Part shown: one piece after another, positions 1 to 64,000 of the stretch
Numbering within the stretch: the stretch's first letter is position 1
Layout: every line of letters starts with the position of its first letter
Source of the DNA: Halohasta salina
GTDB lineage: Archaea; Halobacteriota; Halobacteria; Halobacteriales; Haloferacaceae
Length of the DNA stretch: 64,000 bases
Direction: 5' to 3'
NCBI RefSeq assembly: GCF_024178165.1
Contig: NZ_JAMZIE010000003.1
Location: 186,001-250,000 of the forward strand
Notes under the pieces: generated by a model
The model's input: the letters and a program-made list of their open reading frames with translations, nothing else
Database searches by the model: none
Told to the model about the DNA's origin: nothing
Translations under genes and position numbers: made by a program

Positions 1-1010
1 ATGATGTAGAACGGCTTGATCTCGCTGGGCCAGTCGGTGATGAAGTAGTGTTCGCCGACATCCTCGCCGAGGGCGATCTCGCCTTCGGTCGGCAGGTCGT
101 CGCCCCACAGGAGTTGCTCGTCGAGCTCGCCGGTGGCGTTGATGCGCTCGATGGCCTCCTCGTAGCTGAGTCGCGGGAACTCGCCGGTCGGCGCTTCGAA
201 CTCCTCGGCGAGGCCGAGGGCTTCGAGCTCGTCCTGGCAATTCTTCTCAACGGCCTCGTAGGCCGCCGTGACGACCGCTTCGGCGACGTCCATCGCCTCG
301 TGGTGGTCGCAGAACGCGCCCTCGAAGTCGATCGAGGTCGCTTCGTTGAGGTGCCGCGGGGTGTTGTGCTCCTCGGCGCGGAAGATCGGGCCGATCTCGA
401 AGACGCGTTCGAGGTTGGAGCCGGCCATCAGCTGTTTGAACAGCTGCGGGCTCTGGTTCATGAAGGCCTCTTCGCCGAAGTAGGTGATCGGGAACAGCTC
501 GGTGCCGCCTTCGGTCCCGGTAGCGACGATCTTCGGCGTGTTGATCTCGGTCGCGTGGTGGTCGCGGAACGCCTCCCGTGCGGCGCGCTGGATCTCCGCG
601 CGGATCGCGAAGATCGCCTGTACTTCGTCCTTCCGCAGGTCGAGGGTGCGGTTGTCGAGCCGCGTCGACAGCTCGGCGTCGACCTTCCCCGAGGGATCGA
701 GCGGGAGCTCGGTGTCGGCTTCGGCTACCACTTCGACGGAGTCGGGGGTGAGTTCGACGCCCGTGGGGGCGCGTGGCTCCTCGTCGACCCCGCCGGTGGC
801 GGTGATCACGCTCTCGCGGGCCGCCCCGAGGCCGGTCTCGACGAGGTCGTCGTCCATCTCGTCCTTTTCGAACTTGATCTGGAGTTTGCCGGTCGTGTCG
901 CGGAGGATAAGAAAGGCGATGCCACCGAGGTCGCGGATCTCGTGGACCCAGCCAGCGACCGTGACGGTCTCGCCGGGTTCGGCATCCGCAGTGTACGTTC
1001 GGTCCTGCAT
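1..1010 (-). CDS. aspS: Aspartyl-tRNA synthetase (archaeal type), C-terminus beyond window
   Basis: Class II aminoacyl-tRNA synthetase that charges tRNA with aspartate. The first 336 codons are present; the gene runs off the left edge. Residues 16-100 form the N-terminal OB-fold that binds the anticodon ([11 protein letters not shown] at 20-30). The class II core follows, with motif 2 around residues 205-230 ([18 protein letters not shown]). The ATG at 1010 is the natural start of the OB domain. His23 sits where discriminating archaeal AspRS has Trp, so the enzyme is probably non-discriminating and also makes Asp-tRNA(Asn). This fits the gatB gene at 12.6-14.1 kb, whose product family amidates that intermediate. 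The family call is certain; the non-discriminating role is inferred. Confidence 0.95.
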
Positions 1011-1061
1011 ACGCGGAGCTTTCGCCCCGACCCATTAAACTCGGCCGGTTTGGTTCGGCGC

Positions 1062-1475
1062 TTACTCCCCGCGGGCCAGCGGGTGTGGCTCGTCGACGAA
1101 CTGGAACAGCGACTCGAATCCTTCGGGGAGTTGGTCGCGAACTTTCTGCACGTTTCCCGCCGGGACGATCTCGCTGACCAGCCCCACGACTGTCTCGGCG
1201 TAGTAGTTGGCATCCGAGCGGTCGACGCCCGCGCGCTCGCTGATGCGGTCGAGAAACTCGTCGTAGGTGAACTTCTCACCACCGGCCTGTTCGGATCCCG
1301 CGATCAGATATCGGTCGACCTCCATCGGCAACGGCGAGGCGAGGTCGGTGGCTTCGCCGGGGTCGATCCGCTCGCCGACCGTCGTCAGCACGGCCCGCGT
1401 CGCCCGCACGGCCGGGCCGAGCTCGTTGAGTTCGAGGCGGTGTTGGACCTGGCCCATGAACGCCTTGTAGTTCAT
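1062..1475 (-). CDS. DUF2267 family protein
   Basis: A 137-residue soluble acidic protein matching the DUF2267 family: N-terminal MNYKAFMGQVQHR, then two helical halves each with a conserved acidic/aromatic pattern (residues 15-60 and 65-125). No catalytic residues are known for the family and no biochemical function can be assigned. Its start overlaps the stop of the upstream CBS-domain gene by four bases (ATGA), so the two are almost certainly co-transcribed and translationally coupled. DUF2267 and CBS proteins are often found together in haloarchaea, which hints at a shared stress or nucleotide-sensing role, but that is inference. Confidence 0.85.
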   Translation of the reverse strand: MNYKAFMGQVQHRLELNELGPAVRATRAVLTTVGERIDPGEATDLASPLPMEVDRYLIAGSEQAGGEKFTYDEFLDRISERAGVDRSDANYYAETVVGLVSEIVPAGNVQKVRDQLPEGFESLFQFVDEPHPLARGE

Positions 1476-1900
1476 TCGTCGTAGGGGGGTCGCTGGGCCT
1501 CGATAACCTTCGAGAGCCCCTGCTGTTCGTCGGCCAGCAGCGTCGTCAGGTCATCCGACGTGAGAATCCCGGCGAGACCGCCGGCGTCGTCGGTGACGGG
1601 GAGCCGCCGAATCCCCGTCTCGCTCATCAGGTCGACGGCCTCGAAGAAGCCGGCGTCCTGTTGGACGGTTTCGAGGTCCTCGGTCATCACGTTCTCGGCT
1701 GTCAGGTCGGACGTATCACCCTCTTCGGCGACACACCGAAGGGCGAGATCACGGTCGGTGACGATCCCCACCGGCGTCTCGTCGTTGACGATCACAACGC
1801 TGCCGATGGTCTCGTCGGCCATCGTCTGGGCGAGCTCCGAGACGGCTGTCTCCTCGGTTGCGGTCACGACGTTGCTGCGTGCGAGGTCTTCTATAGGCAT
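1472..1900 (-). CDS. CBS-pair domain protein
   Basis: A 142-residue protein made of two consecutive CBS motifs (about residues 8-60 and 70-128) with nothing else, i.e. a stand-alone Bateman module. Such modules bind adenine nucleotides and sense energy state. Typical features are GIVTDRDLALR at the end of the first motif and GILTSDDLTTLL at the end of the second. It is the first gene of a two-gene unit with DUF2267, joined by an ATGA overlap. An AT-rich TATA-like element at 1941-1950 lies upstream, leaving a leader of roughly 15 bases. The ligand and partner are unknown. Confidence 0.9.
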   Translation of the reverse strand: MPIEDLARSNVVTATEETAVSELAQTMADETIGSVVIVNDETPVGIVTDRDLALRCVAEEGDTSDLTAENVMTEDLETVQQDAGFFEAVDLMSETGIRRLPVTDDAGGLAGILTSDDLTTLLADEQQGLSKVIEAQRPPYDE

Positions 1901-1940
1901 GTGTTGACACCACTTCGGCGTTCGCCCGCAGGCGGTTTGT

Positions 1941-1950
1941 AGTTTTATAA
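1941..1950 (-). promoter_or_regulatory. TATA box of the CBS/DUF2267 unit
   Basis: Reading the minus strand, TTATAAAACT stands out in GC-rich DNA about 41-50 bases before the CBS gene start at 1900. The spacing implies a short 5' leader. Confidence 0.55.
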
Positions 1951-2137
1951 GGCAAACGGATGGGTAAGAACAAACATCGGATTATTTCGTATTTATTCTC
2001 GACCGGTCGTCGGCCTGTCGTATCGGGTCACTGGAGCTCTCGTGTCGGGCTGCCGGCCCTGTCGCGTTGGACCGGCGGGTGTGGGTTACTGGGGCGTGAT
2101 GGGGGGCTTTTTGTTCGTCGGAACGGATAGTCGGCCA

Positions 2138-3340
2138 ATGGATTCGGGATCGGGTCCGACGCCGCCCGGCGAGCGGATCGTCAGCCTCGACGTGTTGCGG
2201 GGGTTTGCGCTGCTGGGGATCCTTGTCATCAACATTCGGGTGTTCGGGATGCCGTTTGCGGTGTTGCGGAATCCGACGGTGTACGGTGATCTTACCGGCC
2301 TCAACTACGTCGCGTGGCTGGCCGGCCACGTGTTCGCCAAGGAGAAGTTCATCACGCTGTTTACGCTGCTGTTCGGCGCGGGGATCGTGCTGTTTACCCG
2401 GAGCAAGGACGACGAAACGGCCGTCAGACTCCACTACCGCCGGACGGCGATCCTGCTCGTGATCGGTCTCGCCCACGCCTACCTGCTGTGGTACGGCGAC
2501 ATCCTCGTCCCCTACGCGGTGTGTGGACTGCTGGTCGTGTCGGCCCGCAACTGGGAGCCCGCCGTACAGCTCCGGCTCGGGCTGCTACTGGTGGCGGTGC
2601 CGACGCTGATGACGGTCCTTCAGGGGCTCTCGATGGATCCTGGGGCGGCGGTCGCCGGCTGGACCCCCTCGGCGGAAACCCTCGCCGCGGAGGTCGAGAC
2701 CTATCGGAGCGGCTGGCTCGCCCAGTTCGACCACCGCGCGCCGACGGCGTGGCTGCTCCAGACGGGGAGTCTCATCGCCGGCACGGGGTGGCGGATCGGC
2801 GGGCTGATGCTCGTCGGCATGGGCCTGTTCAAATCCGGCGTGCTCTCGAATACACGGTCGACGAGGTTCTACTGGCGGCTGCTGGTCGCCGGTGGCCTCG
2901 GCGGGCTGACACTGATCGCCGCCGGCGTCTGGTACATCGAGTCGGTCGACTGGATGGGACCGGAAGCGGCGTACTTCGGCAGCCAGTTCAACTACTGGGG
3001 GAGCCTCCTGTTGGCGGCCGCCTACATCGCGGCAGTGATGCTGTACTGCCGCTGGCGGACCGAAGGGCCACTACTCACCGCCCTGTCGGCGGTCGGCCGG
3101 ACCGCCCTCAGCAACTACCTGCTGCAGACCGTCCTTGCGACCTCGATCTTCTACGGCCACGGACTCGGGCTGTTCGGCACGATGAGCCGGGTCGAACTGC
3201 TGGGCGTCGTCGTCGGTATCTGGACGGTCCAGATCGTCCTGTCGGTGCTCTGGATGCGCTACTTCAAGTTCGGACCCGTCGAGTGGCTCTGGCGGACCGG
3301 GACCTACGGCCGTCGACAGCCGTTGCGAAAACAAACATGA
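2138..3340 (+). CDS. DUF418 (YeiB-like) membrane protein
   Basis: A polytopic membrane protein of 400 residues. The N-terminal stretch has the family pattern RIVSLDVLRGFALLGIL, followed by about nine hydrophobic segments. The C-terminal half (residues 230-390) is the DUF418 domain, with WRYFKFGPVEWLWR-like wording near the end (here MRYFKFGPVEWLWRT). The family is widespread and thought to be a transporter, but no substrate is established. I chose the ATG at 2138 because the in-frame sequence upstream to 2042 is rich in Cys and Gly and lacks the family signature. There is no operon partner: the next gene is 69 bases on and has its own promoter-like region. Confidence 0.88.
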   Translation: MDSGSGPTPPGERIVSLDVLRGFALLGILVINIRVFGMPFAVLRNPTVYGDLTGLNYVAWLAGHVFAKEKFITLFTLLFGAGIVLFTRSKDDETAVRLHYRRTAILLVIGLAHAYLLWYGDILVPYAVCGLLVVSARNWEPAVQLRLGLLLVAVPTLMTVLQGLSMDPGAAVAGWTPSAETLAAEVETYRSGWLAQFDHRAPTAWLLQTGSLIAGTGWRIGGLMLVGMGLFKSGVLSNTRSTRFYWRLLVAGGLGGLTLIAAGVWYIESVDWMGPEAAYFGSQFNYWGSLLLAAAYIAAVMLYCRWRTEGPLLTALSAVGRTALSNYLLQTVLATSIFYGHGLGLFGTMSRVELLGVVVGIWTVQIVLSVLWMRYFKFGPVEWLWRTGTYGRRQPLRKQT

Positions 3341-3376
3341 TTAAAAAACGCTGAGACGGCGCTCTCACCCATCGAA

Positions 3377-3392
3377 CCGGTTTTTGAACCGG
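3377..3392. promoter_or_regulatory. Palindrome CCGGTT-N4-AACCGG before a small zinc-ribbon gene
   Basis: Perfect 6-bp arms around TTTG. The central TTTTTGAA falls 22-29 bases before the ATG at 3410, where a TATA box belongs. The arrangement suggests an operator lying over the core promoter; the regulator is unknown. Confidence 0.4.
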
Positions 3393-3409
3393 AGCCGTGT
3401 GCCGTCGAC

Positions 3410-3616
3410 ATGTTTCCTGAGAAGGTGTGTCCGGACTGCGAGGAGCCGCTCGAACGGATGGAACTCCAAGGAACCGACGCCGTGGGAACGCTCTCGATAG
3501 TCTCTGCAGCCGCGGATGACGGTTTTCTCAGCGGGATCCGAGCCGACGAGATACTCACTCCGGTGCCGTACGTTTGCCCCGACTGTCGACGAACGCTCCT
3601 CTACGCCGAGAACTGA
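3410..3616 (+). CDS. Small two-CxxC zinc-ribbon protein
   Basis: A 68-residue acidic protein with two CPDC knuckles at residues 7-10 and 56-59, a spacing that can fold into one zinc ribbon. Haloarchaea encode many such zinc micro-proteins; most have no assigned role. The middle (residues 20-50) is low in charge and could pack as a short helix pair. The gene is monocistronic and converges on GGGP synthase, with only 15 bases between stop codons. A palindrome covers its putative TATA region. I do not recognise a specific function. Confidence 0.75.
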   Translation: MFPEKVCPDCEEPLERMELQGTDAVGTLSIVSAAADDGFLSGIRADEILTPVPYVCPDCRRTLLYAEN

Positions 3617-3631
3617 CTCGTTCGACGCCCG

Positions 3632-4360
3632 CTAGTTCGTCGGCGCGCTCGCCGTGTGGGCGTCTTTGACCCCGTCGACCGTCTCGCTGACGGCATCACA
3701 GCCCTCCGAGTGCAGGAGGTCGCCGACGACGACCACGTCGGCGTGTTGGCCCATCTCGTAGGCGTCGTCGTAGTCGTGGACCCCGCCGCCGTAGAACAGC
3801 GTCGCGTCGTCGAGGGCCTCGCCCGCGGCGCTGACGACCTCGGGATCGCCGAAGGTGCCGGAGTATTCGAGATAGATGATCTCTTGGCCGAACATCTTCT
3901 CGGCCACACGCGCATAGGAGGCCACGTCGTCGGCCGACTGGTCGCAGTCGGCCTCCGTGTACTCTGCCACGGAAGCCTCGGGATTCATGACGATGTAGGC
4001 CTCGGTGGTCGTCCGATCCCAGTCGAGGCCGTTTTCGATCCGGACCCACTCCTTGTGCGCGCCGACGATCCAGAACGGATCGCTCGAATTGAAGACGGTC
4101 GGAATCAAGTAGCCCTCGAGGGCCGGCGAGTCGATGACGACCGAAGGGTTCGACGGCTCCTGATACAGCGGCACGTCGTACTCGGCGCAGGCGTCGACGA
4201 CCCGCTGCATCTTGTCCTCGGTCATCCCGAGTGTGCCGCCGATCTCGATGGCGTCGGTGCCGGTCTCACAGACGTCGGCGAAGGTCTCGCCGTCGACCAG
4301 CGGTTTGTCGGGGTCGATCTTGAGGACGTGGTCCCACTCCGTCCACGGGCGTGTACTCAT
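3632..4360 (-). CDS. Geranylgeranylglyceryl phosphate synthase (GGGPS)
   Basis: Prenyltransferase that joins sn-glycerol-1-phosphate to geranylgeranyl diphosphate, the first ether bond of archaeal membrane lipids. The 242-residue protein has the PcrB/GGGPS TIM-barrel pattern: [11 protein letters not shown] near the start, [14 protein letters not shown], the prenyl-pocket strand [13 protein letters not shown] around residue 170, and the phosphate-binding [12 protein letters not shown] near 200. The haloarchaeal group I form carries this strand wording. The ATG at 4360 begins [11 protein letters not shown]; upstream in-frame sequence has the composition of intergenic DNA. A TATA box lies 25-33 bases before it. 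The divergent neighbour is a Bat-type regulator, but no functional link is shown. Confidence 0.93.
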
Positions 4361-4384
4361 CTTGCGTGGAGTTGTCTCGTGTGA

Positions 4385-4393
4385 TAATAAAAA
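4385..4393 (-). promoter_or_regulatory. TATA box of GGGP synthase
   Basis: TTTTTATTA on the minus strand, 25-33 bases before the start codon at 4360, fits a leaderless haloarchaeal transcript. Confidence 0.65.
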
Positions 4394-4480
4394 GGGTGCG
4401 GTGGCCGATCCGTCGGCCCCATCGCGTGCCGCCGCCGACCAAAGGGATAACCGGCTGCCACCCGTAGCTCCATAGATCAG

Positions 4481-6604
4481 ATGGCACACCGACTGGTCGC
4501 CTACGCCGACCCCGACCCCGAGGCCGCCGCCGCGGTCGTCGACGGGCTCGGTGAGATTGCCCCCGAACTGACGGTCAGCTACGTCGGCCCGCCGCGAGAA
4601 GCGGTAGCACGCTTCGCCACCGACCCGGTCGACTGCGTCGTCAGCGCCTGGATCGAGGCCGACGCCGACCGCGAGACCTTCGTCGAGGCGGTCGACTCAC
4701 ACGCTCCGACCTGTCCGGTGGTATGGTTCACCGACCGGCCCGCGAGCGTCGTCGAGCGCCTCGCGGACCACAGCGAGTACGTCTACAAACAGGGTTGCAA
4801 GGGCGAGTACGGCGTGTTGGCCCGTCGGCTCCGGTCGCTGCTCGGCGACGGAAGCGGTGCCACGGGCGAGCCGGAGGACGCCCACGCGCTGTCGGTGCTG
4901 GCGTCGGGGGCCGCCGCCCTGTCGGCGGCCGACTCCGAGCGAGCGATCGCCGAGATCGGTATCGAGACGGCCGTCGACGGGCTCGGCTTCGAGGACGCTA
5001 TCGTCTTCGACTACGCCGAGTCGACGAACGTCTTTCGGCCGTTGGCCCACACCGCCGGAGCCGAAACCAACTTCCCCGGTCTCCCGGCGATCGATGCCGT
5101 CCGGACCAGTATCGCCGGTCGGGCCTTCTTCGAGGCCGAACCGATCTCGACTCCCGACATGAGCGATCACCCGGCGGTGACCGATCCCGAGACGCCCTAT
5201 CGCCGGGCGCTGTTCCTCCCGTTGGGCGAACACGGCGTGCTCTTCGTGGGCGATACCACCGCGGGCACCACGACGGTCGAGACGCTGACAGCCGGCAGAC
5301 TGCTCGCCGCGCTGCTCACCGCGGCACTCGATCGCCACAGCGCCGACCGGCTGGCGGCGACCCGCGAGGACGCACTCGCCGCCCGGACGGCGGAGTTGGA
5401 GGCGCGAATCCGGACCGACGAGCTGGCTCACGAACTGGTCGACGAACTGGTGTCGGCGACGAGCCGCGCCGAGATCGACAGCGCAGTCTGTCGAACGCTC
5501 GCGGCGGTCGACCGGTGCCGGTTCGTCTGGATCGGTGCCGCCGAGGGGCGGGACGGTGCCGTCACCCCGCGGACCGCCGCCGGCGAGGCCGGCGACTATC
5601 TCGACTGGCTGGCCGACGCCGCCGACGCCACGACCCCGACCGCCGCCGAACCTGCCGCTCGTGCCCTCGCGACAGGGTCGACGGTCTGGATCCCCCGGAT
5701 CGCCGATGACTGGCAGACTGCGCCGTGGCGGAAGGAGGCGCTGTCCCGCGGCTACCAGTCGGTGCTGAGCGTGCCGCTGGCACACGCCGGGATCAGCTAC
5801 GGCGTCCTGTCGATCTACGCCGACACGCAGGCGGCCCTTCCGGCCCACACCCGGCGGGTACTCGCCGCGTTCGGTCGTGTTATCGGCTACGTCATCGAGA
5901 GCACCGAGACCAAACGCGGACTGCTCGCCGACCACCGAACCGAGATCGAACTCGACATCGACACCGCCGATCCGATCCAGACGCTGGCCGCCGCACTCGA
6001 TGAACCGCTGACCGTCGAGGGGTTCGTCCCCCAGAGTGAGGGCCGGTCGCTACTGTACGTCGCCGCCAGCGATCTCCCGACGGCAGCCATCGAGGCGGCC
6101 GTCGACGACTCCCCGGCGGTCGACACGTTCCGAGTTGTCACCCGGCAGGTCGGGACCACGCTGTTCGAACTCACGGTCTCCGAGCCGGTGGTGGCCGCGA
6201 CGGTCGTCGACGCCGGCGGGATTCCCTCCCGGATCGCCACCGACGGCCGCTGCCAACAGGTCGTCGTGACGATCCCGCAGTCGGCCGACGTGCGAGCGGT
6301 GGTCGACCGCATCACTGCCACCTACCCGTCGTCGACGGTCGTCTCCCGACACGACCACGACGGGGAAATACGGACGCGGGAAACGTTCCAGATGGAACTG
6401 TTCGACCGGCTTACCCGTCGCCAACGGGAGACGCTCCGTGCAGCCTACTTCGCTCGCTACTTCGAGTCGCCCCGCGGCAGCACGGGCACCGACGTCGCTC
6501 GGTCACTCGAGATCACCCAGCCGACGTTCACTTACCACCTCCGGGCCGCACTCAAGACGGTGTTGACGATGGTCTTCGAGGAGCCACCGTCTCTAGATAG
6601 CTAG
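4481..6604 (+). CDS. Bat-type multi-sensor HTH transcriptional regulator
   Basis: A 707-residue member of the haloarchaeal bacterio-opsin-activator (Bat-like) family. Residues 1-125 resemble a receiver domain ([19 protein letters not shown], later DCVVSAW and VYKQG), though the usual phosphoacceptor context is degenerate. Two GAF-like sensor regions follow (about 145-285 and 310-465), then the GAF/HTH-associated BAT domain (about 480-615). The C-terminal HTH_10 domain is at 640-700 ([16 protein letters not shown], then a [18 protein letters not shown] helix). The signal sensed and the regulon are unknown. It is not next to a bop gene, so a role in purple-membrane control should not be assumed. 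Confidence 0.9.
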
Positions 6605-7002
6605 ACCTGATTACCGATTGACTCAATACTGATAGCAGTGATGGTTTTAGTTATACGCTGCCTTCGGTCGCTTGTGGCAGCAGAACGTCGGTGGCTGTCC
6701 CGCGCCATCCGCCGGCAGGGGCGCAACCGGACCCGAGCCACGGGCGCCGTTCGGGGGAACGACGACCGGCCACGCCGTCGTTGGGGGACGACGCGTGGAG
6801 CGGAGTTGCGACGACACCACCGTACTGCTCGACCACGCCGATCGTCGCCCGCGGTCGACCGACCCATACTGGGGGGTATGGGTCGGCCGGCCGTCCTGCG
6901 ACTGCCGTACGCGGCACTCCACGCGCGGGCGGATCCGGGCAACGACCCGCCCTGCGCTGTCGGTAGCCCAACAGCTATAGGTTTCTCGATGGTTGTCGAC
7001 GT
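6605..7002. other. 398-base gene-poor region with one hairpin
   Basis: No open frame here has haloarchaeal codon use or a recognisable domain; several overlapping frames on both strands are Arg/Pro-rich by-products of GC content. It holds an 11-bp inverted repeat at 6859-6886 and a TATA-like CTATAGG near 6974-6980 that serves the DUF2237 gene. Confidence 0.6.
6859..6886. repeat. 11-bp perfect inverted repeat, hairpin-forming
   Basis: CCGACCCATAC and its exact reverse complement GTATGGGTCGG flank a TGGGGG loop. It is 117 bases upstream of the DUF2237 ATG and 255 bases past the Bat-like gene. It could be an operator, a small-RNA hairpin or a relic. Confidence 0.6.
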
Positions 7003-7374
7003 ATGTCTACCGACGAGCGAAACGTTCTCGGCGAGCCGCTCGATCCCTGTAGCACCGCGCCCGAAACCGGGTTTCTGCGGGATGGCCACTGTCGCCACCT
7101 CGACCGCGACCCGGGTCGACACGAGATCTGTGCGGTGATGACACAGGAGTTTCTCGAATACAGCCGCGAGCAGGGCAACGACCTGATCACCCCGCGGCCG
7201 GAGTACGACTTTCCGGGGCTCCATCCGGGCGACCACTGGTGTGTCTGTCTGCCACGGTGGCTCGAAGCCCGTGCCGCCGACTGCGCGCCGCCGGTCGTCC
7301 TCGACGCAACCAGCGAGGGGGTTCTCGACGAGGTGTCGGTCGACGAGCTACGCGCCCACGAATACGAGCCGTAA
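7003..7374 (+). CDS. DUF2237 family protein
   Basis: A 123-residue protein matching DUF2237 along its whole length: NVLGEPLDPCS, TGFLRDGHCRH, CAVMTQEFLEYS, GNDLITPRPEYDFPGLHPGD, then WCVCLPRWLEA and PPVVLDATSEG. The conserved Cys and His residues (Cys16, Cys30, His32, Cys43, Cys80, Cys82) suggest metal binding, but no enzymatic activity is established. A TATA-like element lies 23-29 bases before the ATG. The gene is monocistronic; its stop is followed by two copies of a short GTAG-N7-CTAC palindrome and then the 3' end of topA. Confidence 0.9.
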   Translation: MSTDERNVLGEPLDPCSTAPETGFLRDGHCRHLDRDPGRHEICAVMTQEFLEYSREQGNDLITPRPEYDFPGLHPGDHWCVCLPRWLEARAADCAPPVVLDATSEGVLDEVSVDELRAHEYEP

Positions 7375-7381
7375 CCGACGC

Positions 7382-7396
7382 GTAGCCAGCGACTAC
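7382..7396. repeat. GTAG-N7-CTAC palindromic element, copy 1
   Basis: GTAGCCAGCGACTAC, eight bases after the DUF2237 stop. It belongs to a short family found after several stop codons in this window. Confidence 0.55.
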
Positions 7397-7402
7397 CCGT
7401 GA

Positions 7403-7417
7403 GTAGCCACCACCTAC
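7403..7417. repeat. GTAG-N7-CTAC palindromic element, copy 2
   Basis: GTAGCCACCACCTAC, 21 bases after copy 1 and just before the convergent topA stop. Confidence 0.5.
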
Positions 7418-7421
7418 CCGG

Positions 7422-9944
7422 TCAGTCGGCGTCGGCCTGCCAGTTCCGCACCGTGTCGGGGCCGACACCGTCTACTTCCTCGGCCAGCGCGTCGGGATCG
7501 GCCTCTTTGAGCGCTGTGACATCGTCGATGCCCGCTGTTTGTAGCTTGTCGGCGGTCTTCTCGCCGATTCCGGAGACGGTTTCGAGTTCCGAGCCGTCGC
7601 GTTCGGCCTGAAACTCGCGGTAGTTGCAGATCGGACAGCCCAGCTCCCACGGCTCGTCGCCGCCGTTGTCGATGACGAGTTCCGGCAGCCCGTGTTCCTC
7701 GCAGTGCTCGTCGGTGACCTCGATCTCGCCGCGGCGCGGCAGCGGCAGCGAGTACTCGCAGTCCGGATACCGCGTACAGCCGACCAGCCGCGAGCCGTTG
7801 CGGAGCCGCTTGATCGCTAGGTCGCCGCCCTCGTCGGCACCGCAATCGGGGCAGTCTCCGATGACGAGATCCTCCTCCTCGTCGGCCTCGTCGGCCTTAC
7901 ACTGCGGACAGCCGTGGGTGAACGTCTTGCGCCCGGCGAGCATTTTGATCTCGCGGAGTTCGTGGTCCTCGCAGGTCTCGTCGAGAATGAGGGGTTTGCC
8001 AGTAGAGGGCAGCGGCAGCGTGTAAGTACAGTCGGGGTAGCCGTTGCAGCCCACGAAGTACGAGCCGTGTCGACTCTTCCGCACCAGCAGGTCGTCGCCA
8101 CACTCCGGACAGGGGCCGAGCGTCTTGTCGGCTTTGAGGGATTTTTGGATGTGGTCGCCGACGTCCTCGCGGGAGTCGGTGAGTTCGTCGAAGACGCGTT
8201 CGAGCATCTCCTTGGACTCGTCGGTCACCTCGCTGTAGGCCGTCTCGCCGGCCGCGATCGCCTGCATATCGGCCTCCAGTTGGGCGGTCATCTCCTCGCT
8301 GACGATCTGGTCGGCGTACTCCTCGGCGGCCTCGACGACGGCGCGGGCGAGCATTGTCGGCCGCGGCGGGTCGCTCTCGATGTAGCCGCGGTCGTACAGC
8401 TTCTCGATGGTGTGGTGGCGGGTCGACTTCGTGCCGATCCCCATCTTCTCCATCGTCTCGATCAGCCGCGACTGACCGTAGCGCCGCGGCGGCTGGGTCT
8501 GTTTGTCCTCGATCCGTGTCTCGGTGATCGACAGCGTTTCGCCCGCCTCGACGTCCGGCACGTGGGTTTCTTGCTGATTGAAATAGGGATAGACGTCGTG
8601 GTAGCCTGCCGCTACCAGCCGTTTGCCGTTGGCTTTTAGCCGGAGGTCGTCGATGTCGGCCTCGGCCGTGTCGACTTCGGAGACGACCTTGAGGTGCTCC
8701 CACGTGGCGTCGTCGGCCACGGTGGCGAAGAAGCGGCGGACGACCAACTCATAAATTTCCCACTCGTCGTCGGAGAGTTCGCCGGGGTCGGGCCGCTCGC
8801 CGGTCGGGTGGATCGGGGGGTGGTCGGTGGTCTCCTCGTCGCCGGCGGTCGGCTCGATCTCCTCTGCCTCCAGGAGCAATCGAGCATCATCACCGAACGT
8901 CCGGTCATCGAGGAAGGCTTCGAGCAGCTCCTCGGGGTCGAGATCCTCCGGATACACCGTGTTGTCGGTCCGGGGGTAGGTGATGTAGCCCGCGGTGTAG
9001 AGATCCTCGGCCATGCTCATTGCCCGCTGGGCCGAGTAGTTCAGCGAACTCGCCGCCCGGATGAACTGGGTGGTGTTGAACGGCGCTGGTGGGCTGTCGG
9101 TTCGGGTCCGGCGGTTGACCGAGTCGACGCTGGCGGCGTCGGTCCCGGAGAGTACCTCGTAGACGGCCTCGGCGCGGTCGCCGTCCCAGACACGCTCGGC
9201 CTCGTTGCCATCCTCGTCGCGATAGAAGTACTGGGCCTCGAAGCCGCCCTCGTCGGCCTTTTCGAGGTCGGCGAACAGCTCCCAGTAGTCCTCGGGATCG
9301 AAGGCGTCGATCTCGCGTTCGCGGTCGACGATCAGCTTCAGGGTCGGTCCCTGCACCCGGCCCACCGAAATGAAATCGTCACCGAGTTGGCGGGCCGACA
9401 GCGAGAGGAAGCGGGTGAGGGCCGCGCCCCAGATCAGGTCGATCACCTGTCGGGCCTCGCCGGCGGCGGCGAGATCGAAGTCGAGTTCGTCGGGGTTCTC
9501 GAAGGCCTCTTTGACCTCACGGTCGGTGATCGACGAGAAGCGCACCCGGTCGATGTTTACGTCCTCGTTGACCTCCCGGACCAACTCGTAGGCCTCCTTG
9601 CCGATGAGTTCGCCCTCCCGATCGTAGTCGGTGGCGATGGTGACGTTGGAGGCCCGCCGGGCCAGCGTGCGGACCGCCGCGACGATGTTTTCCTGGGTGG
9701 GCTGTTTCTCAATGGGGGCGTCGATCAACTCGACGGGCTCGACGTCCCGCCAATCGTTGTACTCGCTGGGGAAGTCGACGCCGACGACGTGGCCCGAGAG
9801 GCCGATACAGCGTTTGCCACCCCACTTGTAGACGTTGACGCCGCGTTCCCGCTCGACATCGGCGGTCCCGCCGCTGAGGATCTCGGCGATCCGCCGGGCG
9901 GCGTTGTCCTTTTCGGTAATGATCAGTGCAGGCCCACGACTCAT
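7422..9944 (-). CDS. topA: DNA topoisomerase I (type IA)
   Basis: Relaxes negative supercoils by transient single-strand breakage. The 840-residue protein has an N-terminal TOPRIM domain (residues 5-140) with the metal-binding DYDREGE at 106-112, and the type IA core. The active-site Tyr323 lies in GYITYPRTDN. Several C-terminal topoisomerase zinc ribbons follow (about 655-790; CPECG...YPDC, CPQC, CPDCG...YPDC, CPIC). A helix-hairpin-helix ends the protein (residues 790-840, ETVSGIGEKTADKL), an extra DNA-binding module. The ATG at 9944 begins MSRGPALIITEKDNAARR, the usual start; an in-frame upstream extension lacks conservation. It converges on the DUF2237 gene. Confidence 0.96.
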   Translation of the reverse strand: MSRGPALIITEKDNAARRIAEILSGGTADVERERGVNVYKWGGKRCIGLSGHVVGVDFPSEYNDWRDVEPVELIDAPIEKQPTQENIVAAVRTLARRASNVTIATDYDREGELIGKEAYELVREVNEDVNIDRVRFSSITDREVKEAFENPDELDFDLAAAGEARQVIDLIWGAALTRFLSLSARQLGDDFISVGRVQGPTLKLIVDREREIDAFDPEDYWELFADLEKADEGGFEAQYFYRDEDGNEAERVWDGDRAEAVYEVLSGTDAASVDSVNRRTRTDSPPAPFNTTQFIRAASSLNYSAQRAMSMAEDLYTAGYITYPRTDNTVYPEDLDPEELLEAFLDDRTFGDDARLLLEAEEIEPTAGDEETTDHPPIHPTGERPDPGELSDDEWEIYELVVRRFFATVADDATWEHLKVVSEVDTAEADIDDLRLKANGKRLVAAGYHDVYPYFNQQETHVPDVEAGETLSITETRIEDKQTQPPRRYGQSRLIETMEKMGIGTKSTRHHTIEKLYDRGYIESDPPRPTMLARAVVEAAEEYADQIVSEEMTAQLEADMQAIAAGETAYSEVTDESKEMLERVFDELTDSREDVGDHIQKSLKADKTLGPCPECGDDLLVRKSRHGSYFVGCNGYPDCTYTLPLPSTGKPLILDETCEDHELREIKMLAGRKTFTHGCPQCKADEADEEEDLVIGDCPDCGADEGGDLAIKRLRNGSRLVGCTRYPDCEYSLPLPRRGEIEVTDEHCEEHGLPELVIDNGGDEPWELGCPICNYREFQAERDGSELETVSGIGEKTADKLQTAGIDDVTALKEADPDALAEEVDGVGPDTVRNWQADAD

Positions 9945-10053
9945 TGGGGCCGGGTACGCCGCTTTATGGCCTAAACCTTTCGCGCTGTCGACGGACTCCC
10001 CCTGCCGGGTTGGCACCCGCGGCTTTTTCCACGCTGGCGGCCTTCCCCCCGGT

Positions 10054-10335
10054 ATGCTCAAACTACTTGTTGGGCTGGTTGGACTGCTCGAAGCGCTGTA
10101 TCCGGAGCGGTTCATTCGTAAGCTGACCGACCTCAGCTACGAGTACGACGGCGAGGCACCGACACCCAAACCATGGATCGTCACTGCTGCTCGCATCGAG
10201 GGGGTCGTGCTGTTGGGTGTGGCGATCCGCGCCGCACTCAAAGCCGACTGTGCCGCAACGGACGACGAAGCGTCGACCGACGTGCAGGACGACGTGACAG
10301 TCGACGAACCGGATACCGGCGTCGACCGGATCTGA
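10054..10335 (+). CDS. Small hypothetical protein with hydrophobic N-terminus
   Basis: A 93-residue protein. Residues 1-13 (MLKLLVGLVGLLE) and 45-57 (IEGVVLLGVAIRA) are hydrophobic; the last 30 residues are strongly acidic and disordered, as in haloarchaeal secreted or membrane-associated tails. I do not recognise the family. The ATG at 10054 is 109 bases from the divergent topA start. Codon use matches its neighbours, which supports a real gene. The stop is followed by a GTAG-N7-CTAC palindrome. Confidence 0.65.
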   Translation: MLKLLVGLVGLLEALYPERFIRKLTDLSYEYDGEAPTPKPWIVTAARIEGVVLLGVAIRAALKADCAATDDEASTDVQDDVTVDEPDTGVDRI

Positions 10336-10357
10336 GCGTCCGTGCGCCGTCCGGCGA

Positions 10358-10372
10358 GTAGGCGGTGACTAC
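10358..10372. repeat. GTAG-N7-CTAC palindromic element, copy 3
   Basis: GTAGGCGGTGACTAC, 22 bases after a stop codon; the arms extend to AGTAG/CTACT. Confidence 0.55.
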
Positions 10373-10431
10373 TGCCACCACCGACCCGGTCGACCACAAC
10401 TCCCACGTACCCGCCGTCCCTACCTACGGCT

Positions 10432-11088
10432 ATGGCACGGCTTCTCGTCGTCGGCGGCAGCGGGTTTATTGGCCAGGCGATCTGTCGGCGGGCGGTCGCG
10501 GCGGGCCACGAGGTCCGCAGCGTCTCGCCCAGCGGCCGCCCCGAGGACGCCGCCGGCCGCTGGGTCGACCGCGTCGAGTGGACCAGCGCCGACCTCTTCT
10601 CGCCGCACACGTGGCGCGACCGCCTCCGCGGCGTCGACGCTGTCGTCCACAGCGTCGGCATCGCCCACGAGCGCCCACAGGAGGGGGTAACCTTCGAGCG
10701 ACTCAACGGCGATTCGGCGGTTATCACCGCTTTGGAGGCCGAACGCGCGGGCGTCGACACCTACGTCTTCCTCTCGTCGGCCGCCAACTATCCGACCGCT
10801 CGCCGGGCGTATCTCCAGTCGAAACGTCGGGCCGAACGCGCAATCGAGAGCCTCAACATGGAGACGGTGGTGCTGCGGCCCGGTGCGGTCTACGGCCCCG
10901 ACCAGCCGCACTTCCCCGAGCCGTTCAACTGGCTCTGCAAGATCGTCGACTCGCTCGATCCGCTGGCCGAACGGCTCGGCGAGGCCCGCCCGCTGCCAGT
11001 CGGCCGCGTCGCCGGCGTCGCCCTCGATGCGGCGGTCGACCCCGAGGCGCGCTTGTTGACTGTCGAGGATATCGCCCATCCCAACTGA
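10432..11088 (+). CDS. NAD(P)-binding epimerase/NDUFA9-like protein
   Basis: A 218-residue atypical short-chain dehydrogenase. The Rossmann nucleotide loop is at residues 4-14 (LLVVGGSGFIGQ). Later come VDAVVHSVGIAH near 70, FLSSAANYP near 112 and the YLQSKRRAERAI strand, where Tyr/Lys resemble the SDR YxxxK pair (Tyr124, Lys128). The C-terminal substrate region is short. Relatives include the complex I assembly protein NDUFA9 and haloarchaeal NAD-dependent epimerases; the substrate is unknown. It is followed 58 bases later by the MATE exporter in the same direction, with a TATA-like sequence between, so co-transcription is uncertain. Confidence 0.85.
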   Translation: MARLLVVGGSGFIGQAICRRAVAAGHEVRSVSPSGRPEDAAGRWVDRVEWTSADLFSPHTWRDRLRGVDAVVHSVGIAHERPQEGVTFERLNGDSAVITALEAERAGVDTYVFLSSAANYPTARRAYLQSKRRAERAIESLNMETVVLRPGAVYGPDQPHFPEPFNWLCKIVDSLDPLAERLGEARPLPVGRVAGVALDAAVDPEARLLTVEDIAHPN

Positions 11089-11146
11089 CCAGATCTTGGT
11101 GTAGTTATATGCCGCCTACCATCCCGATGCAACCGAGGCGTACACC

Positions 11147-12574
11147 GTGAGCAAGAGTTCGCCGGTCGACATGACGACGGGCCGGATTACCCCCCGGCTC
11201 CTTTCGCTGGCGTGGCCGCTCGTGTTGGGCAATCTGCTCCAGACGTTTTACAATCTCGCGGATATGTTCTGGGTCGGCCGCGTGAGCGACGAGGCCGTCG
11301 CCGCCGTCTCGCTGATGTTTCCGCTGTCATGGATGTTCGTCTCGACCGCGATGGGGATTACGGCGGCGACCATTGCGCTCGTTTCCCAACACATCGGCGC
11401 GGGCAACCGCCGGACGGCCGACCGCGTCGTCGGTCAGTCGGCGCTGTTGACCACGGCGGTCGCGGTCGTGTTGGCCACCCTCGGCCTCGCCGTCCGACGG
11501 CCGTTGCTGTCGGCTATCGGCGCGGAGGGACCGGTGTTCGTCGAGGCGCTGGCCTACATCGAGATCATCTTCCTCACCCTTCCGTTGATCTTCCTGTTTT
11601 TCGCCTTTCGGGCGGCCCTGCAGGGGGCGGGCGACACCAAAACCGCGATGTGGCTCATGCTGCTGTCGGCGGGGCTCAACGTCGTGATCGATCCGATCTT
11701 TATCCTCGGCTGGGGGCCAGTCCCGGCCCTCGGCACCCAAGGGGCGGCGGTGGCGACCTTCATCGCCCGCGGGGCGGCGGTCGTCGCCGGGATCTGGATC
11801 CTGTTCACGGGTGGCTACGGCGTCCGGTTACGGCTGGCCGACCTCCGACCGGACTGGGACCTCCAGCGTCGATTGGTCGACATCGGGACGCCCGCGACGG
11901 TCGACGGCTGGGCCCGCAGTTTTTCGTCGGTCGTGATGGCCGCCTTTGTCGCCCAGTTCAGCGTGGCCGCCATCGCCGCCTACGGGATTGGCCTCCGGTT
12001 GATGTCGGTTTCGTGGACCGTTGCCGGAGCCGTCGGGCAGGCTACTGCGACCGGCGTCGGCCAGAACCTCGGCGCGAAGACCCCCGATCGTGCGGCGGAG
12101 GTGGTCCGGAAGGCGACCGCCGCGACGATGGCGGTGCTGTTTGCGGCGGCGGGGCTCGTCGTCGCGTTCCCGGCGGCCGCGATCGGCGTTTTTATCGACG
12201 ATCCCGCGGTGGTCGCGGAGGGCGTGGTCTTCCTGCGGATCATCGCCCCGTTTTGGGCCTTCTTCGGCGGCGTCATGGTGATCCAGGGCGGCTTCCGCGG
12301 GGCGGGTGTGACGAAAGTCGCCATGATGCTGTCGTTCCTCTCGCGGTGGATCTTCCGGGTGCCCGTCGCGCTCGTCCTCGCGTTCGGGTGGGCCTACACG
12401 CTCCCCGGCGGGTTCACAATCGCCGCCCTCGACTGGGGTGTGCGGGGACTCTGGTGGGCCTACGCCGTTGGTGCCTTCGCGTCGTTCGTCGTCGCCGTCG
12501 GCTGGTTCCGACTCGGCACGTGGAAAGGTGGTGTCGTCGACCGCGATGAATCACCCCCGGCTCCAACCGACTGA
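11147..12574 (+). CDS. MATE family efflux transporter
   Basis: A 475-residue multidrug and toxic compound extrusion protein with twelve predicted membrane segments in two homologous halves (about 10-230 and 240-450). The N-terminal half has LAWPLVLGNLLQTFYNLADMF and SQHIGAGN (a MatE signature); the second half has the ATGVGQNLGA repeat of that signature. It probably exports an organic cation or drug in exchange for Na+ or H+. I use the GTG at 11147, which gives the usual N-terminus; an ATG eight codons later (11171) is a close alternative. A TATA-like GTTATAT at 11104-11110 precedes it. Confidence 0.93.
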   Translation: MSKSSPVDMTTGRITPRLLSLAWPLVLGNLLQTFYNLADMFWVGRVSDEAVAAVSLMFPLSWMFVSTAMGITAATIALVSQHIGAGNRRTADRVVGQSALLTTAVAVVLATLGLAVRRPLLSAIGAEGPVFVEALAYIEIIFLTLPLIFLFFAFRAALQGAGDTKTAMWLMLLSAGLNVVIDPIFILGWGPVPALGTQGAAVATFIARGAAVVAGIWILFTGGYGVRLRLADLRPDWDLQRRLVDIGTPATVDGWARSFSSVVMAAFVAQFSVAAIAAYGIGLRLMSVSWTVAGAVGQATATGVGQNLGAKTPDRAAEVVRKATAATMAVLFAAAGLVVAFPAAAIGVFIDDPAVVAEGVVFLRIIAPFWAFFGGVMVIQGGFRGAGVTKVAMMLSFLSRWIFRVPVALVLAFGWAYTLPGGFTIAALDWGVRGLWWAYAVGAFASFVVAVGWFRLGTWKGGVVDRDESPPAPTD

Positions 12575-12585
12575 ATGGGGTCGAC

Positions 12586-14076
12586 CTACTCGGCCAGTTC
12601 CGCGCGGAGCAGTTCGTTCACACTGCCGGGATCGGCCGACCCCTGCGACTTCTGCATGACTTGGCCGACGAGGAAGTTCAGCGCGCCGTCCTCGCCGTTG
12701 TGGAAGTCCTCGACTGCATCGGGGTTCTCCTCGATGGCCTCGGTGACGAACCCCTCGATCTCGCCTTCGTCGGCCTTGCCGAGCCCCTCGCGGTCGACGA
12801 TCGTTTCGGGGGCCTCGCCCTCGTCGAGCATCTCCCGGAGGACGATCTCCTCGGCGTTCTTGACGGTGAGTTCCTCGGCGTCGACCAGTTCGATCAGCCG
12901 CGTGAACTCCTCGAGGCGGCCCTCTACGTCCGTGATCTCCATATCCCGATAGTTGAGTTCACCGAGCAGGTTGTCGGCGACCCACGTCGCAGCGAGGTCG
13001 GCGTCGAAGCTCTCGGCGACCGACTCGAAGAAGTCGGCGACCGACTTGGTGGAGGTGAGCTTCGAGGCCGCTTCGCTGCCGAGGCCGTACTCGCTTTCGA
13101 ACCGCTCGCGGCGGGCATCCGGCAGTTCCGGGATCGGGATCTCTTCTTTCCAGTGGGACACTTCCAGCGGCGGCAGGTCGGCCTCCCGGAAGTAGCGGTA
13201 GTCGGCCTCCGACTCCTTCGAGCGCATCGAGACGGTGATCCCCCTCGATTCGTCCCAGTGGCGGGTTTCGGTCTCGACACCTCGGCCGCGGCGGACGGCG
13301 TTCTTCTGCCGGGTGACCTCGTAGGCCAGTGCCTTCTCCGCGCCCTTGTGGCTGGAGATGTTCTTGACCTCGGTACGGTTGGCATCCGCGAGCGCGTCGT
13401 CGTCGATCGACCCGTCATCGTCGACCGCCTCGCTATCGACCAGCGAGATGTTGGCGTCGACACGCAGACTGCCGTCGCGGGTCGAATCGAAGACACCCAG
13501 ATACTCGAGGACGCCTTCGAGTTTGGCGAGGAACGCCCGGGTCTCCTGTGGCGAGCGGAAGTCCGGCTCGGTGACGATCTCGACCAGCGGGGTTCCGGCC
13601 CGGTTGTAGTTGATCAGGGTCGCGTCGGCGGTGTCGATACTGCCGCCCTTGTGCTGGAGGCTGCCGGGATCCTCTTCGAGGTGGGCCCGTGTGATGCCGA
13701 TCGCTCGACGAGTGCCCTCGACGCTGATTTCGAGGCTGCCCTGCTGGCAGATCGGGGCGTCGTACTGGGTGAGCTGGAAGTTCTTCGGGAGATCGGGGTA
13801 GTAGTAGTTCTTCCGGTGGAACGTGGTCCGCTCGGGGATGTCGGCCTCCAGCGCCTTGCCGATCTTGACCGCCGCCTCCACCGCGCCCTCGTTGAGCACG
13901 GGGAGTGCGCCGGGGAGTCCTAGACAGACCGGACAGGTCCGGGAGTTGGGTTCCTCGTCGTCGTCGGCGGTGGTCGAACAGCCACAGAAGATCTTGGTCG
14001 ACGTTTCGAGCTGGACGTGGACCTCCAGCCCGATGACGACCGCGTGTTCGGTCGGTTCGACGGCCTGCGCAGTCAT
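12586..14076 (-). CDS. gatB: Asp/Glu-tRNA amidotransferase subunit B
   Basis: Kinase/transamidase subunit of GatCAB, which converts Asp-tRNA(Asn) (in archaea the GatCAB substrate) to Asn-tRNA using ammonia from GatA. The 496-residue protein has the catalytic cradle domain (residues 10-290): GLEVHVQLET, the zinc cysteines in FCGC and TCPVC (residues 31-51), LPGALPVLN, RKNYYYPDLPKNFQ and ITRAHLEEDPG. A helical domain and the C-terminal YqeY-like tRNA-binding tail (about 350-496) follow. gatA and gatC are not in the window. The non-discriminating type of AspRS at 1-1010 would supply its substrate. The gene converges on the MATE gene and may be co-transcribed with the coiled-coil gene 47 bases upstream. 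Confidence 0.96.
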   Translation of the reverse strand: MTAQAVEPTEHAVVIGLEVHVQLETSTKIFCGCSTTADDDEEPNSRTCPVCLGLPGALPVLNEGAVEAAVKIGKALEADIPERTTFHRKNYYYPDLPKNFQLTQYDAPICQQGSLEISVEGTRRAIGITRAHLEEDPGSLQHKGGSIDTADATLINYNRAGTPLVEIVTEPDFRSPQETRAFLAKLEGVLEYLGVFDSTRDGSLRVDANISLVDSEAVDDDGSIDDDALADANRTEVKNISSHKGAEKALAYEVTRQKNAVRRGRGVETETRHWDESRGITVSMRSKESEADYRYFREADLPPLEVSHWKEEIPIPELPDARRERFESEYGLGSEAASKLTSTKSVADFFESVAESFDADLAATWVADNLLGELNYRDMEITDVEGRLEEFTRLIELVDAEELTVKNAEEIVLREMLDEGEAPETIVDREGLGKADEGEIEGFVTEAIEENPDAVEDFHNGEDGALNFLVGQVMQKSQGSADPGSVNELLRAELAE

Positions 14077-14123
14077 TACCCGGGGTTTGCTGCCCGCCCG
14101 CTAAAGCCTAACGGAGCGACGGA

Positions 14124-14960
14124 TCACCGGTGGGTCGGTTCGGCGTCGTGTCGCTTCGCGGTCCGGAGTGTAGCACTCGAAAACGGGAGCCAGCCACCGG
14201 CGTCGATCCGGGTGAACTGGTGGCCACAGCCGGGGCAGTACGGCGTCTCCAGCATCCCGACGTCGACCGACTGCTCGCAGTGGTCGCAGTCGGCCGTCGA
14301 AACATCGTGTCGCAGGGCCGCCTGTGTGAGTTCGACGAGCGCGGCCTGCTCGGCGGTCCGGCGCTGGAGCGGTTCGATCGCCGCCTCGCGGGCTGCCTCG
14401 ACCTCGTCGAGCCGCTCGTCGAGCCGGTCGGTCGTCGATAGCAGCTGTTCGAAGACCGCTTCGATCCCATCGAGATCGGCTTCCAGCCGGGATTCGAGGT
14501 CGTCGTAGGCGGCTTGCTGGCGTTCGACGGCCGCCTCCAACTCCGCCGGCGGGACGGCATCGAGCGCCGACTCGATGGCGGCCGCCCGGCTCTCCAGCGC
14601 CTCGATCCGCTCGGCGAGTGGCTCGACCGGTGCCGTCGACTGCGGTGATTCGACCCACTCGAACCCTCCGGTCGTCGGCTCGTCGGCGGTCGAGCGGCGC
14701 TCGGCGAGCGACTCGACGGCCTGCTTCAGCGACCGGAGTTCGGCCGCCAGCGCCGCGAGTTCGTCCGCAGAAATCGCCGGCTCGGTCGGCGACTGGCGGC
14801 CGTCCGGCACGCCGGCAGTCGACCCCGTAGCCGAGCGGTCGCTGTCGGCGGTGCCATCCAGCAGGCGTCGGTCGGCCGCCTCCGGGTCGGCATCAGCCGC
14901 CAGCACGATCTCCGCATCGGTCGCCGTCGACCGACCCCCCCGAGCGGATTTCTTCTGCAT
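14124..14960 (-). CDS. Coiled-coil protein with C-terminal zinc ribbon
   Basis: A 278-residue soluble protein of unknown function. Residues 1-60 are polar and probably disordered. Residues 65-210 are long heptad-rich helices (LAALAAELRSLKQAVESLAE and similar), consistent with a dimeric coiled coil. Residues 220-255 hold a zinc ribbon with CDHC and CPGC knuckles. The design suggests an oligomeric adaptor or DNA-associated protein. It is immediately upstream of gatB on the same strand. An AT-rich TTTTATCATA element at 14991-15000 lies 31-40 bases before the start and can serve as promoter. No family name is assigned. Confidence 0.78.
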   Translation of the reverse strand: MQKKSARGGRSTATDAEIVLAADADPEAADRRLLDGTADSDRSATGSTAGVPDGRQSPTEPAISADELAALAAELRSLKQAVESLAERRSTADEPTTGGFEWVESPQSTAPVEPLAERIEALESRAAAIESALDAVPPAELEAAVERQQAAYDDLESRLEADLDGIEAVFEQLLSTTDRLDERLDEVEAAREAAIEPLQRRTAEQAALVELTQAALRHDVSTADCDHCEQSVDVGMLETPYCPGCGHQFTRIDAGGWLPFSSATLRTAKRHDAEPTHR

Positions 14961-15100
14961 GGGTCTGATGTCGCTTAGTAGACATTCCAGTATGATAAAA
15001 CGTGGTGGTTGTTCAGCCGCGTTGGCCCGCGAGACTACCGTTGTCGTCTCGACCCCGACTCACCGCTCCGATCAGCTGTCCCACAGGTGTCTGACACACA

Positions 15101-15107
15101 TTTATAC
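15101..15107 (+). promoter_or_regulatory. TATA box of the smc operon
   Basis: TTTATAC at 24-30 bases before the ATG at 15131 fits a leaderless transcript covering the small coiled-coil gene, smc and scpA. Confidence 0.65.
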
Positions 15108-15130
15108 GTCCGTGGGAACGTTCGTCACAC

Positions 15131-15460
15131 ATGACTAATCGAGTCGACGAACTCGAAAGCGAGATCGCAGAGCTTCGCGCCGCCGTCAACGGGTTGACCG
15201 AGGAACTCGTCGAGACCAAAGCCCGGGTCCGCGAGTTGGAGGACGCCGCCGAGGCCGACGAGGCCGCCGAGGACGGCTTCGTCGAGGCCGATCCGGTCGA
15301 CGCCAACGAGACGACCAAAAGCGACGACCACGTCGAGGTCGTCGAGCAGGAACCCAGCGACGAGACCGGCGCGTCGTCATTCGAAGCCGATAACACCGAC
15401 GAGTCCGAGGCGTCGACAGACGACGAAACCGCCGAGTCCGGCGACATCATCATCGCCTGA
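15131..15460 (+). CDS. Small acidic coiled-coil protein upstream of smc
   Basis: A 109-residue protein. Residues 1-40 form one short coiled coil (VDELESEIAELRAAVNGL), and residues 45-109 are a very acidic, disordered tail ending GDIIIA. It belongs to a haloarchaeal family of uncharacterised proteins commonly encoded just before smc. It sits first in an apparent operon with smc (60 bases downstream) and scpA. The conserved position suggests a condensin accessory role, perhaps a short partner for the SMC coiled coil, but nothing in the sequence proves this. Confidence 0.8.
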   Translation: MTNRVDELESEIAELRAAVNGLTEELVETKARVRELEDAAEADEAAEDGFVEADPVDANETTKSDDHVEVVEQEPSDETGASSFEADNTDESEASTDDETAESGDIIIA

Positions 15461-15520
15461 GGATCCGCCCTCTGCGGTCGCGTCACACATCCCGGCGGCT
15501 CCGGCCGCCGATAGCCTCTC

Positions 15521-18500
15521 ATGCACATCTCAGCGCTCGTCTTGGACGGCTTCAAGAGCTTCGGTCGACCGACGCGTATCCCCTTCTACGAGGACTTTAC
15601 CGTTATCACCGGCCCCAACGGCTCGGGGAAATCCAACATCATCGACGGCGTACTCTTTGCCCTAGGTCTCGCCCGCACGCGAGGCATCCGCGCCGAGAAG
15701 CTGACCGACCTGATCTACAACCCCGGCCACGACGGCGAGGAGTCGACGGGCGGCGGGACCCGCGAAGCCAGCGTCGAGGTGATTCTCGACAACAGCGACG
15801 GCACCCTCTCCCGGGAGCAGGTCGTGACCGCCGCCGGCAGCGACCGGATCGGCGACGTCGACGAGATCACGATCAAACGCCGGGTCAAACAGACCGACGA
15901 CAACTACTATTCGTACTACTATCTCAACGATCGCTCGGTGAATCTCGGAGACATTCAGGACTTGCTGTCACAGGCGGGCATCGCCCCCGAGGGGTACAAC
16001 GTCGTGATGCAGGGCGACGTCACCGAGATCATCAACATGTCGGCGTTCCAGCGCCGCGGTATCATCGATGAGATCGCCGGCGTCGCCGAGTTCGATCAAA
16101 AAAAGGAAGCTGCCTTCGAGGAACTCGACGCGGTCGAAGAGCGGATTAACGAGGCCACGCTCAAGATTGAAGACAAGGAAGAGCGCCTCGACCAACTGGC
16201 CGACGAGCGCGAAACGGCCCTCGAATATCAGTCCTACCGTGATGAGAAGGAAGAATACGAGGGCTACCTGAAGGCAGCCGAACTCGAAGAGAAACGCGAG
16301 ACGCTCGCCGAAACGGAGGCGACAATCGAGGCCAGAGAGGAGACGCTCGCCGAGCGCCAGTCGACGCTCGACACCAAACAGGGCCGACTCACGCGGCTCG
16401 AAGACGAACTCGACGAACTCAACCGCGAGATCGAACGCAAGGGCGAGGACGAACAGCTCGCCATCAAACGCGAGATCGAGTCGGTGAAAGGCGAGATCGA
16501 CCGGCTGGAGGGACGGATCGAGACCGCCGAGGAGCGCGTCGAGGACGCCGAAAACGAACGCCGCAACGCGTTCGTCGAACTCGACCGCAAACAGGAGCAG
16601 GTCGACGAACTCGAAGGCGAGATCCGCGATCACAAAGTCAAGAAGGCCTCAATCAAGGGGACGATCCAGACCAAGGAGTCCGAGCTGGCCGAGGTCGAGG
16701 CGGAGATCGACAACGTCGACACCGAGTTCGACGAACTGAAAGCCGAACTCGCGGAGGAAAAAGAGCGACTGGAAGCGATCAAATCGGATGCCAACGAGGC
16801 CCAACGCGAGAAAGATCGGCTGCTCGACGACGCCCGGCGACGGTCGACCGAGGTCAGCGAAGCGCAGGACGACATCGAAGCCGCCCGCGAGGACCTCCCC
16901 GACCTGAAGGCGAAACTCTCCGAACTCCACAGCGAGTTGGACAAAGCCGAAAAGAACAGGGACAAAATCGAGTCGACCATCGAGACGCTACACGAGGAAC
17001 GGAGCGAGCTGAAAGAAGAACTCGACGAGATCGACGACGACCTCCGGGAGAAGCAGTCGGAGTACGCCGAACTCGAAGCCCGGGCCTCCGATTCGGGCGA
17101 CACCTCGTGGCCCCGTGCGGTGACGACGATTCTCAACGCGAACATGGCGGGCGTCCACGGCGCAGTCGGCGATCTCGGGAGCGTCGACTCGGAGTACGCG
17201 ACCGCCTGTGAGACTGCCGCCGGTGGCCGACTTGCGAACGTCGTGGTCGATGACGACGGGGTCGGCTCCGACTGCATCGACTACCTCAAATCCCGGAACG
17301 CGGGGCGGGCGACCTTCCTCCCGATATCGAAGATGGACAACCGCAGCCTGCCGCGGCTGCCGAACGATCCGGGCGTCGTCGACTTCGCGCGGAACCTCGT
17401 GGACTACGACGCCAAGTTCGAGTCGATCTTTTCGTACGTACTGGGGTCGACGCTCGTCGTCGAGGACATGCAGACCGCCCGGCAGTTCATGGGCGACTAC
17501 CGGATGGTCACCCTCGACGGCGATCTCGTCGAGCGCTCGGGGGCGATGACCGGCGGCTCCGGCGGCGGCTCCCGATACTCGTTTTCCCACTCCGGCGGCG
17601 GCAAACTCGAACGCATCGCCACCGAGATCGCCCAACTGGAGGACAAACGCCGTAATCTCGACTCGGAGATCCGCGAGATCGAGAGCGACATCGACGACGC
17701 TCGGGACCGGAAATCCGACGCCACCGAGACAGTGCGCTCCATCGAGACTGATATCGAACGCACGCGCGAGGAGATCGACGACACCGAAGCCGAGATCGAG
17801 CGGCTCGAAGACAGACTGGAAGAAATCGAGGCCGAACGCGAGGAGGTCACCGAGGAGATGGCAGCGGTCGACGAGCGGATCGAGGAACTGGAGGCCGACC
17901 GCGAGGCGGTCGAGGAGACGATAGCGGAGTTGGAGGCCGAACTCGCCGACTCGAAGATCCCGGAACTCACCGCCGAGGCCGACGAGATCAGAGCCGAGAT
18001 CGACGACCACGAGGAGCGAATGGACGAGGTCGACGGCCGAATCAACGAAAAACAGCTCGAACTCCAGTACGCCGAGGAGGCCATCGAGGAGCTTCAGGAC
18101 ACCGTCGAGACGGCCCAAAACCGGAAGGCCGAGGCCAAAGACCAGATCACGGAGCTGGAAGCCGAGATCGAGGCCAAAGAGGAGACCCTCGACGAGAAGC
18201 GGGCGGCCGTCGAGGAACTCGAAGCCGAACTCGTCGACCTCAAAGCCGACCGCGAGGACCTCAAAGCGACCGTCAAGGAGGCACAGGCCGAGCGTGACGA
18301 GGCCAAAGAAGCGGTCGGCGCGGTCCAGTCGAAGCTGGACAATCACCGCGAGACGGTCGACCGGCTGGAGTGGGAGATCGACGAACTGGAGTCGGCCGTC
18401 GGAGAGTACGACCCCGAGGCGATCCCCGACCACGAGGAAGTCGAGTCCCGTATCGAGGAGCTGGCGGCGAAGATGGAGGCGCTCGAACCCGTCAACATGC

Positions 18501-19153
18501 TCGCCATCGAGGAGTACGACGAGGTCGAAGCCGAACTCGACACGCTCACCGAGGGTCGCGATACGCTCATCGAGGAACGCGATGGGATCCGCGACCGGAT
18601 CGACAGCTACGAGGCCCAGAAGAAGTCGACGTTCATGAACGCCTTTGAGTCGATCAACGACCACTTCAAAAACATCTTCTCGCGGCTCTCGGCGGGGACC
18701 GGCGAACTCGTGCTCGAAGACCCGGAGGACCCCTTCGAGGGCGGGCTGACGATGAAGGCCCAGCCGGCGGACAAACCGATCCAGCGACTCGCGGCGATGT
18801 CCGGCGGCGAGAAGTCGCTGACTGCGCTGGCCTTCATCTTCGCCATCCAGCGGCACAACCCCGCGCCCTTTTATGCGCTCGACGAGATCGACGCCTTCCT
18901 CGATGCCGTCAACGCCGAGCGCGTCGGCGAGATGGTCGACGATCTGGCGGGCGATGCCCAGTTCGTCGTCGTCTCCCACCGCTCGGCCCTGCTCGAACGC
19001 TCCGAGCGGGCCATCGGCGTCACGATGCAGGACGACAACTACAGCGCCGTAACCGGGATTCAGTTCGGCGAGGACGACAGCAGCGGGAACGACGGCGATG
19101 GGGATGACGGCGACGACCCCGACGCCATCGAGGAGGCGACGGCCGATGACTGA
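15521..19153 (+). CDS. smc: Chromosome segregation protein SMC
   Basis: Condensin ATPase that entraps and organises DNA. The 1,210-residue protein has the full SMC layout. The N-terminal ATPase half carries the Walker A at 31-38 (GPNGSGKS). A coiled-coil arm spans about 170-520. The hinge domain (about 523-680) ends in a Gly-rich GGSGGG segment. The return arm spans about 690-1040. The C-terminal half carries the signature LAAMSGGEKS near 1090 and Walker B FYALDEIDAFLD near 1120, followed by an acidic tail typical of halophiles. Length matches archaeal SMC. scpA overlaps its last eight bases. Confidence 0.97.
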   Translation: MHISALVLDGFKSFGRPTRIPFYEDFTVITGPNGSGKSNIIDGVLFALGLARTRGIRAEKLTDLIYNPGHDGEESTGGGTREASVEVILDNSDGTLSREQVVTAAGSDRIGDVDEITIKRRVKQTDDNYYSYYYLNDRSVNLGDIQDLLSQAGIAPEGYNVVMQGDVTEIINMSAFQRRGIIDEIAGVAEFDQKKEAAFEELDAVEERINEATLKIEDKEERLDQLADERETALEYQSYRDEKEEYEGYLKAAELEEKRETLAETEATIEAREETLAERQSTLDTKQGRLTRLEDELDELNREIERKGEDEQLAIKREIESVKGEIDRLEGRIETAEERVEDAENERRNAFVELDRKQEQVDELEGEIRDHKVKKASIKGTIQTKESELAEVEAEIDNVDTEFDELKAELAEEKERLEAIKSDANEAQREKDRLLDDARRRSTEVSEAQDDIEAAREDLPDLKAKLSELHSELDKAEKNRDKIESTIETLHEERSELKEELDEIDDDLREKQSEYAELEARASDSGDTSWPRAVTTILNANMAGVHGAVGDLGSVDSEYATACETAAGGRLANVVVDDDGVGSDCIDYLKSRNAGRATFLPISKMDNRSLPRLPNDPGVVDFARNLVDYDAKFESIFSYVLGSTLVVEDMQTARQFMGDYRMVTLDGDLVERSGAMTGGSGGGSRYSFSHSGGGKLERIATEIAQLEDKRRNLDSEIREIESDIDDARDRKSDATETVRSIETDIERTREEIDDTEAEIERLEDRLEEIEAEREEVTEEMAAVDERIEELEADREAVEETIAELEAELADSKIPELTAEADEIRAEIDDHEERMDEVDGRINEKQLELQYAEEAIEELQDTVETAQNRKAEAKDQITELEAEIEAKEETLDEKRAAVEELEAELVDLKADREDLKATVKEAQAERDEAKEAVGAVQSKLDNHRETVDRLEWEIDELESAVGEYDPEAIPDHEEVESRIEELAAKMEALEPVNMLAIEEYDEVEAELDTLTEGRDTLIEERDGIRDRIDSYEAQKKSTFMNAFESINDHFKNIFSRLSAGTGELVLEDPEDPFEGGLTMKAQPADKPIQRLAAMSGGEKSLTALAFIFAIQRHNPAPFYALDEIDAFLDAVNAERVGEMVDDLAGDAQFVVVSHRSALLERSERAIGVTMQDDNYSAVTGIQFGEDDSSGNDGDGDDGDDPDAIEEATADD

Positions 19154-20075
19154 TGCCCCGGAGATCGCCGGCGTCGACGGCGTCGGGACGGACGTCTCGC
19201 CGCCCGACGAGGTCGACGACGACGAGGTCGAGCCGGTCGAACTCCTCGTACAGTTGGCCAAGGACGGCGAGATCGACCCGTGGGATATCGACATCGTCGA
19301 CGTGACCGACGCGTTCCTCTCGAAACTCCACGAGACGGATCTCCGGACGACCGCCCGCGCGCTGTTCTACGCCAGTGTCCTCCTGCGGATGAAGGGCGAT
19401 CAACTCCTCTCGGAGCCCGAGCCCGACGACGACCCCGAACCGGAGCCGTGGGAGCAGGCGATGGCCGACTCAGAGGCGGCCGAGCCGGGATTCGATCCCG
19501 TCGACGCCCTCGAAGCCGAGATGGACCGCCGGCTGGAGCGGAAAAACACTCGGGGGTCGCCCGAGACGCTGGACGAACTCGTCCGCGAACTCCGGGAGGC
19601 CGAACGCGACAACTGGTGGAAGCGCCGCCGGGAGTACGACACCAGCGACTCCCCGCAGGGGTTCAGCCGCGGCACCCAGACCGTCGACTACCGGTCGGCC
19701 GACGACTTCCGGGCCGAGGACGAACCGACCGAAAACGACGTGACCGGCACCACCCACGCCGAGGAGATCGACGACGTGATCGAGGACGTTCTCGCGGTCC
19801 TCCAGCCGCAGTTCGACGAGGGGCGGGCGGAGCTGCTGTATAGAGAAGTTCGGACCGCGGGCGGTCGACCGTTCATGACGTATCTCGCCTTGCTGTTCCT
19901 CTCGAACCGCGGTCGGATCCGCCTCCAGCAGGACGACCTGTTCGGCGATCTATGGATTCAGGACCCGGAGCAGGTCGAGGCCCCCGATCCGGCGTCCGAA
20001 CCGACATCGACCGACACCGATCCGGCGTCCGTCGACGCCGACCCCGACGCCGATCCGAAACCAACCGTCGACTGA
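19146..20075 (+). CDS. scpA: Segregation and condensation protein A (kleisin)
   Basis: Kleisin subunit that bridges the two SMC heads. The 309-residue protein has the ScpA N-terminal region (residues 28-90: ELLVQLAKDGEIDPWDIDI, then LRTTARALFYASVLLRMKGDQLL). A long acidic linker follows (about 95-215), then the C-terminal winged helix that binds the other SMC head (about 220-275; AELLYREVRTAGGRPFMTYLALL). A disordered tail rich in Asp, Pro and Thr ends it. The ATG at 19146 overlaps the smc stop, showing translational coupling. No scpB gene follows: the next gene is convergent. ScpB may be encoded elsewhere or absent. Confidence 0.93.
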   Translation: MTDAPEIAGVDGVGTDVSPPDEVDDDEVEPVELLVQLAKDGEIDPWDIDIVDVTDAFLSKLHETDLRTTARALFYASVLLRMKGDQLLSEPEPDDDPEPEPWEQAMADSEAAEPGFDPVDALEAEMDRRLERKNTRGSPETLDELVRELREAERDNWWKRRREYDTSDSPQGFSRGTQTVDYRSADDFRAEDEPTENDVTGTTHAEEIDDVIEDVLAVLQPQFDEGRAELLYREVRTAGGRPFMTYLALLFLSNRGRIRLQQDDLFGDLWIQDPEQVEAPDPASEPTSTDTDPASVDADPDADPKPTVD

Positions 20076-20093
20076 CTGCGCTGGACCCGACCT

Positions 20094-20786
20094 CTATTCG
20101 GCCAGTGTCCACGCGTCGTCGCCGACCTGCTCGATCACGCCGCGACGGACCATCTCGTCGAGGACTTCGTCGAGGCGGTCGGGCTGGGCGGTCTCCATCT
20201 CGATCCGGCCGATGTCGTACCACGCGGCGAGTTTCTCCCTGATCGTCGATCGGTCGACGACGTCGGCGTCGACGGTCGACAGCACGCGCTCGATCAGCTC
20301 CGAGAGGTCCTCGATGAAGTTCCACGGGTAGACCACCCACGTCCACGTGTCGAGCCGCTCGCCGACGAAGTCCGGCTCGAACCGGCTCGTCTGGAGCAAC
20401 TGGAGGGTCGCGGTCCGGACGGTCCCGTCGGTGCGGTCGGTGACGTACTCGTAGGCGTGTTCGATCGACCCGCCGGTGTCGGCGATGTCGTCGACGATGA
20501 GCACGTCCTTGCCTTCGAGGGTGCCGTCCGGCATGGGGTATCGGACCTGCGGCTCGTCGGCGGTCTCGCCGGTGCCGACGTAGTGTTCCATCTTGAGGCT
20601 CGTGAGGTCGTCCAACCCGAGGAAATCGCAGAGACAGCGCCCGGCGAACCAGCCGCCGCGGGCCAGCGCAACGATGACATCGGGCTCGAAATCGGCGGCC
20701 CGGACCTCGTCGCTGACGTCCCGACAGCGGGCATACAGGTACTCCCAGTCCGTAACCGTGCAGTTGAACGTCTCGGCGTCGTCCAT
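20094..20786 (-). CDS. Purine-type phosphoribosyltransferase
   Basis: A 230-residue type I phosphoribosyltransferase. The PRPP loop is VLIVDDIADTGGS at about residues 94-106, and the N-terminal strand DVIVALARGGWFAG supplies the pyrophosphate loop. After the core (1-160) there is an extra C-terminal region (165-230) resembling a winged helix (TIREKLAAWYDIGRIE, DEVLDEMVRRGVIEQ), common in archaeal xanthine/guanine-type relatives. It probably salvages hypoxanthine, guanine or xanthine, but specificity cannot be read from sequence. It follows the HDAC gene by 47 bases on the same strand, so it may be read from the histone/HDAC transcript. Confidence 0.85.
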   Translation of the reverse strand: MDDAETFNCTVTDWEYLYARCRDVSDEVRAADFEPDVIVALARGGWFAGRCLCDFLGLDDLTSLKMEHYVGTGETADEPQVRYPMPDGTLEGKDVLIVDDIADTGGSIEHAYEYVTDRTDGTVRTATLQLLQTSRFEPDFVGERLDTWTWVVYPWNFIEDLSELIERVLSTVDADVVDRSTIREKLAAWYDIGRIEMETAQPDRLDEVLDEMVRRGVIEQVGDDAWTLAE

Positions 20787-20833
20787 ACGGGCCCTAACAA
20801 GCAGGCCGTGTTAAATCGGCTGGAACGCGCCCG

Positions 20834-21841
20834 TCAGTCGAGATCCAACTCGGTCCGGAGGCGCTCGGCGATCTCGACGGCGGGTTCGTCGGGGTCGTCC
20901 TCGCAGGCGATCGGCTCGCGGCCGTCGAACGTCTCGTGGACCATCTTCACGCCGTCCGAGAGGGTATCGAGCCCGTAGCCACCCTCCAGAACGAAGGCGA
21001 GGGCAGCGTCGTTGCGATCGGCGATCGTCCGCATTCTGTCGGTCATCAGGCCGTAGCCCTCGGTCGTCACGTGGTGCCGGGAGATTGGGTCGTGTTGGTG
21101 GGCGTCGAACCCCGCGCTGACGATCAAGAGATCGGTGTCGAACTCCGCGAGGGCGGGGTCGAGGACTTCGTCGATGATGTGGAGATAGTCGGGATCGCCC
21201 ACACCGGCCGGCAGCGGCGCGTTGAGCGTCGACCCCTCGCCGTCGCCGGTCCCGCTTTCGTCGACGTCACCCGAACCGGGGTAGATGCCTTCCTCGTGGA
21301 TCGAGGCGTAGAAGACGTCCTCGCTGTCGTAGAAGATGTCTTGGGTGCCGTTGCCGTGATGGACGTCCCAGTCGAAGATCGCCGCTCGGTCGATCTCGCC
21401 GGCGTCGATGAGGCCCTGGGCGGCGACCGCGACGTTGTTGAAGAAGCAAAAGCCCATGGCGTCGTCGCTGACCGCGTGATGCCCCGGCGGTCGACCGAGG
21501 GCGAAGGGGGTCTGTCGGCCATCTGCGCCCGCCAGCGCCTCTTCGGCGGCCCAGCGGGCCAGCCCGGCACTCTGTAGGGCCGCCTCCCACGTTCCTTCCG
21601 AGGCGACCGTATCGCGGTCCCAGTTGCCGCCGCCGTCGTCGCAGAACTCCTCGAACTCGTCGACGTAGTCGTCGGTGTGGACCGAGGCGACGACCTCGCG
21701 GTCGGCGGGTGGGGCGTCTTGGTAGTCGACGCCGTGTTCGTGTTTGAGGGCGCGTCGAATCGCTCGCAGGCGGTCGGCGGCTTCGGGGTGTCGCTCGCCG
21801 GTATCGTGGTCCAGACAGACCTCGCTGTATCCGAACTGCAT
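20834..21841 (-). CDS. Histone deacetylase family (acetylpolyamine amidohydrolase-like) protein
   Basis: Zinc-dependent amidohydrolase of 335 residues. Catalytic signatures are RPPGHHA (His121-His122 charge relay), FDWDVHHGNGT (zinc ligands Asp159 and His161) and SAGFDAHQHDP (third zinc ligand Asp near 246). The final ring GGYGLDTLSD carries the conserved Gly-Gly-Tyr. The HRPE-like N-terminus (GERHPEAADR) is typical of class II-related prokaryotic enzymes. Possible substrates are acetyl-lysine on proteins or acetylpolyamines. Its start codon shares one base with the stop of the histone gene (TAATG), so the pair is translationally coupled. A physical link to histone modification is attractive but unproven. 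Confidence 0.93.
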   Translation of the reverse strand: MQFGYSEVCLDHDTGERHPEAADRLRAIRRALKHEHGVDYQDAPPADREVVASVHTDDYVDEFEEFCDDGGGNWDRDTVASEGTWEAALQSAGLARWAAEEALAGADGRQTPFALGRPPGHHAVSDDAMGFCFFNNVAVAAQGLIDAGEIDRAAIFDWDVHHGNGTQDIFYDSEDVFYASIHEEGIYPGSGDVDESGTGDGEGSTLNAPLPAGVGDPDYLHIIDEVLDPALAEFDTDLLIVSAGFDAHQHDPISRHHVTTEGYGLMTDRMRTIADRNDAALAFVLEGGYGLDTLSDGVKMVHETFDGREPIACEDDPDEPAVEIAERLRTELDLD

Positions 21842-22272
21842 TATTCGAAGAGGGCGAAGTAGGTCTCGATGTCGTCGGCCTGTACGGTGCGTCTATCGGC
21901 GTGGCGGGCGAGAGTGACTGCCGCCGCCGCCACGTTGTCGGCGTAATCTTCGAGAATGTCGGCCAGCGCGATCCGGGCGTCCATCGACACCCGGTAGCTG
22001 TCGTCGATCTCCAGTCTGGCGATCCGGTCGACCGGTGCGATCGGGAGTTCGAGGTCATCGCGGTCGACGACCTGCTGGACGCCGAAGTCCTCGGCCATTA
22101 GGGTCTTGCGGCCGTCGTCGGTTGCCGTTGCGGCTGCCTCGACGGTGAGTTCCGCCCCGTGGCGCTGAATCCGCCGTGCCAACTCCTCGGCAGCGCCGGC
22201 GCTTACCCGGAGTGACGCCGCGTTCCGCCTGATAATAGCGTCTACCGGGGCGAACGGCAACTCAACACTCAT
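21841..22272 (-). CDS. hstA: Double histone-fold archaeal histone
   Basis: A 143-residue haloarchaeal histone: two histone folds in one chain, equivalent to a pre-made dimer. Fold 1 is residues 4-66 (LPFAPVDAIIRRNA ... LMAEDFG) and fold 2 is 75-141 (LPIAPVDRIARL ... VQADDIETYF). Each shows the alpha1-alpha2-alpha3 pattern and ends with the archaeal 'T/V-ADD' motif before the last helix. Lys is scarce, so classic acetylatable tails are lacking. The ATG at 22272 is 24-31 bases after a TATA box; in-frame sequence further upstream is promoter. The stop overlaps the HDAC start by one base. Confidence 0.94.
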   Translation of the reverse strand: MSVELPFAPVDAIIRRNAASLRVSAGAAEELARRIQRHGAELTVEAAATATDDGRKTLMAEDFGVQQVVDRDDLELPIAPVDRIARLEIDDSYRVSMDARIALADILEDYADNVAAAAVTLARHADRRTVQADDIETYFALFE

Positions 22273-22295
22273 ACCCACATACCTGCGTGTGTGTC

Positions 22296-22303
22296 GTATA
22301 ATG
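22296..22303 (-). promoter_or_regulatory. TATA box of the histone/HDAC unit
   Basis: CATTATAC on the minus strand, 24-31 bases before the histone ATG, gives it a promoter separate from the upstream RPA gene. Confidence 0.6.
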
Positions 22304-22364
22304 CTTTCCGTTACGCGCCGGGAGCCGCCAGCCGTCACGATGTTTCAGTAGGCCGTCGTTAGGA

Positions 22365-23870
22365 TTAAAACAGTTCCTCCGCGTCGATCGTCCCGTCGAC
22401 TTCCGATCCGCGAACGGTGACCTCCTCGCCGAGTCTGAGCCCCTCGCTGGTCTCGACGCTCCGGGTCTCGCTGCCGTTGTCGAGGATCACCGGCTCGCCG
22501 GTCTGGACGACCGTCCCCGTGAACTCGACGGTTTCGCCGCCCCCGCCGTCGGCCGCAGACGTGTCGCCGGTCGACCCCTCATCGGTCGCGGTCCCTTCGT
22601 CGGTCGACGGCGACTCGCCGTCCTCGAAGGCCGACAGCCCGCCGGCCGCGGCGGCGGCCTCGGCCTCGCGATCGGTCGTGTGGGCCGGCGCGTCGCCAGC
22701 GTCGCCGGTACCGATATCGCCGGCACCGCCGGCGTCGACCGCCGATTCGAGGACGCTCACCGTCGACTGCCAGCCGGCACTGGCTTCGAGGTCGTCCTGC
22801 CAGCCGTCTTGGATCTCGGCGTCGGTCACCAGCACCTGGTCGGCGAGTTCGATCTCTTTGTCGGCTTTGTCGCCCCAGAGGGCGACCCGAATGTCGCCCG
22901 ACTCGTCTTTGAGCCGAATGTTGCGGACCTGCCCTTGGGAGCCGTCGTCCCGGTCGAAGGTGCGTTTCTCGTCGGCCTCGATGACGCCGCCGGCGATGTC
23001 GACCGTCTGGCCGATCTCGACGGTGCCGATGTCGGTCGTCTCGGGAACGTATTCGATATCCTTGTCGAGTGGTTCGACCGCCCCACGGGAGCCGACGTGG
23101 AGTTCGAGACTCCCGTCGCGTTCTTTGACGTAGCCGTCGACGATCTCGACCGACTGGCCCGATTGGAGGTCTTCAACGCGGTCGGCCTTGTCGTCCCACA
23201 GCGTCACCCGAATCCGGCCGGTCGGATCGCCGACCGCGAGGTTCGAGACCCGGCCCTCCGAGCCGTCGTCCCGGTCGAACGTCCGGACCGTCCCCACGTC
23301 GAGGATCCGGCCTTTGAGGTTCACATCCGACAGCCCGAGCGTGAGGTCCTCGACGCGGTGGACGTCGAGGACTTCGACGTCGACCTCGGCCTCGGAATCG
23401 GGTTCGGCCTTGTCGACGCTGACCTCGACGCCGTTGTAGCCGTCTTTGGGTCGGCCAGCGATCCGGAGCACGTCGCCAACATCGAGGTGGCCGTGCTGCT
23501 CGCCCTCTGGGTCGCCGACCGCCGAGATCGCCTGTTGGTCCCACAGTGAGATCCGGATTCGGCCGGTGCTGTCGGCGACCTCCATGTTGACGACGTAGCC
23601 GTTTTCGGCGTCCTCGCCGTCGCGTTCGAACTCCCTAAGTTCGCCGATCGAGACGATCTTCCCGAGGAACTTCACCTCGTCCATCCCCGGTTCGATATCG
23701 GCGATCCCGTTTACCTCCTCGTCGCGCAGTTCGTGTGCGATGAGCATGGCCGCCGTCTCCTCGTCGGCCAGCCCGCCCATCTGTTCGACCTTGTCCTCGA
23801 CGGCCTCCCGGAACTCTTCGAGGGGCACGTCGGTGTCGAGGTCGTCGTAGACGTCCGCAATGACACCCAT
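22365..23870 (-). CDS. Replication protein A, multi-OB-fold
   Basis: Single-stranded DNA-binding protein of 501 residues. After an N-terminal helical region (1-60) come three OB-folds: about 65-150 (KFLGKIVSIGELREF ... GRIRISLWD), 175-260 (NLKGRILDVGTVRTF ... GRIRVTLWD) and 280-365 (GQTVDIAGGVIEADE ... GDIRVALWG). A low-complexity acidic linker (about 375-450) leads to a short C-terminal beta-rich segment that may be a fourth OB. The repeated RTFDRDDGS-like wording in folds 2 and 3 shows internal duplication. No CxxC zinc knuckle is seen. It lies 92 bases upstream of the histone gene on the same strand. Confidence 0.93.
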   Translation of the reverse strand: MGVIADVYDDLDTDVPLEEFREAVEDKVEQMGGLADEETAAMLIAHELRDEEVNGIADIEPGMDEVKFLGKIVSIGELREFERDGEDAENGYVVNMEVADSTGRIRISLWDQQAISAVGDPEGEQHGHLDVGDVLRIAGRPKDGYNGVEVSVDKAEPDSEAEVDVEVLDVHRVEDLTLGLSDVNLKGRILDVGTVRTFDRDDGSEGRVSNLAVGDPTGRIRVTLWDDKADRVEDLQSGQSVEIVDGYVKERDGSLELHVGSRGAVEPLDKDIEYVPETTDIGTVEIGQTVDIAGGVIEADEKRTFDRDDGSQGQVRNIRLKDESGDIRVALWGDKADKEIELADQVLVTDAEIQDGWQDDLEASAGWQSTVSVLESAVDAGGAGDIGTGDAGDAPAHTTDREAEAAAAAGGLSAFEDGESPSTDEGTATDEGSTGDTSAADGGGGETVEFTGTVVQTGEPVILDNGSETRSVETSEGLRLGEEVTVRGSEVDGTIDAEELF

Positions 23871-23948
23871 AATATGTTCTCAGGCAGGGCCAGACCGCGC
23901 ATAAGCGTTGTCCTTGCGCCGGTCGGCCGCCGGTCGACCGGCCGTCTT

Positions 23949-24009
23949 CACGGCGACTGGCATCGAGGGGTCGACCGACACCACGGCGACTGGTGTCGAG
24001 GGGTCGACC
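23949..24009. repeat. Two 28-bp direct repeats, 33-bp period
   Basis: Copies at 23949-23976 and 23982-24009 share CACGGCGACTGG, then CA or TG, then TCGAGGGGTCGACC. They sit in the gap between the divergent-side upstream region of RPA and the 3' end of a lipoprotein gene. No coding frame explains them. Confidence 0.6.
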
Positions 24010-24072
24010 CGCGGGTCACGATCGGTACGTATCATACGCCGACTGCCGCGGAATCGAATATAAAGCTCCGGA

Positions 24073-24600
24073 TCAGGATCCGGAATCGGTCACGACGGTC
24101 TCCCGACCCATCGCGTCGTCGTGGACGACTTCGACCGCTGCCGGGAGGTCACCCTCGAATTCGAGGGCGAGTTCGTAGCCCCGTTGGACGAGCGCCTGCG
24201 TACAGGCGGTTCCGGGATCGCTGCGGTCTTCCTCGCCGACGACGACCCGGAGGCCGCCCTCGATGTCGCTCACCGCCTCGACGACCGGCTCCGCACAGCC
24301 GTTGTGGCCGGTGAGACAGCCGGTGACGATGACGCGGGTGCCGAAGTCGACGGCGGCGGTGCCGGAGGCCTCACACTCTCCCGTCGTCATGAGCCTCGCG
24401 GCCGTGATGCGGTCGCTGTCGATTACGTCGGTCGGAACGTCTTCGGTCATGGTCTCGTTCGTCGGTTGGTCGGTTCCGTCGGCTGGGTCGTCGGGTTCGC
24501 CGGTCGACGATTCCTCGACGGGGCCGTCGACGTCGAGACAGCCGGCCACCCCAGTCAGGGCGACGGCCGCCGCCGTTCGGCAGATCCGCCGTCGATGCAT
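24073..24600 (-). CDS. Hypothetical secreted lipoprotein
   Basis: A 175-residue protein with a signal peptide and lipobox. The N-terminus MHRRRICRTAAAVALTG leads to AGC, giving a lipidated Cys at residue 22. A polar, acidic linker follows (25-65), then a small domain (about 68-175) with Cys pairs that may form disulfides (Cys75/Cys94, Cys101, Cys129). No known domain is recognised. A TATA-like ACATATACGG lies 21-30 bases before the ATG at 24600. It is monocistronic, between tRNA-Arg and the RPA gene. Confidence 0.75.
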   Translation of the reverse strand: MHRRRICRTAAAVALTGVAGCLDVDGPVEESSTGEPDDPADGTDQPTNETMTEDVPTDVIDSDRITAARLMTTGECEASGTAAVDFGTRVIVTGCLTGHNGCAEPVVEAVSDIEGGLRVVVGEEDRSDPGTACTQALVQRGYELALEFEGDLPAAVEVVHDDAMGRETVVTDSGS

Positions 24601-24727
24601 ATCCAACGGTGACCGTGGGGCCGTATATGTTTGTGGGCGTCGGCGTTCGGGGCGTGCCGTGTCGACAGCCAGCACGCGGCCGCCGTACCGTAACCGTCTT
24701 AAGTCGACCGCGGGTAGCAGAGAGTGA

Positions 24728-24800
24728 GTCCTGATAGGGTAGTGGACTATCCTCTTGGCTTGCGGAGCCAGGGACCGGAGTTCAAATCTCCGTCAGGACG
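24728..24800 (+). tRNA. tRNA-Arg (GCG)
   Basis: A 73-nt tRNA without encoded CCA. The acceptor arm GTCCTGA pairs with TCAGGAC and the discriminator is G. The anticodon stem TTGGC/GCCAG closes a 7-nt loop TTGCGGA with anticodon GCG (codon CGC). The T-arm is CGGAG-TTCAAAT-CTCCG. The D-arm begins GGGT; pairing there is weaker. A CTTAAGTC element 22-29 bases upstream can serve as TATA box. There is no intron. An 11-base copy of its 3' half recurs exactly 100 bases downstream. Confidence 0.93.
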
Positions 24801-25039
24801 TTCATTCCTTCGGAATGCTTCGCTTCGCTCAGCATTCGCTCAGTCATTCACGTCCTGACGGGCCCCACGTCGCTTCGCTCCGTGGGACTCCGTCAGGAGA
24901 TTGTTACTGTCATAATACTGCTGTAGCGAGGTGTCCGTGTCAGTACTCGTTTTTGACTACGCTGGTGTCTGGGGTTCTGGTCTCCCAGTTCGAAGCCACC
25001 GATCTGGCGGTGTCGCTTCGGATCTCCTGTTGAGACCGT
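24801..25039. other. Structured 3' flank of tRNA-Arg
   Basis: No gene. The DNA is rich in hairpins built on TCGCTTCGCTC loops: one at about 24815-24837 (GAATGCT/AGCATTC) and a larger one at 24852-24899. The larger one's arms (TCCTGACGG/CCGTCAGGA) copy the tRNA acceptor and T-arm ends. Confidence 0.6.
24852..24899. repeat. Hairpin carrying copies of tRNA-Arg ends
   Basis: GTCCTGA at 24852-24858 equals the tRNA 5' end, and CTCCGTCAGGA at 24888-24898 equals tRNA positions at 24788-24798. An inner stem CCCACG/CGTGGG fills the middle. It may be a relic of integration at the tRNA or a structured terminator. Confidence 0.5.
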
Positions 25040-26215
25040 TTAGAGGCCGAAATAGGTTTCCGCCGCCGCTTGCACGGCGTCGACATCGCGCCGCGGAGCA
25101 TACACCCCGAGGGTCGTGTTTCGCCACTGTACGTCGACGAGATGCGACGGTGTCGGCGAGATGTCGGAGAACTCCTGTACCCCATCGGCCATCATGATGT
25201 GGACGTGTGCACGCTCCCCGTCGGGAAGCGAGGGCAGGTCCACGATGACCTGTTGTGGACTGACGCCGGCGTCGGCTGCGATCCGTGCTTCGATACTGGT
25301 CGGCTCCTCGTACTCGCGGGCGATTTCCGAGAGCGTCTCGCGGCCGATCGCGTTCTCGTTGACGTACAGCGCCCGTTTGTAGAGGTTCCGGTTCGCGATT
25401 CGGGTATACAACTGCGAATCCGTCTTCGCCGGGATACTTTCGTGGCCCTCGTGCTCCAACAGGCGCGTATGGAGTTGGTAGTCGTCCCACGTGAGAACGT
25501 CTTCGGCCGTGTATTCGGTCTCGTCGAGGAACTCGGTCACCGCCCGCCGAAGCATCGCCTCGGCGATACGCGTGGCATGGTGTCCGGCGATGGTCTTCAG
25601 CATCCTGAGTCGGGCCGAGAACATGTCCTCGATCGCCTGGACGGCCTTCTTGTCGAAGACGATCCGGTCGTCGTGTGTCCGGGCGAACTTGACGATCGTC
25701 CGGACGTCGACGCTGCTGTTCCGAAACCCGGTCCGACGTGCATCCCGTTGCAGATAGTCGAGTCGGTCGGCGTCGATAGCGCCGGCAACGAGATCGTACT
25801 TCGTGTCCCCGTGAATGATGTCGATGACGAACTCGGCGTCCGGGGCGTACAGGTCGTCGAGTTCGCGGATGATCCGTTCGGACTGCCGTTCGTGCTCGAA
25901 TCCCAGTCGCTCCTCGATAACCTCCTCCAAGGCATGGGAGAACGGCGAGTGACCGACGTCGTGGAGGAGTCCCGCAATCCGGTATGCTTGGATCGTCTCC
26001 TCGGGAAGGCCCAACGACTCGGCCAGCTCGCCGGCGAGATGCATCACCCCCAGTGAGTGTTCGAACCGGGAGTGTGTGGCGCTCGGATACACCGCGTCCG
26101 ACAGTCCGAGGTGGGCAACCCGACGCAGTCGTTGGACCGCTGGAGCGCTTATCACGTCCAGTTCCATCTCGTCGACGGTGATGAACCCATAGAGCGGATC
26201 GCGGATGTTCTTCAT
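25040..26215 (-). CDS. HD-domain phosphohydrolase (SAMHD1/dGTPase-like)
   Basis: A 391-residue metal-dependent phosphohydrolase. The family start KNIRDPLYGFI is present, then HSRFEHSLGVMHLA (metal His near 50), LLHDVGHSPFSHALE (the HD pair near 82-83), and AIDADRLDYLQRD (fourth metal Asp near 147). The C-terminal half (about 240-391) is the usual helical extension with no added domain. Related proteins hydrolyse dNTPs or bind nucleotides. I place the start at the ATG at 26215; an upstream in-frame ATG (26251) lies inside a palindrome that also carries the TATA-like sequence, so it is unlikely. Confidence 0.9.
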   Translation of the reverse strand: MKNIRDPLYGFITVDEMELDVISAPAVQRLRRVAHLGLSDAVYPSATHSRFEHSLGVMHLAGELAESLGLPEETIQAYRIAGLLHDVGHSPFSHALEEVIEERLGFEHERQSERIIRELDDLYAPDAEFVIDIIHGDTKYDLVAGAIDADRLDYLQRDARRTGFRNSSVDVRTIVKFARTHDDRIVFDKKAVQAIEDMFSARLRMLKTIAGHHATRIAEAMLRRAVTEFLDETEYTAEDVLTWDDYQLHTRLLEHEGHESIPAKTDSQLYTRIANRNLYKRALYVNENAIGRETLSEIAREYEEPTSIEARIAADAGVSPQQVIVDLPSLPDGERAHVHIMMADGVQEFSDISPTPSHLVDVQWRNTTLGVYAPRRDVDAVQAAAETYFGL

Positions 26216-26225
26216 ACACCGTCCT

Positions 26226-26251
26226 ATGTCGGTGTTGCTGTAAACCGACAT
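26226..26251. promoter_or_regulatory. Inverted repeat bracketing the HD-gene TATA region
   Basis: ATGTCGGT (26226-26233) and ACCGACAT (26244-26251) are perfect 8-bp arms around 10 bases. The minus-strand TTTACA at 26240-26245 is 25-30 bases before the gene start, so a bound regulator would block or position TBP. Confidence 0.45.
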
Positions 26252-26375
26252 CGGATGGCTGTCCCGTCGACCGGACCGACTGTTTCACTCGGGTCGACAA
26301 CGGTCCGGATCGTGGGCGAAGTCGCCACCCCGATTTCGCGTTCCGACGCCGCGCGAGCGGCGCAGTCGTCGACGC

Positions 26376-26834
26376 CTACCACGTCACGCCAGCGGCCAAC
26401 AGCCCGGCGTCGACGAGCAGGACGACGGCGACGCCCCCGGCGGCCAGCCAGAGCGACCGTGTCGACGCGATCGCGGCCTCGAGGTCCGCAACCGTCGACG
26501 CGCCACGGAGGCGTTTGCTACCCACCTCGACGAGCCCCGTCAGCACGAACCATAGCACCAACATCGCGACGACAAGCTGGCCGCGGCCGGTGCCGAACAG
26601 CGAGCCGACGGTGTACCCCGTCCCCGCCAGATGGCCGCCGGTCGCCACGAACACCAACGCACTGATGCGAGTCAGCCACGACAGCCTGTTGGAGATCGCC
26701 GTCATCGCGTCGGGGGAAATCGTGCCCGCGGTCGACGCCGGAAGTACCGCCCCGACGACGAACAGCACACTCCCCGTCCAGAGCCCGGCGAACAACACGT
26801 GTACCACCTGCATCACCGAATCGATCACTGACAT
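26376..26834 (-). CDS. CopD-like integral membrane protein
   Basis: A 152-residue protein with four predicted membrane helices (about 8-30, 52-72, 82-104 and 130-150). The first helix region VMQVVHVLFAGLWTGSVLFV matches the CopD/copper-resistance-D core, where the His and Trp are conserved. It may act in copper uptake or as a membrane redox carrier. It is about 20 kb from the copA module, so involvement in copper is only by family. Start at 26834: a TATA-like ATATAT lies 25-32 bases upstream; in-frame sequence further up is promoter DNA. Divergent from dpsA. Confidence 0.78.
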   Translation of the reverse strand: MSVIDSVMQVVHVLFAGLWTGSVLFVVGAVLPASTAGTISPDAMTAISNRLSWLTRISALVFVATGGHLAGTGYTVGSLFGTGRGQLVVAMLVLWFVLTGLVEVGSKRLRGASTVADLEAAIASTRSLWLAAGGVAVVLLVDAGLLAAGVTW

Positions 26835-26946
26835 GGCCGACGGTTGGACGACGGCCCCATATATTCCGTCGGTCGACGACGTATCGATACGGTATTTGGC
26901 AAACATATCTTTCCATATCCAAAAAAAGCGTTTTCACAGCGCCAAG

Positions 26947-26954
26947 ATTTAAGT
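26947..26954 (+). promoter_or_regulatory. TATA box of dpsA
   Basis: ATTTAAGT, 27-34 bases before the dpsA ATG at 26981, in an otherwise GC-rich stretch. Confidence 0.6.
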
Positions 26955-26980
26955 GGGTGGCGGACGAATGAATAGTTGTT

Positions 26981-27529
26981 ATGAGCGCCCAGAAGACCGT
27001 ACGACAACAGGCCGACAGCATCGAAGAGTCGGAGGCTCTCCGGCTCGACGAGGAGAAAGCCGAGCAGATCGTCGACGCGCTGAACACCGATCTCGCCAAC
27101 GCCTACGTGCTGTATCACCAGCTCAAAAAGCACCACTGGAACGTCGAGGGTGCGGAGTTCCTCGACATCCATGTCTTCCTTCAGGAGGCCTACGAGAACC
27201 TCGAAGAGGGCGCAGACGAGATCGCCGAACGCGCCCAAGCCATCGGCGGTGTCCCGGTTGCGGGGCCAACCAATCAGGAGGAACGCGCGACTATCGAGTT
27301 CGAGGGTGAGGACGTCTACGACATCCGCACCTCGCTGGCCAACGATATGGAGGCCTACGGCGACATGATCGAGGGGATGCGCGACCACATCCAGCTGGCG
27401 GCCAACCTCGGCGACCCGACGACCGAGCACCTGCTCAAGGAAGTCCTCGTCAAACTCGAAGAGGACGCCCACCACATCGAGCACTACCTCGAAGACGACA
27501 CGCTCGTCTTCGAATCGTCGACGCAGTAG
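26981..27529 (+). CDS. dpsA: DpsA, iron-storage ferritin-like protein
   Basis: A 182-residue haloarchaeal Dps: a dodecamer that stores ferric iron and protects DNA from oxidative damage. The four-helix bundle runs from about 25 to 172. The first ferroxidase helix carries YHQLKKHHWNVEGAEF (His near 50-51), then FLDIHVFLQEAYENLEEGADEIAER (Asp/Glu ligands near 62-80). Helices C and D follow (DMEAYGDMIEGMRDHIQL, LLKEVLVKLEEDAHHIEHYL). Length and the acidic N-terminal tail match Halobacterium DpsA. Monocistronic; converges on a small hypothetical gene. Confidence 0.96.
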   Translation: MSAQKTVRQQADSIEESEALRLDEEKAEQIVDALNTDLANAYVLYHQLKKHHWNVEGAEFLDIHVFLQEAYENLEEGADEIAERAQAIGGVPVAGPTNQEERATIEFEGEDVYDIRTSLANDMEAYGDMIEGMRDHIQLAANLGDPTTEHLLKEVLVKLEEDAHHIEHYLEDDTLVFESSTQ

Positions 27530-27543
27530 CCGGCGCGGACTCC

Positions 27544-27780
27544 CTACGATCCGGACCCCAGTTTCTTTCGAAGATCGTTCGCCGTGAGCGCGCCCTGCAC
27601 GACGTAGGAGACCCCGCTGTATTTCGGCGCGACCAGTGCCGTACCGAACAGCAGTGCCGCCCGCCGGGTATCGCCGCTCCGCTGGGCATGCCCCGCTTGG
27701 ACGAGCAGCGACGCGACGTTCAGCTTTTTCAAGTTGCTCTCGTCGAGGAGTTCTTGGACCGTGGGAGGCTGGTCGGTCAT
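27544..27780 (-). CDS. Small hypothetical protein
   Basis: A 78-residue protein: TVQELLDESNLKKLNVASLL, then GHAQRSGDTRRAALLFGTALVAPKYSGVSYV, with a basic C-terminus NDLRKKLGSGS. It looks helical and soluble, without metal-binding residues. No family recognised. The ATG at 27780 gives a protein with normal haloarchaeal codon use. It lies between convergent dpsA and the co-directional ABC-2 permease, 61 bases downstream of the latter. Confidence 0.6.
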   Translation of the reverse strand: MTDQPPTVQELLDESNLKKLNVASLLVQAGHAQRSGDTRRAALLFGTALVAPKYSGVSYVVQGALTANDLRKKLGSGS

Positions 27781-27841
27781 AACACCGTATGCGACGCGTC
27801 GACGAGCTAAAAACAGCGGCATTTCCTGCCGGTAGTGACTC

Positions 27842-28606
27842 TCAATCGGTTCGAGGAATGGCGTAGGCTCCGGCGACGAGGAACACGACCGCGAGCGCCG
27901 CGACAACCGCGAGGTCGCCGAGATACGGCTCGCCCGCCGCGGGCGCGTAGGTGATCGCCCGCACGCCACGGGCGAAGTAGGTCAGCGGCGACAGCGCGAC
28001 CAGCGGGCCGAACCACTCCGGCAGCTGTTCGAGCGTGATGAACGTATCCGAGAGGAAGAGCAAGGGCAGGGCGATGGTGTTGCTCGCGGCGATCACGCCG
28101 TCTTGGGTGTCGGCAACCCGGCCCAACACCGCGCCGAACCCACAGAACAGCAACACCGCCAACACGACGAACGGGACGAGCATGACCAGCGAGTTCGACA
28201 CCGCGATGGTGGCGTCGGTCAACAGCAACACGAGCCCGAGGATGAGCAGGCTGGCCAGCCCGATGATGGCGACGTTGACGATCGTGTGGGCCGCGAGCCA
28301 CTCCCCCCGGGTCAGCGGGGTGGTCGCCAGCTTCTCGAAGCGGTTGTCGTCGCGGTGGCGAGCGATCTCGCTGCCGACCCGCGACAGCGGCGTGAACAGC
28401 ACGACCGTCGCCAGATAGCCGGGGATGTAGTAGGCCGCCGGCTCCGCGAAGAGGCCGCCGTCGGTCGGCTGGGTCCGGACCAGCGCGCCGAAGATCACCA
28501 CGAGAATCACCGGGAAGAAGAACGTGAAGAACACCGCGGTCCGCCGCCGGAGGAAGGAGTGCCATGCGGCGACGGCCTCGGATCGAATCCGCCGGCTACG
28601 ACTCAT
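27842..28606 (-). CDS. ABC-2 type transporter permease
   Basis: A 254-residue membrane protein with six predicted helices in the ABC2_membrane arrangement: the amphipathic N-terminal segment IRSEAVAAWHSFLRRRTAVFFTFF, then helices near 25-45, 58-75, 100-150 (three), 170-195 and 225-250. The short loop ATTPLTRGEW is the family's contact with the ATPase. It is the export channel partner of the ATP-binding protein whose gene overlaps it by four bases. The substrate (drug, polysaccharide or lipid) is unknown. Confidence 0.9.
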   Translation of the reverse strand: MSRSRRIRSEAVAAWHSFLRRRTAVFFTFFFPVILVVIFGALVRTQPTDGGLFAEPAAYYIPGYLATVVLFTPLSRVGSEIARHRDDNRFEKLATTPLTRGEWLAAHTIVNVAIIGLASLLILGLVLLLTDATIAVSNSLVMLVPFVVLAVLLFCGFGAVLGRVADTQDGVIAASNTIALPLLFLSDTFITLEQLPEWFGPLVALSPLTYFARGVRAITYAPAAGEPYLGDLAVVAALAVVFLVAGAYAIPRTD

Positions 28607-29583
28607 CGGTCACCCCCCGCGACTGCGCCCTCGTCGGCCTCCTCGCTGGCCCCCTCGGTCAACGCGGTCGCGCCGGGCGTCGATACGCCTTCGAAGCGCT
28701 CGCCGGTGAGCTGGAGGTAGACGTCCTCCAAACTCGGTTCGGTCCACGTCAGCGAGTCGTAGCCGATATCCGCCGCCGCCAGCGCGCTGACCGCCTCGCC
28801 GATCTCGACCGGCGAGACGCCGTCGACGACGACCTCGTCGGCGGCCGCGGTCGCCGCGAAGCCGGCCTCGCGGAGGGGGTCGACCGCCGACTCGCTGGCG
28901 GCCGTACCGATGACGAGCCGGCTGCGGCCGCCGTGGTCGGCGATCAGGTCGGTGGGCGTGCCGACCGCGACGAGTTGGCCGTCCTGCAGCAGCCCCACAC
29001 GGTCCGACAGCCGCTGGACCTCGGCCATCGAGTGGCTGGTGAGCACGACGGTCGTCCCGCCGTCGGCCAGCGACTCCAGGAGCTCCCACAGTGCTCGCCG
29101 CCCGACGGGATCGATGCCGGTGGTCGGCTCGTCCAAAAAGAGCAGATCGGGGTCGTTGACCAACGCGGTGGCGACACAGACCCGGCGCTGTTGGCCGCCC
29201 GAGAGCGTCTCGTACCAGCTGTCGGCCGTCTCGGCCAGTCCCACGTCCGCGAGGACGGCATCGGTCTCGCGGGCCGAATCGTAGAGTCCGCCGTAGTAGT
29301 CGACCAACTCGCGGGCGGTGAGCCGCGCGGGCGGCGAAAACGACTGCGGGAGGAGTCCGATCCGGTCGGCGTCGACCGTCGTCGGCCCGCTGCCGAACAC
29401 CCGGATCTCGCCGTCGACCGGCGTCGTCCCGGTGAGTGCCCGTATCAGCGTGGTTTTGCCGGCCCCGTTCGGCCCGATCAGCCCGAACACCTCGCCTTCG
29501 GCCACCGTGAGGTCGACCCCGTCGAGGGCGACGGTGTCGCCGTAGCGCTTTGCGACGTCGGTGGCGACGACAGCCTCATCCAT
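28603..29583 (-). CDS. ABC-2 transporter ATP-binding protein
   Basis: A 326-residue ATPase with Walker A GPNGAGKTT at 37-45, Q-loop LLPQSF near 84, the signature LSGGQQRRV near 133, Walker B LLFLDEPTTGID near 154 and H-loop TSHSM near 189. The extra C-terminal region (about 225-326) is the usual DrrA-type extension. It energises the permease encoded immediately downstream with an ATGA overlap. DrrAB-like pairs export hydrophobic compounds, but the substrate cannot be inferred. Confidence 0.93.
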   Translation of the reverse strand: MDEAVVATDVAKRYGDTVALDGVDLTVAEGEVFGLIGPNGAGKTTLIRALTGTTPVDGEIRVFGSGPTTVDADRIGLLPQSFSPPARLTARELVDYYGGLYDSARETDAVLADVGLAETADSWYETLSGGQQRRVCVATALVNDPDLLFLDEPTTGIDPVGRRALWELLESLADGGTTVVLTSHSMAEVQRLSDRVGLLQDGQLVAVGTPTDLIADHGGRSRLVIGTAASESAVDPLREAGFAATAAADEVVVDGVSPVEIGEAVSALAAADIGYDSLTWTEPSLEDVYLQLTGERFEGVSTPGATALTEGASEEADEGAVAGGDR

Positions 29584-29686
29584 ACCCCATCTGGGGACGG
29601 TTTCGGCCTAAGAATTCCGCTTCGCCCGTCCGATCACCCCCTGAGAGCCGAACCAGCTATACTACTGGATTACAAAGGGGGGAGTG

Positions 29687-29785
29687 ATGGACCGTCGGGG
29701 GATCCTCTCTACTGTCGGCCTCGTCATGCTGATCGTCATCGTCGTGGCGATCAGCTTTACCGTCAGCCTCGCGATTTTCCTGTAG
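29687..29785 (+). CDS. 32-residue single-span membrane peptide
   Basis: MDRRGILSTVGLVMLIVIVV begins a 32-residue peptide with a basic N-terminus and one continuous hydrophobic helix ending in AIFL. Support: a TATA-like CTATACTA 23-30 bases before the ATG, and a purine-rich AAAGGGGGGAGTG just before it. Haloarchaea are known to encode many such small membrane proteins. No homolog is recognised. It is divergent from the ABC transporter pair. Confidence 0.55.
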   Translation: MDRRGILSTVGLVMLIVIVVAISFTVSLAIFL

Positions 29786-29952
29786 CTGCGGGTTCCCTCC
29801 GGGGCGGATCTCACAGTGCCGTCCATCGACCGACTCGTCGACCTGTGTTCCCACGTCCCTCACCAGTGGGGCGGCTCCGGGTTGTGTCGGCACCGTCAAA
29901 CCCACTGCGTCCCAGCCGAAAAGACTGTACGACCGCCCTGAAAGGTACGACT

Positions 29953-29965
29953 GTGGTACCGTGAC
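29953..29965. repeat. 13-bp direct repeat, left copy
   Basis: GTGGTACCGTGAC, identical to 30411-30423. The two copies bound a 458-base step holding a start-less frame and a zinc-finger gene. Confidence 0.6.
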
Positions 29966-30162
29966 CGATCGCGGGAATCGTCATCCCGCCGGACATCCGC
30001 CGCTCCGTCGACAGCCACGTCGCTGCCGAACATCTACGGGAAGCCGGCGGCTTCCTCCACTGTGCCCGCCGCGGGGACCGCCTCTATGCGACCCATCACG
30101 TCCCGCTGTCGAACGACTCGCCGACCCCCGAGCGCCCGTCGACCGGCAGCGACGCCCTCGTT
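29965..30162 (+). pseudogene. Start-less coding-like fragment
   Basis: About 66 codons reading PIAGIVIPPDIRRSVDSHVA..., with the codon bias of real genes here (mostly G/C in third positions). A TGA directly precedes the first codon and no alternative start is seen. The open frame continues antisense through the zinc-finger gene but loses its bias there. It is best read as the surviving middle of a disrupted gene; the family is not recognised. Confidence 0.35.
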
Positions 30163-30402
30163 TTATCGGTGGGTCTCTCCGTAACAATCACCGCCGACGG
30201 CGTATGGCTTCCCGAGCTTCCCACATCGAGGACACGTGACCGTTGTCGGGCTAACAACCCCTCCAGGATCCACGAAACCACGGTCTCTCAAGCAGTGATC
30301 GTGGATGTACGCGTTACAGTTGGAACAGTTCTGACCGTTACTACCTGTGACGTTGTCACCACACAACTCACATAGACTGCTTTCGGAGCTTACCATTCCC
30401 AT
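30163..30402 (-). CDS. Small C4-H-C3 (PHD/RING-CH-like) zinc-finger protein
   Basis: A 79-residue protein whose whole core is one zinc-binding domain. Ligands are Cys11, Cys14, Cys26, Cys29, His34, Cys37, Cys57 and Cys60, i.e. C-x2-C-x11-C-x2-C-x4-H-x2-C-x19-C-x2-C. This spacing is that of the cross-brace PHD or RING-CH finger of eukaryotes; the Trp usual before the seventh PHD ligand is absent. A final Cys73 lies in the tail. GC content and codon use are lower than in neighbours, which suggests transfer or relaxed selection. An ATG two codons in (30396) is an alternative start. The function is unknown. Confidence 0.75.
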   Translation of the reverse strand: MGMVSSESSLCELCGDNVTGSNGQNCSNCNAYIHDHCLRDRGFVDPGGVVSPTTVTCPRCGKLGKPYAVGGDCYGETHR

Positions 30403-30410
30403 TGTGCCCC

Positions 30411-30423
30411 GTGGTACCGTGAC
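30411..30423. repeat. 13-bp direct repeat, right copy
   Basis: GTGGTACCGTGAC, nine bases upstream of the zinc-finger start; identical to 29953-29965. Contains the palindrome CGGTACCG. Confidence 0.6.
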
Positions 30424-30586
30424 ACGCAGCTTTGTAACGCGGACCCTAGTAAATATTAATTATATTTGGGTTTCAGACACGGAATCTATTGAGTTCAACC
30501 GATAGTAAAGGTCCGCCTAACCCTCCGTTTCAGGCCTACAAACCTACCAGAACGGATGCGAGTTATGAACAGTCGACGTCGCCTGA

Positions 30587-31354
30587 CTACCGGAACCGCT
30601 CTTCCAGACAGACTTTGACGATCGATTTGGCGATCGCCGCCCCGCCCTGAATCGGATCGAGTTTGGTCTCGCCGGCCCGCTCGCCGTAGGCGATCGGCTC
30701 CTCGCGGATCTCGTAGCCCCGCATCAGGGGCCGAATGAGGAGTTCGGCCGATAGCCCGGTGTTTTCGGTCCACTCGATCGACTCAACCACTTCGCGCCGG
30801 TAGGCTCGCATGCCGGTCGTGGTGTCGTGGACCCGCGTCCCCATCAGCACGCTGGCGATCGCGGCGAAGGCCTGATTCCCGAAGCGGTTGAAGCCGGGCA
30901 TCGCCTCTGCGCCATGGTAGAGCCGGTCGCCGCTGACGACGTCCGCGCCGTTGTTGATCTCTTCGAGGAACTCCGGGAGCTGCTCCATCGGATAGGTGTC
31001 GTCACAGTCAGTTGTCACGACCACCGGGCGGTCGGGCGCACTGATCGCCGCGCTGACGGCGACGCCGTACCCCTGTGGCTCCTGTTCGATCACGCGTGCG
31101 CCGTGTTCGCGGGCGATTTCGGGGGTTCGGTCCGACGACCCGTCGACACAGACGACTTCGGCCTTCCCGTCGGTGACGTCCTGAATATCGGTAATGACCT
31201 TCGCAACCGCGGCCTCCTCGTTGTAGGTGCCCATCACGACGCTCAGGTCCTCGAACGTGTAGGGACCCATCTCTTCGGTCGACTCCTCGTCTACTGCCGC
31301 ACCGTTCGTCCGCGCGTCGACCCCCTCGGGGTCGCGCCCTGCAACCTTACTCAT
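30587..31354 (-). CDS. Family 2 glycosyltransferase (dolichyl-phosphate sugar synthase-like)
   Basis: A 255-residue GT-A fold enzyme of the DPM1/AglJ type. After a polar N-terminus (1-35) come SVVMGTYNEEAAVAKVI (nucleotide-sugar site), VCVDGSSDRTPEIA, and the metal-binding TTDCDDTYPMEQLPEFL near 117. The acceptor-side motifs are FNRFGNQAFAAI and TTGMRAYRREVVE. There is no C-terminal membrane domain, so it acts at the cytoplasmic membrane face, probably charging dolichol phosphate for N-glycosylation or lipid decoration. No agl cluster is nearby. Its promoter carries an iron-box-like palindrome directly beside the TATA box, which is unusual for this family. An ATG at residue 29 is an alternative start. 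Confidence 0.88.
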   Translation of the reverse strand: MSKVAGRDPEGVDARTNGAAVDEESTEEMGPYTFEDLSVVMGTYNEEAAVAKVITDIQDVTDGKAEVVCVDGSSDRTPEIAREHGARVIEQEPQGYGVAVSAAISAPDRPVVVTTDCDDTYPMEQLPEFLEEINNGADVVSGDRLYHGAEAMPGFNRFGNQAFAAIASVLMGTRVHDTTTGMRAYRREVVESIEWTENTGLSAELLIRPLMRGYEIREEPIAYGERAGETKLDPIQGGAAIAKSIVKVCLEERFR

Positions 31355-31376
31355 TACTGGCCGTTTCGGCTGCGAT

Positions 31377-31385
31377 GGTTTATAC
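31377..31385 (-). promoter_or_regulatory. TATA box of the glycosyltransferase gene
   Basis: GTATAAACC on the minus strand, 23-31 bases before the start at 31354; the iron-box-like palindrome is immediately upstream. Confidence 0.65.
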
Positions 31386-31403
31386 TTTTAGGTTTACCTA
31401 AAA
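31386..31403. promoter_or_regulatory. Iron-box-like palindrome (DtxR/IdeR type)
   Basis: TTTTAGG-TTTA-CCTAAAA, perfect 7-bp arms. The core TTAGG-N4-CCTAA matches the second copy at 33587-33600. It covers the BRE position next to the TATA box of the glycosyltransferase gene, where a bound protein would block TFB. Confidence 0.65.
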
Positions 31404-31429
31404 CAGTGTGTTTTGGACGACAGAACCAC

Positions 31430-33052
31430 TTACTCGCCGCGGAGGGCGGCGTCGACGCTCTCGGCACACCGCAGCGCGAGGGCGGCGATCGTCAGCGTGG
31501 GGTTCATCGCGCCGCCGGTCGGGAAGACCGAACTGGAGGCGATCCAGCAGTTGTCGAGATCGTGGGTCCGACAGTCGGCGTCGACCACGCTCTCCGTCGG
31601 ATCCTCGCCCATTCGGGTCGTCCCCATGTGGTGGTAGGCCGGGCCGGTGTCCTCGGGGCCGACCTGCCAGGTGATCTCCGCGCCCAACTCGTTCAGGATG
31701 CGCTCTTGGATCTCGTTGGCGCGCTCGATCGTTCGGAGGGCACGGTCGTCGACGGTCCAGTGGACTTCCGGGACGGGGTTGCCGTGGGCGTCCGTTTCGT
31801 CGCGGTCGAGGCCGATGGAACTGTCCTCGCCGGGGATCGATTCGACCAGCGCGCCCATCCCGATGTGGGTTCCATACTCGCCGCGGAGTCGCTCCAAGAG
31901 GTCGTCACCCCAGTCGTCGCCCGTCAGTGCTGACTCGACCGGCGAGGGGCCGGCGTAATTGAAGAACTCCAGTTTGAACGGGCCGACCTCCGCGTCGGCC
32001 TCGTCGTAGAACTGGTGGGATTCGCTGGTGAGAAAGCCGATATGGCCCTGTCGAGTGGGCTCGTCGAGCAGGCCACCGGTGCCGGCGAACAGGTGGTCCA
32101 TGAAGAATTTGCCCACAGTACCGCTGGAGTTCGCCAGTCCGTCGGGATACTGTTCGGACTCCGAGAGCAACAGCAGTCGTGGTGTTTCGACGCCGCCCGC
32201 TGCGATCACGAACCCCTCGGCCTCCTGTCGGTACTCACCGTCGGGCGTGGCGTACTCGGCGGCGGTGATCGACTCCGCGTCGTGGGCGAGTCGACCGACG
32301 ACCGCGCGGTCGATCACGGTCGCCCCCGCTTCCTCGGCCCGTTCGATGTGGACTGTCGCGTCGTATTTGGCTCCGGAGGGACAGACCGGCTGGCAGGTGC
32401 CGTACCCCACACACCCGCTGCGACCGTCGTAGGACTCCGAGTTCCGTGCATTCGGGACCGAGTGCATGGCGATGCCGAGTTCGTCGCAGGCTTCGGCGAA
32501 CAGCGAGTCGCTGTAGGAGGGCTGGAACTCCGGCATCGGACGGGGCGTCTCGCGTGGTGGTGCGAAGGGGTTGTCGCCGCCCGCCACGCCCAACTCGCGT
32601 TCGGCCGCCGCGTAGTAGGGGCGGAGGTCCTCGTAGTTGATCGGCCAGTCGACGCCGATCCCACGCTCGCTCTGTGAGTTGAAATCGGCCTCGTGGAGCC
32701 GCATCACCATCCCCTGCCAGTGGAGCGTCGAGCCGCCGATCCCCTTGACGCGGGCGTGATTGAGGGGATAGAACCGCTCGCCGTCGTTCGAGTGGGCGTC
32801 GCGTTCGGGGTCGCCGTCCCAGACCGCGGGCCGGTCGTAGAACGGCCGGATCGCACGCTCCTGTCTGGCCAGTCGGTCGCTCGGATCGAACCGTGGGCCG
32901 GCGTCGAGAACGACCACCTCGTGGCCGGCCTCGGCGAGCCGACTGGCCACCAGCGCGCCCGCCGGCCCCGCACCGATCACACAGACGTCGCAGTCCGTGA
33001 CCGGCGTCCGGTCGGTCGACGCCTCGCTCCCGACGTTCTCGGCGGGGCTCAC
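31430..33052 (-). CDS. GMC-family FAD dehydrogenase with Cys cluster
   Basis: A 540-residue flavoprotein. The FAD Rossmann loop is VIGAGPAGALVASRL at 25-39. The GMC core includes GIGGSTLHWQGMVMR (105-119) and the C-terminal YHHMGTTRMG plus GGAMNPTLTIAALA, which hold the catalytic His and Asn. Cys214, Cys220 and Cys224 (GCVGYGTCQPVCPSG) resemble the 3Fe-4S site of bacterial FAD-glucose or fructose dehydrogenases. It has no signal peptide. The upstream gene encodes a Tat-bearing small subunit and overlaps the GTG start by four bases (GTGA), so the pair is probably exported together. It oxidises a sugar or alcohol and passes electrons to an unknown acceptor. Confidence 0.9.
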   Translation of the reverse strand: MSPAENVGSEASTDRTPVTDCDVCVIGAGPAGALVASRLAEAGHEVVVLDAGPRFDPSDRLARQERAIRPFYDRPAVWDGDPERDAHSNDGERFYPLNHARVKGIGGSTLHWQGMVMRLHEADFNSQSERGIGVDWPINYEDLRPYYAAAERELGVAGGDNPFAPPRETPRPMPEFQPSYSDSLFAEACDELGIAMHSVPNARNSESYDGRSGCVGYGTCQPVCPSGAKYDATVHIERAEEAGATVIDRAVVGRLAHDAESITAAEYATPDGEYRQEAEGFVIAAGGVETPRLLLLSESEQYPDGLANSSGTVGKFFMDHLFAGTGGLLDEPTRQGHIGFLTSESHQFYDEADAEVGPFKLEFFNYAGPSPVESALTGDDWGDDLLERLRGEYGTHIGMGALVESIPGEDSSIGLDRDETDAHGNPVPEVHWTVDDRALRTIERANEIQERILNELGAEITWQVGPEDTGPAYHHMGTTRMGEDPTESVVDADCRTHDLDNCWIASSSVFPTGGAMNPTLTIAALALRCAESVDAALRGE

Positions 33053-33579
33053 GCCGTCGGCCCCCGCTGGTAGCTGTCGAGCCCGCCGGCGTGGCCCTGT
33101 GGGTTCTCGATCCCGACGAGTTCGCCGCCGGTCGGCGAGCTGTAGAGGGCCAAAAGTAGCTCGTTGACGATGTAGTAGCGGATCCGTTCGGCCGGCGTCC
33201 CGTCTGGATCCGGATCGGCCGCGCCCGCGCCGGTCTCCCGGAGCAGCGAGTCGCGGTCCTCGGCACTGAGTGCGGCCACGTTCCCGTCGTACCACGCCTC
33301 CGCCCGCGTTTCGAGGGCGTCGACGGCATCGCGGACCCCCGCGGCGTGGGGGCCGTCGTCGAGTCGCCCCGCCAGAAAGGTCCCGACGAACTCGTCGATC
33401 CCGTCGACTGCCGAAGGGTACAGCACCTCGGCGGCGGCGACCAGTGTCTCCCGGACCGCCGCCTCCTCGCCCCCGTCGTCCCCATCGCCGTCGGGGGACC
33501 CTTGGAGACAGCCGGCTGTCGCAGTGCCGGCCCCCAGCGCGCCGAGGGCGGCCACCGCGTCCCGTCTCGAAAGCTCCAT
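33049..33579 (-). CDS. Gluconate 2-dehydrogenase subunit 3-like, Tat lipoprotein
   Basis: A 176-residue small subunit of a GMC dehydrogenase. The N-terminus MELSRRDAVAALGALGAGT has a twin-arginine motif (Arg5-Arg6) and ends in a lipobox with Cys near residue 24. The mature part (40-165) matches the subunit 3 family: LVAAAEVLYPSAVDGID, FVGTFLAGRL, then AERIRYYIVNELLLALYSSPTGG and a C-terminal DSYQRGP. In bacterial complexes this subunit carries the catalytic subunit through the Tat system. The third, cytochrome c subunit is missing here. Start at the ATG at 33579, 24 bases from a TATA box. Confidence 0.85.
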   Translation of the reverse strand: MELSRRDAVAALGALGAGTATAGCLQGSPDGDGDDGGEEAAVRETLVAAAEVLYPSAVDGIDEFVGTFLAGRLDDGPHAAGVRDAVDALETRAEAWYDGNVAALSAEDRDSLLRETGAGAADPDPDGTPAERIRYYIVNELLLALYSSPTGGELVGIENPQGHAGGLDSYQRGPTA

Positions 33580-33586
33580 GACCGGA

Positions 33587-33600
33587 TTAGGCAAACCTAA
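33587..33600. promoter_or_regulatory. Iron-box-like palindrome, second copy
   Basis: TTAGG-CAAA-CCTAA, perfect 5-bp arms. It lies between the TATA box (33603-33610) and the start of the Tat subunit gene, so it overlaps the likely transcription start. It is also 138 bases upstream of the divergent iron permease. Confidence 0.65.
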
Positions 33601-33602
33601 AA

Positions 33603-33610
33603 CTTATATC
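33603..33610 (-). promoter_or_regulatory. TATA box of the GMC dehydrogenase operon
   Basis: GATATAAG on the minus strand, 24-31 bases before the ATG at 33579. Confidence 0.6.
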
Positions 33611-33738
33611 CGTTGGAACTGGATCGTCGGCCGACAGTCGCGGCTCGAATCCGACAGGGGTAACCCGGCCGCCGGTCGACTCCCGGCTACAACCGTGCCG
33701 ACGTCCCGCTCTCCGAGCCACCGTCCACCGTTCGACAG

Positions 33739-35367
33739 ATGACACGCTTCGATCGACTCACGACCGACGCGTCGGATCCCGACGCGAGATCGCTCGGGCT
33801 GACGCTGCTGGCCGGCGCGGTCGCCGCCAGCATGCTCGTCCCGCTGACGTGGCTCCTCGTCGAGGTCCTGCAGGTCGACCCCGACCGGGCCAGTCAGCTA
33901 CTGGTCCAGCCGTCGACCGTCGAGACCATCGTCAACAGCCTGCTGTTGATGGGTGGGGTCACCGCGCTCTCGGTGGGGATCGGCGTCCCGCTGGCGTGGC
34001 TGACCGTCCAGACGGACCTCCCGTTCCGGCGGTTCTGGTCGATCGTCGTCGCCCTGCCGCTGGCGGTCCCGAGCTATATCGGCGCGTTTACTTTCGTCTC
34101 GGCGTTCGGCCCCCGCGGGGAGTTCCAGTCGATCCTCCAGCCGCTCGGCATCGAGCGCCTGCCGGAGATCTACGGCCTGCCCGGCTCGATCCTCGTGATT
34201 ACGCTCTACACCTACCCCTACGTCTATCTCACCACACGGGCGGGGCTGGTGTCGTTCGACACCTCGCTGCTCGAAGCGGCCCGAAGCCTCAATCACGGCC
34301 GCCGGGAGGCCTTCCGCCGGGTGACGTTGCCGCACATCCGGCCGTCGATCGCCGCGGGCGCGCTGCTGGCGGCGCTGTATGCGGTCTCCGATTTCGGGAC
34401 CCCCGCGATCATGCGGCTGCCGGTGTTTACCCGGCAGATATTCGTCGAGTTCAACGCCTTCAATCAGGACTACGCCTCCCTGCTGTCGCTCCAACTGTTG
34501 GCGGTCGTGGTGGTCGTCCTCACCGTAGAGTCGCGGATCCGACCGAACGACACGGTCCACGGCGACGGGGCCGGCGATCGATCCGGCGGGCCGGTGATCG
34601 AACTCGGGGTCTGGCGGTGGCCCGCAACCCTCCTGCCGGCGTCGGTCGCCGGGCTGGCGCTGCTCGTCCCGATCTGGATCCTCGGGCTGTGGCTCGTGAC
34701 CGCTGATCTGGCCGCCCGCCCCGAACTCGCGCTTCGTCTAGAGTACGTCACCAACTCGGTGTCGGTCGCGAGTGCGGCGGCACTGCTGGCGGTGCTGGCG
34801 GCACTCCCGGTAGCCTACCTCGCGGCCCGCGACGACTCCCGGCTGGCGTGGCTCTTCGAGCGGTCGACCTACGTCGGCTTCGCCGTCCCGGGGATCGTGC
34901 TGGCCCTCGCGTTAGTCTTCTTTGCGACCGGCTACGAGACCGCCGACATCCCCTTCGGGCCCGAACTCTACCAGACCCTCCCCCTGCTCGTGTTCGCCTA
35001 CGTCGTCCGGTTCATGCCCCAGGCGGTCGGCTCGATCCGGACCTCGACGCTACAGGTCGATCCGAAACTCGTCGAGGCTGCCCGGAGTCTCGGTACCTCG
35101 CCGACGGTCGCCTTCCGGAAGATCACCCTCCCGCTCGTCGCCCCGGGGATCGTCGCGGGGGCCGCTCTCGTGTTCCTGACGACGATGAAGGAGCTCCCGG
35201 CGACGCTCATTCTCCGGCCGACGGGTTTCGAGACGCTCGTCACCATCGTCTGGCGGGCCCAGTCGGCCGCCTACTTCCAGTATGCGGTGATCCCGTCGGT
35301 GCTGCTGTTGGTCGTCTCTGGGCTCTCGATGGTCGTCATTCTGCGGCAGGACGGCAGCGGCCACTAG
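33739..35367 (+). CDS. Iron(III) ABC transporter permease (FbpB type)
   Basis: A 542-residue fused permease with twelve predicted helices. It holds two BPD_transp_1 units, each with an EAA loop that contacts the ATPase: LLEAARSLNHGRREAFRRV near 176 and LVEAARSLGTSPTVAFRKI near 443. This double-length layout is that of FbpB/SfuB ferric iron permeases. Conserved wording includes PLAVPSYIGAFTFVSAFGP and VSDFGTPAIMRLP. No binding protein or ATPase gene adjoins, so partners must be elsewhere. The iron-box-like palindrome lies upstream in the shared divergent region, supporting iron-dependent control. Confidence 0.92.
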   Translation: MTRFDRLTTDASDPDARSLGLTLLAGAVAASMLVPLTWLLVEVLQVDPDRASQLLVQPSTVETIVNSLLLMGGVTALSVGIGVPLAWLTVQTDLPFRRFWSIVVALPLAVPSYIGAFTFVSAFGPRGEFQSILQPLGIERLPEIYGLPGSILVITLYTYPYVYLTTRAGLVSFDTSLLEAARSLNHGRREAFRRVTLPHIRPSIAAGALLAALYAVSDFGTPAIMRLPVFTRQIFVEFNAFNQDYASLLSLQLLAVVVVVLTVESRIRPNDTVHGDGAGDRSGGPVIELGVWRWPATLLPASVAGLALLVPIWILGLWLVTADLAARPELALRLEYVTNSVSVASAAALLAVLAALPVAYLAARDDSRLAWLFERSTYVGFAVPGIVLALALVFFATGYETADIPFGPELYQTLPLLVFAYVVRFMPQAVGSIRTSTLQVDPKLVEAARSLGTSPTVAFRKITLPLVAPGIVAGAALVFLTTMKELPATLILRPTGFETLVTIVWRAQSAAYFQYAVIPSVLLLVVSGLSMVVILRQDGSGH

Positions 35368-36467
35368 GGGCGCCCGCCGAGTTCGACCGTGACGGTCTCC
35401 CGGCTGCCCGCCCGCACGACCTCGACGTCGACGCTCTCGCCGGGTTCGGTTTCGAGGGCGATCTGTCGCAGGAGGTCGTGGTCGTCGCCGATCCGGCTCT
35501 CGTCGACGCGGACGATCACGTCGCCGCCGACGGGCACGCGCTGGCCGTCGACCGTTTCGGCGCGCTGTGGGCCGCGAAGCAGTCCGGCGGCCGGCCCCTC
35601 GGGGTCGACGGCGACGACCGCCGCGCCGCTGGTCTCGCCGAGGTCGTTGGCCGCGGCGATCGCCGGCACCACGGTTCGGGTCTCGACGCCGAGATACGGA
35701 TGGGTGTAGTCGCCCGACGCGATCAGCGCGGGGACGACCCGGTCGACGATGGCCGCCGAGACGGCGAAGCCGACGTTGTCGGCGTCGGCGCGGACGGTGT
35801 TGACGCCGATCACGCGGCCCTCGGCGTTCAACAGTGGGCCGCCGCTGTTGCCGGGGTTGATCGCGGCGTCGGTCTGGATCCCGTCCGGCACGAGCGGCCC
35901 GCTCGGCAGCCGTAAGGCCCGGTCGACGCCGCTGACAGTGCCGGTAGTGATCGTCCCCTCAAGGCGGAGCGGCGAGCCGATGGCGACCGCCGGCGCTCCC
36001 TGTCGTGGGGGCTCGGCGGCCGTCGACAGCGGGGTCGCCGATGCCGGCGGCTCCTCGATTTCGAGGACCGCGAGGTCGGTCCGCCGGTCGACACCGACGA
36101 CGCTCGCCCGCCGCCACTCGCCGCGGGCCCCGAACTTCACGTCGACGGTCCCCGCGCTGTCGATCACGTGGAAGTTGGTCACGAGGTGGCCGGCGTCGTC
36201 GTAGACGAACCCCGAACCGCTCGAACTCCCCGACTCGCCGACGACGTACACCGTGACGACCGAGTCGATCGTCTCCTCGTAGAGTCGCTGGCTGTCGATC
36301 GGGACGGGGGCCGCGTCGTCTGTAGAGGGATCGTCGTCGGGAGCCGGCTCCTCGTCGGCCGCCCCGCCCGTGCCGGTACAGCCGGCCAGCGCCGCCGCCC
36401 CGAGGAACCCCCCGGCCCCCCTGAGCACCGCCCGCCGGCCGGTCGACCCGCTGTCGTGTGCTGTCAT
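35364..36467 (-). CDS. HtrA/DegP-type serine protease, Tat lipoprotein
   Basis: A 367-residue S1C protease outside the membrane. The N-terminus has twin arginines (Arg11-Arg12), a short hydrophobic region and lipobox AGC with Cys30. An acidic linker (35-58) leads to the trypsin-like domain (60-250) with the triad His100 (TNFHVI), Asp131 (RTDLAVL) and Ser208 (GNSGGPL). One PDZ domain follows (about 255-365; LGVETRTVVPAIA ... GDVIVRVDESRI). It probably handles misfolded surface proteins. The stop overlaps the permease stop by four bases (convergent). Confidence 0.93.
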   Translation of the reverse strand: MTAHDSGSTGRRAVLRGAGGFLGAAALAGCTGTGGAADEEPAPDDDPSTDDAAPVPIDSQRLYEETIDSVVTVYVVGESGSSSGSGFVYDDAGHLVTNFHVIDSAGTVDVKFGARGEWRRASVVGVDRRTDLAVLEIEEPPASATPLSTAAEPPRQGAPAVAIGSPLRLEGTITTGTVSGVDRALRLPSGPLVPDGIQTDAAINPGNSGGPLLNAEGRVIGVNTVRADADNVGFAVSAAIVDRVVPALIASGDYTHPYLGVETRTVVPAIAAANDLGETSGAAVVAVDPEGPAAGLLRGPQRAETVDGQRVPVGGDVIVRVDESRIGDDHDLLRQIALETEPGESVDVEVVRAGSRETVTVELGGRP

Positions 36468-36605
36468 CTAGCCCGTTCGACGGATCCCACACTGATAAGA
36501 TCACCAGACGGTCGAGCAGTCGTGACAGTCGGCCGGTCGCGTCGTCCGGGCGAGTCCGCCTCATCGGTCGACACACACCCCCATGCTCGACGGAAGCCAC
36601 AAACC

Positions 36606-36613
36606 ATTTATTT
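36606..36613 (+). promoter_or_regulatory. TATA box of the PAPS-reductase-family gene
   Basis: ATTTATTT, 25-32 bases before the ATG at 36638. Confidence 0.6.
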
Positions 36614-36637
36614 TGCCTAATGAGATGTAATTACACG

Positions 36638-37609
36638 ATGAGCGCCGATTTCCCCGACTACCTCGACGTCGACTACACCGACGGCGAGGGCGAGGAACCG
36701 ACGGACTACCCGTCGCTGGAGCACAAGATCGAGAAAGCCATCGAGGTCACCAAGACCGGCCTCGAACAGTACGACAACCCCGCGGTGATGTGGACCGGCG
36801 GCAAGGACTCGACGCTGACGCTCTACTTCATCAACCAGGTCGCCGATAAGTTCGGCTACGAGAAGCCGACGGCGGTCTTCATCGACCACTATCAGCACTT
36901 CGACGAGATCACCGACTTCATCGAACACTGGGCCGACGAGTGGGACATCGACCTCGTCTACGCCCGCAACGAGGACGTCGGCGCCTACGCCGACGAACAC
37001 GGTCTCGAACCCGGCGACGACATCCCGGTCGACGCACTGTCGGAGCACAACCAGCACCACGTCCGTGAGATCCTCGAATACGAGGAGGACTCCTTCCCGT
37101 TCCTGCTGGACACCTACGTCGGCAACCACCTGCTGAAGACGGTCGCGCTCAACGACGCCCTCGAAGCCCACGACATCGACGGCGTGATCTCGGGTGTGCG
37201 CTGGGACGAACAGGAGGCTCGCGCCGACGAGACGTTCTTCAGCCCCCGACATGATCCCGACATCTACCCGCCCCACGACCGCGTTCAGCCCATCCTCCAG
37301 TTCGACGAGCGCGACGTCTGGGACGTCTTCTGGAACTACGTGGTTCCGGATACGGTCGAGGCCTTCCCCGAGGACGGCTACGTGCCGGAGTCCGCCGAGG
37401 ATCTCCCCGAGGGTGTCGACCAGTCGGACGTGCCGATCTCCCCGAAATACTTCGCCGGCTTCCGGAGCCTCGGCAGCGAGGTTAGCACCGAAAAGACGAC
37501 CGACGAGCCAGCGTGGCTGCAGGATCTCGCCAACACGACCGAACGCGCCGGCCGGGCCCAGGACAAAGAGGACCTGATGGAACGGCTGCGCGATCTCGGC
37601 TACATGTAG
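36638..37609 (+). CDS. Phosphoadenosine phosphosulfate reductase family protein
   Basis: A 323-residue adenine-nucleotide alpha-hydrolase. The PP-loop is WTGGKDSTL at 52-60, followed by VFIDHYQHFDEI, the VGNHLLKTVALNDAL helix and GVRWDEQEARADETFFSPRHD near 190. The order resembles the CysH/CysD branch, but the reductase's catalytic C-terminal ECG(L)H motif is not visible. It is therefore more like the haloarchaeal 'PAPS reductase family' proteins of uncertain substrate, or a CysD-type sulfurylase. The ATG at 36638 is preceded by a TATA box. The stop codon directly abuts a fragment of an aldehyde dehydrogenase gene. Confidence 0.88.
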   Translation: MSADFPDYLDVDYTDGEGEEPTDYPSLEHKIEKAIEVTKTGLEQYDNPAVMWTGGKDSTLTLYFINQVADKFGYEKPTAVFIDHYQHFDEITDFIEHWADEWDIDLVYARNEDVGAYADEHGLEPGDDIPVDALSEHNQHHVREILEYEEDSFPFLLDTYVGNHLLKTVALNDALEAHDIDGVISGVRWDEQEARADETFFSPRHDPDIYPPHDRVQPILQFDERDVWDVFWNYVVPDTVEAFPEDGYVPESAEDLPEGVDQSDVPISPKYFAGFRSLGSEVSTEKTTDEPAWLQDLANTTERAGRAQDKEDLMERLRDLGYM

Positions 37610-37983
37610 GCCGCGGCGGCGAGCGCGACGGCGCGGTGTACGAACCGACGCTGCTGGCGGACGTCCTCCACGACGCCCGGATCATCCACGAGGAGCAGTT
37701 CGGCCCGGTTGCCGCCGCGACGAGTTTCGCGGCGGAAGACGAGGCCATCGATCTCGCCAACGCCGGCGACCTCGCACTGGACGCCTCGGTGTTCACCACC
37801 GACCACGACCGCGCCATGCGGGTCGCCGAGGCCGTCGACGCCGGTGGCGTCCGGATCAACGGCGCACCCTCCCACGGGCTCGGTGACGTCCCCTACGGCG
37901 GCAACGGGGCCTCGGGAACCAACCGCGAGGGGGTCCACACCACTATTGAGCAGATGCTCCGGACGAAGTCGATTATCCTCTGA
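37610..37983 (+). pseudogene. 3' remnant of an aldehyde dehydrogenase (GapN-like) gene
   Basis: From the base after the PAPS-reductase-family stop, one frame encodes the last ~120 residues of an NAD(P)-dependent aldehyde dehydrogenase: GGERDGAVYEPTLLADV, EEQFGPVAAATSF, then DAGGVRINGAPSHGLGDVPYGGNG and the C-terminal MLRTKSIIL. The wording is closest to haloarchaeal non-phosphorylating glyceraldehyde-3-phosphate dehydrogenase. The N-terminal two thirds, with catalytic Cys and the NAD fold, are missing; the upstream frame belongs to the other gene. No start codon precedes it. The frame is otherwise intact, so the loss seems recent. Confidence 0.8.
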
Positions 37984-38213
37984 TCGACGGCTGCACGCGA
38001 CGAAAACGGTATGATCCGGGCAGGAACCCGAACCACCAACACGTTTACAGACCCACTAGATCGATCCGTTTGAGGTGCGTACCTCACGAATAGTTCTCTG
38101 CCACGGTTCAAATAGCTTCGTTAGTATCACAGCAGATAATCGGGGGAGAGGGTTTAATTAATTGTTGAACGTCAAGTCAATCAACGTCTGTTACCCACAC
38201 AGACTATACACAC
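37984..38213. promoter_or_regulatory. AT-rich archaellin upstream region with two palindromes
   Basis: No gene. Holds TGAGGT-GCGT-ACCTCA (38071-38086), a TATA-like TTTAATTAAT near 38152-38161, and GTCTGT-N7-ACAGAC (38186-38204), which would form a hairpin in the mRNA leader just before the start at 38214. Confidence 0.5.
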
Positions 38214-38783
38214 ATGTTCAAACCAGACAACCGAGGTCAAGTCGGCATTGGCACACTGATCGTGTTCATTGCCATGGTCCTCGTGGCGGCGATTGCAGCG
38301 GGCGTTTTGATCAACACGGCCGGGCTCCTCCAGACGCAGGCCGAAGCGACCGGCGAGGAGACCCAACAGCAGGTCAGCGACCGGCTCCAGATCCAGAGTG
38401 CAACAGGAACGGTCGGTGATTCGGACCCGATAAACGTGACTGAGATAAACATTACCGTGACCAAGACCCCGGGCGCTGGTAATATTCAACTCGAAAACGT
38501 GACCTACGAGTTCGTCACGAACGATGCGGTCAACACGGATGTCGTCGACCCGAGTTCCGACATCAAATACATCGTGAACGAAACAAACGATAACGTCATT
38601 ACCGATCGTAGCGATCGATACATCCTGTCGTTCGACACCGCGACACAAGTCGGTGAGGATGGCGTGAAACTCCAGGGTGGCGATACGGTAACGGTGACGC
38701 TGACGACCGCTCAGGGTGCCTCGACGATCAAGGAACTCCGCGTTCCCGACTCGCTGGTCGATCGCAGTGCAGTGAAACTGTAG
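38214..38783 (+). CDS. Archaellin (archaeal flagellin), orphan
   Basis: A 189-residue structural subunit of the archaellum. The class III signal peptide MFKPDNRG is cut before [19 protein letters not shown], the hydrophobic helix that builds the filament core. The globular beta domain (about 60-189) carries four N-glycosylation sequons (Asn74, Asn79, Asn95, Asn122). Length is at the short end for haloarchaeal archaellins. No arlCDE..J motor or secretion genes and no prepilin peptidase are nearby, so it is an isolated paralog or the sole filament gene away from the motor cluster. GC is lower than neighbouring genes. Followed by a T7 run. Confidence 0.93.
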
Positions 38784-38801
38784 ACGCGCGTTTCGATTCC
38801 G

Positions 38802-38808
38802 TTTTTTT
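38802..38808 (+). terminator. T-run terminator after archaellin
   Basis: Seven consecutive T on the plus strand, 19 bases after the stop codon and followed by GC-rich DNA; T-runs terminate archaeal RNA polymerase. Confidence 0.6.
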
Positions 38809-38959
38809 CGCGGCCGCTCGGTGCCCCACAGTCCGTGGTCGACCCACACATGTGGGTTCCGCGATTCGCACCGCCAGCCGGCTGTCGGCCGTAGCGAGCG
38901 CCCGCCGGCCGACGGTCGGGACCCAAAGCCGTATTATCCCTGCCGGTCTCCGGTGTGGT

Positions 38960-39673
38960 ATGACAGACACGTGGGTCAGCCTCTTTTCGGGCGGCAAGGA
39001 CTCCTCGTGGGCGCTCTATCGGGCCTTGGAGGAGGGACTGGACGTGAGCCGGCTGCTGACGGTCCACCCCTCCGAGGAATCCTACATGTACCACGTCCCG
39101 GAGACCCAACTGGCTCGGCTGGCCGCCGAGAGTATCGGGATCGAACTGGTGGAGGTCGAGCCGGGCGATCTGGCGGCCGCCGAGGCGGTCGACTCCGCCG
39201 CACAGGGCGACGCCGAACTCGAACCGCTGGAGGCGGCGCTCACCGACCTCGCCGAGGAGGTCGACCTCGCGGGAGTCACCGCTGGAGCCATCGAAAGCGA
39301 GTTCCAGACCAGCCGGATTCAGGGGATGTGTGACCGGCTGGGGATCGATCTGTTCGCGCCGCTGTGGCAGCGCGATCCCGACGAACTCGCCGCGGAGATG
39401 TTGGAGGCGGGCTTCGAGATCACGATCCTCCAAGTCGCGGCCTACGGCCTCGACGAGTCATGGCTCGGCCGACCCCTCGACGCCGAGGCGATCGAGGAGC
39501 TCCGGGAACTCAACGCCGAGTACGGCGTCCACCTGCTGGGGGAGGGCGGGGAGTTCGAGACCTTCGTGACGAACGGTCCGCACATGGATCGGCGGATCGA
39601 CCTCGAATACGACACCGAATGGCACGGCGACAGCGGCCGGATCCGGATCACTGACGCGCGCCTTGCGGAGTAG
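38960..39673 (+). CDS. Diphthine-ammonia ligase (Dph6-like) ATPase
   Basis: A 237-residue PP-loop ATPase of the Dph6/MJ0570 family. The nucleotide loop is SLFSGGKDSSWAL at 7-19. Later come HPSEESYMYHVPE, GAIESEFQTSRI and the family signature PLWQRDPDELAAEM, with GEGGEFETFVTNGP near 193. The family amidates diphthine on elongation factor 2, the last step of diphthamide synthesis. The ATG at 38960 gives MTDTWVSLFSGGKDS, the usual start. Monocistronic or with the small zinc protein 41 bases downstream. Confidence 0.88.
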   Translation: MTDTWVSLFSGGKDSSWALYRALEEGLDVSRLLTVHPSEESYMYHVPETQLARLAAESIGIELVEVEPGDLAAAEAVDSAAQGDAELEPLEAALTDLAEEVDLAGVTAGAIESEFQTSRIQGMCDRLGIDLFAPLWQRDPDELAAEMLEAGFEITILQVAAYGLDESWLGRPLDAEAIEELRELNAEYGVHLLGEGGEFETFVTNGPHMDRRIDLEYDTEWHGDSGRIRITDARLAE

Positions 39674-39714
39674 TCGACCGGCAGGCTGAGGACGCTGGCG
39701 GCCCTCGCATCGGT

Positions 39715-39888
39715 ATGGCCGACGCCTACTGCCGGCGCTGCGGCGAGGCCCTTCTGGAGAGCGTCGTTGCCACCGAACAGCGGGCCTGCTGTCTCAACGC
39801 CACGCCGATCGTCGGTATCTGTCCGACCCACGGCCCGCTCGGGCCGCACCATGTCGTCGACACGGCTGGCGACGCCCGAAACCCTTAG
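39715..39888 (+). CDS. 57-residue Cys-rich micro-protein
   Basis: MADAYCRRCGEALLESVVAT begins a 57-residue protein with Cys6, Cys9, Cys25, Cys26 and Cys36 and a His-containing tail (THGPLGPHH). One CxxC knuckle plus further Cys and His can form a zinc site. Codon bias matches neighbours and the frame is intact from ATG to TAG. It lies between the Dph6-like and SDR genes, all on one strand. Function unknown. Confidence 0.6.
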   Translation: MADAYCRRCGEALLESVVATEQRACCLNATPIVGICPTHGPLGPHHVVDTAGDARNP

Positions 39889-39912
39889 CCGATGGCGTCC
39901 CTCCCGGCAGAT

Positions 39913-40653
39913 ATGACAGCTCCACTCGACGGACAAACCGCGATCGTGACCGGAGCGAGCTCCGGTATCGGGGCGGCGACCGCCCGCCAGCTCGCCGCCG
40001 CAGGCGCGAACGTCGTGCTGGCGGCCCGCAGCGAGGACCGCCTCGACGAACTGGCCGACGAACTAGCGGCCGACTACGACGCCGAGACGCTGGCGGTCCC
40101 GACCGACGTCCGCAAGGAGTGGGCCGTCGACAGTCTGCTGACCGAGACGGTCGACACCTTCGGCGGGATCGACGTCCTCGTCAACAACGCCGGGCTCTCC
40201 CGCGGCAGCGACGTCGCAACGATGGACACCGAGGACTACGAGGCGATCCAGGAGACCAACGTCGACGGCGTCTTCTACACGACACGGGCGGCGATCCCCC
40301 ATATCCGCGAGCGGGAGGGCCACCTGATCTTCGTCGGGAGTTTCGCGGGTGAGTATCCCCGGTCGTTCAACCCCGTGTATGCGGCCTCGAAGTGGTGGGT
40401 TCGGGGGTTCGCCAAGAGCATCGCCGCGCAGGTCGGCGACGACGGCGTCGGCGTCACCGTGGTCAACCCCGCCGAGGTCCGCTCGGAGTTCGAGTCGACC
40501 GACGGCCGGTCCTTCGCGGAGGTCTTCGAGGCGGGCGAGGCCAGCGAACCGAGCGAGGTCGCCGAGGCGATCGTCTTCGCGGCCACCCGCGAGGGATCGA
40601 GTATCAGCGAGATCGATATCAACCGCCGGGACAAGTTCGCCGACTCGTTTTAG
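39913..40653 (+). CDS. Short-chain dehydrogenase/reductase
   Basis: A 246-residue classical SDR. The cofactor loop is VTGASSGIGAATA at 12-24, then NNAGLSRG near 88, the catalytic Ser in FVGSFAGEYP near 138 and YAASKWWVRG (Tyr157-Lys161). Arg after the second strand (LAARSEDRL) favours NADP. The C-terminal part varies with substrate, which cannot be inferred. An ATG seven codons upstream (39892) is possible; I prefer 39913 because MTAPLDGQTAIVTGAS is the usual spacing. The next gene, serine acetyltransferase, is 48 bases on. Confidence 0.92.
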   Translation: MTAPLDGQTAIVTGASSGIGAATARQLAAAGANVVLAARSEDRLDELADELAADYDAETLAVPTDVRKEWAVDSLLTETVDTFGGIDVLVNNAGLSRGSDVATMDTEDYEAIQETNVDGVFYTTRAAIPHIREREGHLIFVGSFAGEYPRSFNPVYAASKWWVRGFAKSIAAQVGDDGVGVTVVNPAEVRSEFESTDGRSFAEVFEAGEASEPSEVAEAIVFAATREGSSISEIDINRRDKFADSF

Positions 40654-40701
40654 CTGATCACAACGGTGATCAACGCCGGGCCCCGAAGGAGGAGACGACG
40701 G

Positions 40702-41562
40702 ATGGAGTATATTTACACCGGGACTGCACACGAGGCGCTGGTCGACGCCTACCGCGAGGACGACGACCGGTTCGGGACGCACTGTCGCTCGGATTTCCCT
40801 ACGCGTGAGCCCCCTATTGAGGAGGTCGGCATGCTCCGGCGGCTGTTGTTTCCGGGCTGCTGGAACGCCGCCGAGTTGGTCGACGACGAAGCGGCCGTCC
40901 GCGAGGCGTTCGACGCTCTCGGCGAACTGTTCTGCAAGGGGATCCAGCCCTACGCGTCGGCCTGCCTCTCGGATACTGTCACCGCGGTCCTCGACCGACT
41001 GCCCGAGATCCGCCGGCTGCTGAAACGCGACGTCGAAGCCGCCTACAAGGGCGATCCGGCCGCCACGAGCTACGTCGAGATCGTCCGGTCGTACCCCGGC
41101 CTCGAAGCCGTGATGGTCCACCGCGTGGCGAACGCCATCTACCGACAGGGCGAGGGGGCCTACGCCCGCGAACTCGCCGAGGCCGCCCACCGGTCGACCG
41201 GGATCGACATCCACCCCGGCGCGGAGATCGGCGAACACTTCTTTATCGACCACGGCAGCGGCGTCGTCATTGGCGAGACCGCCACCATCGGCGACTGGGT
41301 CCGCATGTATCAGGAGGTCACCCTCGGGGCGCTCCACTTCGAGGAGGAGGAAGACGAGGAACACGCGCTGAAAAAGGGGTACAAGCGCCACCCCGATATC
41401 GGCGATAACGTCGTCATCGGGGCCGGAGCCAAGATTCTCGGGCCGATCACCGTCGGCGACCACGTCAGCATCGAGGCCAACGCGTGGGTCACCGACGACG
41501 TCCCCGACCGCACGAGCGTCTTCATCAAGCATCCTGAACAGGAGCGCAAGCGGGTCGACTGA
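40702..41562 (+). CDS. cysE: Serine O-acetyltransferase
   Basis: Acetylates serine for cysteine synthesis. The 286-residue protein has an N-terminal helical region (1-140), then the left-handed parallel beta-helix (about 150-270) with hexapeptide repeats DIHPGAEIGEHFFIDHGSG and VVIGETATIGDWVRMYQ. Active-site His residues lie in IDHGSG and the later RHPDIGDN. A Glu-rich insertion (EEEEDEEHALKK) is a halophilic loop. The ATG at 40702 follows a GGAGGAGA purine run. Its product feeds the cysteine synthase encoded at 54.6 kb. Possibly co-transcribed with the SDR. Confidence 0.92.
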   Translation: MEYIYTGTAHEALVDAYREDDDRFGTHCRSDFPTREPPIEEVGMLRRLLFPGCWNAAELVDDEAAVREAFDALGELFCKGIQPYASACLSDTVTAVLDRLPEIRRLLKRDVEAAYKGDPAATSYVEIVRSYPGLEAVMVHRVANAIYRQGEGAYARELAEAAHRSTGIDIHPGAEIGEHFFIDHGSGVVIGETATIGDWVRMYQEVTLGALHFEEEEDEEHALKKGYKRHPDIGDNVVIGAGAKILGPITVGDHVSIEANAWVTDDVPDRTSVFIKHPEQERKRVD

Positions 41563-41707
41563 CCTTCGGCGGTCGACGTACTGTGGTTCGTCGACGCAGA
41601 AGTGAATTATACATTAGCTCCTCCGATAGCCAAACAGTCCTCTCTGCATTCTGTCAGAATACTGCATGCAAGATAGACAGCGCGAATGTAGTACAAATCG
41701 GGACCAA
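41563..41707. other. AT-rich spacer after cysE
   Basis: 145 bases with clearly lower GC than the flanking genes; no frame, RNA gene or repeat is recognised. Confidence 0.5.
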
Positions 41708-41929
41708 TCAACAGGAGTGAGCAATCGGACAGCACAGAGTATATGCTTCATGATATCCGTTTCGATGAATCCACATCGCTACTGTAAGAGCCCATAGAAT
41801 GAGAATATAGACGTACACCGGGAGAAAGTCGATTAATTCGGTTATTTCAGTCATACCAATGACCATCAGAAATAGACCAAAAGGAACACCCACTTTCTCA
41901 AACGCTGTCCAGTCCTGTATGTCCGTCAT
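41708..41929 (-). CDS. Small AT-rich-coded membrane protein
   Basis: A 73-residue protein with two hydrophobic segments (about 14-28 and 36-54; VPFGLFLMVIGM, PVYVYILILWALTVAMW) and a C-terminal Cys pair (TLCCPIAHSC). Codon use is AT-rich, unlike all neighbours, which suggests horizontal origin. No homolog recognised. A TATA-like run lies too close to the ATG (8-17 bases), so the true start could be the internal ATG at 41866. Confidence 0.5.
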   Translation of the reverse strand: MTDIQDWTAFEKVGVPFGLFLMVIGMTEITELIDFLPVYVYILILWALTVAMWIHRNGYHEAYTLCCPIAHSC

Positions 41930-42206
41930 AAATTATATATAAATAGTGTTGTAATAACGGTTATCTTCGTACGCTCGTTCCATCAAGTGATTCAGGATCT
42001 TTTGAAGAATATAACGTAGTTCTCGTGCTGACTACATCCTCTATATCTTGCACGCCAACTGGTAGCAATGTCGGATAGCTGTCTGCTGTTTCACGACAGT
42101 CGACACGTACGTTTCCAATCCCCCGCCGCACGACCTCCCCTCGCACAGTAATTTATAATAATCTATCAATAAAGTTTTCAAACTATCCACCATTGAATAG
42201 TTTGTT
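41930..42206. other. AT-rich divergent intergenic region
   Basis: 277 bases with low GC between divergent genes. Contains TATA-like TTTATAAT at 42153-42160 for the serine hydrolase gene and an inverted repeat at its start. A short minus-strand frame here (41961-42146) has no coding bias. Confidence 0.5.
42179..42204. promoter_or_regulatory. Inverted repeat at the serine hydrolase start
   Basis: CAAACTAT (42179-42186) and ATAGTTTG (42197-42204), perfect 8-bp arms around 10 bases, ending two bases before the ATG at 42207. It covers the predicted transcription start and could be a repressor operator. Confidence 0.5.
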
Positions 42207-43343
42207 ATGGCCACTCTCTCCGCGGCCGACCGGGACCGTCTCAGAGCCGAGTTCGACCGCCAACTCGACGTCGGGTTACACCACGGGGCCCAACTCGCGG
42301 TGTACGTCGACGGCGACCTCGCGATCGACTTCGCCGGCGGGGTCGACGGCCCCGAGGGCGAGCCGACGACGCCCGAGACGCGGCATCTGCTGTTTTCCTG
42401 TACCAAACCGTACGCCGGCGTCGGGCTCCACCAACTCATCGAGGCCGGCGAGGCCGACTACGATGATCGGGTCGTCGACCACTGGCCCGCGTTCGCCGAC
42501 GAGGGGAGTCAGAAGGCCGAGATCACGATCCGCCACGTCCTGAGCCACACCGCCGGCATTCCCTACGGCGAGTTCGATCAGGCCGTCGACCAGTGGGGCG
42601 ACTGGGACGCCGTCGTCGCGGCGATGGAGGCCATCGAGCCAGTGTTCGAGCCGGGCGAACAGCCGGCCTACCACACGTTCAACTACGGCTGGCTCGTCGG
42701 CGAGCTGATCCGCCGCATCAGTGGCCAGCCCGTCGAGGCGTACGTCGACGAACACGTCTTCGAGCCGCTCGGCCTCGATCAGACGTCGATCGGCGTCCGT
42801 GGCGACGCCGATCCCGATGCGGTGGCGACCCTGTCGGGCTTCGAGAGCTTCGACCGCTGTCGGGACCCGGGCGAGGGGTTGGACAACCCCGCCTCGGATG
42901 CGGCAGCGCTGTTCAATCAGCCGGGGGTCCAGCGGGCGGTGATCCCGGCGGCCAACGGCGTCGGGACCGCCCGCGACATGGCTCGGTTCTACGCCTGTAT
43001 CGCCAACGGCGGCGCACTCGACGGCACCCGGCTCGTCGAGGCGTCGACCGTCGAGGAAGCCACCACGACCCACGCCGAAACCGACTCCGACGGCACCCTC
43101 TCGCGGCCGGCCCGCTACGGGCTGGGCTTTTGGACCGGCGGGCTGGCCAACGACATGTTCGGCTCGGTCAGCCGCGAGCGGATGTTCGGCCACGCCGGCC
43201 TCGGCAGCATCTTCGCGTGGGGCGACCCCGAGTTGAACGTCGGCTTCGCCTACGTCACCAACGGCATCCGCGAGGAGTCCTACGAACACGCCGCCCGCGT
43301 CAGTGGCCTCTCGGATTCCGTCCGACTCCTGCTGGCCGAGTGA
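42207..43343 (+). CDS. Beta-lactamase-fold serine hydrolase
   Basis: A 378-residue penicillin-binding-protein-like hydrolase (class C beta-lactamase/esterase EstB family). The nucleophile motif is SCTK at 64-67; the second motif is the Tyr in FNYGWLVGELI near 157; the third is HAGLGS near 330. It has no signal peptide, so it acts in the cytoplasm, probably as an esterase or peptidase; archaea lack peptidoglycan. GC returns to the window's norm right at its start. Followed by the HTH/zinc-ribbon regulator on the same strand after 69 bases. Confidence 0.9.
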   Translation: MATLSAADRDRLRAEFDRQLDVGLHHGAQLAVYVDGDLAIDFAGGVDGPEGEPTTPETRHLLFSCTKPYAGVGLHQLIEAGEADYDDRVVDHWPAFADEGSQKAEITIRHVLSHTAGIPYGEFDQAVDQWGDWDAVVAAMEAIEPVFEPGEQPAYHTFNYGWLVGELIRRISGQPVEAYVDEHVFEPLGLDQTSIGVRGDADPDAVATLSGFESFDRCRDPGEGLDNPASDAAALFNQPGVQRAVIPAANGVGTARDMARFYACIANGGALDGTRLVEASTVEEATTTHAETDSDGTLSRPARYGLGFWTGGLANDMFGSVSRERMFGHAGLGSIFAWGDPELNVGFAYVTNGIREESYEHAARVSGLSDSVRLLLAE

Positions 43344-43412
43344 GTCGGGGTCGACGCTGACCGGGCTCCCCTGTGGAGACGGGCTTTTCTCCGCCGAGCC
43401 CCGAGAAGAGAT

Positions 43413-43700
43413 ATGACCGATTCGACGCGGCGCGAACGGCTCGCCGAGACGCTCGTCGACCGGCCGGCGACCGCCAGCGAACTCGCCGCCGAACTCGATG
43501 CCCCGGCCTCGACCGTCTATCAGGACCTCAAACACGTCGCTCGCTCGCACCGCTACAAAGACGACAGCGAGTTCCTCGTCGCGCCGCCGGAGTGTGAGAA
43601 CTGCGGGTTCAGCGCCTTCGACGACCCCGTCAACTACCCCTCGCGGTGTCCGGACTGCCGCAGCGAGTCGATCGAGGAAGCCGTCTTCAAAATCGAGTAA
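43413..43700 (+). CDS. HTH/zinc-ribbon transcriptional regulator
   Basis: A 95-residue archaeal regulator. Residues 5-50 form a winged helix (RERLAETLVDRPATASELA, then APASTVYQDLKHVARS as recognition helix). Residues 60-85 form a zinc ribbon with CENC and CPDC. This layout is that of the predicted transcriptional regulators of COG3357. Target genes are unknown; the adjacent hydrolase gene and its inverted repeat are candidates by position only. It converges on the DJ-1/PfpI gene, with four bases between stops. Confidence 0.85.
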   Translation: MTDSTRRERLAETLVDRPATASELAAELDAPASTVYQDLKHVARSHRYKDDSEFLVAPPECENCGFSAFDDPVNYPSRCPDCRSESIEEAVFKIE

Positions 43701-43704
43701 CTGC

Positions 43705-44397
43705 TTACGCCGGCGTTTCGACGCCGAGTTCCTCCAGCAGTGTTTCGGCCGCGGCCGCCGAGGATTCCGGCCCGCGGGCGGTGATCAGATCGCCGTCGAC
43801 CGTCACGCTGGTCTCCTTGTCGAGTTCGGCGTCCCAGTTCCCGCCGGCGGCGATCACTTCGTCCTCGACCATGTAGGGGAGTTTCCGGCCGTCGGGCATC
43901 AGGTCGTTGTCGTCGACGATGTCGACCTCCCACTCGTTGGGGAACCCCGTGACGTCGCGGCCCTCAACGAGGAACTCGCCGTTCGCCTCGCGCGTAAAGG
44001 CGAGGATCCCGACGGCGTGACAGACGACGAGTGCCGTCCCCTCGTCGCCGGCGACCGCGTCGGCTAGCAGTTGGCGAGCGTGGCGGTCGGTGTTGATATC
44101 CCACGCGGTGCCGTGGCCGCCGGGGAAGACGACGGCGTCGTAGTCGTTCGCCTCGACGGTGGCGATTGGCTCGGGGTCGGCCAGTCGCTCGTCGTTGTTG
44201 TCACACTCTTTGACCCGGCTGGCGACCTCCTTACCGACCGCTTCGGGGTCGATCGACCGCTCGTCGACCACCGGCGGCTCGCCGGTCGGCGTGGCGACCG
44301 TCGCGTCTACGCCTGCCTCATCGAGGGCCAGCAACGGCTCGATACATTCCTCGCCCCAATAGCCCCGCTCGCTAACCACGAATAGTGCGTTCGTCAT
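43705..44397 (-). CDS. DJ-1/PfpI family protein (HchA-like)
   Basis: A 230-residue class I glutamine-amidotransferase-like protein. The nucleophile elbow is LVVCHAVGIL with Cys126 and His127; the Asp/Glu partner is in the GHGTAWDI loop near 95-101. The early GYWGEECIEPL segment resembles HchA/YDR533C-type proteins, which act as glyoxalase III or protein deglycase. It probably detoxifies methylglyoxal, abundant in haloarchaea. Monocistronic. Confidence 0.88.
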   Translation of the reverse strand: MTNALFVVSERGYWGEECIEPLLALDEAGVDATVATPTGEPPVVDERSIDPEAVGKEVASRVKECDNNDERLADPEPIATVEANDYDAVVFPGGHGTAWDINTDRHARQLLADAVAGDEGTALVVCHAVGILAFTREANGEFLVEGRDVTGFPNEWEVDIVDDNDLMPDGRKLPYMVEDEVIAAGGNWDAELDKETSVTVDGDLITARGPESSAAAAETLLEELGVETPA

Positions 44398-44470
44398 GCA
44401 GTCGGTGTTGGGACTGAAGCCGCAAAAGGGACCGTGTCGACCGGTTGGACTGTTCAGTCAGCCGAAAGCC

Positions 44471-45727
44471 TCAGGCGCTCGGGACGGCGGCGTCGAGGGC
44501 GCGGCGGGCCTTGTCGATCTCGGTCTGGACGATGAACGTGTCGTCGGCGCCGTGGTCGACGACCGCTTCGAGCGCTCGTTTGGTGCCGATCTGCCGGAGC
44601 GCCCACGCGGCCTGTGCGCGGACGGTCGAATCCTCGTCGGCTTTGAGGGTCTCGGAGAGCGGTTTGATCGCCCGTGTGTCACCGATGAGCCCGAGCGCGC
44701 GGGCGGCCTGTGGCCGAACGGTGTCGTTGTCCATCAGGAGTTTGTTGGCGAGTGGTTGGACGGCCGCTTCGTCGCCAATCTCGCCGAGCGCGCGGAAAGT
44801 GACCTTCTGGAGCGCCGGGTCCGAGTCGGCGTCGACGTACTCCACCAGCGTCTCGACGGCCTCGGTCGCACCCATCTTGCCGAGGATCTTGATCGCAGTT
44901 TTGTCCCGTTTGCCGGCCAACTGGAGCATCTGGTCGATGGCCTCGTCGGTCGCCGCGACCGGACCCATCCGGGCCAGCGCGTCGAGGCAGTGTTCCTCCA
45001 TGAAGTCCGAATCGAGGCTGTCGTACGCGAGGAGGACCATCTCGGTGTTGCCCTGCTTTTCGTGTTCCTTGAGGGCGGCCCACTCCGGCGGGTAGTCCTT
45101 GATGTGGCCCAGCACGTCGTAGTAGCCTTCGGCCCGGAGCGTCTCTCGAACGGTGAGATCCGCCCACTCCTCGGCGTCGTCGAGGTCGGCTTCGAGCTCG
45201 TCGGCTGCCTCGACCAGTTCCGCGATGGTTTCGCTATCCTCGTCGGCGTCGAGGCCGGCGTTCGAGACGACCGCGGCGGCGTCGCTGAGCGCGTCGAGCG
45301 CGCTGTCGACGCCCGTCACGGCGTCGTCGACCGGCGAATCGAGAATTTCGCCGACCGCCTCGGCGAACGCCGCGACGGCGTCGACGGCCTCGCCTTCACC
45401 CTGTTCGGTCCAGTCGCCGTCCTCGATGGTCGACTTGGCGTCCTCGGCGACCGCGACCACGTCCTCGGCGTAGGGGCCGCGCTGACTTTCGAGTTCCTCG
45501 CGGTACTCTTCGATCCGGGATTCCAACTCGTCGGCGGGACTTTCCTCGTCTTCGTCGTCGGGCACCGGCAGTTCCGATTCTTCGAGTTCCGACTCGATGT
45601 CGTCGAGGTCGCCCTCGATCTCGTCTAGATCGGCCTCGGTCTCGGCGGCCTCTAGGGCCTCGCCGACGGCCTCCAATCGCTCGGTGAGGCTGTCGACGGT
45701 GTCGGCTTCCTCGTCGCCGTTGCTCAT
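44471..45727 (-). CDS. HEAT-repeat protein with acidic helical N-terminus
   Basis: A 418-residue protein. Residues 1-200 are very acidic, with heptad-like helices (LTERLEAVGEALEAAETEADL and similar). Residues 215-410 are HEAT/PBS-lyase-type repeats of about 31 residues (e.g. DPALQKVTFRALGEIGDEAA, VRPQAARALGLIGDTRA, VRAQAAWALRQIGTKRA). Such solenoids bind proteins; partners are unknown. The ATG at 45727 is used because upstream sequence has intergenic composition. No catalytic domain is present. Confidence 0.88.
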   Translation of the reverse strand: MSNGDEEADTVDSLTERLEAVGEALEAAETEADLDEIEGDLDDIESELEESELPVPDDEDEESPADELESRIEEYREELESQRGPYAEDVVAVAEDAKSTIEDGDWTEQGEGEAVDAVAAFAEAVGEILDSPVDDAVTGVDSALDALSDAAAVVSNAGLDADEDSETIAELVEAADELEADLDDAEEWADLTVRETLRAEGYYDVLGHIKDYPPEWAALKEHEKQGNTEMVLLAYDSLDSDFMEEHCLDALARMGPVAATDEAIDQMLQLAGKRDKTAIKILGKMGATEAVETLVEYVDADSDPALQKVTFRALGEIGDEAAVQPLANKLLMDNDTVRPQAARALGLIGDTRAIKPLSETLKADEDSTVRAQAAWALRQIGTKRALEAVVDHGADDTFIVQTEIDKARRALDAAVPSA

Positions 45728-45832
45728 ATACGCTACCTCCGTGAGTCTCTCAAAAGAGCGTTTCCATTCAGCAGTCTCTGCTGCCGCCGTGAGCGACGAG
45801 GAGCTACCCACGGCACTGAATCATCTCCTGAG

Positions 45833-45840
45833 TATTTTAT
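45833..45840 (+). promoter_or_regulatory. TATA box of the lipoprotein gene
   Basis: TATTTTAT, 32-39 bases before the GTG at 45872; the palindrome at 45843-45865 follows directly. Confidence 0.55.
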
Positions 45841-45842
45841 TT

Positions 45843-45865
45843 GTGTGAATATTAACTATTCACAC
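45843..45865. promoter_or_regulatory. 9-bp-arm palindrome between TATA and start
   Basis: GTGTGAATA (45843-45851) and TATTCACAC (45857-45865) flank TTAAC. Position between the TATA box and the likely transcription start is that of a repressor operator. Confidence 0.55.
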
Positions 45866-45871
45866 CGAACT

Positions 45872-46324
45872 GTGAACCGACGATCAGTGGTGGCTGGCGT
45901 GGCAGTCTGGCTCGCTTCGGGTGCGGGGTGTGTCGCGTTGTCTCCGTCGATGCCCGGCGGCGGCCTCGTCATCAGAAACAACGACACGAACTCACACACG
46001 TTTTCGTTCGAGATCTTACAAATGAGCGAGGACGACGACCTTCCCCCTTCGCCAAACAGACCAGAGCGCCCGGATAGCCAACCACTGAACCAGTGGGAAG
46101 AGACCTTTGACGTCGCTGCGGGTGACTCACGTCGAGAACGGGAGTTCATCACCGAACCGGGTGCGTACTTCGTCGACGTCACGATCGAGACCGGTGTGAC
46201 TGCCAGCGGTTGGATCGGACTGTATGCTGCAGGTCCCGATGGCCAACAACTCGCAGAATCACATCTTGCCGTTACAGCACGGGACGATGGTGAACTGAGC
46301 CTGTCTGCTGTTACCCTCGATTAG
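45872..46324 (+). CDS. Hypothetical Tat-signal lipoprotein
   Basis: A 150-residue secreted protein. The start MNRRSVVAGVAVWLASGAGC has twin arginines and a lipobox (Cys20). The mature part is a predicted beta-sandwich (about 30-150): RNNDTNSHTFSFEIL, FDVAAGDSRREREFI, then GAYFVDVTIETG, like haloarchaeal halocyanin-neighbour lipoproteins, but without metal ligands. An upstream in-frame GTG (45845) would place its first codons inside a perfect palindrome, so the GTG at 45872 is preferred. Function unknown. Confidence 0.72.
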   Translation: MNRRSVVAGVAVWLASGAGCVALSPSMPGGGLVIRNNDTNSHTFSFEILQMSEDDDLPPSPNRPERPDSQPLNQWEETFDVAAGDSRREREFITEPGAYFVDVTIETGVTASGWIGLYAAGPDGQQLAESHLAVTARDDGELSLSAVTLD

Positions 46325-46382
46325 GGTGTGTCTTTGCCACCACCGTGGTGGCTGGTGCACAGAGCCACGGTGCGTCGACCAC

Positions 46383-48968
46383 CTACCGGAACAACCGCGT
46401 CACCAGCAGGTGGTAGTCCTCGTGGGGGTCGTAGCCGCGGAACAGCAGGCTGTTTGTCATCACGCTGACGCTCGATCCGGCCATCGCCAGCCCCGCCAGC
46501 GCCGGGTTCAGCAGCCCCAGCGAGGCCACCGGGATCAACACCGCGTTGTACCCCAGCGCCCAGAAGAGGTTCTGGCGGATCTTCGAGAGCGTCGCCTCAG
46601 AGAGCCGGATGATCTTCAGCACGTCCGCCGGATCATCGCGCATCAGCGTCACGTCGGCGCTCTCGATGGCCACGTCGGTCCCCGAGCCGATGGCGACGCC
46701 GACGTGAGCGGTGGTCAGGGCTGGGGCGTCGTTGACGCCGTCGCCGACCATCATCGCGCGGCTGCCATCGGCCTGAATATCCGCTACGGCGTCGGCCTTG
46801 TCCTCCGGCAGCACCTCCGCGCGGACGTTGTCGGGGTCGATCCCGACCGCTTTGGCAACCGCGCTCGCGGTGCGTTCGTTGTCACCGGTCAGCATCACGA
46901 CCCGAAGGCCGCGCTCGCGGAGTTCGGCGACCGTTTCCTTCGCGCTCTCGCGGACGGTGTCGGCGGTGGCGACGACGCCGACCAGCCGACCGTCCACGGC
47001 GACCAACATCGCCGTCTTCCCTTCCGATTCGAGCCGTTGCATCGTCTCGCTGGCCGGGGCGGGATCGACACCCTCGTCGGCCATTAGCTTCCGGTTCCCG
47101 ATGAGCGTCTCGCCGTACTCGCTTTCGGCCCGGACGCCGTGACCCGGCACGTTCTCGAAGTCGGTCGGCTCGGCGAGGTCGACGCCGCGCTCGCGGGCCG
47201 CCTCGACGATCGCCTCCGCCAGCGGGTGTTCGGAGCCCGACTCGGCGCTGGCTGCGGCCCCGAGGACGAACGCCTCATCGACGGGGTCGGCCTCCTCGTC
47301 GGGGACCGCCGCGAGGCCGCCGTCGGTCGCTGCGGGCGTGTCGACGACCTCCACGTCGGTCAGTTCCATTGCGCCGTGGGTCAGCGTCCCCGTCTTGTCG
47401 AAGACGACGGTGTCGACGTCGCGGGCGCGTTCGAGGATGTCCGCGCCCTTGAACAGGACGCCGTTGGTCGCCGAGATGGTCGAACCGACCATCGTCGCCG
47501 CGGGCGTCGCCAAGCCGAGCGCGCAGGGACAGGCAATGAGGAGGGCGCTCGCAAGGACGATCGTCGAGAACTCGACGAGTGGGACGCCACCCGCCACCGG
47601 ACCGCCGCCGACGGGCGACCACAGCGGCAGCGACTCGGCGACCGCGGCCAGCGTCTCGGGGAACAGGAACCACAGCGTCGCCCAAAGTACGGCGTTGGCG
47701 ATCACTGCGGGGACGAAGTAGGCGCTGATTGTGTCGGCCAGCCGCTGGATGTCGGGCTGGCGGGCCTGGGCCTGTTTGACCCGCTCGACGATCTGCTGGA
47801 TCGCGGTGTCCTTGCCGACCCGGGTCGCTTCGACAGTCAGCACGCCGTTCTCGTTGATCGTCGACCCCACGACCTCGTCGCCCGGTGCTTTCTCGACGGG
47901 GACGCTCTCGCCGGTCACCATCGACTCGTCGACCGCGCTCTCGCCGTCGACGACCACCCCATCGGTCGGCACGCGCTCGCCCGGTCGCACTTTCAACCGG
48001 TCGCCGACGTCGACCTCGGCAAGCGGGATCGTCTCTTCGGTGCCATCGTCGTGGAGCAGCGTGGCCTCCTCGGCTTCGAGTTCGAGCAGCGAGCGGAGGG
48101 CGTCGCTGGCCTGGGCCTTCGAGCGGGCTTCGAGCCAGTTGCCCAGCGTGATGAACCAGAGGATGAATGCCACGGCCTCGAAGTACAGGCCACTCTCGAC
48201 TGACAGTAGGCCCAACAGGACGATGGTACTGTAGACGTAGCCGACCGAGGTACCCATCGCCACGAGGGTATCCATATTCGCTTGGCCGTTGTTGACCGCC
48301 GCGTGGTAGGCACCGACGAGGAACTCCCGGCCCAGCGTCGCCATCAACAGGGTGGCGAGGCCGAACTCGATCCAGCCCACCGGGATCCCGGCGACCGACT
48401 CCGGCATGACGTTGCCGCCGAACATGTCGACCATCACCAACAGGAACGGCGCGGTCAGAATCCCGCCGAAGACGACGAGTTTCCACTGCTTTTGCATCTC
48501 GCGTTGGGCGACCGACTCGCGTTCGGCCTCCGCTTCGTCGTCGCCCGTTTCGGGACGCACCGGCTCGTAGCCCGCTTCCTCGATGGCGTCGTAGATCGCC
48601 TCGATCTCGGTGTCGACCGGGTTGTACTCGATGGTCGCCTCGTCGGCCGCGAAGTTGACCGTCGAGTCGATGACGCCCGGCACCCCTTCGGTCGCGTCGG
48701 CGACCGCCGCCGAACAGGTCGCACAGGACATCCCGCCGACCTCGACCGACAGCGTTGCCCGAACCGGCTCGTACCCCGACTCCGTGATCGTCTCGTAGAT
48801 CTCGCCCAGACTCATCCGTTCGGGATCGTAGGTCACCGACCCCTCGTCGGACGCGAAGTTGGCACTCACCTCGTCGACGCCGTCGAGGTCGCCGACCGCC
48901 TCCTCGACGTTGCCCACGCAGGTGGCACACGACATGCCCTCGATCTCTAGCCGTGCTGTTCGTGTCAT
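46383..48968 (-). CDS. copA: Copper-exporting P-type ATPase
   Basis: P1B-type ATPase of 861 residues that pumps Cu(I) out of the cell. Two N-terminal heavy-metal-binding domains each carry GMSCATC (Cys14/Cys17 and Cys82/Cys85). Eight membrane helices follow, with the CPC metal site in IACPCALGLATP. The phosphorylated Asp lies in VFDKTGTLTHG, the HP motif in SGSEHPLAEA and the hinge in MVGDGVNDAPAL. The C-terminal helices include the conserved YN and MxxS (MAGSSVSVM). It is preceded on the same strand by an Lrp-type regulator with a TRASH domain, 70 bases upstream. Confidence 0.95.
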   Translation of the reverse strand: MTRTARLEIEGMSCATCVGNVEEAVGDLDGVDEVSANFASDEGSVTYDPERMSLGEIYETITESGYEPVRATLSVEVGGMSCATCSAAVADATEGVPGVIDSTVNFAADEATIEYNPVDTEIEAIYDAIEEAGYEPVRPETGDDEAEAERESVAQREMQKQWKLVVFGGILTAPFLLVMVDMFGGNVMPESVAGIPVGWIEFGLATLLMATLGREFLVGAYHAAVNNGQANMDTLVAMGTSVGYVYSTIVLLGLLSVESGLYFEAVAFILWFITLGNWLEARSKAQASDALRSLLELEAEEATLLHDDGTEETIPLAEVDVGDRLKVRPGERVPTDGVVVDGESAVDESMVTGESVPVEKAPGDEVVGSTINENGVLTVEATRVGKDTAIQQIVERVKQAQARQPDIQRLADTISAYFVPAVIANAVLWATLWFLFPETLAAVAESLPLWSPVGGGPVAGGVPLVEFSTIVLASALLIACPCALGLATPAATMVGSTISATNGVLFKGADILERARDVDTVVFDKTGTLTHGAMELTDVEVVDTPAATDGGLAAVPDEEADPVDEAFVLGAAASAESGSEHPLAEAIVEAARERGVDLAEPTDFENVPGHGVRAESEYGETLIGNRKLMADEGVDPAPASETMQRLESEGKTAMLVAVDGRLVGVVATADTVRESAKETVAELRERGLRVVMLTGDNERTASAVAKAVGIDPDNVRAEVLPEDKADAVADIQADGSRAMMVGDGVNDAPALTTAHVGVAIGSGTDVAIESADVTLMRDDPADVLKIIRLSEATLSKIRQNLFWALGYNAVLIPVASLGLLNPALAGLAMAGSSVSVMTNSLLFRGYDPHEDYHLLVTRLFR

Positions 48969-49004
48969 GGGTGTATCTACGGGTGCCTATTTCATGCGGA
49001 TTGT

Positions 49005-49015
49005 GGTTTCAAACC
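49005..49015. promoter_or_regulatory. Palindrome GGTTT-C-AAACC before copA
   Basis: Perfect 5-bp arms in the 70-base gap between the TRASH regulator and copA, 37-47 bases upstream of the copA start. Candidate copper-regulator site. Confidence 0.4.
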
Positions 49016-49038
49016 GAAAGTAAATATCCGAGTCGACT

Positions 49039-49626
49039 TTAGATCCCTGACTGGAGTTCCTCGAACCGCTCCTCGAAGTTCGCCAGACAGGAGCCACAGC
49101 AGAAGTGATACCGGGTGCCGTCGATGACGGCCGATTCGCCCTCGGTGGTGACGGCGTTGCCGCACTCGTCGCAGTCGACGGCCAGTGACGCCTCGCTGAT
49201 CCGGGGTGTCCACGACGCATCCGACAGCAGGCTGACGTCGACCTCGCGGAGGTGGTCGGTGTCGACGCCCGCGAGCAGGTCGTCGACGCCACCCGGACCG
49301 AGGGCCGCGTGGACGACCACCCGCGCGTCGGCGGTCACGTACTGGTGTTCGACGCGTTCGAGATCGGCCAGCGACTCGGCGACCGCCTCGGTTTGGCCGG
49401 GATCGACCGCGAGGTCGACGAGGACCTCGACGCCCTCCCGGAGCATCGAGGAGTCGAGATCGAGTGTGAACCCCTCGATGACGCCGAGATCTTCGAGGCG
49501 ATCGATCCGATCGGCGACTGCGGGCGGCGAGAGGTCGACGTGGTCGGCGAGGTCGCTGTAGGGCCGGCGGGCGTTCTCCAGCAGGAGTCGGATGATCGTC
49601 CGGTCGGTGTCGTCCAGATCGCGCAT
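49039..49626 (-). CDS. Lrp/AsnC-type regulator with TRASH metal-sensing domain
   Basis: A 195-residue copper-responsive regulator. Residues 1-55 are the Lrp-type HTH (DLDDTDRTIIRLLLENARRP, then LSPPAVADRIDRLEDLGV). Residues 60-140 are the RAM-like dimerisation domain. Residues 150-190 are a TRASH domain with CDEC and CCGSC Cys ligands. The same architecture is known from the Halobacterium copper regulator VNG1179C that controls the P-type ATPase YvgX. Direct adjacency to copA here strengthens the assignment. The stop lies 70 bases before the copA start. Confidence 0.9.
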   Translation of the reverse strand: MRDLDDTDRTIIRLLLENARRPYSDLADHVDLSPPAVADRIDRLEDLGVIEGFTLDLDSSMLREGVEVLVDLAVDPGQTEAVAESLADLERVEHQYVTADARVVVHAALGPGGVDDLLAGVDTDHLREVDVSLLSDASWTPRISEASLAVDCDECGNAVTTEGESAVIDGTRYHFCCGSCLANFEERFEELQSGI

Positions 49627-49701
49627 GGCCGGTCTACGTGGTCGCCACGCCTGTCGCTTTCGGTCCGACTTTCGATTCCAAAGTCTGTGTGTCGGCTCGG
49701 T

Positions 49702-50010
49702 TTACAACGCCCCGTCGCTGTCGAGGACCACTCGGCAGCACTGTTCGGCTGCCGCGATGTGGCGGTCGGCGGTCTCGTCGCCCGTTTCGGCGGCTGAATC
49801 GAGCAGATCGGCGGCCTGTTGGACGCGCTTGCGGCGCGTCTCACTGTCGAGGCCCTCGCTGGCGGCGTCGCGGGCGATGGCCTCGGCTTCCCCGAGCCAC
49901 CGGTTCGTGGCCGGCGGGACCGGTCGCTCGGCGGTCGCGGTGAGATGGGCGGCCAGCGCGTCGACTGCGGCCCGTGGCTCGTCGGGGACGTCGCGTGTGT
50001 CGTCGCTCAC
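49702..50010 (-). CDS. Small helical haloarchaeal protein of unknown function
   Basis: A 102-residue acidic helical protein: VDALAAHLTATAERPVPPA, then NRWLGEAEAIARDAA and a C-terminal HIAAAEQCCRVVL. It is a haloarchaeal-type hypothetical without metal-site spacing (one CC pair). The frame is open to an ATG at 50082, but that region is Arg/Thr/Pro-rich and overlaps the divergent promoter, so the GTG at 50010 (VSDDTRDVPDEP) is preferred. It lies 75 bases upstream of the copper regulator on the same strand. Confidence 0.6.
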   Translation of the reverse strand: MSDDTRDVPDEPRAAVDALAAHLTATAERPVPPATNRWLGEAEAIARDAASEGLDSETRRKRVQQAADLLDSAAETGDETADRHIAAAEQCCRVVLDSDGAL

Positions 50011-50070
50011 GGATGGGGGTTCGGTCGGCGGTCGGGTAGCCGTTTCGCTCGCCTGTCGGTCGATCACCCT

Positions 50071-50077
50071 GTTTATA
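50071..50077 (+). promoter_or_regulatory. TATA box of the coiled-coil lipoprotein gene
   Basis: GTTTATA, 32-38 bases before the ATG at 50109. Confidence 0.5.
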
Positions 50078-50108
50078 TGCATGGGGTCATGACCTTCGGA
50101 CTAGTCTT

Positions 50109-50609
50109 ATGACTGACAATCCGACGTTCAACCGACGCCGCGTGCTCGAACTCTCCGGAATCGGCACGGGGGTCGCCGTCGCCGGCTGTATGGGACAGAC
50201 TGGCGGCGGGGACGGCGAGAACCGACAGGTCGCGGTCTCGCTCCAGATCGACCAAGAGGAGGTCCAACGCCGACAACAGGAGCTCCAGCAGAAGGCGATC
50301 TCGGGGAACGCCTCCGAAGAGGAACTCCAGGCCGAACAAGAAGAAATTCAGGAACTCCAGCAGGAGGCGGTCGCCGACGCCGTCGAGACGGCCGAATCCG
50401 AGTTCGCCGACGCCGGGCTCACCGTCGAAGACCGACTCGAAGGCCAGGGGCTCCTGTTGATCTCGGGGCCGGACTCGGCCATTCTCGACACCCTCGAAAC
50501 CGAGATCGTTCAGGCCATGGCAGCCGGCAGCCTCTTCGAGCAGGCACGGGCTGCCCAAGAGCAACAGCAGCAACAACAGCAGCAGCCGGCCGAGACCAAC
50601 GAGTCCTGA
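50109..50609 (+). CDS. Gln-rich coiled-coil Tat lipoprotein
   Basis: A 166-residue secreted protein. The N-terminus has twin or triple arginines (NRRRVLELSG), a hydrophobic stretch and lipobox AGC (Cys27). Residues 45-105 are a long Glu/Gln coiled coil (EEVQRRQQELQQKAISG, EEELQAEQEEIQELQQEA). A small globular part (105-150) follows, then a C-terminal run of eight Gln and a short tail. A poly-Gln run is unusual in haloarchaea and rests on CAG/CAA repeats. Function unknown; likely a cell-surface spacer or chaperone-like protein. Confidence 0.78.
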   Translation: MTDNPTFNRRRVLELSGIGTGVAVAGCMGQTGGGDGENRQVAVSLQIDQEEVQRRQQELQQKAISGNASEEELQAEQEEIQELQQEAVADAVETAESEFADAGLTVEDRLEGQGLLLISGPDSAILDTLETEIVQAMAAGSLFEQARAAQEQQQQQQQQPAETNES

Positions 50610-50666
50610 TCGCCGCACGCCGCGTCGACACCGATCCTTTTTGCGTCCCGCCGGCCCAGTAACCAC

Positions 50667-52772
50667 ATGAGCGATCCCCTCGCCCGCAACCGACTCGACG
50701 AGGAGGCCAGCCCGTATCTCCGCCAGCACGCCGACAATCCGGTCAACTGGCAGCCGTGGGACGACACCGCCCTTGAAGCCGCCCGCGAGCAGAACAAACC
50801 GATCTTCCTCTCGATCGGTTACTCGGCGTGCCACTGGTGTCACGTGATGGAAGAAGAGAGTTTCGAGGACGACGCGGTCGCCCAGCGGCTCAATGAGAAC
50901 TTCGTCCCGATCAAGGTCGACCGCGAGGAGCGGCCCGACCTCGACAGCATCTACATGACCGTCTGCCAGCTCGTGACGGGACGGGGCGGCTGGCCGCTGT
51001 CGGCATGGCTCACCCCCGACGGCGAACCGTTCTACATTGGCACGTATTTCCCACCCGAACCGCGGGGCCAGATGCCCGGTTTCACGGAGCTACTGGACAA
51101 CATCAGCACCTCGTGGGCCGATCCCGACCAGCGCGCCGAAATGAAACAGCGCGCCGAGCAGTGGACCGACGGCGCCCGCGACAAACTGGAGTCGACGCCC
51201 GACCGGCCCGGCGAGGAGCCCGGCGGCGAGGAACTCGATGACGCGGTCCGGGCCGCCCTGCGGTCGGCCGACCGCGAGTTCGGCGGCTTCGGCTCCGACG
51301 GCCCGAAGTTCCCCCAGCCCGGTCGGCTCGAACTCCTCCTGCGGGTGTACGCCCGCAGCGGCAACGCCGACGCCCTCGATGTCGCCACGACCACGCTGGA
51401 TGCGATGTCGACCGGCGGCGTCTACGACCAGTTAGGCGGCGGCTTCCACCGCTATGCGGTCGACCGGGAGTGGTCCGTCCCCCACTTCGAGAAGATGCTG
51501 TACGACAACGCCACCCTGCCGCCGCTGTATCTGGCTGCCTCCCAACTCACGAGCCGCGAGGGGTACGCCGACGTCGTTAGGGAGACCCTAACGTTCGTCG
51601 ACCGGGAGCTCACCCACCCCGAGGGCGGCTTCTACAGCACCCTCGACGCCCGCAGTGGCGACGAAGAAGGTACCTTCTACGTCTGGACGCCCTCGGACGT
51701 CCGCGAGCTACTGGACGAGGTCGACGCCGACCTCTTTTGTGACCGCTACGGCGTCACCGACGGCGGGAACTTCGAGCACGGGACGACCGTCCTGAACGTC
51801 TCTTCGACCGTCGAGGAACTCGCCGAGGCGTACGACCTCACTGCCGACGAGGTCGAGACTCGCCTCGATGCGGCCGAGTCGACGCTGGTCGAGGCCCGTG
51901 AGGACCGAACCCGACCGCCACGCGACGAGAAGGTTCTCGCCGGCTGGAACGGGCTGATGATCTCCGCGTACGCGCGGGCGGCCCGCGTGCTCGACTCCGA
52001 GTACGCCGACCGAGCCGCTGCCGCGCTTTCGTTCATCACCGACGAACTGTGGGACGCCGACGCCGGCCGACTCACCCGCCGCTACATCGACGGCGACACC
52101 AAGGGCGACGGCTATCTGGAGGATTACGCCTTCCTCGCCCGCGGCGCGTTCGACACCTATCAGGCCACCGGCGAGGTCGACCACCTCGCGTTCGCTCTCG
52201 AACTCGCCGAGACGATCGTCGCGGAGTTCTGGGACGCCGACGAGGGCACGATCTACTTCACCCCCCAGAGTGGCGAGCAGTTGGTGACTCGGCCGCAGGA
52301 ACTCGACGACCAGTCGACACCCTCCAGCCTCGGCGTAGCGACCGACCTGTTGCTCGCCCTCGATGGGTTCGTTCCCGACGCCGACTACACCGAGATCGCC
52401 GGCCGAGTGCTCGAAACCCACGGTAACCGGATCCGAGGCAACCCCCTCCAGCACGTCTCGCTGACGCTGGCGGCCGACCGCTACACGGCGGGCAGCGCGG
52501 AGCTCACGATCGCGGCCGACGAGCTGCCCACCGACTGGCACGACGCCCTCGCCGACCGGTTCCTGCCGGCGGTCACGATCGCCCACCGTCCACCGACCGA
52601 CGAGGGCCTCGAGGAATGGCTCGACCGGCTGGGCTTCGACGAGGCCCCACCGGTGTGGGCCGGCCGCGAGGCCGCCGGCGAGCCGACCGTCTACGCCTGT
52701 CAGTCGTTTAGCTGTTCGCCACCGGAGACCGATATCGAGGCGGCCCTCGACTGGCTCGACTCGAACCGCTGA
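50667..52772 (+). CDS. Thioredoxin-domain protein, YyaL/SPATA20 family
   Basis: A 701-residue protein of the DUF255 family. Residues 8-160 are a thioredoxin-like fold with the family signature [16 protein letters not shown] (Cys54, Cys57). Residues 200-690 form an (alpha/alpha)6 barrel resembling N-acylglucosamine 2-epimerases, with [29 protein letters not shown] and [14 protein letters not shown]. The reaction is unknown; a redox or sugar-related role has been proposed for the family. The start gives [21 protein letters not shown], the typical N-terminus. Followed by a hairpin at 52784-52808. Confidence 0.92.
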
Positions 52773-52783
52773 AACGCGCCGTA

Positions 52784-52808
52784 GGCAGTTCCGACCGAGC
52801 TAACTGCC
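52784..52808 (+). terminator. Hairpin after the YyaL-like gene
   Basis: GGCAGTT (52784-52790) and AACTGCC (52802-52808), 7-bp arms around 11 bases, 12 bases past the stop. No long T-run follows, so termination is possible but not certain. Confidence 0.35.
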
Positions 52809-52852
52809 CGACGTAACGGGGATTCCCAGTTCTTAGGATTAGTGCGATACCG

Positions 52853-52860
52853 TTAAAAAT
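52853..52860 (+). promoter_or_regulatory. TATA box of glutamate dehydrogenase
   Basis: TTAAAAAT, 21-28 bases before the ATG at 52881; flanking bases are AT-rich. Confidence 0.6.
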
Positions 52861-52880
52861 TATCCGGCGAACGCATAGGT

Positions 52881-54131
52881 ATGGCTGACCAAGCCAACCC
52901 GTTCGATAGCCTACAGGAACAGCTCGACGCCGCCGCCGAGTACGTCGACGCTCGTGATGACGTCCTGGAACGACTGAAACACCCCGAGCGCGTGCTCGAA
53001 ACCACGCTCTCGGTCGAACTCGACGACGGCTCGATCGAACTGTTCGACGCCTACCGCTCGCAGTTCAACGGCGACCGCGGCCCGTACAAAGGGGGGATCC
53101 GCTATCATCCCGGAGTCACCCGTGACGAGGTGAAGGCACTCTCCGGCTGGATGGCCTACAAGTGCGCCATCGTCGACATCCCCTACGGCGGCGGGAAAGG
53201 TGGGATTGAGGTCGACCCCGCCAACTACAGCGAGAGCGAGCTCGAACGGCTCACCCGCGCGTTTGCGGCCGAACTCCGCCCGCTGATCGGCGAGGACCGC
53301 GATATCCCCGCCCCGGACGTCAACACCGGCCAGCGGGAGATGAACTGGATCAAAGACACCTACGAGACGCTGGAACACACCACCGCACCGGGCGTCATCA
53401 CCGGCAAGGCCCTCGACTCCGGCGGCTCGGAGGGCCGCGTTGAGGCGACCGGCCGGTCGACGATGTTGACCGCCCGTGAGACCTTCGCGTGGCTCGGCCG
53501 GGACCTCTCGGAGGCGACCGTCGCCGTCCAGGGGTACGGCAACGCCGGCTCGATCGCCGCCCGGCTCATCGACGAGCAGGGTGGGACGATCGTCGCCGTG
53601 TCGGACTCCAGCGGCGGGATCTACGACCCCGAGGGGCTCGACGCCGAAGCGGTCGCCGACACGAAGGCCGAAACCGGCAGCGTCGTCGACCACGCCGGCG
53701 AGGAGATCAGCAACGACGAACTGCTAACGCTCGACGTCGACCTACTGATCCCGGCAGCGCTCGAAAACGCGATCGACGAGGCGTTGGCCCACGACGTCGA
53801 GGCCGACGTGATCACCGAGGCCGCAAACGGCCCGATCACGCCGGCTGCCGACGAGGTCCTCGCCGACAAAGAGGTCTATGTCGTCCCCGACATCCTCGCC
53901 AACGCCGGCGGGGTCGTCGTCTCCTACTTCGAGTGGGTCCAGAACCGCCAGCGCTTCTCGTGGACCGAAGAACGCGTCAACGACGAACTCGAAGCCGTGA
54001 TCACCGACGCCTTCGACGACCTCGTCGAGGCCCACGAGACCAACGGCACGCCGACGCTCCGAACGGCGGCCTACGCTGTCGCCATCGAACGGGTCGTCGA
54101 CGCCTACACGCAGGCCGGCAACTGGCCCTAA
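52881..54131 (+). CDS. gdh: Glutamate dehydrogenase
   Basis: A 416-residue Glu/Leu/Phe/Val dehydrogenase interconverting glutamate and 2-oxoglutarate plus ammonia. The catalytic domain (1-185) has [19 protein letters not shown] (substrate Lys) and [14 protein letters not shown] (catalytic Lys). The Rossmann domain (195-370) has [12 protein letters not shown]. Asp after the second strand ([10 protein letters not shown]) is compatible with NAD. Length and start are typical of haloarchaeal GDH, which usually has several paralogs. Monocistronic, with its own TATA box. Confidence 0.95.
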
Positions 54132-54143
54132 GGCTACCAACCG

Positions 54144-54521
54144 CTATTCGTTCGGCGCTCGGAGCTCTTTGCCGAGATAGACGGCGATCGGTACGGCTTC
54201 GGACTCGACGAACCGGACGAGTTCCTCGCCGTCCTTCTCGACGACGACCGTCGGGATGTACTCGATCCCGTACTCCTCGACACCGGGGCCGGTTTTCGAG
54301 CCGTCCTCGGCCTTTTCGACGGGGTAGTGTTCGACGTTTCCGGGGTCGACGCCCGCCGCATCGAGCGCGGCACCGAAATCCGGGAGCTGCTGTTGGCAGT
54401 CGATACACCAGTCGCCGCCCCAGACGTGAAAGGTGTAGTCGTCGGCTCCGAGCGCGGCGACGGACTCCTCGTAGCCTGCCGGCTCCCACTCCGTGTTCGG
54501 CTGCATCGTCTGTAGTTCCAT
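54144..54521 (-). CDS. Thioredoxin family protein
   Basis: A 125-residue thioredoxin fold. The active site is WGGDWCIDCQQQLP, with Cys39 and Cys42 separated by Ile-Asp rather than the usual Gly-Pro, which alters the redox potential. The cis-Pro loop is EYIPTVVVEKDGE. No signal peptide, so cytoplasmic. Converges on gdh and is divergent from cysteine synthase across a 109-base gap that holds a GTAG/CTAC palindrome with an inserted TATA. Confidence 0.85.
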   Translation of the reverse strand: MELQTMQPNTEWEPAGYEESVAALGADDYTFHVWGGDWCIDCQQQLPDFGAALDAAGVDPGNVEHYPVEKAEDGSKTGPGVEEYGIEYIPTVVVEKDGEELVRFVESEAVPIAVYLGKELRAPNE

Positions 54522-54566
54522 ACGCTTCCTTTGCCAGCCGCCAGTAAAACCTCCCCGGCTCCGAGG

Positions 54567-54585
54567 GTAGTCGGCGTATAACTAC
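54567..54585. repeat. GTAGT-N9-ACTAC element, promoter-located variant
   Basis: GTAGTCGGCGTATAACTAC, a longer version of the 3'-end palindrome family with TATA inside. It lies between the divergent thioredoxin and cysteine synthase genes, so it may act as a shared core promoter. Confidence 0.4.
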
Positions 54586-54630
54586 ACCGGTCCGTTAGTC
54601 GTTTAGGCCCCGCTGTCGAAGCACGGCCCA

Positions 54631-55542
54631 ATGGACGACAGCATTCTCGAAACGATCGGCTCGCCGCTGGTCGAAGTCGACGCCCCCGAGGGAGCGACGA
54701 TCGCGGCCAAACTCGAATCGCGGAACCCCGGCGGTTCGGCCAAGGACCGACCCGCGCTGTGGATGATCGAAACCGCCGAAGAGGAGGGGACGCTCACGCC
54801 GGGTGACACCATCGTCGAGCCGACCAGCGGCAACACAGGCATTGGAATCGCCATGGTCGGGGCGGCCAAGGGGTATGACGTCCGGATCGTGATGCCCGCT
54901 TCCAAGTCGCCGGAACGGCGCTCGATCATGAACGCCTACGGCGCGGACCTCGAACTCGTCGAGGGCGACATCTCCGACGCCAAGGACCGGGCCGACGAGA
55001 TCGAAGCCGACGAGGACGCCGTCCAGCTCCGGCAGTTCGACAACGAGGCCAATCCTCGCTCGCATTACGAGACGACCGGCCCGGAAATCCTCGAGCAGAT
55101 CGGCGACCGGACCGTCGACGCCCTCGTAGCTGGTGTCGGCACCGGCGGCACGATCACGGGGATCGGTCGACGGCTCCGCGAGACGTTCCCGGAGATGGAG
55201 GTCGTCGCGGTCGAACCCGACGACTCGGCGGTGCTCTCCGGCGAGGAACCGACGGGCGACAGTTTTCAGGGGATGGGCCCCGGCTTTATCAGTCCGAATC
55301 TGGACACCGATCTCGTCGACTCGGTCGAGGTCTGTTCGGCTGCGGCCGCCGAAGCCGAGTGTCGACGCCTCGCTCGCGAGGAGGGGATCTTCGTCGGCCA
55401 GTCCAGCGGCGCGTCGAACCTCGCGGCCAAACGTGTCGCCGAGCGACTCGTCGACGTCGGGGTCGACGACCCGCTCGTGATCACGGTCTACTGGGACAGC
55501 GGCGAGCGCTACGTCTCGACCGGGATGTTCGACGCCGAGTAG
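54631..55542 (+). CDS. cysK: Cysteine synthase (PLP-dependent)
   Basis: A 303-residue fold-type II PLP enzyme that makes cysteine from O-acetylserine and sulfide. PLP Lys38 lies in SRNPGGSAKDRPA; the substrate loop is PTSGNTGIGIA at 64-74; the phosphate loop is VGTGGTITGIG near 169. The C-terminal VGQSSGASNLAA holds the pyridine-N Ser. O-acetylserine would come from the cysE product at 40.7 kb. A TAG stop begins a GTAG-N7-CTAC palindrome. Confidence 0.92.
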   Translation: MDDSILETIGSPLVEVDAPEGATIAAKLESRNPGGSAKDRPALWMIETAEEEGTLTPGDTIVEPTSGNTGIGIAMVGAAKGYDVRIVMPASKSPERRSIMNAYGADLELVEGDISDAKDRADEIEADEDAVQLRQFDNEANPRSHYETTGPEILEQIGDRTVDALVAGVGTGGTITGIGRRLRETFPEMEVVAVEPDDSAVLSGEEPTGDSFQGMGPGFISPNLDTDLVDSVEVCSAAAAEAECRRLAREEGIFVGQSSGASNLAAKRVAERLVDVGVDDPLVITVYWDSGERYVSTGMFDAE

Positions 55543-55553
55543 GCGGCGACTAC
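55539..55553. repeat. GTAG-N7-CTAC palindromic element, copy 4
   Basis: GTAGGCGGCGACTAC, overlapping the cysK stop codon. A degenerate second copy (GCAGCCAGTGGCTAC) follows at 55560-55574. Confidence 0.55.
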
Positions 55554-55618
55554 CTCCCCGCAGCCAGTGGCTACGGCAGCGCGGAATCCTTTTGGGGCGG
55601 TAGTTGCTCTGTCGGTCC

Positions 55619-56536
55619 ATGCAATCCCGCTCGATGGCCCTCGTCGACGCCTTCACGACCGACCCGCTTTCGGGCAACGCCGCCGGCGTGATCCCTGACG
55701 CCGACGGCCTCTCCGACGCCCAGTGTCAAGCCGTCGCCCGCGAACTCGCAGTCAGCGAGACCGCCTTCGTCTCGTCGTCGACCGAGGCCGACCGGCAGAT
55801 TCGGTACTTTACGCCGACACAGGCGGTCGACCTCTGTGGCCACGCTACTATCGCGGCCCATGCGTTCCTCCACGACGAGGGGCAACTCAACGCCGGTAGC
55901 CACAGCCTAGAGACGGCTGTCGGCACCCTACAGATCGAGATCGAAGCCGACGGCACCGTCTGGATGACACAGGACTCGCCTACGGTCGTCCAACAGACGA
56001 TCGACTACGAGCGATTGGCCGAGGCCCTCGGGTGCGAGATCTCGACCCTGCAGGACGTGGGTGCGGATATTCCGGTCGCCCGTGCGTCGACCGGCCTTCC
56101 GGTACTCGTCGTCCCGATCAACTTCCTCGAATCGCTCGGTGGCCTCCAGCCGGATTTCGGCGCGATCGAAGCTCTCTCCGATGACTACGATGTCGCAGGG
56201 ATATACGCCTTTACGTTCGACACGCTGTCGACCGATTCGACCGCTCACGGGCGGTTTTTCGCCCCCGCTGTCGGCGTCGACGAAGACCCCGTGACGGGGA
56301 CCGCCAGCGGCGCGTGTGCGGCCTACTTCCACGCTGCCGGGAGCGCCGCCTTCGACGACCCGCCGACGGACCTCACCTTCGAACAGGGTGACTTTCTCGA
56401 CCGAGCGGGGCGCGTTCGAGCGCAGATCGAGGACGACGGGTCGACACGCGTCCGCGTCGGCGGGCAGGCGGTGACGACGGTCGAGGGAACGATTACGATC
56501 CCCGACGACGAGACCGACGACATCATCGAAGCCTGA
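55619..56536 (+). CDS. PhzF family isomerase-like protein
   Basis: A 305-residue PhzF/DAP-epimerase fold with two similar lobes (1-125 and 150-300). Family motifs are FTTDPLSGNAAGVI, the catalytic Glu in AVSETAFV near 45, DLCGHATIAAHAF, and EDPVTGTASGACAAYF. Members isomerise small hydroxy acids, but the substrate is unknown and there is no phenazine cluster here. ATG at 55619 preferred over 55604. The stop is followed by a GTAG-N7-CTAC palindrome, then the convergent SHOCT gene. Confidence 0.9.
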   Translation: MQSRSMALVDAFTTDPLSGNAAGVIPDADGLSDAQCQAVARELAVSETAFVSSSTEADRQIRYFTPTQAVDLCGHATIAAHAFLHDEGQLNAGSHSLETAVGTLQIEIEADGTVWMTQDSPTVVQQTIDYERLAEALGCEISTLQDVGADIPVARASTGLPVLVVPINFLESLGGLQPDFGAIEALSDDYDVAGIYAFTFDTLSTDSTAHGRFFAPAVGVDEDPVTGTASGACAAYFHAAGSAAFDDPPTDLTFEQGDFLDRAGRVRAQIEDDGSTRVRVGGQAVTTVEGTITIPDDETDDIIEA

Positions 56537-56548
56537 CCCTCCGTATCA

Positions 56549-56563
56549 GTAGTCGGCCACTAC
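56549..56563. repeat. GTAG-N7-CTAC palindromic element, copy 5
   Basis: GTAGTCGGCCACTAC; arms extend to AGTAGT/ACTACT, perfect 6 bp. It lies exactly between two convergent stop codons. Confidence 0.6.
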
Positions 56564-56959
56564 TTATTGGCGTTCAGCGCCGACCTCGCGGCTTCGCGCA
56601 TCGTGGTTCGTGGACGAGGCCCGATCGATCTCGGCTTCGGTTTCGACGATCTTCTCGAGACGGCGTTCGAACTCCGCGTCGTCCAACTCGCCGCGGACGT
56701 ACTGCTGTTCGAGTTCGGTGACCGGGTCGACGGTGTCGGTCGACTCCGAGTCGTCGCTGCGGAGTTGCTGAATCCCGAACCCACTCGTGACCAGCAGCAG
56801 GAAAAAGGCAAAAAAGCCGAGGACGGCGTTGGCCTCGGCGAGGATGAAGACGGGAACGAGGAGCACCGAGAGAGCGCCGATGGCGATCGGGCCGCCGAAC
56901 ACGATGGCGATCGCTGCGACGAGCGGGTTTTCCCGAAACCACGCGGACCAGTCGGTCAT
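56564..56959 (-). CDS. Membrane protein with C-terminal SHOCT domain
   Basis: A 131-residue protein with two membrane helices (about 12-35 and 38-62) and a cytoplasmic tail. The tail (80-112) is a SHOCT motif: DPVTELEQQYVRGELDDAEF followed by ERRLEKIVE. SHOCT helps oligomerisation of many membrane proteins. ATG at 56959 gives MTDWSAWFRENPLV. The stop is 46 bases from the htpX start on the same strand reading (htpX is upstream), so the two may be co-transcribed. Confidence 0.85.
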   Translation of the reverse strand: MTDWSAWFRENPLVAAIAIVFGGPIAIGALSVLLVPVFILAEANAVLGFFAFFLLLVTSGFGIQQLRSDDSESTDTVDPVTELEQQYVRGELDDAEFERRLEKIVETEAEIDRASSTNHDARSREVGAERQ

Positions 56960-57005
56960 ACGCCTACGTCCACGTGGCAAATCAAAGACGTTTCGACCGC
57001 TCAAA

Positions 57006-57872
57006 TCACGCCAGTTCTTGCTCGCGTTCGAGTTCGCGGAGTTTCTCGATCCGTTTTTCGGTCGGCGGGTGGGTGGAGGCGATCTTGCCGATGAATCCCG
57101 AGCGGATCGGGATGATGAAGAAGGCGTTCATCTCGGCCTGCTCGCGGAGGTCGTCCTGCGGCACCTTGTCCATCCGGCCGCTGATCGACATCAACGCGGA
57201 GGCCAACGCTCCGGGATTGCCGGTGATCGAGGCCGCACCACGGTCGGCGGAGTACTCGCGGTAGCGGCTGAGCGCCCGGATGAGGAAAAAGGAAATCACC
57301 CAGACGACCAGCGAGGCGATGATGGCCACGTAGACGGGGGCCTGATTCCGGCCGTTGCCGCCGAAGAGCCAGCCCCACCGGACGACGATGAATGCGAGCG
57401 TCGACAGGAACGACGCGATGGTCATCACCATCACGTCACGGTTCTTGATGTGGGCCAACTCGTGGGCTAACACGCCCTCCAGTTCCTCCTGATCGAGGGT
57501 TCGGAGGAGCCCGTTGGTCACCGCGACCGTCGCATTCTGCTGGTTCCGGCCGGTGGCAAAGGCGTTCGGGACTTGTGAGTCGGCGACCGCAACCTGCGGT
57601 TTGGGCAGGTCGGCCTGCTGGGAGAGCCGCTCGATGGTGCGGTGGAGTTCCGGCGCCTCGCTCTCCTCTACGGTTCGTGCCCCCATGCTGTAGAGGGCCA
57701 TCTTGTCGCTGTAGAAGTACTGAATGAAGGAAAAGGCCCCCATTGCGATGACGATTCCGAGGAGGTTGGCGAACTGCGAGAGTACCGCTATGAAGGCGAT
57801 ATACAGGGCGAACAGGAGGAACATCGTCAGTCCCATCCGGCCGCGCAGTCCCCAATCTGTCGACCATTGCAT
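57006..57872 (-). CDS. htpX: HtpX-type membrane zinc metalloprotease
   Basis: A 288-residue M48 protease for membrane protein quality control. Two N-terminal helices (about 15-50), then the zinc motif HELAH at 137-141 (GVLAHELAHIKNRD) and the third ligand Glu in YREYSADRGAA near 208. Two more helices (147-200) lie between. The C-terminal THPPTEKRIEKL is the family ending. Its gene is 47 bases upstream of the SHOCT-protein gene in transcription order, suggesting a membrane-maintenance unit. Confidence 0.95.
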   Translation of the reverse strand: MQWSTDWGLRGRMGLTMFLLFALYIAFIAVLSQFANLLGIVIAMGAFSFIQYFYSDKMALYSMGARTVEESEAPELHRTIERLSQQADLPKPQVAVADSQVPNAFATGRNQQNATVAVTNGLLRTLDQEELEGVLAHELAHIKNRDVMVMTIASFLSTLAFIVVRWGWLFGGNGRNQAPVYVAIIASLVVWVISFFLIRALSRYREYSADRGAASITGNPGALASALMSISGRMDKVPQDDLREQAEMNAFFIIPIRSGFIGKIASTHPPTEKRIEKLRELEREQELA

Positions 57873-57985
57873 ACCTACCCATAGCAGTCCAATCCGTTAA
57901 ACCCTGCCGGAGACTGGCGGCCCTCGGCCATTCGCCCCGGAGCTATTTGCGGCTCCGGTGCGAAGATGGTGTGGGTGAGTTTACC

Positions 57986-58612
57986 ATGCCATTCACCGAC
58001 CGCACCGATGCCGGAAACGCCCTCGCCGATCGGCTGATCGAGGCCGGTGTCGAGGCCGATCTGGTCTGTGCGATCCCCCGCGGCGGCCTCCCGGTCGGCC
58101 GGGCGGTCGCCGACCGGCTGGGGGTCGGCCTCGATGTCGTCGTCGCAACCAAACTCGGCGCGCCCTCGAACCCCGAACTCGCCATCGGGGCCGTTGCCGG
58201 CGACGGCAGCTACTGGCTCAACGACCAACTGGTCGACCAACTCGGCGTCGACGACGCCTACATCGACCGGGAACGCGAGCGGGAGGCCGACGTCGCCCGG
58301 CAGAAGGTCGCCGACTACCGCGGCGGCGAGCCGCTGCCCGACGTGAGTGGCAAGCGCGTCGTGTTGGTCGACGACGGGATCGCCACCGGCGCGACCGCCA
58401 TCGCCTGCCTGCGCCAACTGCAGGCCACCGACGCCGCCGCGGTCGTACTCGGGGTGCCGGTCGCGCCACCCTCGGCGCGGGCCGACCTCGCCGACGAGGC
58501 CGACCGGGTGGTCGTCGTCGAGGAACCACAGCCGTTCACCGCGGTCGGCAGCCACTACCGGGAGTTCGGCCAAGTGACCGACGCCGAAGCCATCGATCTA
58601 CTCGAAGGCTGA
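57986..58612 (+). CDS. Phosphoribosyltransferase-family protein
   Basis: A 208-residue type I PRTase-like protein. DLVCAIPRGGLPVG is the N-terminal pyrophosphate loop; the PRPP loop is VVLVDDGIATGATAIA near 128-143. A Glu/Arg-rich helical hood (DREREREADVARQKVADYRG) lies between. This layout matches the 'putative PRTase' group often fused to dienelactone hydrolases in other organisms; its substrate is unknown. ATG at 57986 is used. It is divergent from htpX. Confidence 0.85.
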   Translation: MPFTDRTDAGNALADRLIEAGVEADLVCAIPRGGLPVGRAVADRLGVGLDVVVATKLGAPSNPELAIGAVAGDGSYWLNDQLVDQLGVDDAYIDREREREADVARQKVADYRGGEPLPDVSGKRVVLVDDGIATGATAIACLRQLQATDAAAVVLGVPVAPPSARADLADEADRVVVVEEPQPFTAVGSHYREFGQVTDAEAIDLLEG

Positions 58613-58704
58613 TCCCGTTCGCCGTCGCCGGCCACACCCGACTGCCGCCGTACGATCGGTCGGTGTCGGGGCGCTTAACCGGTCGACCCCCATAAGGGGG
58701 AGAT

Positions 58705-59817
58705 ATGAGCGACACACGCGAGTTCTGTCCCCAGTGTGGGGATCCCGTCGCGCGGCCCGAGCCCCGCCCCGGCGAGCCGCGGGACGGGACGGCGCTGCTC
58801 TGCGACAGCTGTTATTTCGACGCCTTCGAGCTGATTGACGTCCCCGATCGGGTCCACGTCACGGTCTGCGGACGCTGTGGGGCGGTCCACCGGGGCAATC
58901 GGTGGGTCGATCTGGGGGCCGTAGATTACACCGACGTCGCCATCGAGGCGGTCTCGGAGGCACTGTCGGTTCACATCGACGCCGACGACGTCGAATGGGG
59001 GGTCGAACCCGAACAGGTCGACGAGACGACGATCCGGATGCACTGTTCGTTCTCCGGTGTCGTCCGCGGCACCCCGATTAGTGAGCAACTAACCGTGCCG
59101 GTCCGGATCGGCAAAGAGGTCTGCGACCGGTGTGGCCGGATCGCCGGCGGCTACTACGCCAGCATCCTCCAGATCCGCGCCGAGGACCGGCCGGTCCGAC
59201 CCGACGAGGCCGACGCGGCCATCGAGGTCGCCGAGTCCTACGTCGCCGATCGGGAAGCTGACGGCGACCGCGAGGCGTTCATTACGTCGGTCGACCGGAG
59301 CGACGAGGCCGGCCCGAACGTCAAGCTCTCGACGAACAAACTGGGGCAGGCGATCGCCACCCGAATCACCGATCGGTTCGGCGGGACCGTCGACGACTAC
59401 CCGACACTGGTCACGGAGGACGGCGACGGCAACGAAGTGTATCGGGTCACCTTCGTCGCCCGGCTCCCGAAGTACACCCCCGGCGACGTGGTCGACCCCG
59501 AGGACGGCGAGGGCCCCGTGGTCGTCACCAGCGCCCACGGCAACCTCAAGGGGACTCGGCTCCGCTCGGGGGAGCGCTACGAAGCGGGCCACGAAGACGG
59601 GACGACACCCGACGTGACGAAACTCGGGCGGACGAACGAGGCGGTCGACACCACGGTCGTCGCCGTCGAGGACGAGCATGCGGTCCAACTGCTCGACCCC
59701 GAGACCTACGAGGCCAAGACTGTCGGTCGACCCGACTACTTCGATCCCGACGCCGAGACGGTTCCCGTCCTCAAGGACGGACAGAACGTGTACATTCTCC
59801 CCGAAGAGATGGTATAA
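58705..59817 (+). CDS. NMD3 family ribosome-associated protein
   Basis: A 370-residue archaeal NMD3 homolog, related to the eukaryotic 60S export adaptor and probably acting in large-subunit assembly. The N-terminal zinc region (1-160) has CPQC, CDSC, CGRC and CDRC knuckles. The middle and C-terminal domains are beta-rich: EAFITSVDRSDEAGPNVKLS, LVTEDGDGNEVYRVTFVAR, then LPKYTPGDVVD. Full length and typical start. Monocistronic. Confidence 0.93.
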   Translation: MSDTREFCPQCGDPVARPEPRPGEPRDGTALLCDSCYFDAFELIDVPDRVHVTVCGRCGAVHRGNRWVDLGAVDYTDVAIEAVSEALSVHIDADDVEWGVEPEQVDETTIRMHCSFSGVVRGTPISEQLTVPVRIGKEVCDRCGRIAGGYYASILQIRAEDRPVRPDEADAAIEVAESYVADREADGDREAFITSVDRSDEAGPNVKLSTNKLGQAIATRITDRFGGTVDDYPTLVTEDGDGNEVYRVTFVARLPKYTPGDVVDPEDGEGPVVVTSAHGNLKGTRLRSGERYEAGHEDGTTPDVTKLGRTNEAVDTTVVAVEDEHAVQLLDPETYEAKTVGRPDYFDPDAETVPVLKDGQNVYILPEEMV

Positions 59818-60102
59818 GCGGCGTCTTCGCTGGAGTAGCCAGTCGCTGTACTTGCGGTGTCGAGAATCTATCGGATAACACGAGAAAGTACCCTGTCTGT
59901 ACTTTTTACACTGGTGACAACAGTCGTCCGTGGGAGCGCCGAACTGCGTGGTTCGACCGCTCCTCGGGGTGCCGAGCCGCCGTCGATCCCGCCGTGCCGG
60001 CTGCTGCGTCGTGGGGTGGGCCGAGCAGGCTTCTGATGCGGGCCGGCCGCGGCGCTCGTCTCGGTACCGCTGTCAGCCACGTCGTCCCGTTCGACGGGCG
60101 AC
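59818..60102. other. 285-base convergent intergenic region
   Basis: No gene. Near the NMD3 stop is a degenerate GTAG/CTAC-type element. Later an AT-richer TACTTTTTACAC at about 59908-59919 may end transcription. Open frames are Arg/Pro-rich noise. Confidence 0.5.
59835..59851. repeat. GTAG-type palindromic element, degenerate copy 6
   Basis: GTAGCCAGTCGCTGTAC, 18 bases after the NMD3 stop; same left half as copy 1, with two extra bases in the right arm. Confidence 0.4.
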
Positions 60103-60963
60103 TCAGGGGCCGAGCTCCTGATAGGTCGTCCGGAGCGTGACTGGTGTCACGGATGCAACCGTCGCCGCCTCACGCTGTGTGAGGCTCACGCCGTTTTCTT
60201 TCGCCGCCGTATACAGACAGGCTGCGGCCACGCCGCTGGGGTTCCGGCCGTTGAGGATCCCCTCGCGTTCGGTCCGGTCGGCCAGCTCGTGGGCGCGGTG
60301 TTCGATCTCGGTGGGCAGCTCTAGTTGGTCGGCATACCGAGGGAGATACTCCCGCGGATGGGTCGGTTCGACCGGCAACCCGAGATCACGGTTCAACGCG
60401 TCGTAAGCGGCCTGAAACTCCGACCGGCTGCTCTGGGAGGCGTCGACGATCTCGTCGATCGTCCGCGAGAGCGACTCGATCCGGCAGGCCGCATACAGAC
60501 AGGCCGCGACGAACCCCTCGATCGATCGTCCCCGAAGGAGGTCCTCGTTTTGGGCCGAGCGGAACAGTGAGCAGGCGTGATCCCGGACCTGTTCCGGAAG
60601 CGATCGGTCGCTGACGATGTGTTTGATTCGCGTGAAGGCGTGGATCTGGTTGCGGGTCCGCTTGTCAGCGATCCGCGCACGGTTGTGTTGTCGACGTAGC
60701 CGGGCGAACTGCCGCCGCTTGTCCGGGCTGACGTCCGCCGAGTAGCCGATCTCGGTCGACAACCCGCGGTCGTGGCGGGCGTCGGTCAGCGGTGCGCCGG
60801 TCCGTTTGGGATCGGTCTCGTCGTCGGCAAACGACCGCCAGTCGGGACCACGATCCAGCCGGTCGGCCTCGACGACGAGACCACACTCCTCGCAGAGCTG
60901 TTCGTCCGCATCGGTGTAGATGTCGCTGCCGCAGTCGGGGCAGCGGGCAATGGTGGAGGGCAT
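60103..60963 (-). CDS. tfb: Transcription initiation factor TFB
   Basis: A 286-residue TFIIB homolog that bridges TBP-DNA and RNA polymerase. The zinc ribbon uses CPDC (8-11) and CEEC (24-27). The B-reader/linker follows (DRGPDWRSFADDE). Two cyclin repeats (about 100-190 and 200-286) have ACLYAACRIESLSRTI and ACLYTAAKENGVSLTQREAA; the second contains the HTH that reads the BRE. It is shorter than most haloarchaeal TFBs (about 320) and is probably one of several paralogs. ATG at 60963 gives MPSTIARCPDCGS. Confidence 0.93.
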   Translation of the reverse strand: MPSTIARCPDCGSDIYTDADEQLCEECGLVVEADRLDRGPDWRSFADDETDPKRTGAPLTDARHDRGLSTEIGYSADVSPDKRRQFARLRRQHNRARIADKRTRNQIHAFTRIKHIVSDRSLPEQVRDHACSLFRSAQNEDLLRGRSIEGFVAACLYAACRIESLSRTIDEIVDASQSSRSEFQAAYDALNRDLGLPVEPTHPREYLPRYADQLELPTEIEHRAHELADRTEREGILNGRNPSGVAAACLYTAAKENGVSLTQREAATVASVTPVTLRTTYQELGP

Positions 60964-61071
60964 ACCGTCGACTCCCCGTTTTTCCCCTGCCCCTATAACG
61001 GTTGGATAATAAACAAATTTGCGCGATTGTATGTGTTTTTTATACGATGACGTGACCAATGATAGAGCGAT

Positions 61072-61503
61072 CTACGCGGACTGTTCGTCGGCGATCGCGT
61101 CGGCGATCTCGTCGAGTTCGTCTTCGGAGAACTCCGGGGAGTCGATGGCGATGGCGTGGATCGGGCCGCTGTTGTCACCCTCGAACCGGGGGATGATGTG
61201 GACGTGGACGTGCGGGACCTCCTGACCCGAGGCCTCGCCGTTGTTGATGCCGATGGTGGTGGCGTCGGCCTCTACCGCCGCCTCGATCGTGGGGGTGAGC
61301 TCGCGGACGGTCTCGAAGAGGTCCGCCGAGAGATCGGCGGGGAGGTCCTGTAGGTGTTCGTAGGGCTCTTTCGGAACGACGAGCGTGTGCCCTCGCGCAA
61401 GCGGGTGGGCGTCGAGGAACGCCAGCGTGGTCTCGGTCTCGTGGATGATCCGGGCGGGGATCTCCCCGTCTCTGATCTTCTCGAAGATCGTTTTGGACGC
61501 CAT
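61072..61503 (-). CDS. HIT family nucleotide hydrolase/transferase
   Basis: A 143-residue Hint/HIT protein. Motifs: KIRDGEIPARIIHETE at the start, FLDAHPLARGHTLVVPK, and the catalytic HVHVHIIPRF near 103 (HxHxHxx). It hydrolyses AMP-lysine-type or dinucleotide phosphoramidates, regulating metabolites. ATG at 61503. No operon partner: the upstream gene is 68 bases away on the same strand and unrelated. Confidence 0.92.
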   Translation of the reverse strand: MASKTIFEKIRDGEIPARIIHETETTLAFLDAHPLARGHTLVVPKEPYEHLQDLPADLSADLFETVRELTPTIEAAVEADATTIGINNGEASGQEVPHVHVHIIPRFEGDNSGPIHAIAIDSPEFSEDELDEIADAIADEQSA

Positions 61504-61571
61504 ATCCGGCGTTTCTCGCGCCCGCATAAAGAACGTTGGTGGCGTCTCGCGTGGCGACCGCCGCGTCGACG

Positions 61572-61802
61572 CTACTCGGTCAGTGGGAGGGCGATGCCGA
61601 AGACGAACACCGCGATCATGCCGACGATGATGCCGCCGAACTCCATCGAGGTAAAGAGGGTGTTTAGCGCACCCGTAAGATCGCCGTACAGTAGGTGGCT
61701 GGCCTCCTCGCCGAGGAAGCCGGCCACCACCAGTAGTCCGCCGATAGCGACGCCGCTTTTCACCGCCCGTGAGTAGTCGAGGTCACCGTATCGTCCAGCC
61801 AT
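61572..61802 (-). CDS. Small two-helix membrane protein
   Basis: A 76-residue protein: a polar start (MAGRYGDLDYSRAVKSG), then helix 1 (17-32, VAIGGLLVVAGFLGEE) and helix 2 (54-73, FGGIIVGMIAVFVFGIA). A haloarchaeal-type hypothetical, with normal codon bias. It may form one unit with prs (51 bases upstream on the same strand). Function unknown. Confidence 0.72.
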   Translation of the reverse strand: MAGRYGDLDYSRAVKSGVAIGGLLVVAGFLGEEASHLLYGDLTGALNTLFTSMEFGGIIVGMIAVFVFGIALPLTE

Positions 61803-61853
61803 ACCTCCCGTTCTGCGGTGATCGGTAAAATGGGTTCCGGCTCGACGGCCGCG

Positions 61854-62714
61854 TTACTCGGTGAGGTTGGCCGCGATCGCCGATGCGACCGACACCTCGC
61901 TGACCGCGCGTTCGAGGGTGTCGGTGCCGACCACGCGCTCGACACCGGCCGCCGAGAGCCGCGTCAGCGCAGCCTCGGCCAACACCGGATGGACACAGAC
62001 GGCGAACACCCGATCGGCTCCCCGGTCGACGAGCACCTCGACCGCGCCGCTCATCGTCCCGCCGGTGGCGATGATGTCGTCGACGACCACCACGTCCCGG
62101 CCCTCGACCGGCGCGTCGCTCGGTGTGAGTTCGACCTCGCCGGTCTCGTAATCCCGCTCTTTCTCGAAGTAGTCGACTGCGCCCTCGCCGTAGGCGTCCC
62201 GCGTGGTCGTCGCCAGTTCGATCGCTCCCTCGTCGGGTGCGACGAACAGCGGGTCGTCGAGATCGACGAGCGCTCCCGCCAGCCGGTCGGCAGCGTCGAC
62301 GGCGTCGGTCGGTACCGTAAAGAACTCCGCCACTGCCGGCTCGTGGGGCTCGACCAGCAGCACGCGGTCGGTCCCGGTGCTGATCGCTCGGGCGGTCGCC
62401 CGCACCGAGATCGGTTGGCCCTGCTTGAACGCCTTGTCCTGTCGAGCGTATCCCAGATACGGGATGACCGTCGTCACCGTTGCCGCGCCGGCCTCGCGGG
62501 CGGCGTCCTGCAACTGCAGCAGTTCGATGTGGGCGTCGTTGGTCGCCGTCGACGCGACGATGATCGCCTCGTTGTCGTCGAACGCGGGGATCGCCGCCAG
62601 CGTCTCCCCATCCGCAAACCGGTCGTAGGTCGGCACCGTCAGCGCCGCGTCGAGTTCGGCGGCCAACTCGGCGGCCAGCGCCTGTGAGTCCGCCCCCGGG
62701 ATGATGGTCGTCAT
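61854..62714 (-). CDS. prs: Ribose-phosphate diphosphokinase (PRPP synthetase)
   Basis: Makes PRPP from ribose 5-phosphate and ATP for nucleotide, His and Trp synthesis. The 286-residue protein has two PRTase-like halves. The flexible loop is PYLGYARQDKAFKQGQPIS near 83-102; the PRPP-binding loop is VVVVDDIIATGGTMSG near 207-222. Class typical of archaea, shorter than bacterial enzymes (about 315). Its product supplies the phosphoribosyltransferases at 20.1 and 58.0 kb. Confidence 0.95.
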   Translation of the reverse strand: MTTIIPGADSQALAAELAAELDAALTVPTYDRFADGETLAAIPAFDDNEAIIVASTATNDAHIELLQLQDAAREAGAATVTTVIPYLGYARQDKAFKQGQPISVRATARAISTGTDRVLLVEPHEPAVAEFFTVPTDAVDAADRLAGALVDLDDPLFVAPDEGAIELATTTRDAYGEGAVDYFEKERDYETGEVELTPSDAPVEGRDVVVVDDIIATGGTMSGAVEVLVDRGADRVFAVCVHPVLAEAALTRLSAAGVERVVGTDTLERAVSEVSVASAIAANLTE

Positions 62715-62785
62715 ACGCGCCCTTTTCCCGTCACCCCTAAACCACGTTTCGGTGTTCGGCCGTCGACCCCGATGACTGCCGATCG

Positions 62786-63625
62786 CTAGGCGGCGTCGCT
62801 GCCGGCTCCGACGGCGATCTCATTGACGCCACGGACGCCCAGCAGTTGGTGTCGCCAGCCGTCGCCGGCGTCGACACAGAGCGTCCCATCGTCGGTGACT
62901 GCAGCGACGATCCCTCCGCCGTAGGCGACGTCGACGGCCGGCGAGCCGCCCGGCAGCTCGGTCGGGGTCCACTCGCCGGTCTCCTCGACGCGCCGGCCGA
63001 GTCCCGTGGGGCCGACCGCGTGGGCGTGACCGTGGCCGTCGCTGGCCACCCGGTCGAACGCCCCTTCGGCGACCGACTGCCAGCCGTTGGCCAGCGCGAA
63101 CAGGCCGTCGGCGGTCGCCGCCAGCGGCCGACCGTGGCCGGCGACGTCCCGCACGTCGTCGAGGCCGACGCGGTCCACTCCGGCCTCCGTCAGCCGGTAG
63201 ACGCCGTCTTCGGCCGCGACCAGCCCGCCGTCGACCGCCCGGACGTTCCCAGTCTCGCCGAGGTCGACCCATTCGTCGTCGACGCGGCCGACGAGTCGGT
63301 CGCCGCCGGCGACCGGTCCTCCGGGCCCCCACCCGACGGCAACGACCCCTTCGATTGGGGCCTCGATCGGTTCGAACGTCCGCGCCTGGGCTCGCTCGGC
63401 CGCCCTGTCGGTCGGGTCGCTGTGGAGGACGCCCTCCGCGGTGCCGATCATCACGCCCCGGTCGCTGGCCGCAACCGTCTCGACCGGTCCCCGGTGGGCG
63501 AGGCCGAACTCGCCGATCTGGTCGGCCGACACCGAGACGCCGACGAGCCCGGTTTCGCTGGCGACGAACAGTTCTGTCGTCCCGCTTTTGTCGCCGAAAA
63601 CCCGCTTTTCGGTGAGCGTCTGCAT
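62786..63625 (-). CDS. Haloarchaeal beta-propeller protein (HVO_0234 type)
   Basis: A 279-residue protein made of repeated beta-strands, similar to the Haloferax HVO_0234 beta-propeller family: MQTLTEKRVFGDKSGTTELF, then blades such as ELFVASETGLVGVSVS, VETVAASDRGVMIGTAEGV, VRAVDGGLVAAEDGVYRLT. There is no signal peptide; it probably binds a protein partner. ATG at 63625. Divergent from the phosphate permease gene by 95 bases. Confidence 0.85.
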   Translation of the reverse strand: MQTLTEKRVFGDKSGTTELFVASETGLVGVSVSADQIGEFGLAHRGPVETVAASDRGVMIGTAEGVLHSDPTDRAAERAQARTFEPIEAPIEGVVAVGWGPGGPVAGGDRLVGRVDDEWVDLGETGNVRAVDGGLVAAEDGVYRLTEAGVDRVGLDDVRDVAGHGRPLAATADGLFALANGWQSVAEGAFDRVASDGHGHAHAVGPTGLGRRVEETGEWTPTELPGGSPAVDVAYGGGIVAAVTDDGTLCVDAGDGWRHQLLGVRGVNEIAVGAGSDAA

Positions 63626-63720
63626 ACCGGAGGTCCCGACCGAACCCAAATAATCCCGCCGGTCGGCTGCCGGCCGAACACCTGATGCTTAACCCGTGTC
63701 GGCCGAAAGGAACTGCTACT

Positions 63721-64000
63721 GTGACCGAGGTACTGTTGATTATTGGCGTGGTGGTAGCGATCTTCGTCGGCTACAACATCGGCGGGTCGACGACGGGACC
63801 CGCCTTCGGACCGGCGGTCGGTGCCGGAGCGCTCTCGAAGACGCTCGCGGCCGGCCTGATGACCGTCTTCTTCTTCATCGGCGGCTGGACCATCGGCCGC
63901 CGGGTCGTCGACACGCTGGGGACCGAACTGGTGACGAATCCGGAGATCTTCACACTGCCGGCCTCTATTACGGTCCTGTTTTTCATCGGCCTTGCGCTGT
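63721..64000 (+). CDS. PiT-family inorganic phosphate permease, N-terminal part
   Basis: The first 93 codons of a membrane transporter running off the right edge. The GTG at 63721 starts VTEVLLIIGVVVAIFVGYNI; the family signature GYNIGGSTTGPAFGPAVGAG (residues 18-37) includes the conserved Asn and Gly-rich loop of PiT Na+/H+-phosphate symporters. Three membrane helices are visible. In haloarchaea such permeases may be coupled to Na+. Confidence 0.85.
   Translation, partial: MTEVLLIIGVVVAIFVGYNIGGSTTGPAFGPAVGAGALSKTLAAGLMTVFFFIGGWTIGRRVVDTLGTELVTNPEIFTLPASITVLFFIGLAL

Follow-up and report, generated by a model that had tools for sequence, protein, structure and literature searches.

A 79-residue C4HC3 zinc mini-protein encoded by Halohasta salina was shown to belong to an uncharacterised family that is patchily distributed in haloarchaea. 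With moderate confidence, the protein is interpreted here as a single binuclear treble-clef domain that would act as a zinc-stabilised, protein-binding adaptor, probably with a regulator as its partner, and that is encoded by an accessory gene. The window referred to throughout is the whole stretch of DNA that was analysed, comprising 64,000 nucleotides of contig NZ_JAMZIE010000003.1.

The gene and its locus

The coordinates of the open reading frame, the length of its product, and the positions and spacings of the eight ligands (C11, C14, C26, C29, H34, C37, C57 and C60; C-x2-C-x11-C-x2-C-x4-H-x2-C-x19-C-x2-C) are exactly those given in a preliminary description of this DNA, which left unstated that the frame is on the minus strand (Table 1). 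The translated protein is MGMVSSESSLCELCGDNVTGSNGQNCSNCNAYIHDHCLRDRGFVDPGGVVSPTTVTCPRCGKLGKPYAVGGDCYGETHR. The ATG at 30402 was taken as the start codon, rather than that at 30396, because homologues begin with MGLF or MGIL. An antisense frame (30169-30375, plus strand) was rejected, since it lacks the cysteine pattern.

Table 1. Features associated with the mini-protein gene (positions are those of the window).
Feature	Position	Strand	Remarks
Gene of the 79-residue C4HC3 zinc mini-protein	30163..30402	-	Start ATG at 30402, MGMVSS...
Codons of ligands 1-6 (C11, C14, C26, C29, H34, C37; treble-clef core)	30292..30372	-	Invariant, 36 homologues
Codons of C57, P58, R59, C60 (last knuckle, ligands 7-8)	30223..30234	-	C57, P58 and C60 invariant
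A+T-rich stretch AAATATAATTAATATTTA (minus-strand letters)	30449..30468	-	Likely TATA/promoter region of an independent transcript
798-bp segment holding the gene	29787..30584		No DNA match in corresponding regions of two congeners
13-bp direct repeat GTGGTACCGTGAC, copy 1	29953..29965	+	Inside the lineage-specific segment
13-bp direct repeat GTGGTACCGTGAC, copy 2	30411..30423	+	Just upstream of the start codon

The C4HC3 pattern is beyond chance, and the frame is a real gene. Across 513,681 haloarchaeal bases, a relaxed form of the pattern gave 37 matches, every one a family member; this DNA had been chosen for carrying the family, and the result means that nothing besides the family matches there. 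The same relaxed pattern occurred in none of 20 codon shuffles and once among 200,000 shuffles that kept the protein's composition. Additionally, the family is under purifying selection, with a dN/dS of 0.18 between the Halohasta gene and its closest homologue (L056, 60% identical) and of 0.02-0.05 in three closer homologue pairs. Codon use had been described as less GC-rich than that of the neighbouring genes, and this is borne out by a GC3 of 0.56 versus 0.83-0.91 in the five nearby genes measured. Judged from its sequence, the A+T-rich stretch before the start codon is likely to be the TATA or promoter region of the gene's own transcript. A+T-rich, TATA-like boxes were observed ∼25-35 nt before the ATG in many homologues, which is consistent with the members being independent small genes.

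The gene sits between genes encoding a family-2 glycosyltransferase and an ABC transporter, and lies in a 0.8-kb segment, specific to the lineage, at which synteny breaks. Two congeners retain both the sequence to the left of this segment (to 29786) and that to its right (from 30585), but far apart on the chromosome, and the segment itself is present as a single copy in its own genome. The perfect 13-bp repeat that flanks the gene may be a remnant of an insertion or may serve in regulation. A profile search of three congeners revealed the protein in none of them. In the tree, the protein, from taxonomic family f1, groups with L056 from family f3 with support of 99/82, and there are further cross-family groupings, one at 100/99. 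In line with its low GC3 and the presence of the family in 18 of 169 genomes, the gene is accessory, and was probably acquired horizontally, since its absence from congeners, the unique segment and the cross-family groupings all fit horizontal exchange. An old duplication with repeated loss is the alternative account to horizontal exchange. Within the MGLF clade, to which the protein belongs, no consistent gene neighbour was found.

A viral origin was considered and rejected, as no relatives were detected in IMG/VR, phage or plasmid collections by searches that reach mainly close relatives. PADLOC defence models gave no match, nor did Rfam at the locus. Separately, a 33-residue, single-helix membrane micro-protein ORF (MMDRRGILSTVGLVMLIVIVVAISFTVSLAIFL; 29684-29785, plus strand) lies where the block shared with congeners ends. 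Loci L056 and L077, which are from two different families, both have a gene for a TFB-type transcription factor and one for an unrecognised conserved protein of ∼310 residues near the mini-protein gene, and these shared neighbours possibly reflect a common mobile element. Proteins resembling pentapeptide-repeat proteins adjoin the mini-protein gene at L063, L064, L073 and L076; three of these are related (1136-1156 residues), and that at L073 has a C-terminal ion-channel domain.

Distribution, conservation and fold of the family

Relatives were identified in 14 of 171 genomes of the same taxonomic family when whole genomes were searched with the single protein, in 18 of 169 when searched with a profile, and in 55 of 392 genomes of the class by profile (E ≤ 0.001), some of the last being weak. 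The family's presence in some 10-14% of searched haloarchaeal genomes qualifies the earlier statement that an arrangement of this type is rare in archaea. Carriers include Haloquadratum walsbyi J07HQW1, Halosegnis rubeus and Halopenitus persicus. Matches beyond Halobacteria were weak or partial and were left out of the family count; loci L021, L024 and L025 (other zinc-ribbon-like proteins) and L023 (a partial match with a different arrangement) were also set aside. No model naming the family was among the NCBIfam matches found, and members are probably annotated as hypothetical. Across a 36-member alignment of haloarchaeal homologues, M1, C11, C14, C26, C29, H34, C37, C57, P58 and C60 are invariant; conservation of His34 and all of the cysteines, proposed in the preliminary description as a test of its reading, thus extends to 36 of 36. 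Two further arrangements were noted, namely a pair of different C4HC3 mini-proteins encoded adjacently on the same strand at L067 (6423-6845), and C4HC3-like open frames of 64-67 residues with a very short C6-C7 loop at L103 and L104, which derive from a haloarchaeon and a relative outside the order.

When the family profile was compared with the PDB, PHD fingers ranked first (KMT2D, WSTF, UHRF1, DPF3), followed by C1 and SLX1 domains, with E-values down to 2.7e-6, and there were no zinc ribbons among the 60 best matches. AlphaFold2 models were obtained for the Halohasta protein (pLDDT 69, core about 80; a small strand-helix at 32-41) and for the Haloquadratum walsbyi member L057 (pLDDT 73; a small strand-plus-helix core). 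The nearest solved structures to both models in Foldseek searches are mainly RING and PHD fingers, at E-values of only 0.04-0.9, none being below 0.03 and hence none reaching 0.001. The Halohasta model aligned to Nse1 with a TM score of 0.48 (rmsd 2.4 Å) and the L057 model with 0.54 (2.5 Å); the latter gave 0.53-0.55 against the FANCL RING, and the two models together span 0.47-0.55. Against the NMR structure of HVO_2753, which has tandem pockets, the L057 model scored 0.34. AlphaFold2 predicts zinc pockets in haloarchaeal micro-proteins whether or not these bind zinc (PMC11241148). Additionally, an apparently decaying copy at L099 (a homologue of L078; about 1485-1728) carries C29 to Y and C60 to F substitutions, i.e. 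has lost C4 and C8. This joint loss, which is one case, favours the cross-brace, because the two ligands share one zinc there and do not in tandem ribbons.

An interleaved two-zinc, or cross-brace, domain is therefore likely on profile and model evidence, since cross-brace fingers are what the family profile retrieves from the PDB, and the two models match C4HC3 RING and PHD fingers. The cross-brace interpretation offered in the preliminary description gains from the invariance of the ligands, the PDB profile and the model matches, and is tempered by the weak Foldseek E-values and a pLDDT of about 70. The tandem zinc-ribbon structure that it had set against its own interpretation is not what the models favour in fold searches.

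As to which finger family is involved, exact PHD and RING-CH spacing had been claimed. The PHD half of that claim holds, in that the protein has the C4-H-C3 order and the C3-x2-C4-x4-H5-x2-C6 spacing of PHD fingers and Nse1; the RING-CH half does not, since a single residue separates C3 from C4 in typical C4HC3 (RING-CH) fingers (PMC4726241) and two are present here. The profile searches advocated earlier gave a divided outcome: the Halohasta protein scored 14.1 bits with PF00628, below the gathering cut-off of 24, whereas L057 (25.2 bits) and the sister-clade member L079 (25.6 bits) scored above it, and PF12906 (RINGv) was not among the 25 best Pfam matches listed for the protein. PHD fingers carry an aromatic residue, tryptophan, two positions before C7; the equivalent residue is Val55 in the Halohasta protein, and tryptophan or phenylalanine in other members (e.g. 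L068, L069, L071, L072, L076, L077, L083 and L090). The protein differs also in standing alone in an archaeon with no histone-tail context, and is not a certified PHD. With Prok-RING_1 (PF14446), a prokaryotic cross-brace finger family, the sister clade scored above the cut-off (32.1-32.2 versus 29.1); the Halohasta protein was undetected, no ubiquitin-system genes were recognised nearby, and the matches span the first six ligands only.

Indeed, the sole cross-brace cut-off that the Halohasta protein passed, marginally, was that of C1_1 (PF00130; 26.7 versus 26.5 bits, profile positions 10-44 of 53). The first six ligands and their spacing are those of a C1 domain. However, C1 domains also use an N-terminal histidine and a C6-x7-C cysteine as ligands, whereas this protein has no histidine before C11, carries Asp45 at C37+8 and ends in CxxC. 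Recurrent sub-threshold matches were returned by zf-RING-like (PF08746) and SLX1_C (PF21202), the latter at 22.4 bits versus a cut-off of 27.2. The atypical C4HC3 RINGs of Nse1, FANCL and SLX1 share the ligands and a short helix after the histidine, and Nse1 and FANCL are the best full-length fold matches to the family models (TM 0.48-0.55); the modelled helix and these matches point to a place near this group. These RINGs differ in being domains of larger eukaryotic proteins, and E3 activity is not indicated for the Halohasta protein. In SLX1, C3 and C4 are separated by four residues; its C-terminal C4HC3 finger, at first described as a PHD finger, has a helical domain of SLX4 as its binding partner (PMC4726241). 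Among archaeal proteins, the Caldiarchaeum small RING finger protein (srfp) is likewise a small, stand-alone cross-brace protein, but is of the RING-H2 type (C3H2C3) and is encoded in an operon with ubiquitin, E1 and E2 (PMC5654768). HVO_2753 and other haloarchaeal C(P)XCG micro-proteins are likewise zinc micro-proteins of fewer than 80 residues; these differ in having separate, all-cysteine pockets, one of which is metal-free in HVO_2753 (PMC11241148). The profile of its zinc pocket (PF07754) was not among the 25 best matches listed for the Halohasta protein, and matched L069 at 21.9 versus a cut-off of 33.2 bits. The protein is therefore assigned to none of these finger families, and the resemblance is at the level of the fold.

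A sister clade upstream of cdrL, cdrS and ftsZ2

A sister clade of C4HC3 proteins was found in 17 genomes from two genera of family f3 (loci L079, L080, L081, L082, L084-L089, at about 4000-9000, and L125-L141). The gene is co-directional with cdrL, ending 61-87 nt before it, and cdrS follows, in all 17 of the genomes in which it was found. ftsZ2 is next in nine of the ten longer loci, to which this count is confined; at the tenth its motif was not found within the stretch covered. Pfam searches on representatives confirmed the CdrL, RHH and FtsZ genes (CdrL_M plus RHH, RHH, and Tubulin/FtsZ, respectively). At L068 (3846-6889), a relative from another genus with an MGL- start is encoded divergently from cdrL-cdrS-ftsZ2. 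In the available portion of the CdrSL study, CdrL and CdrS are reported to regulate ftsZ2 and division, and that portion contains no description of a zinc mini-protein upstream of cdrL (PMC7439475).

The sister-clade gene may be an additional component of the CdrSL cell-division locus. Since this neighbourhood belongs to the sister clade, which is ∼17-29% identical to the Halohasta protein in the alignment, the hint of cell division reaches the latter by homology alone. A broader and distinctly speculative scheme would unite these proteins as a haloarchaeal PHD/RING-like adaptor family, in which the branch upstream of cdrL is a third cell-division regulator acting on CdrL, CdrS or FtsZ2, and the gene in the window is a mobile relative with the same regulator, or a homologous one, as its target.

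Proposed function and alternative readings

The proposed protein would be a binuclear treble-clef (cross-brace) finger comprising a single domain and no catalytic domain. In the presumed zinc pairing, C11, C14, H34 and C37 would hold Zn1, and C26, C29, C57 and C60 would hold Zn2; a counterpoint to two zincs is that HVO_2753, with four knuckles, binds only one (PMC11241148). As an adaptor, the protein may bind one partner protein through the face of the short helix and the variable C6-C7 loop, by analogy with the C4HC3 finger of SLX1 on the helical domain of SLX4. This partner would probably be a regulator, as hinted by the sister clade, whose gene immediately precedes cdrL-cdrS in 17 of 17 genomes. 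In Halohasta salina, the family would be represented by an accessory gene that has its own promoter and was probably acquired by horizontal transfer.

The ligands could instead form tandem zinc ribbons or knuckles, as in a C(P)XCG micro-protein of the HVO_2753 type, with non-interleaved pockets comprising C11/C14/C26/C29 and H34/C37/C57/C60. Dozens of such micro-proteins exist in haloarchaea, the four-motif HVO_2753 has separate pockets of which one binds zinc (PMC11241148), and some zinc-ribbon profiles give weak matches to individual knuckles in family members. However, an invariant H-x2-C stands in place of CxxC at the third knuckle, cross-brace fingers rank ahead of ribbons in both the profile and fold searches, the HVO_2753 structure is a poor match to the L057 model, the single family match to PF07754 is far under its cut-off, and the decayed copy at L099 lost C4 and C8 jointly; the tandem arrangement is considered unlikely. 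If the cross-brace is accepted, the protein might conceivably be a PHD-like reader of protein N-termini or histone-like proteins, given its ligand order and C3-C6 spacing and the fact that histone-reading PHD fingers head the PDB profile matches. This is judged more improbable still, as the protein falls well below the PHD cut-off, Val55 replaces the PHD tryptophan where other members are aromatic, haloarchaeal histones are not known to carry eukaryote-type tails, and there are no chromatin genes in the context. The chromatin role about which the preliminary description had speculated is unsupported.

Least probable of the alternatives, and regarded as very doubtful, is an E3-like role of the RING type in the ubiquitin-like (SAMP) system of archaea, in which the protein would bring a conjugating enzyme to substrates. 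The models match the RINGs of FANCL and Nse1, both of which are tied to E3 activity, Prok-RING_1 profiles match sister-clade members, and a small RING protein is an E3 in Caldiarchaeum (PMC5654768). Conversely, E2 and E3 genes are reported not to be conserved in the haloarchaeal SAMP system (PMC4895103), and in 26 neighbourhoods, for which Pfam searches covered few of the genes, no ubiquitin-system gene was recognised. A search for E2 (PF00179) gave no match in 17 family-carrying genomes, with control genomes equally silent. A ubiquitin-ligase role is unsupported. More room is left for a nucleic-acid-binding zinc mini-protein, i.e. a small transcription factor of the kind proposed for Brz in Halobacterium, though this too is rather unlikely. 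The sister clade adjoins the transcription-factor genes cdrL and cdrS, and small haloarchaeal zinc-finger proteins can affect transcription, as reported for Brz (PMC2253796). Against this, the closest profile and fold matches of the family are protein-binding domains. Cross-brace fingers in general mostly bind proteins.

RING and PHD fingers tend to be regarded as eukaryotic signatures of ubiquitin- and chromatin-based processes. An archaeal family of stand-alone proteins with the same interleaved ligands would, if the protein-binding adaptor reading is true, show such a finger in the role of a binding module only, in hosts for whose ubiquitin-like system conserved E2 and E3 genes are reported to be missing. 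The position of the sister clade beside cdrL-cdrS-ftsZ2 makes a function in cell division testable in tractable haloarchaea.
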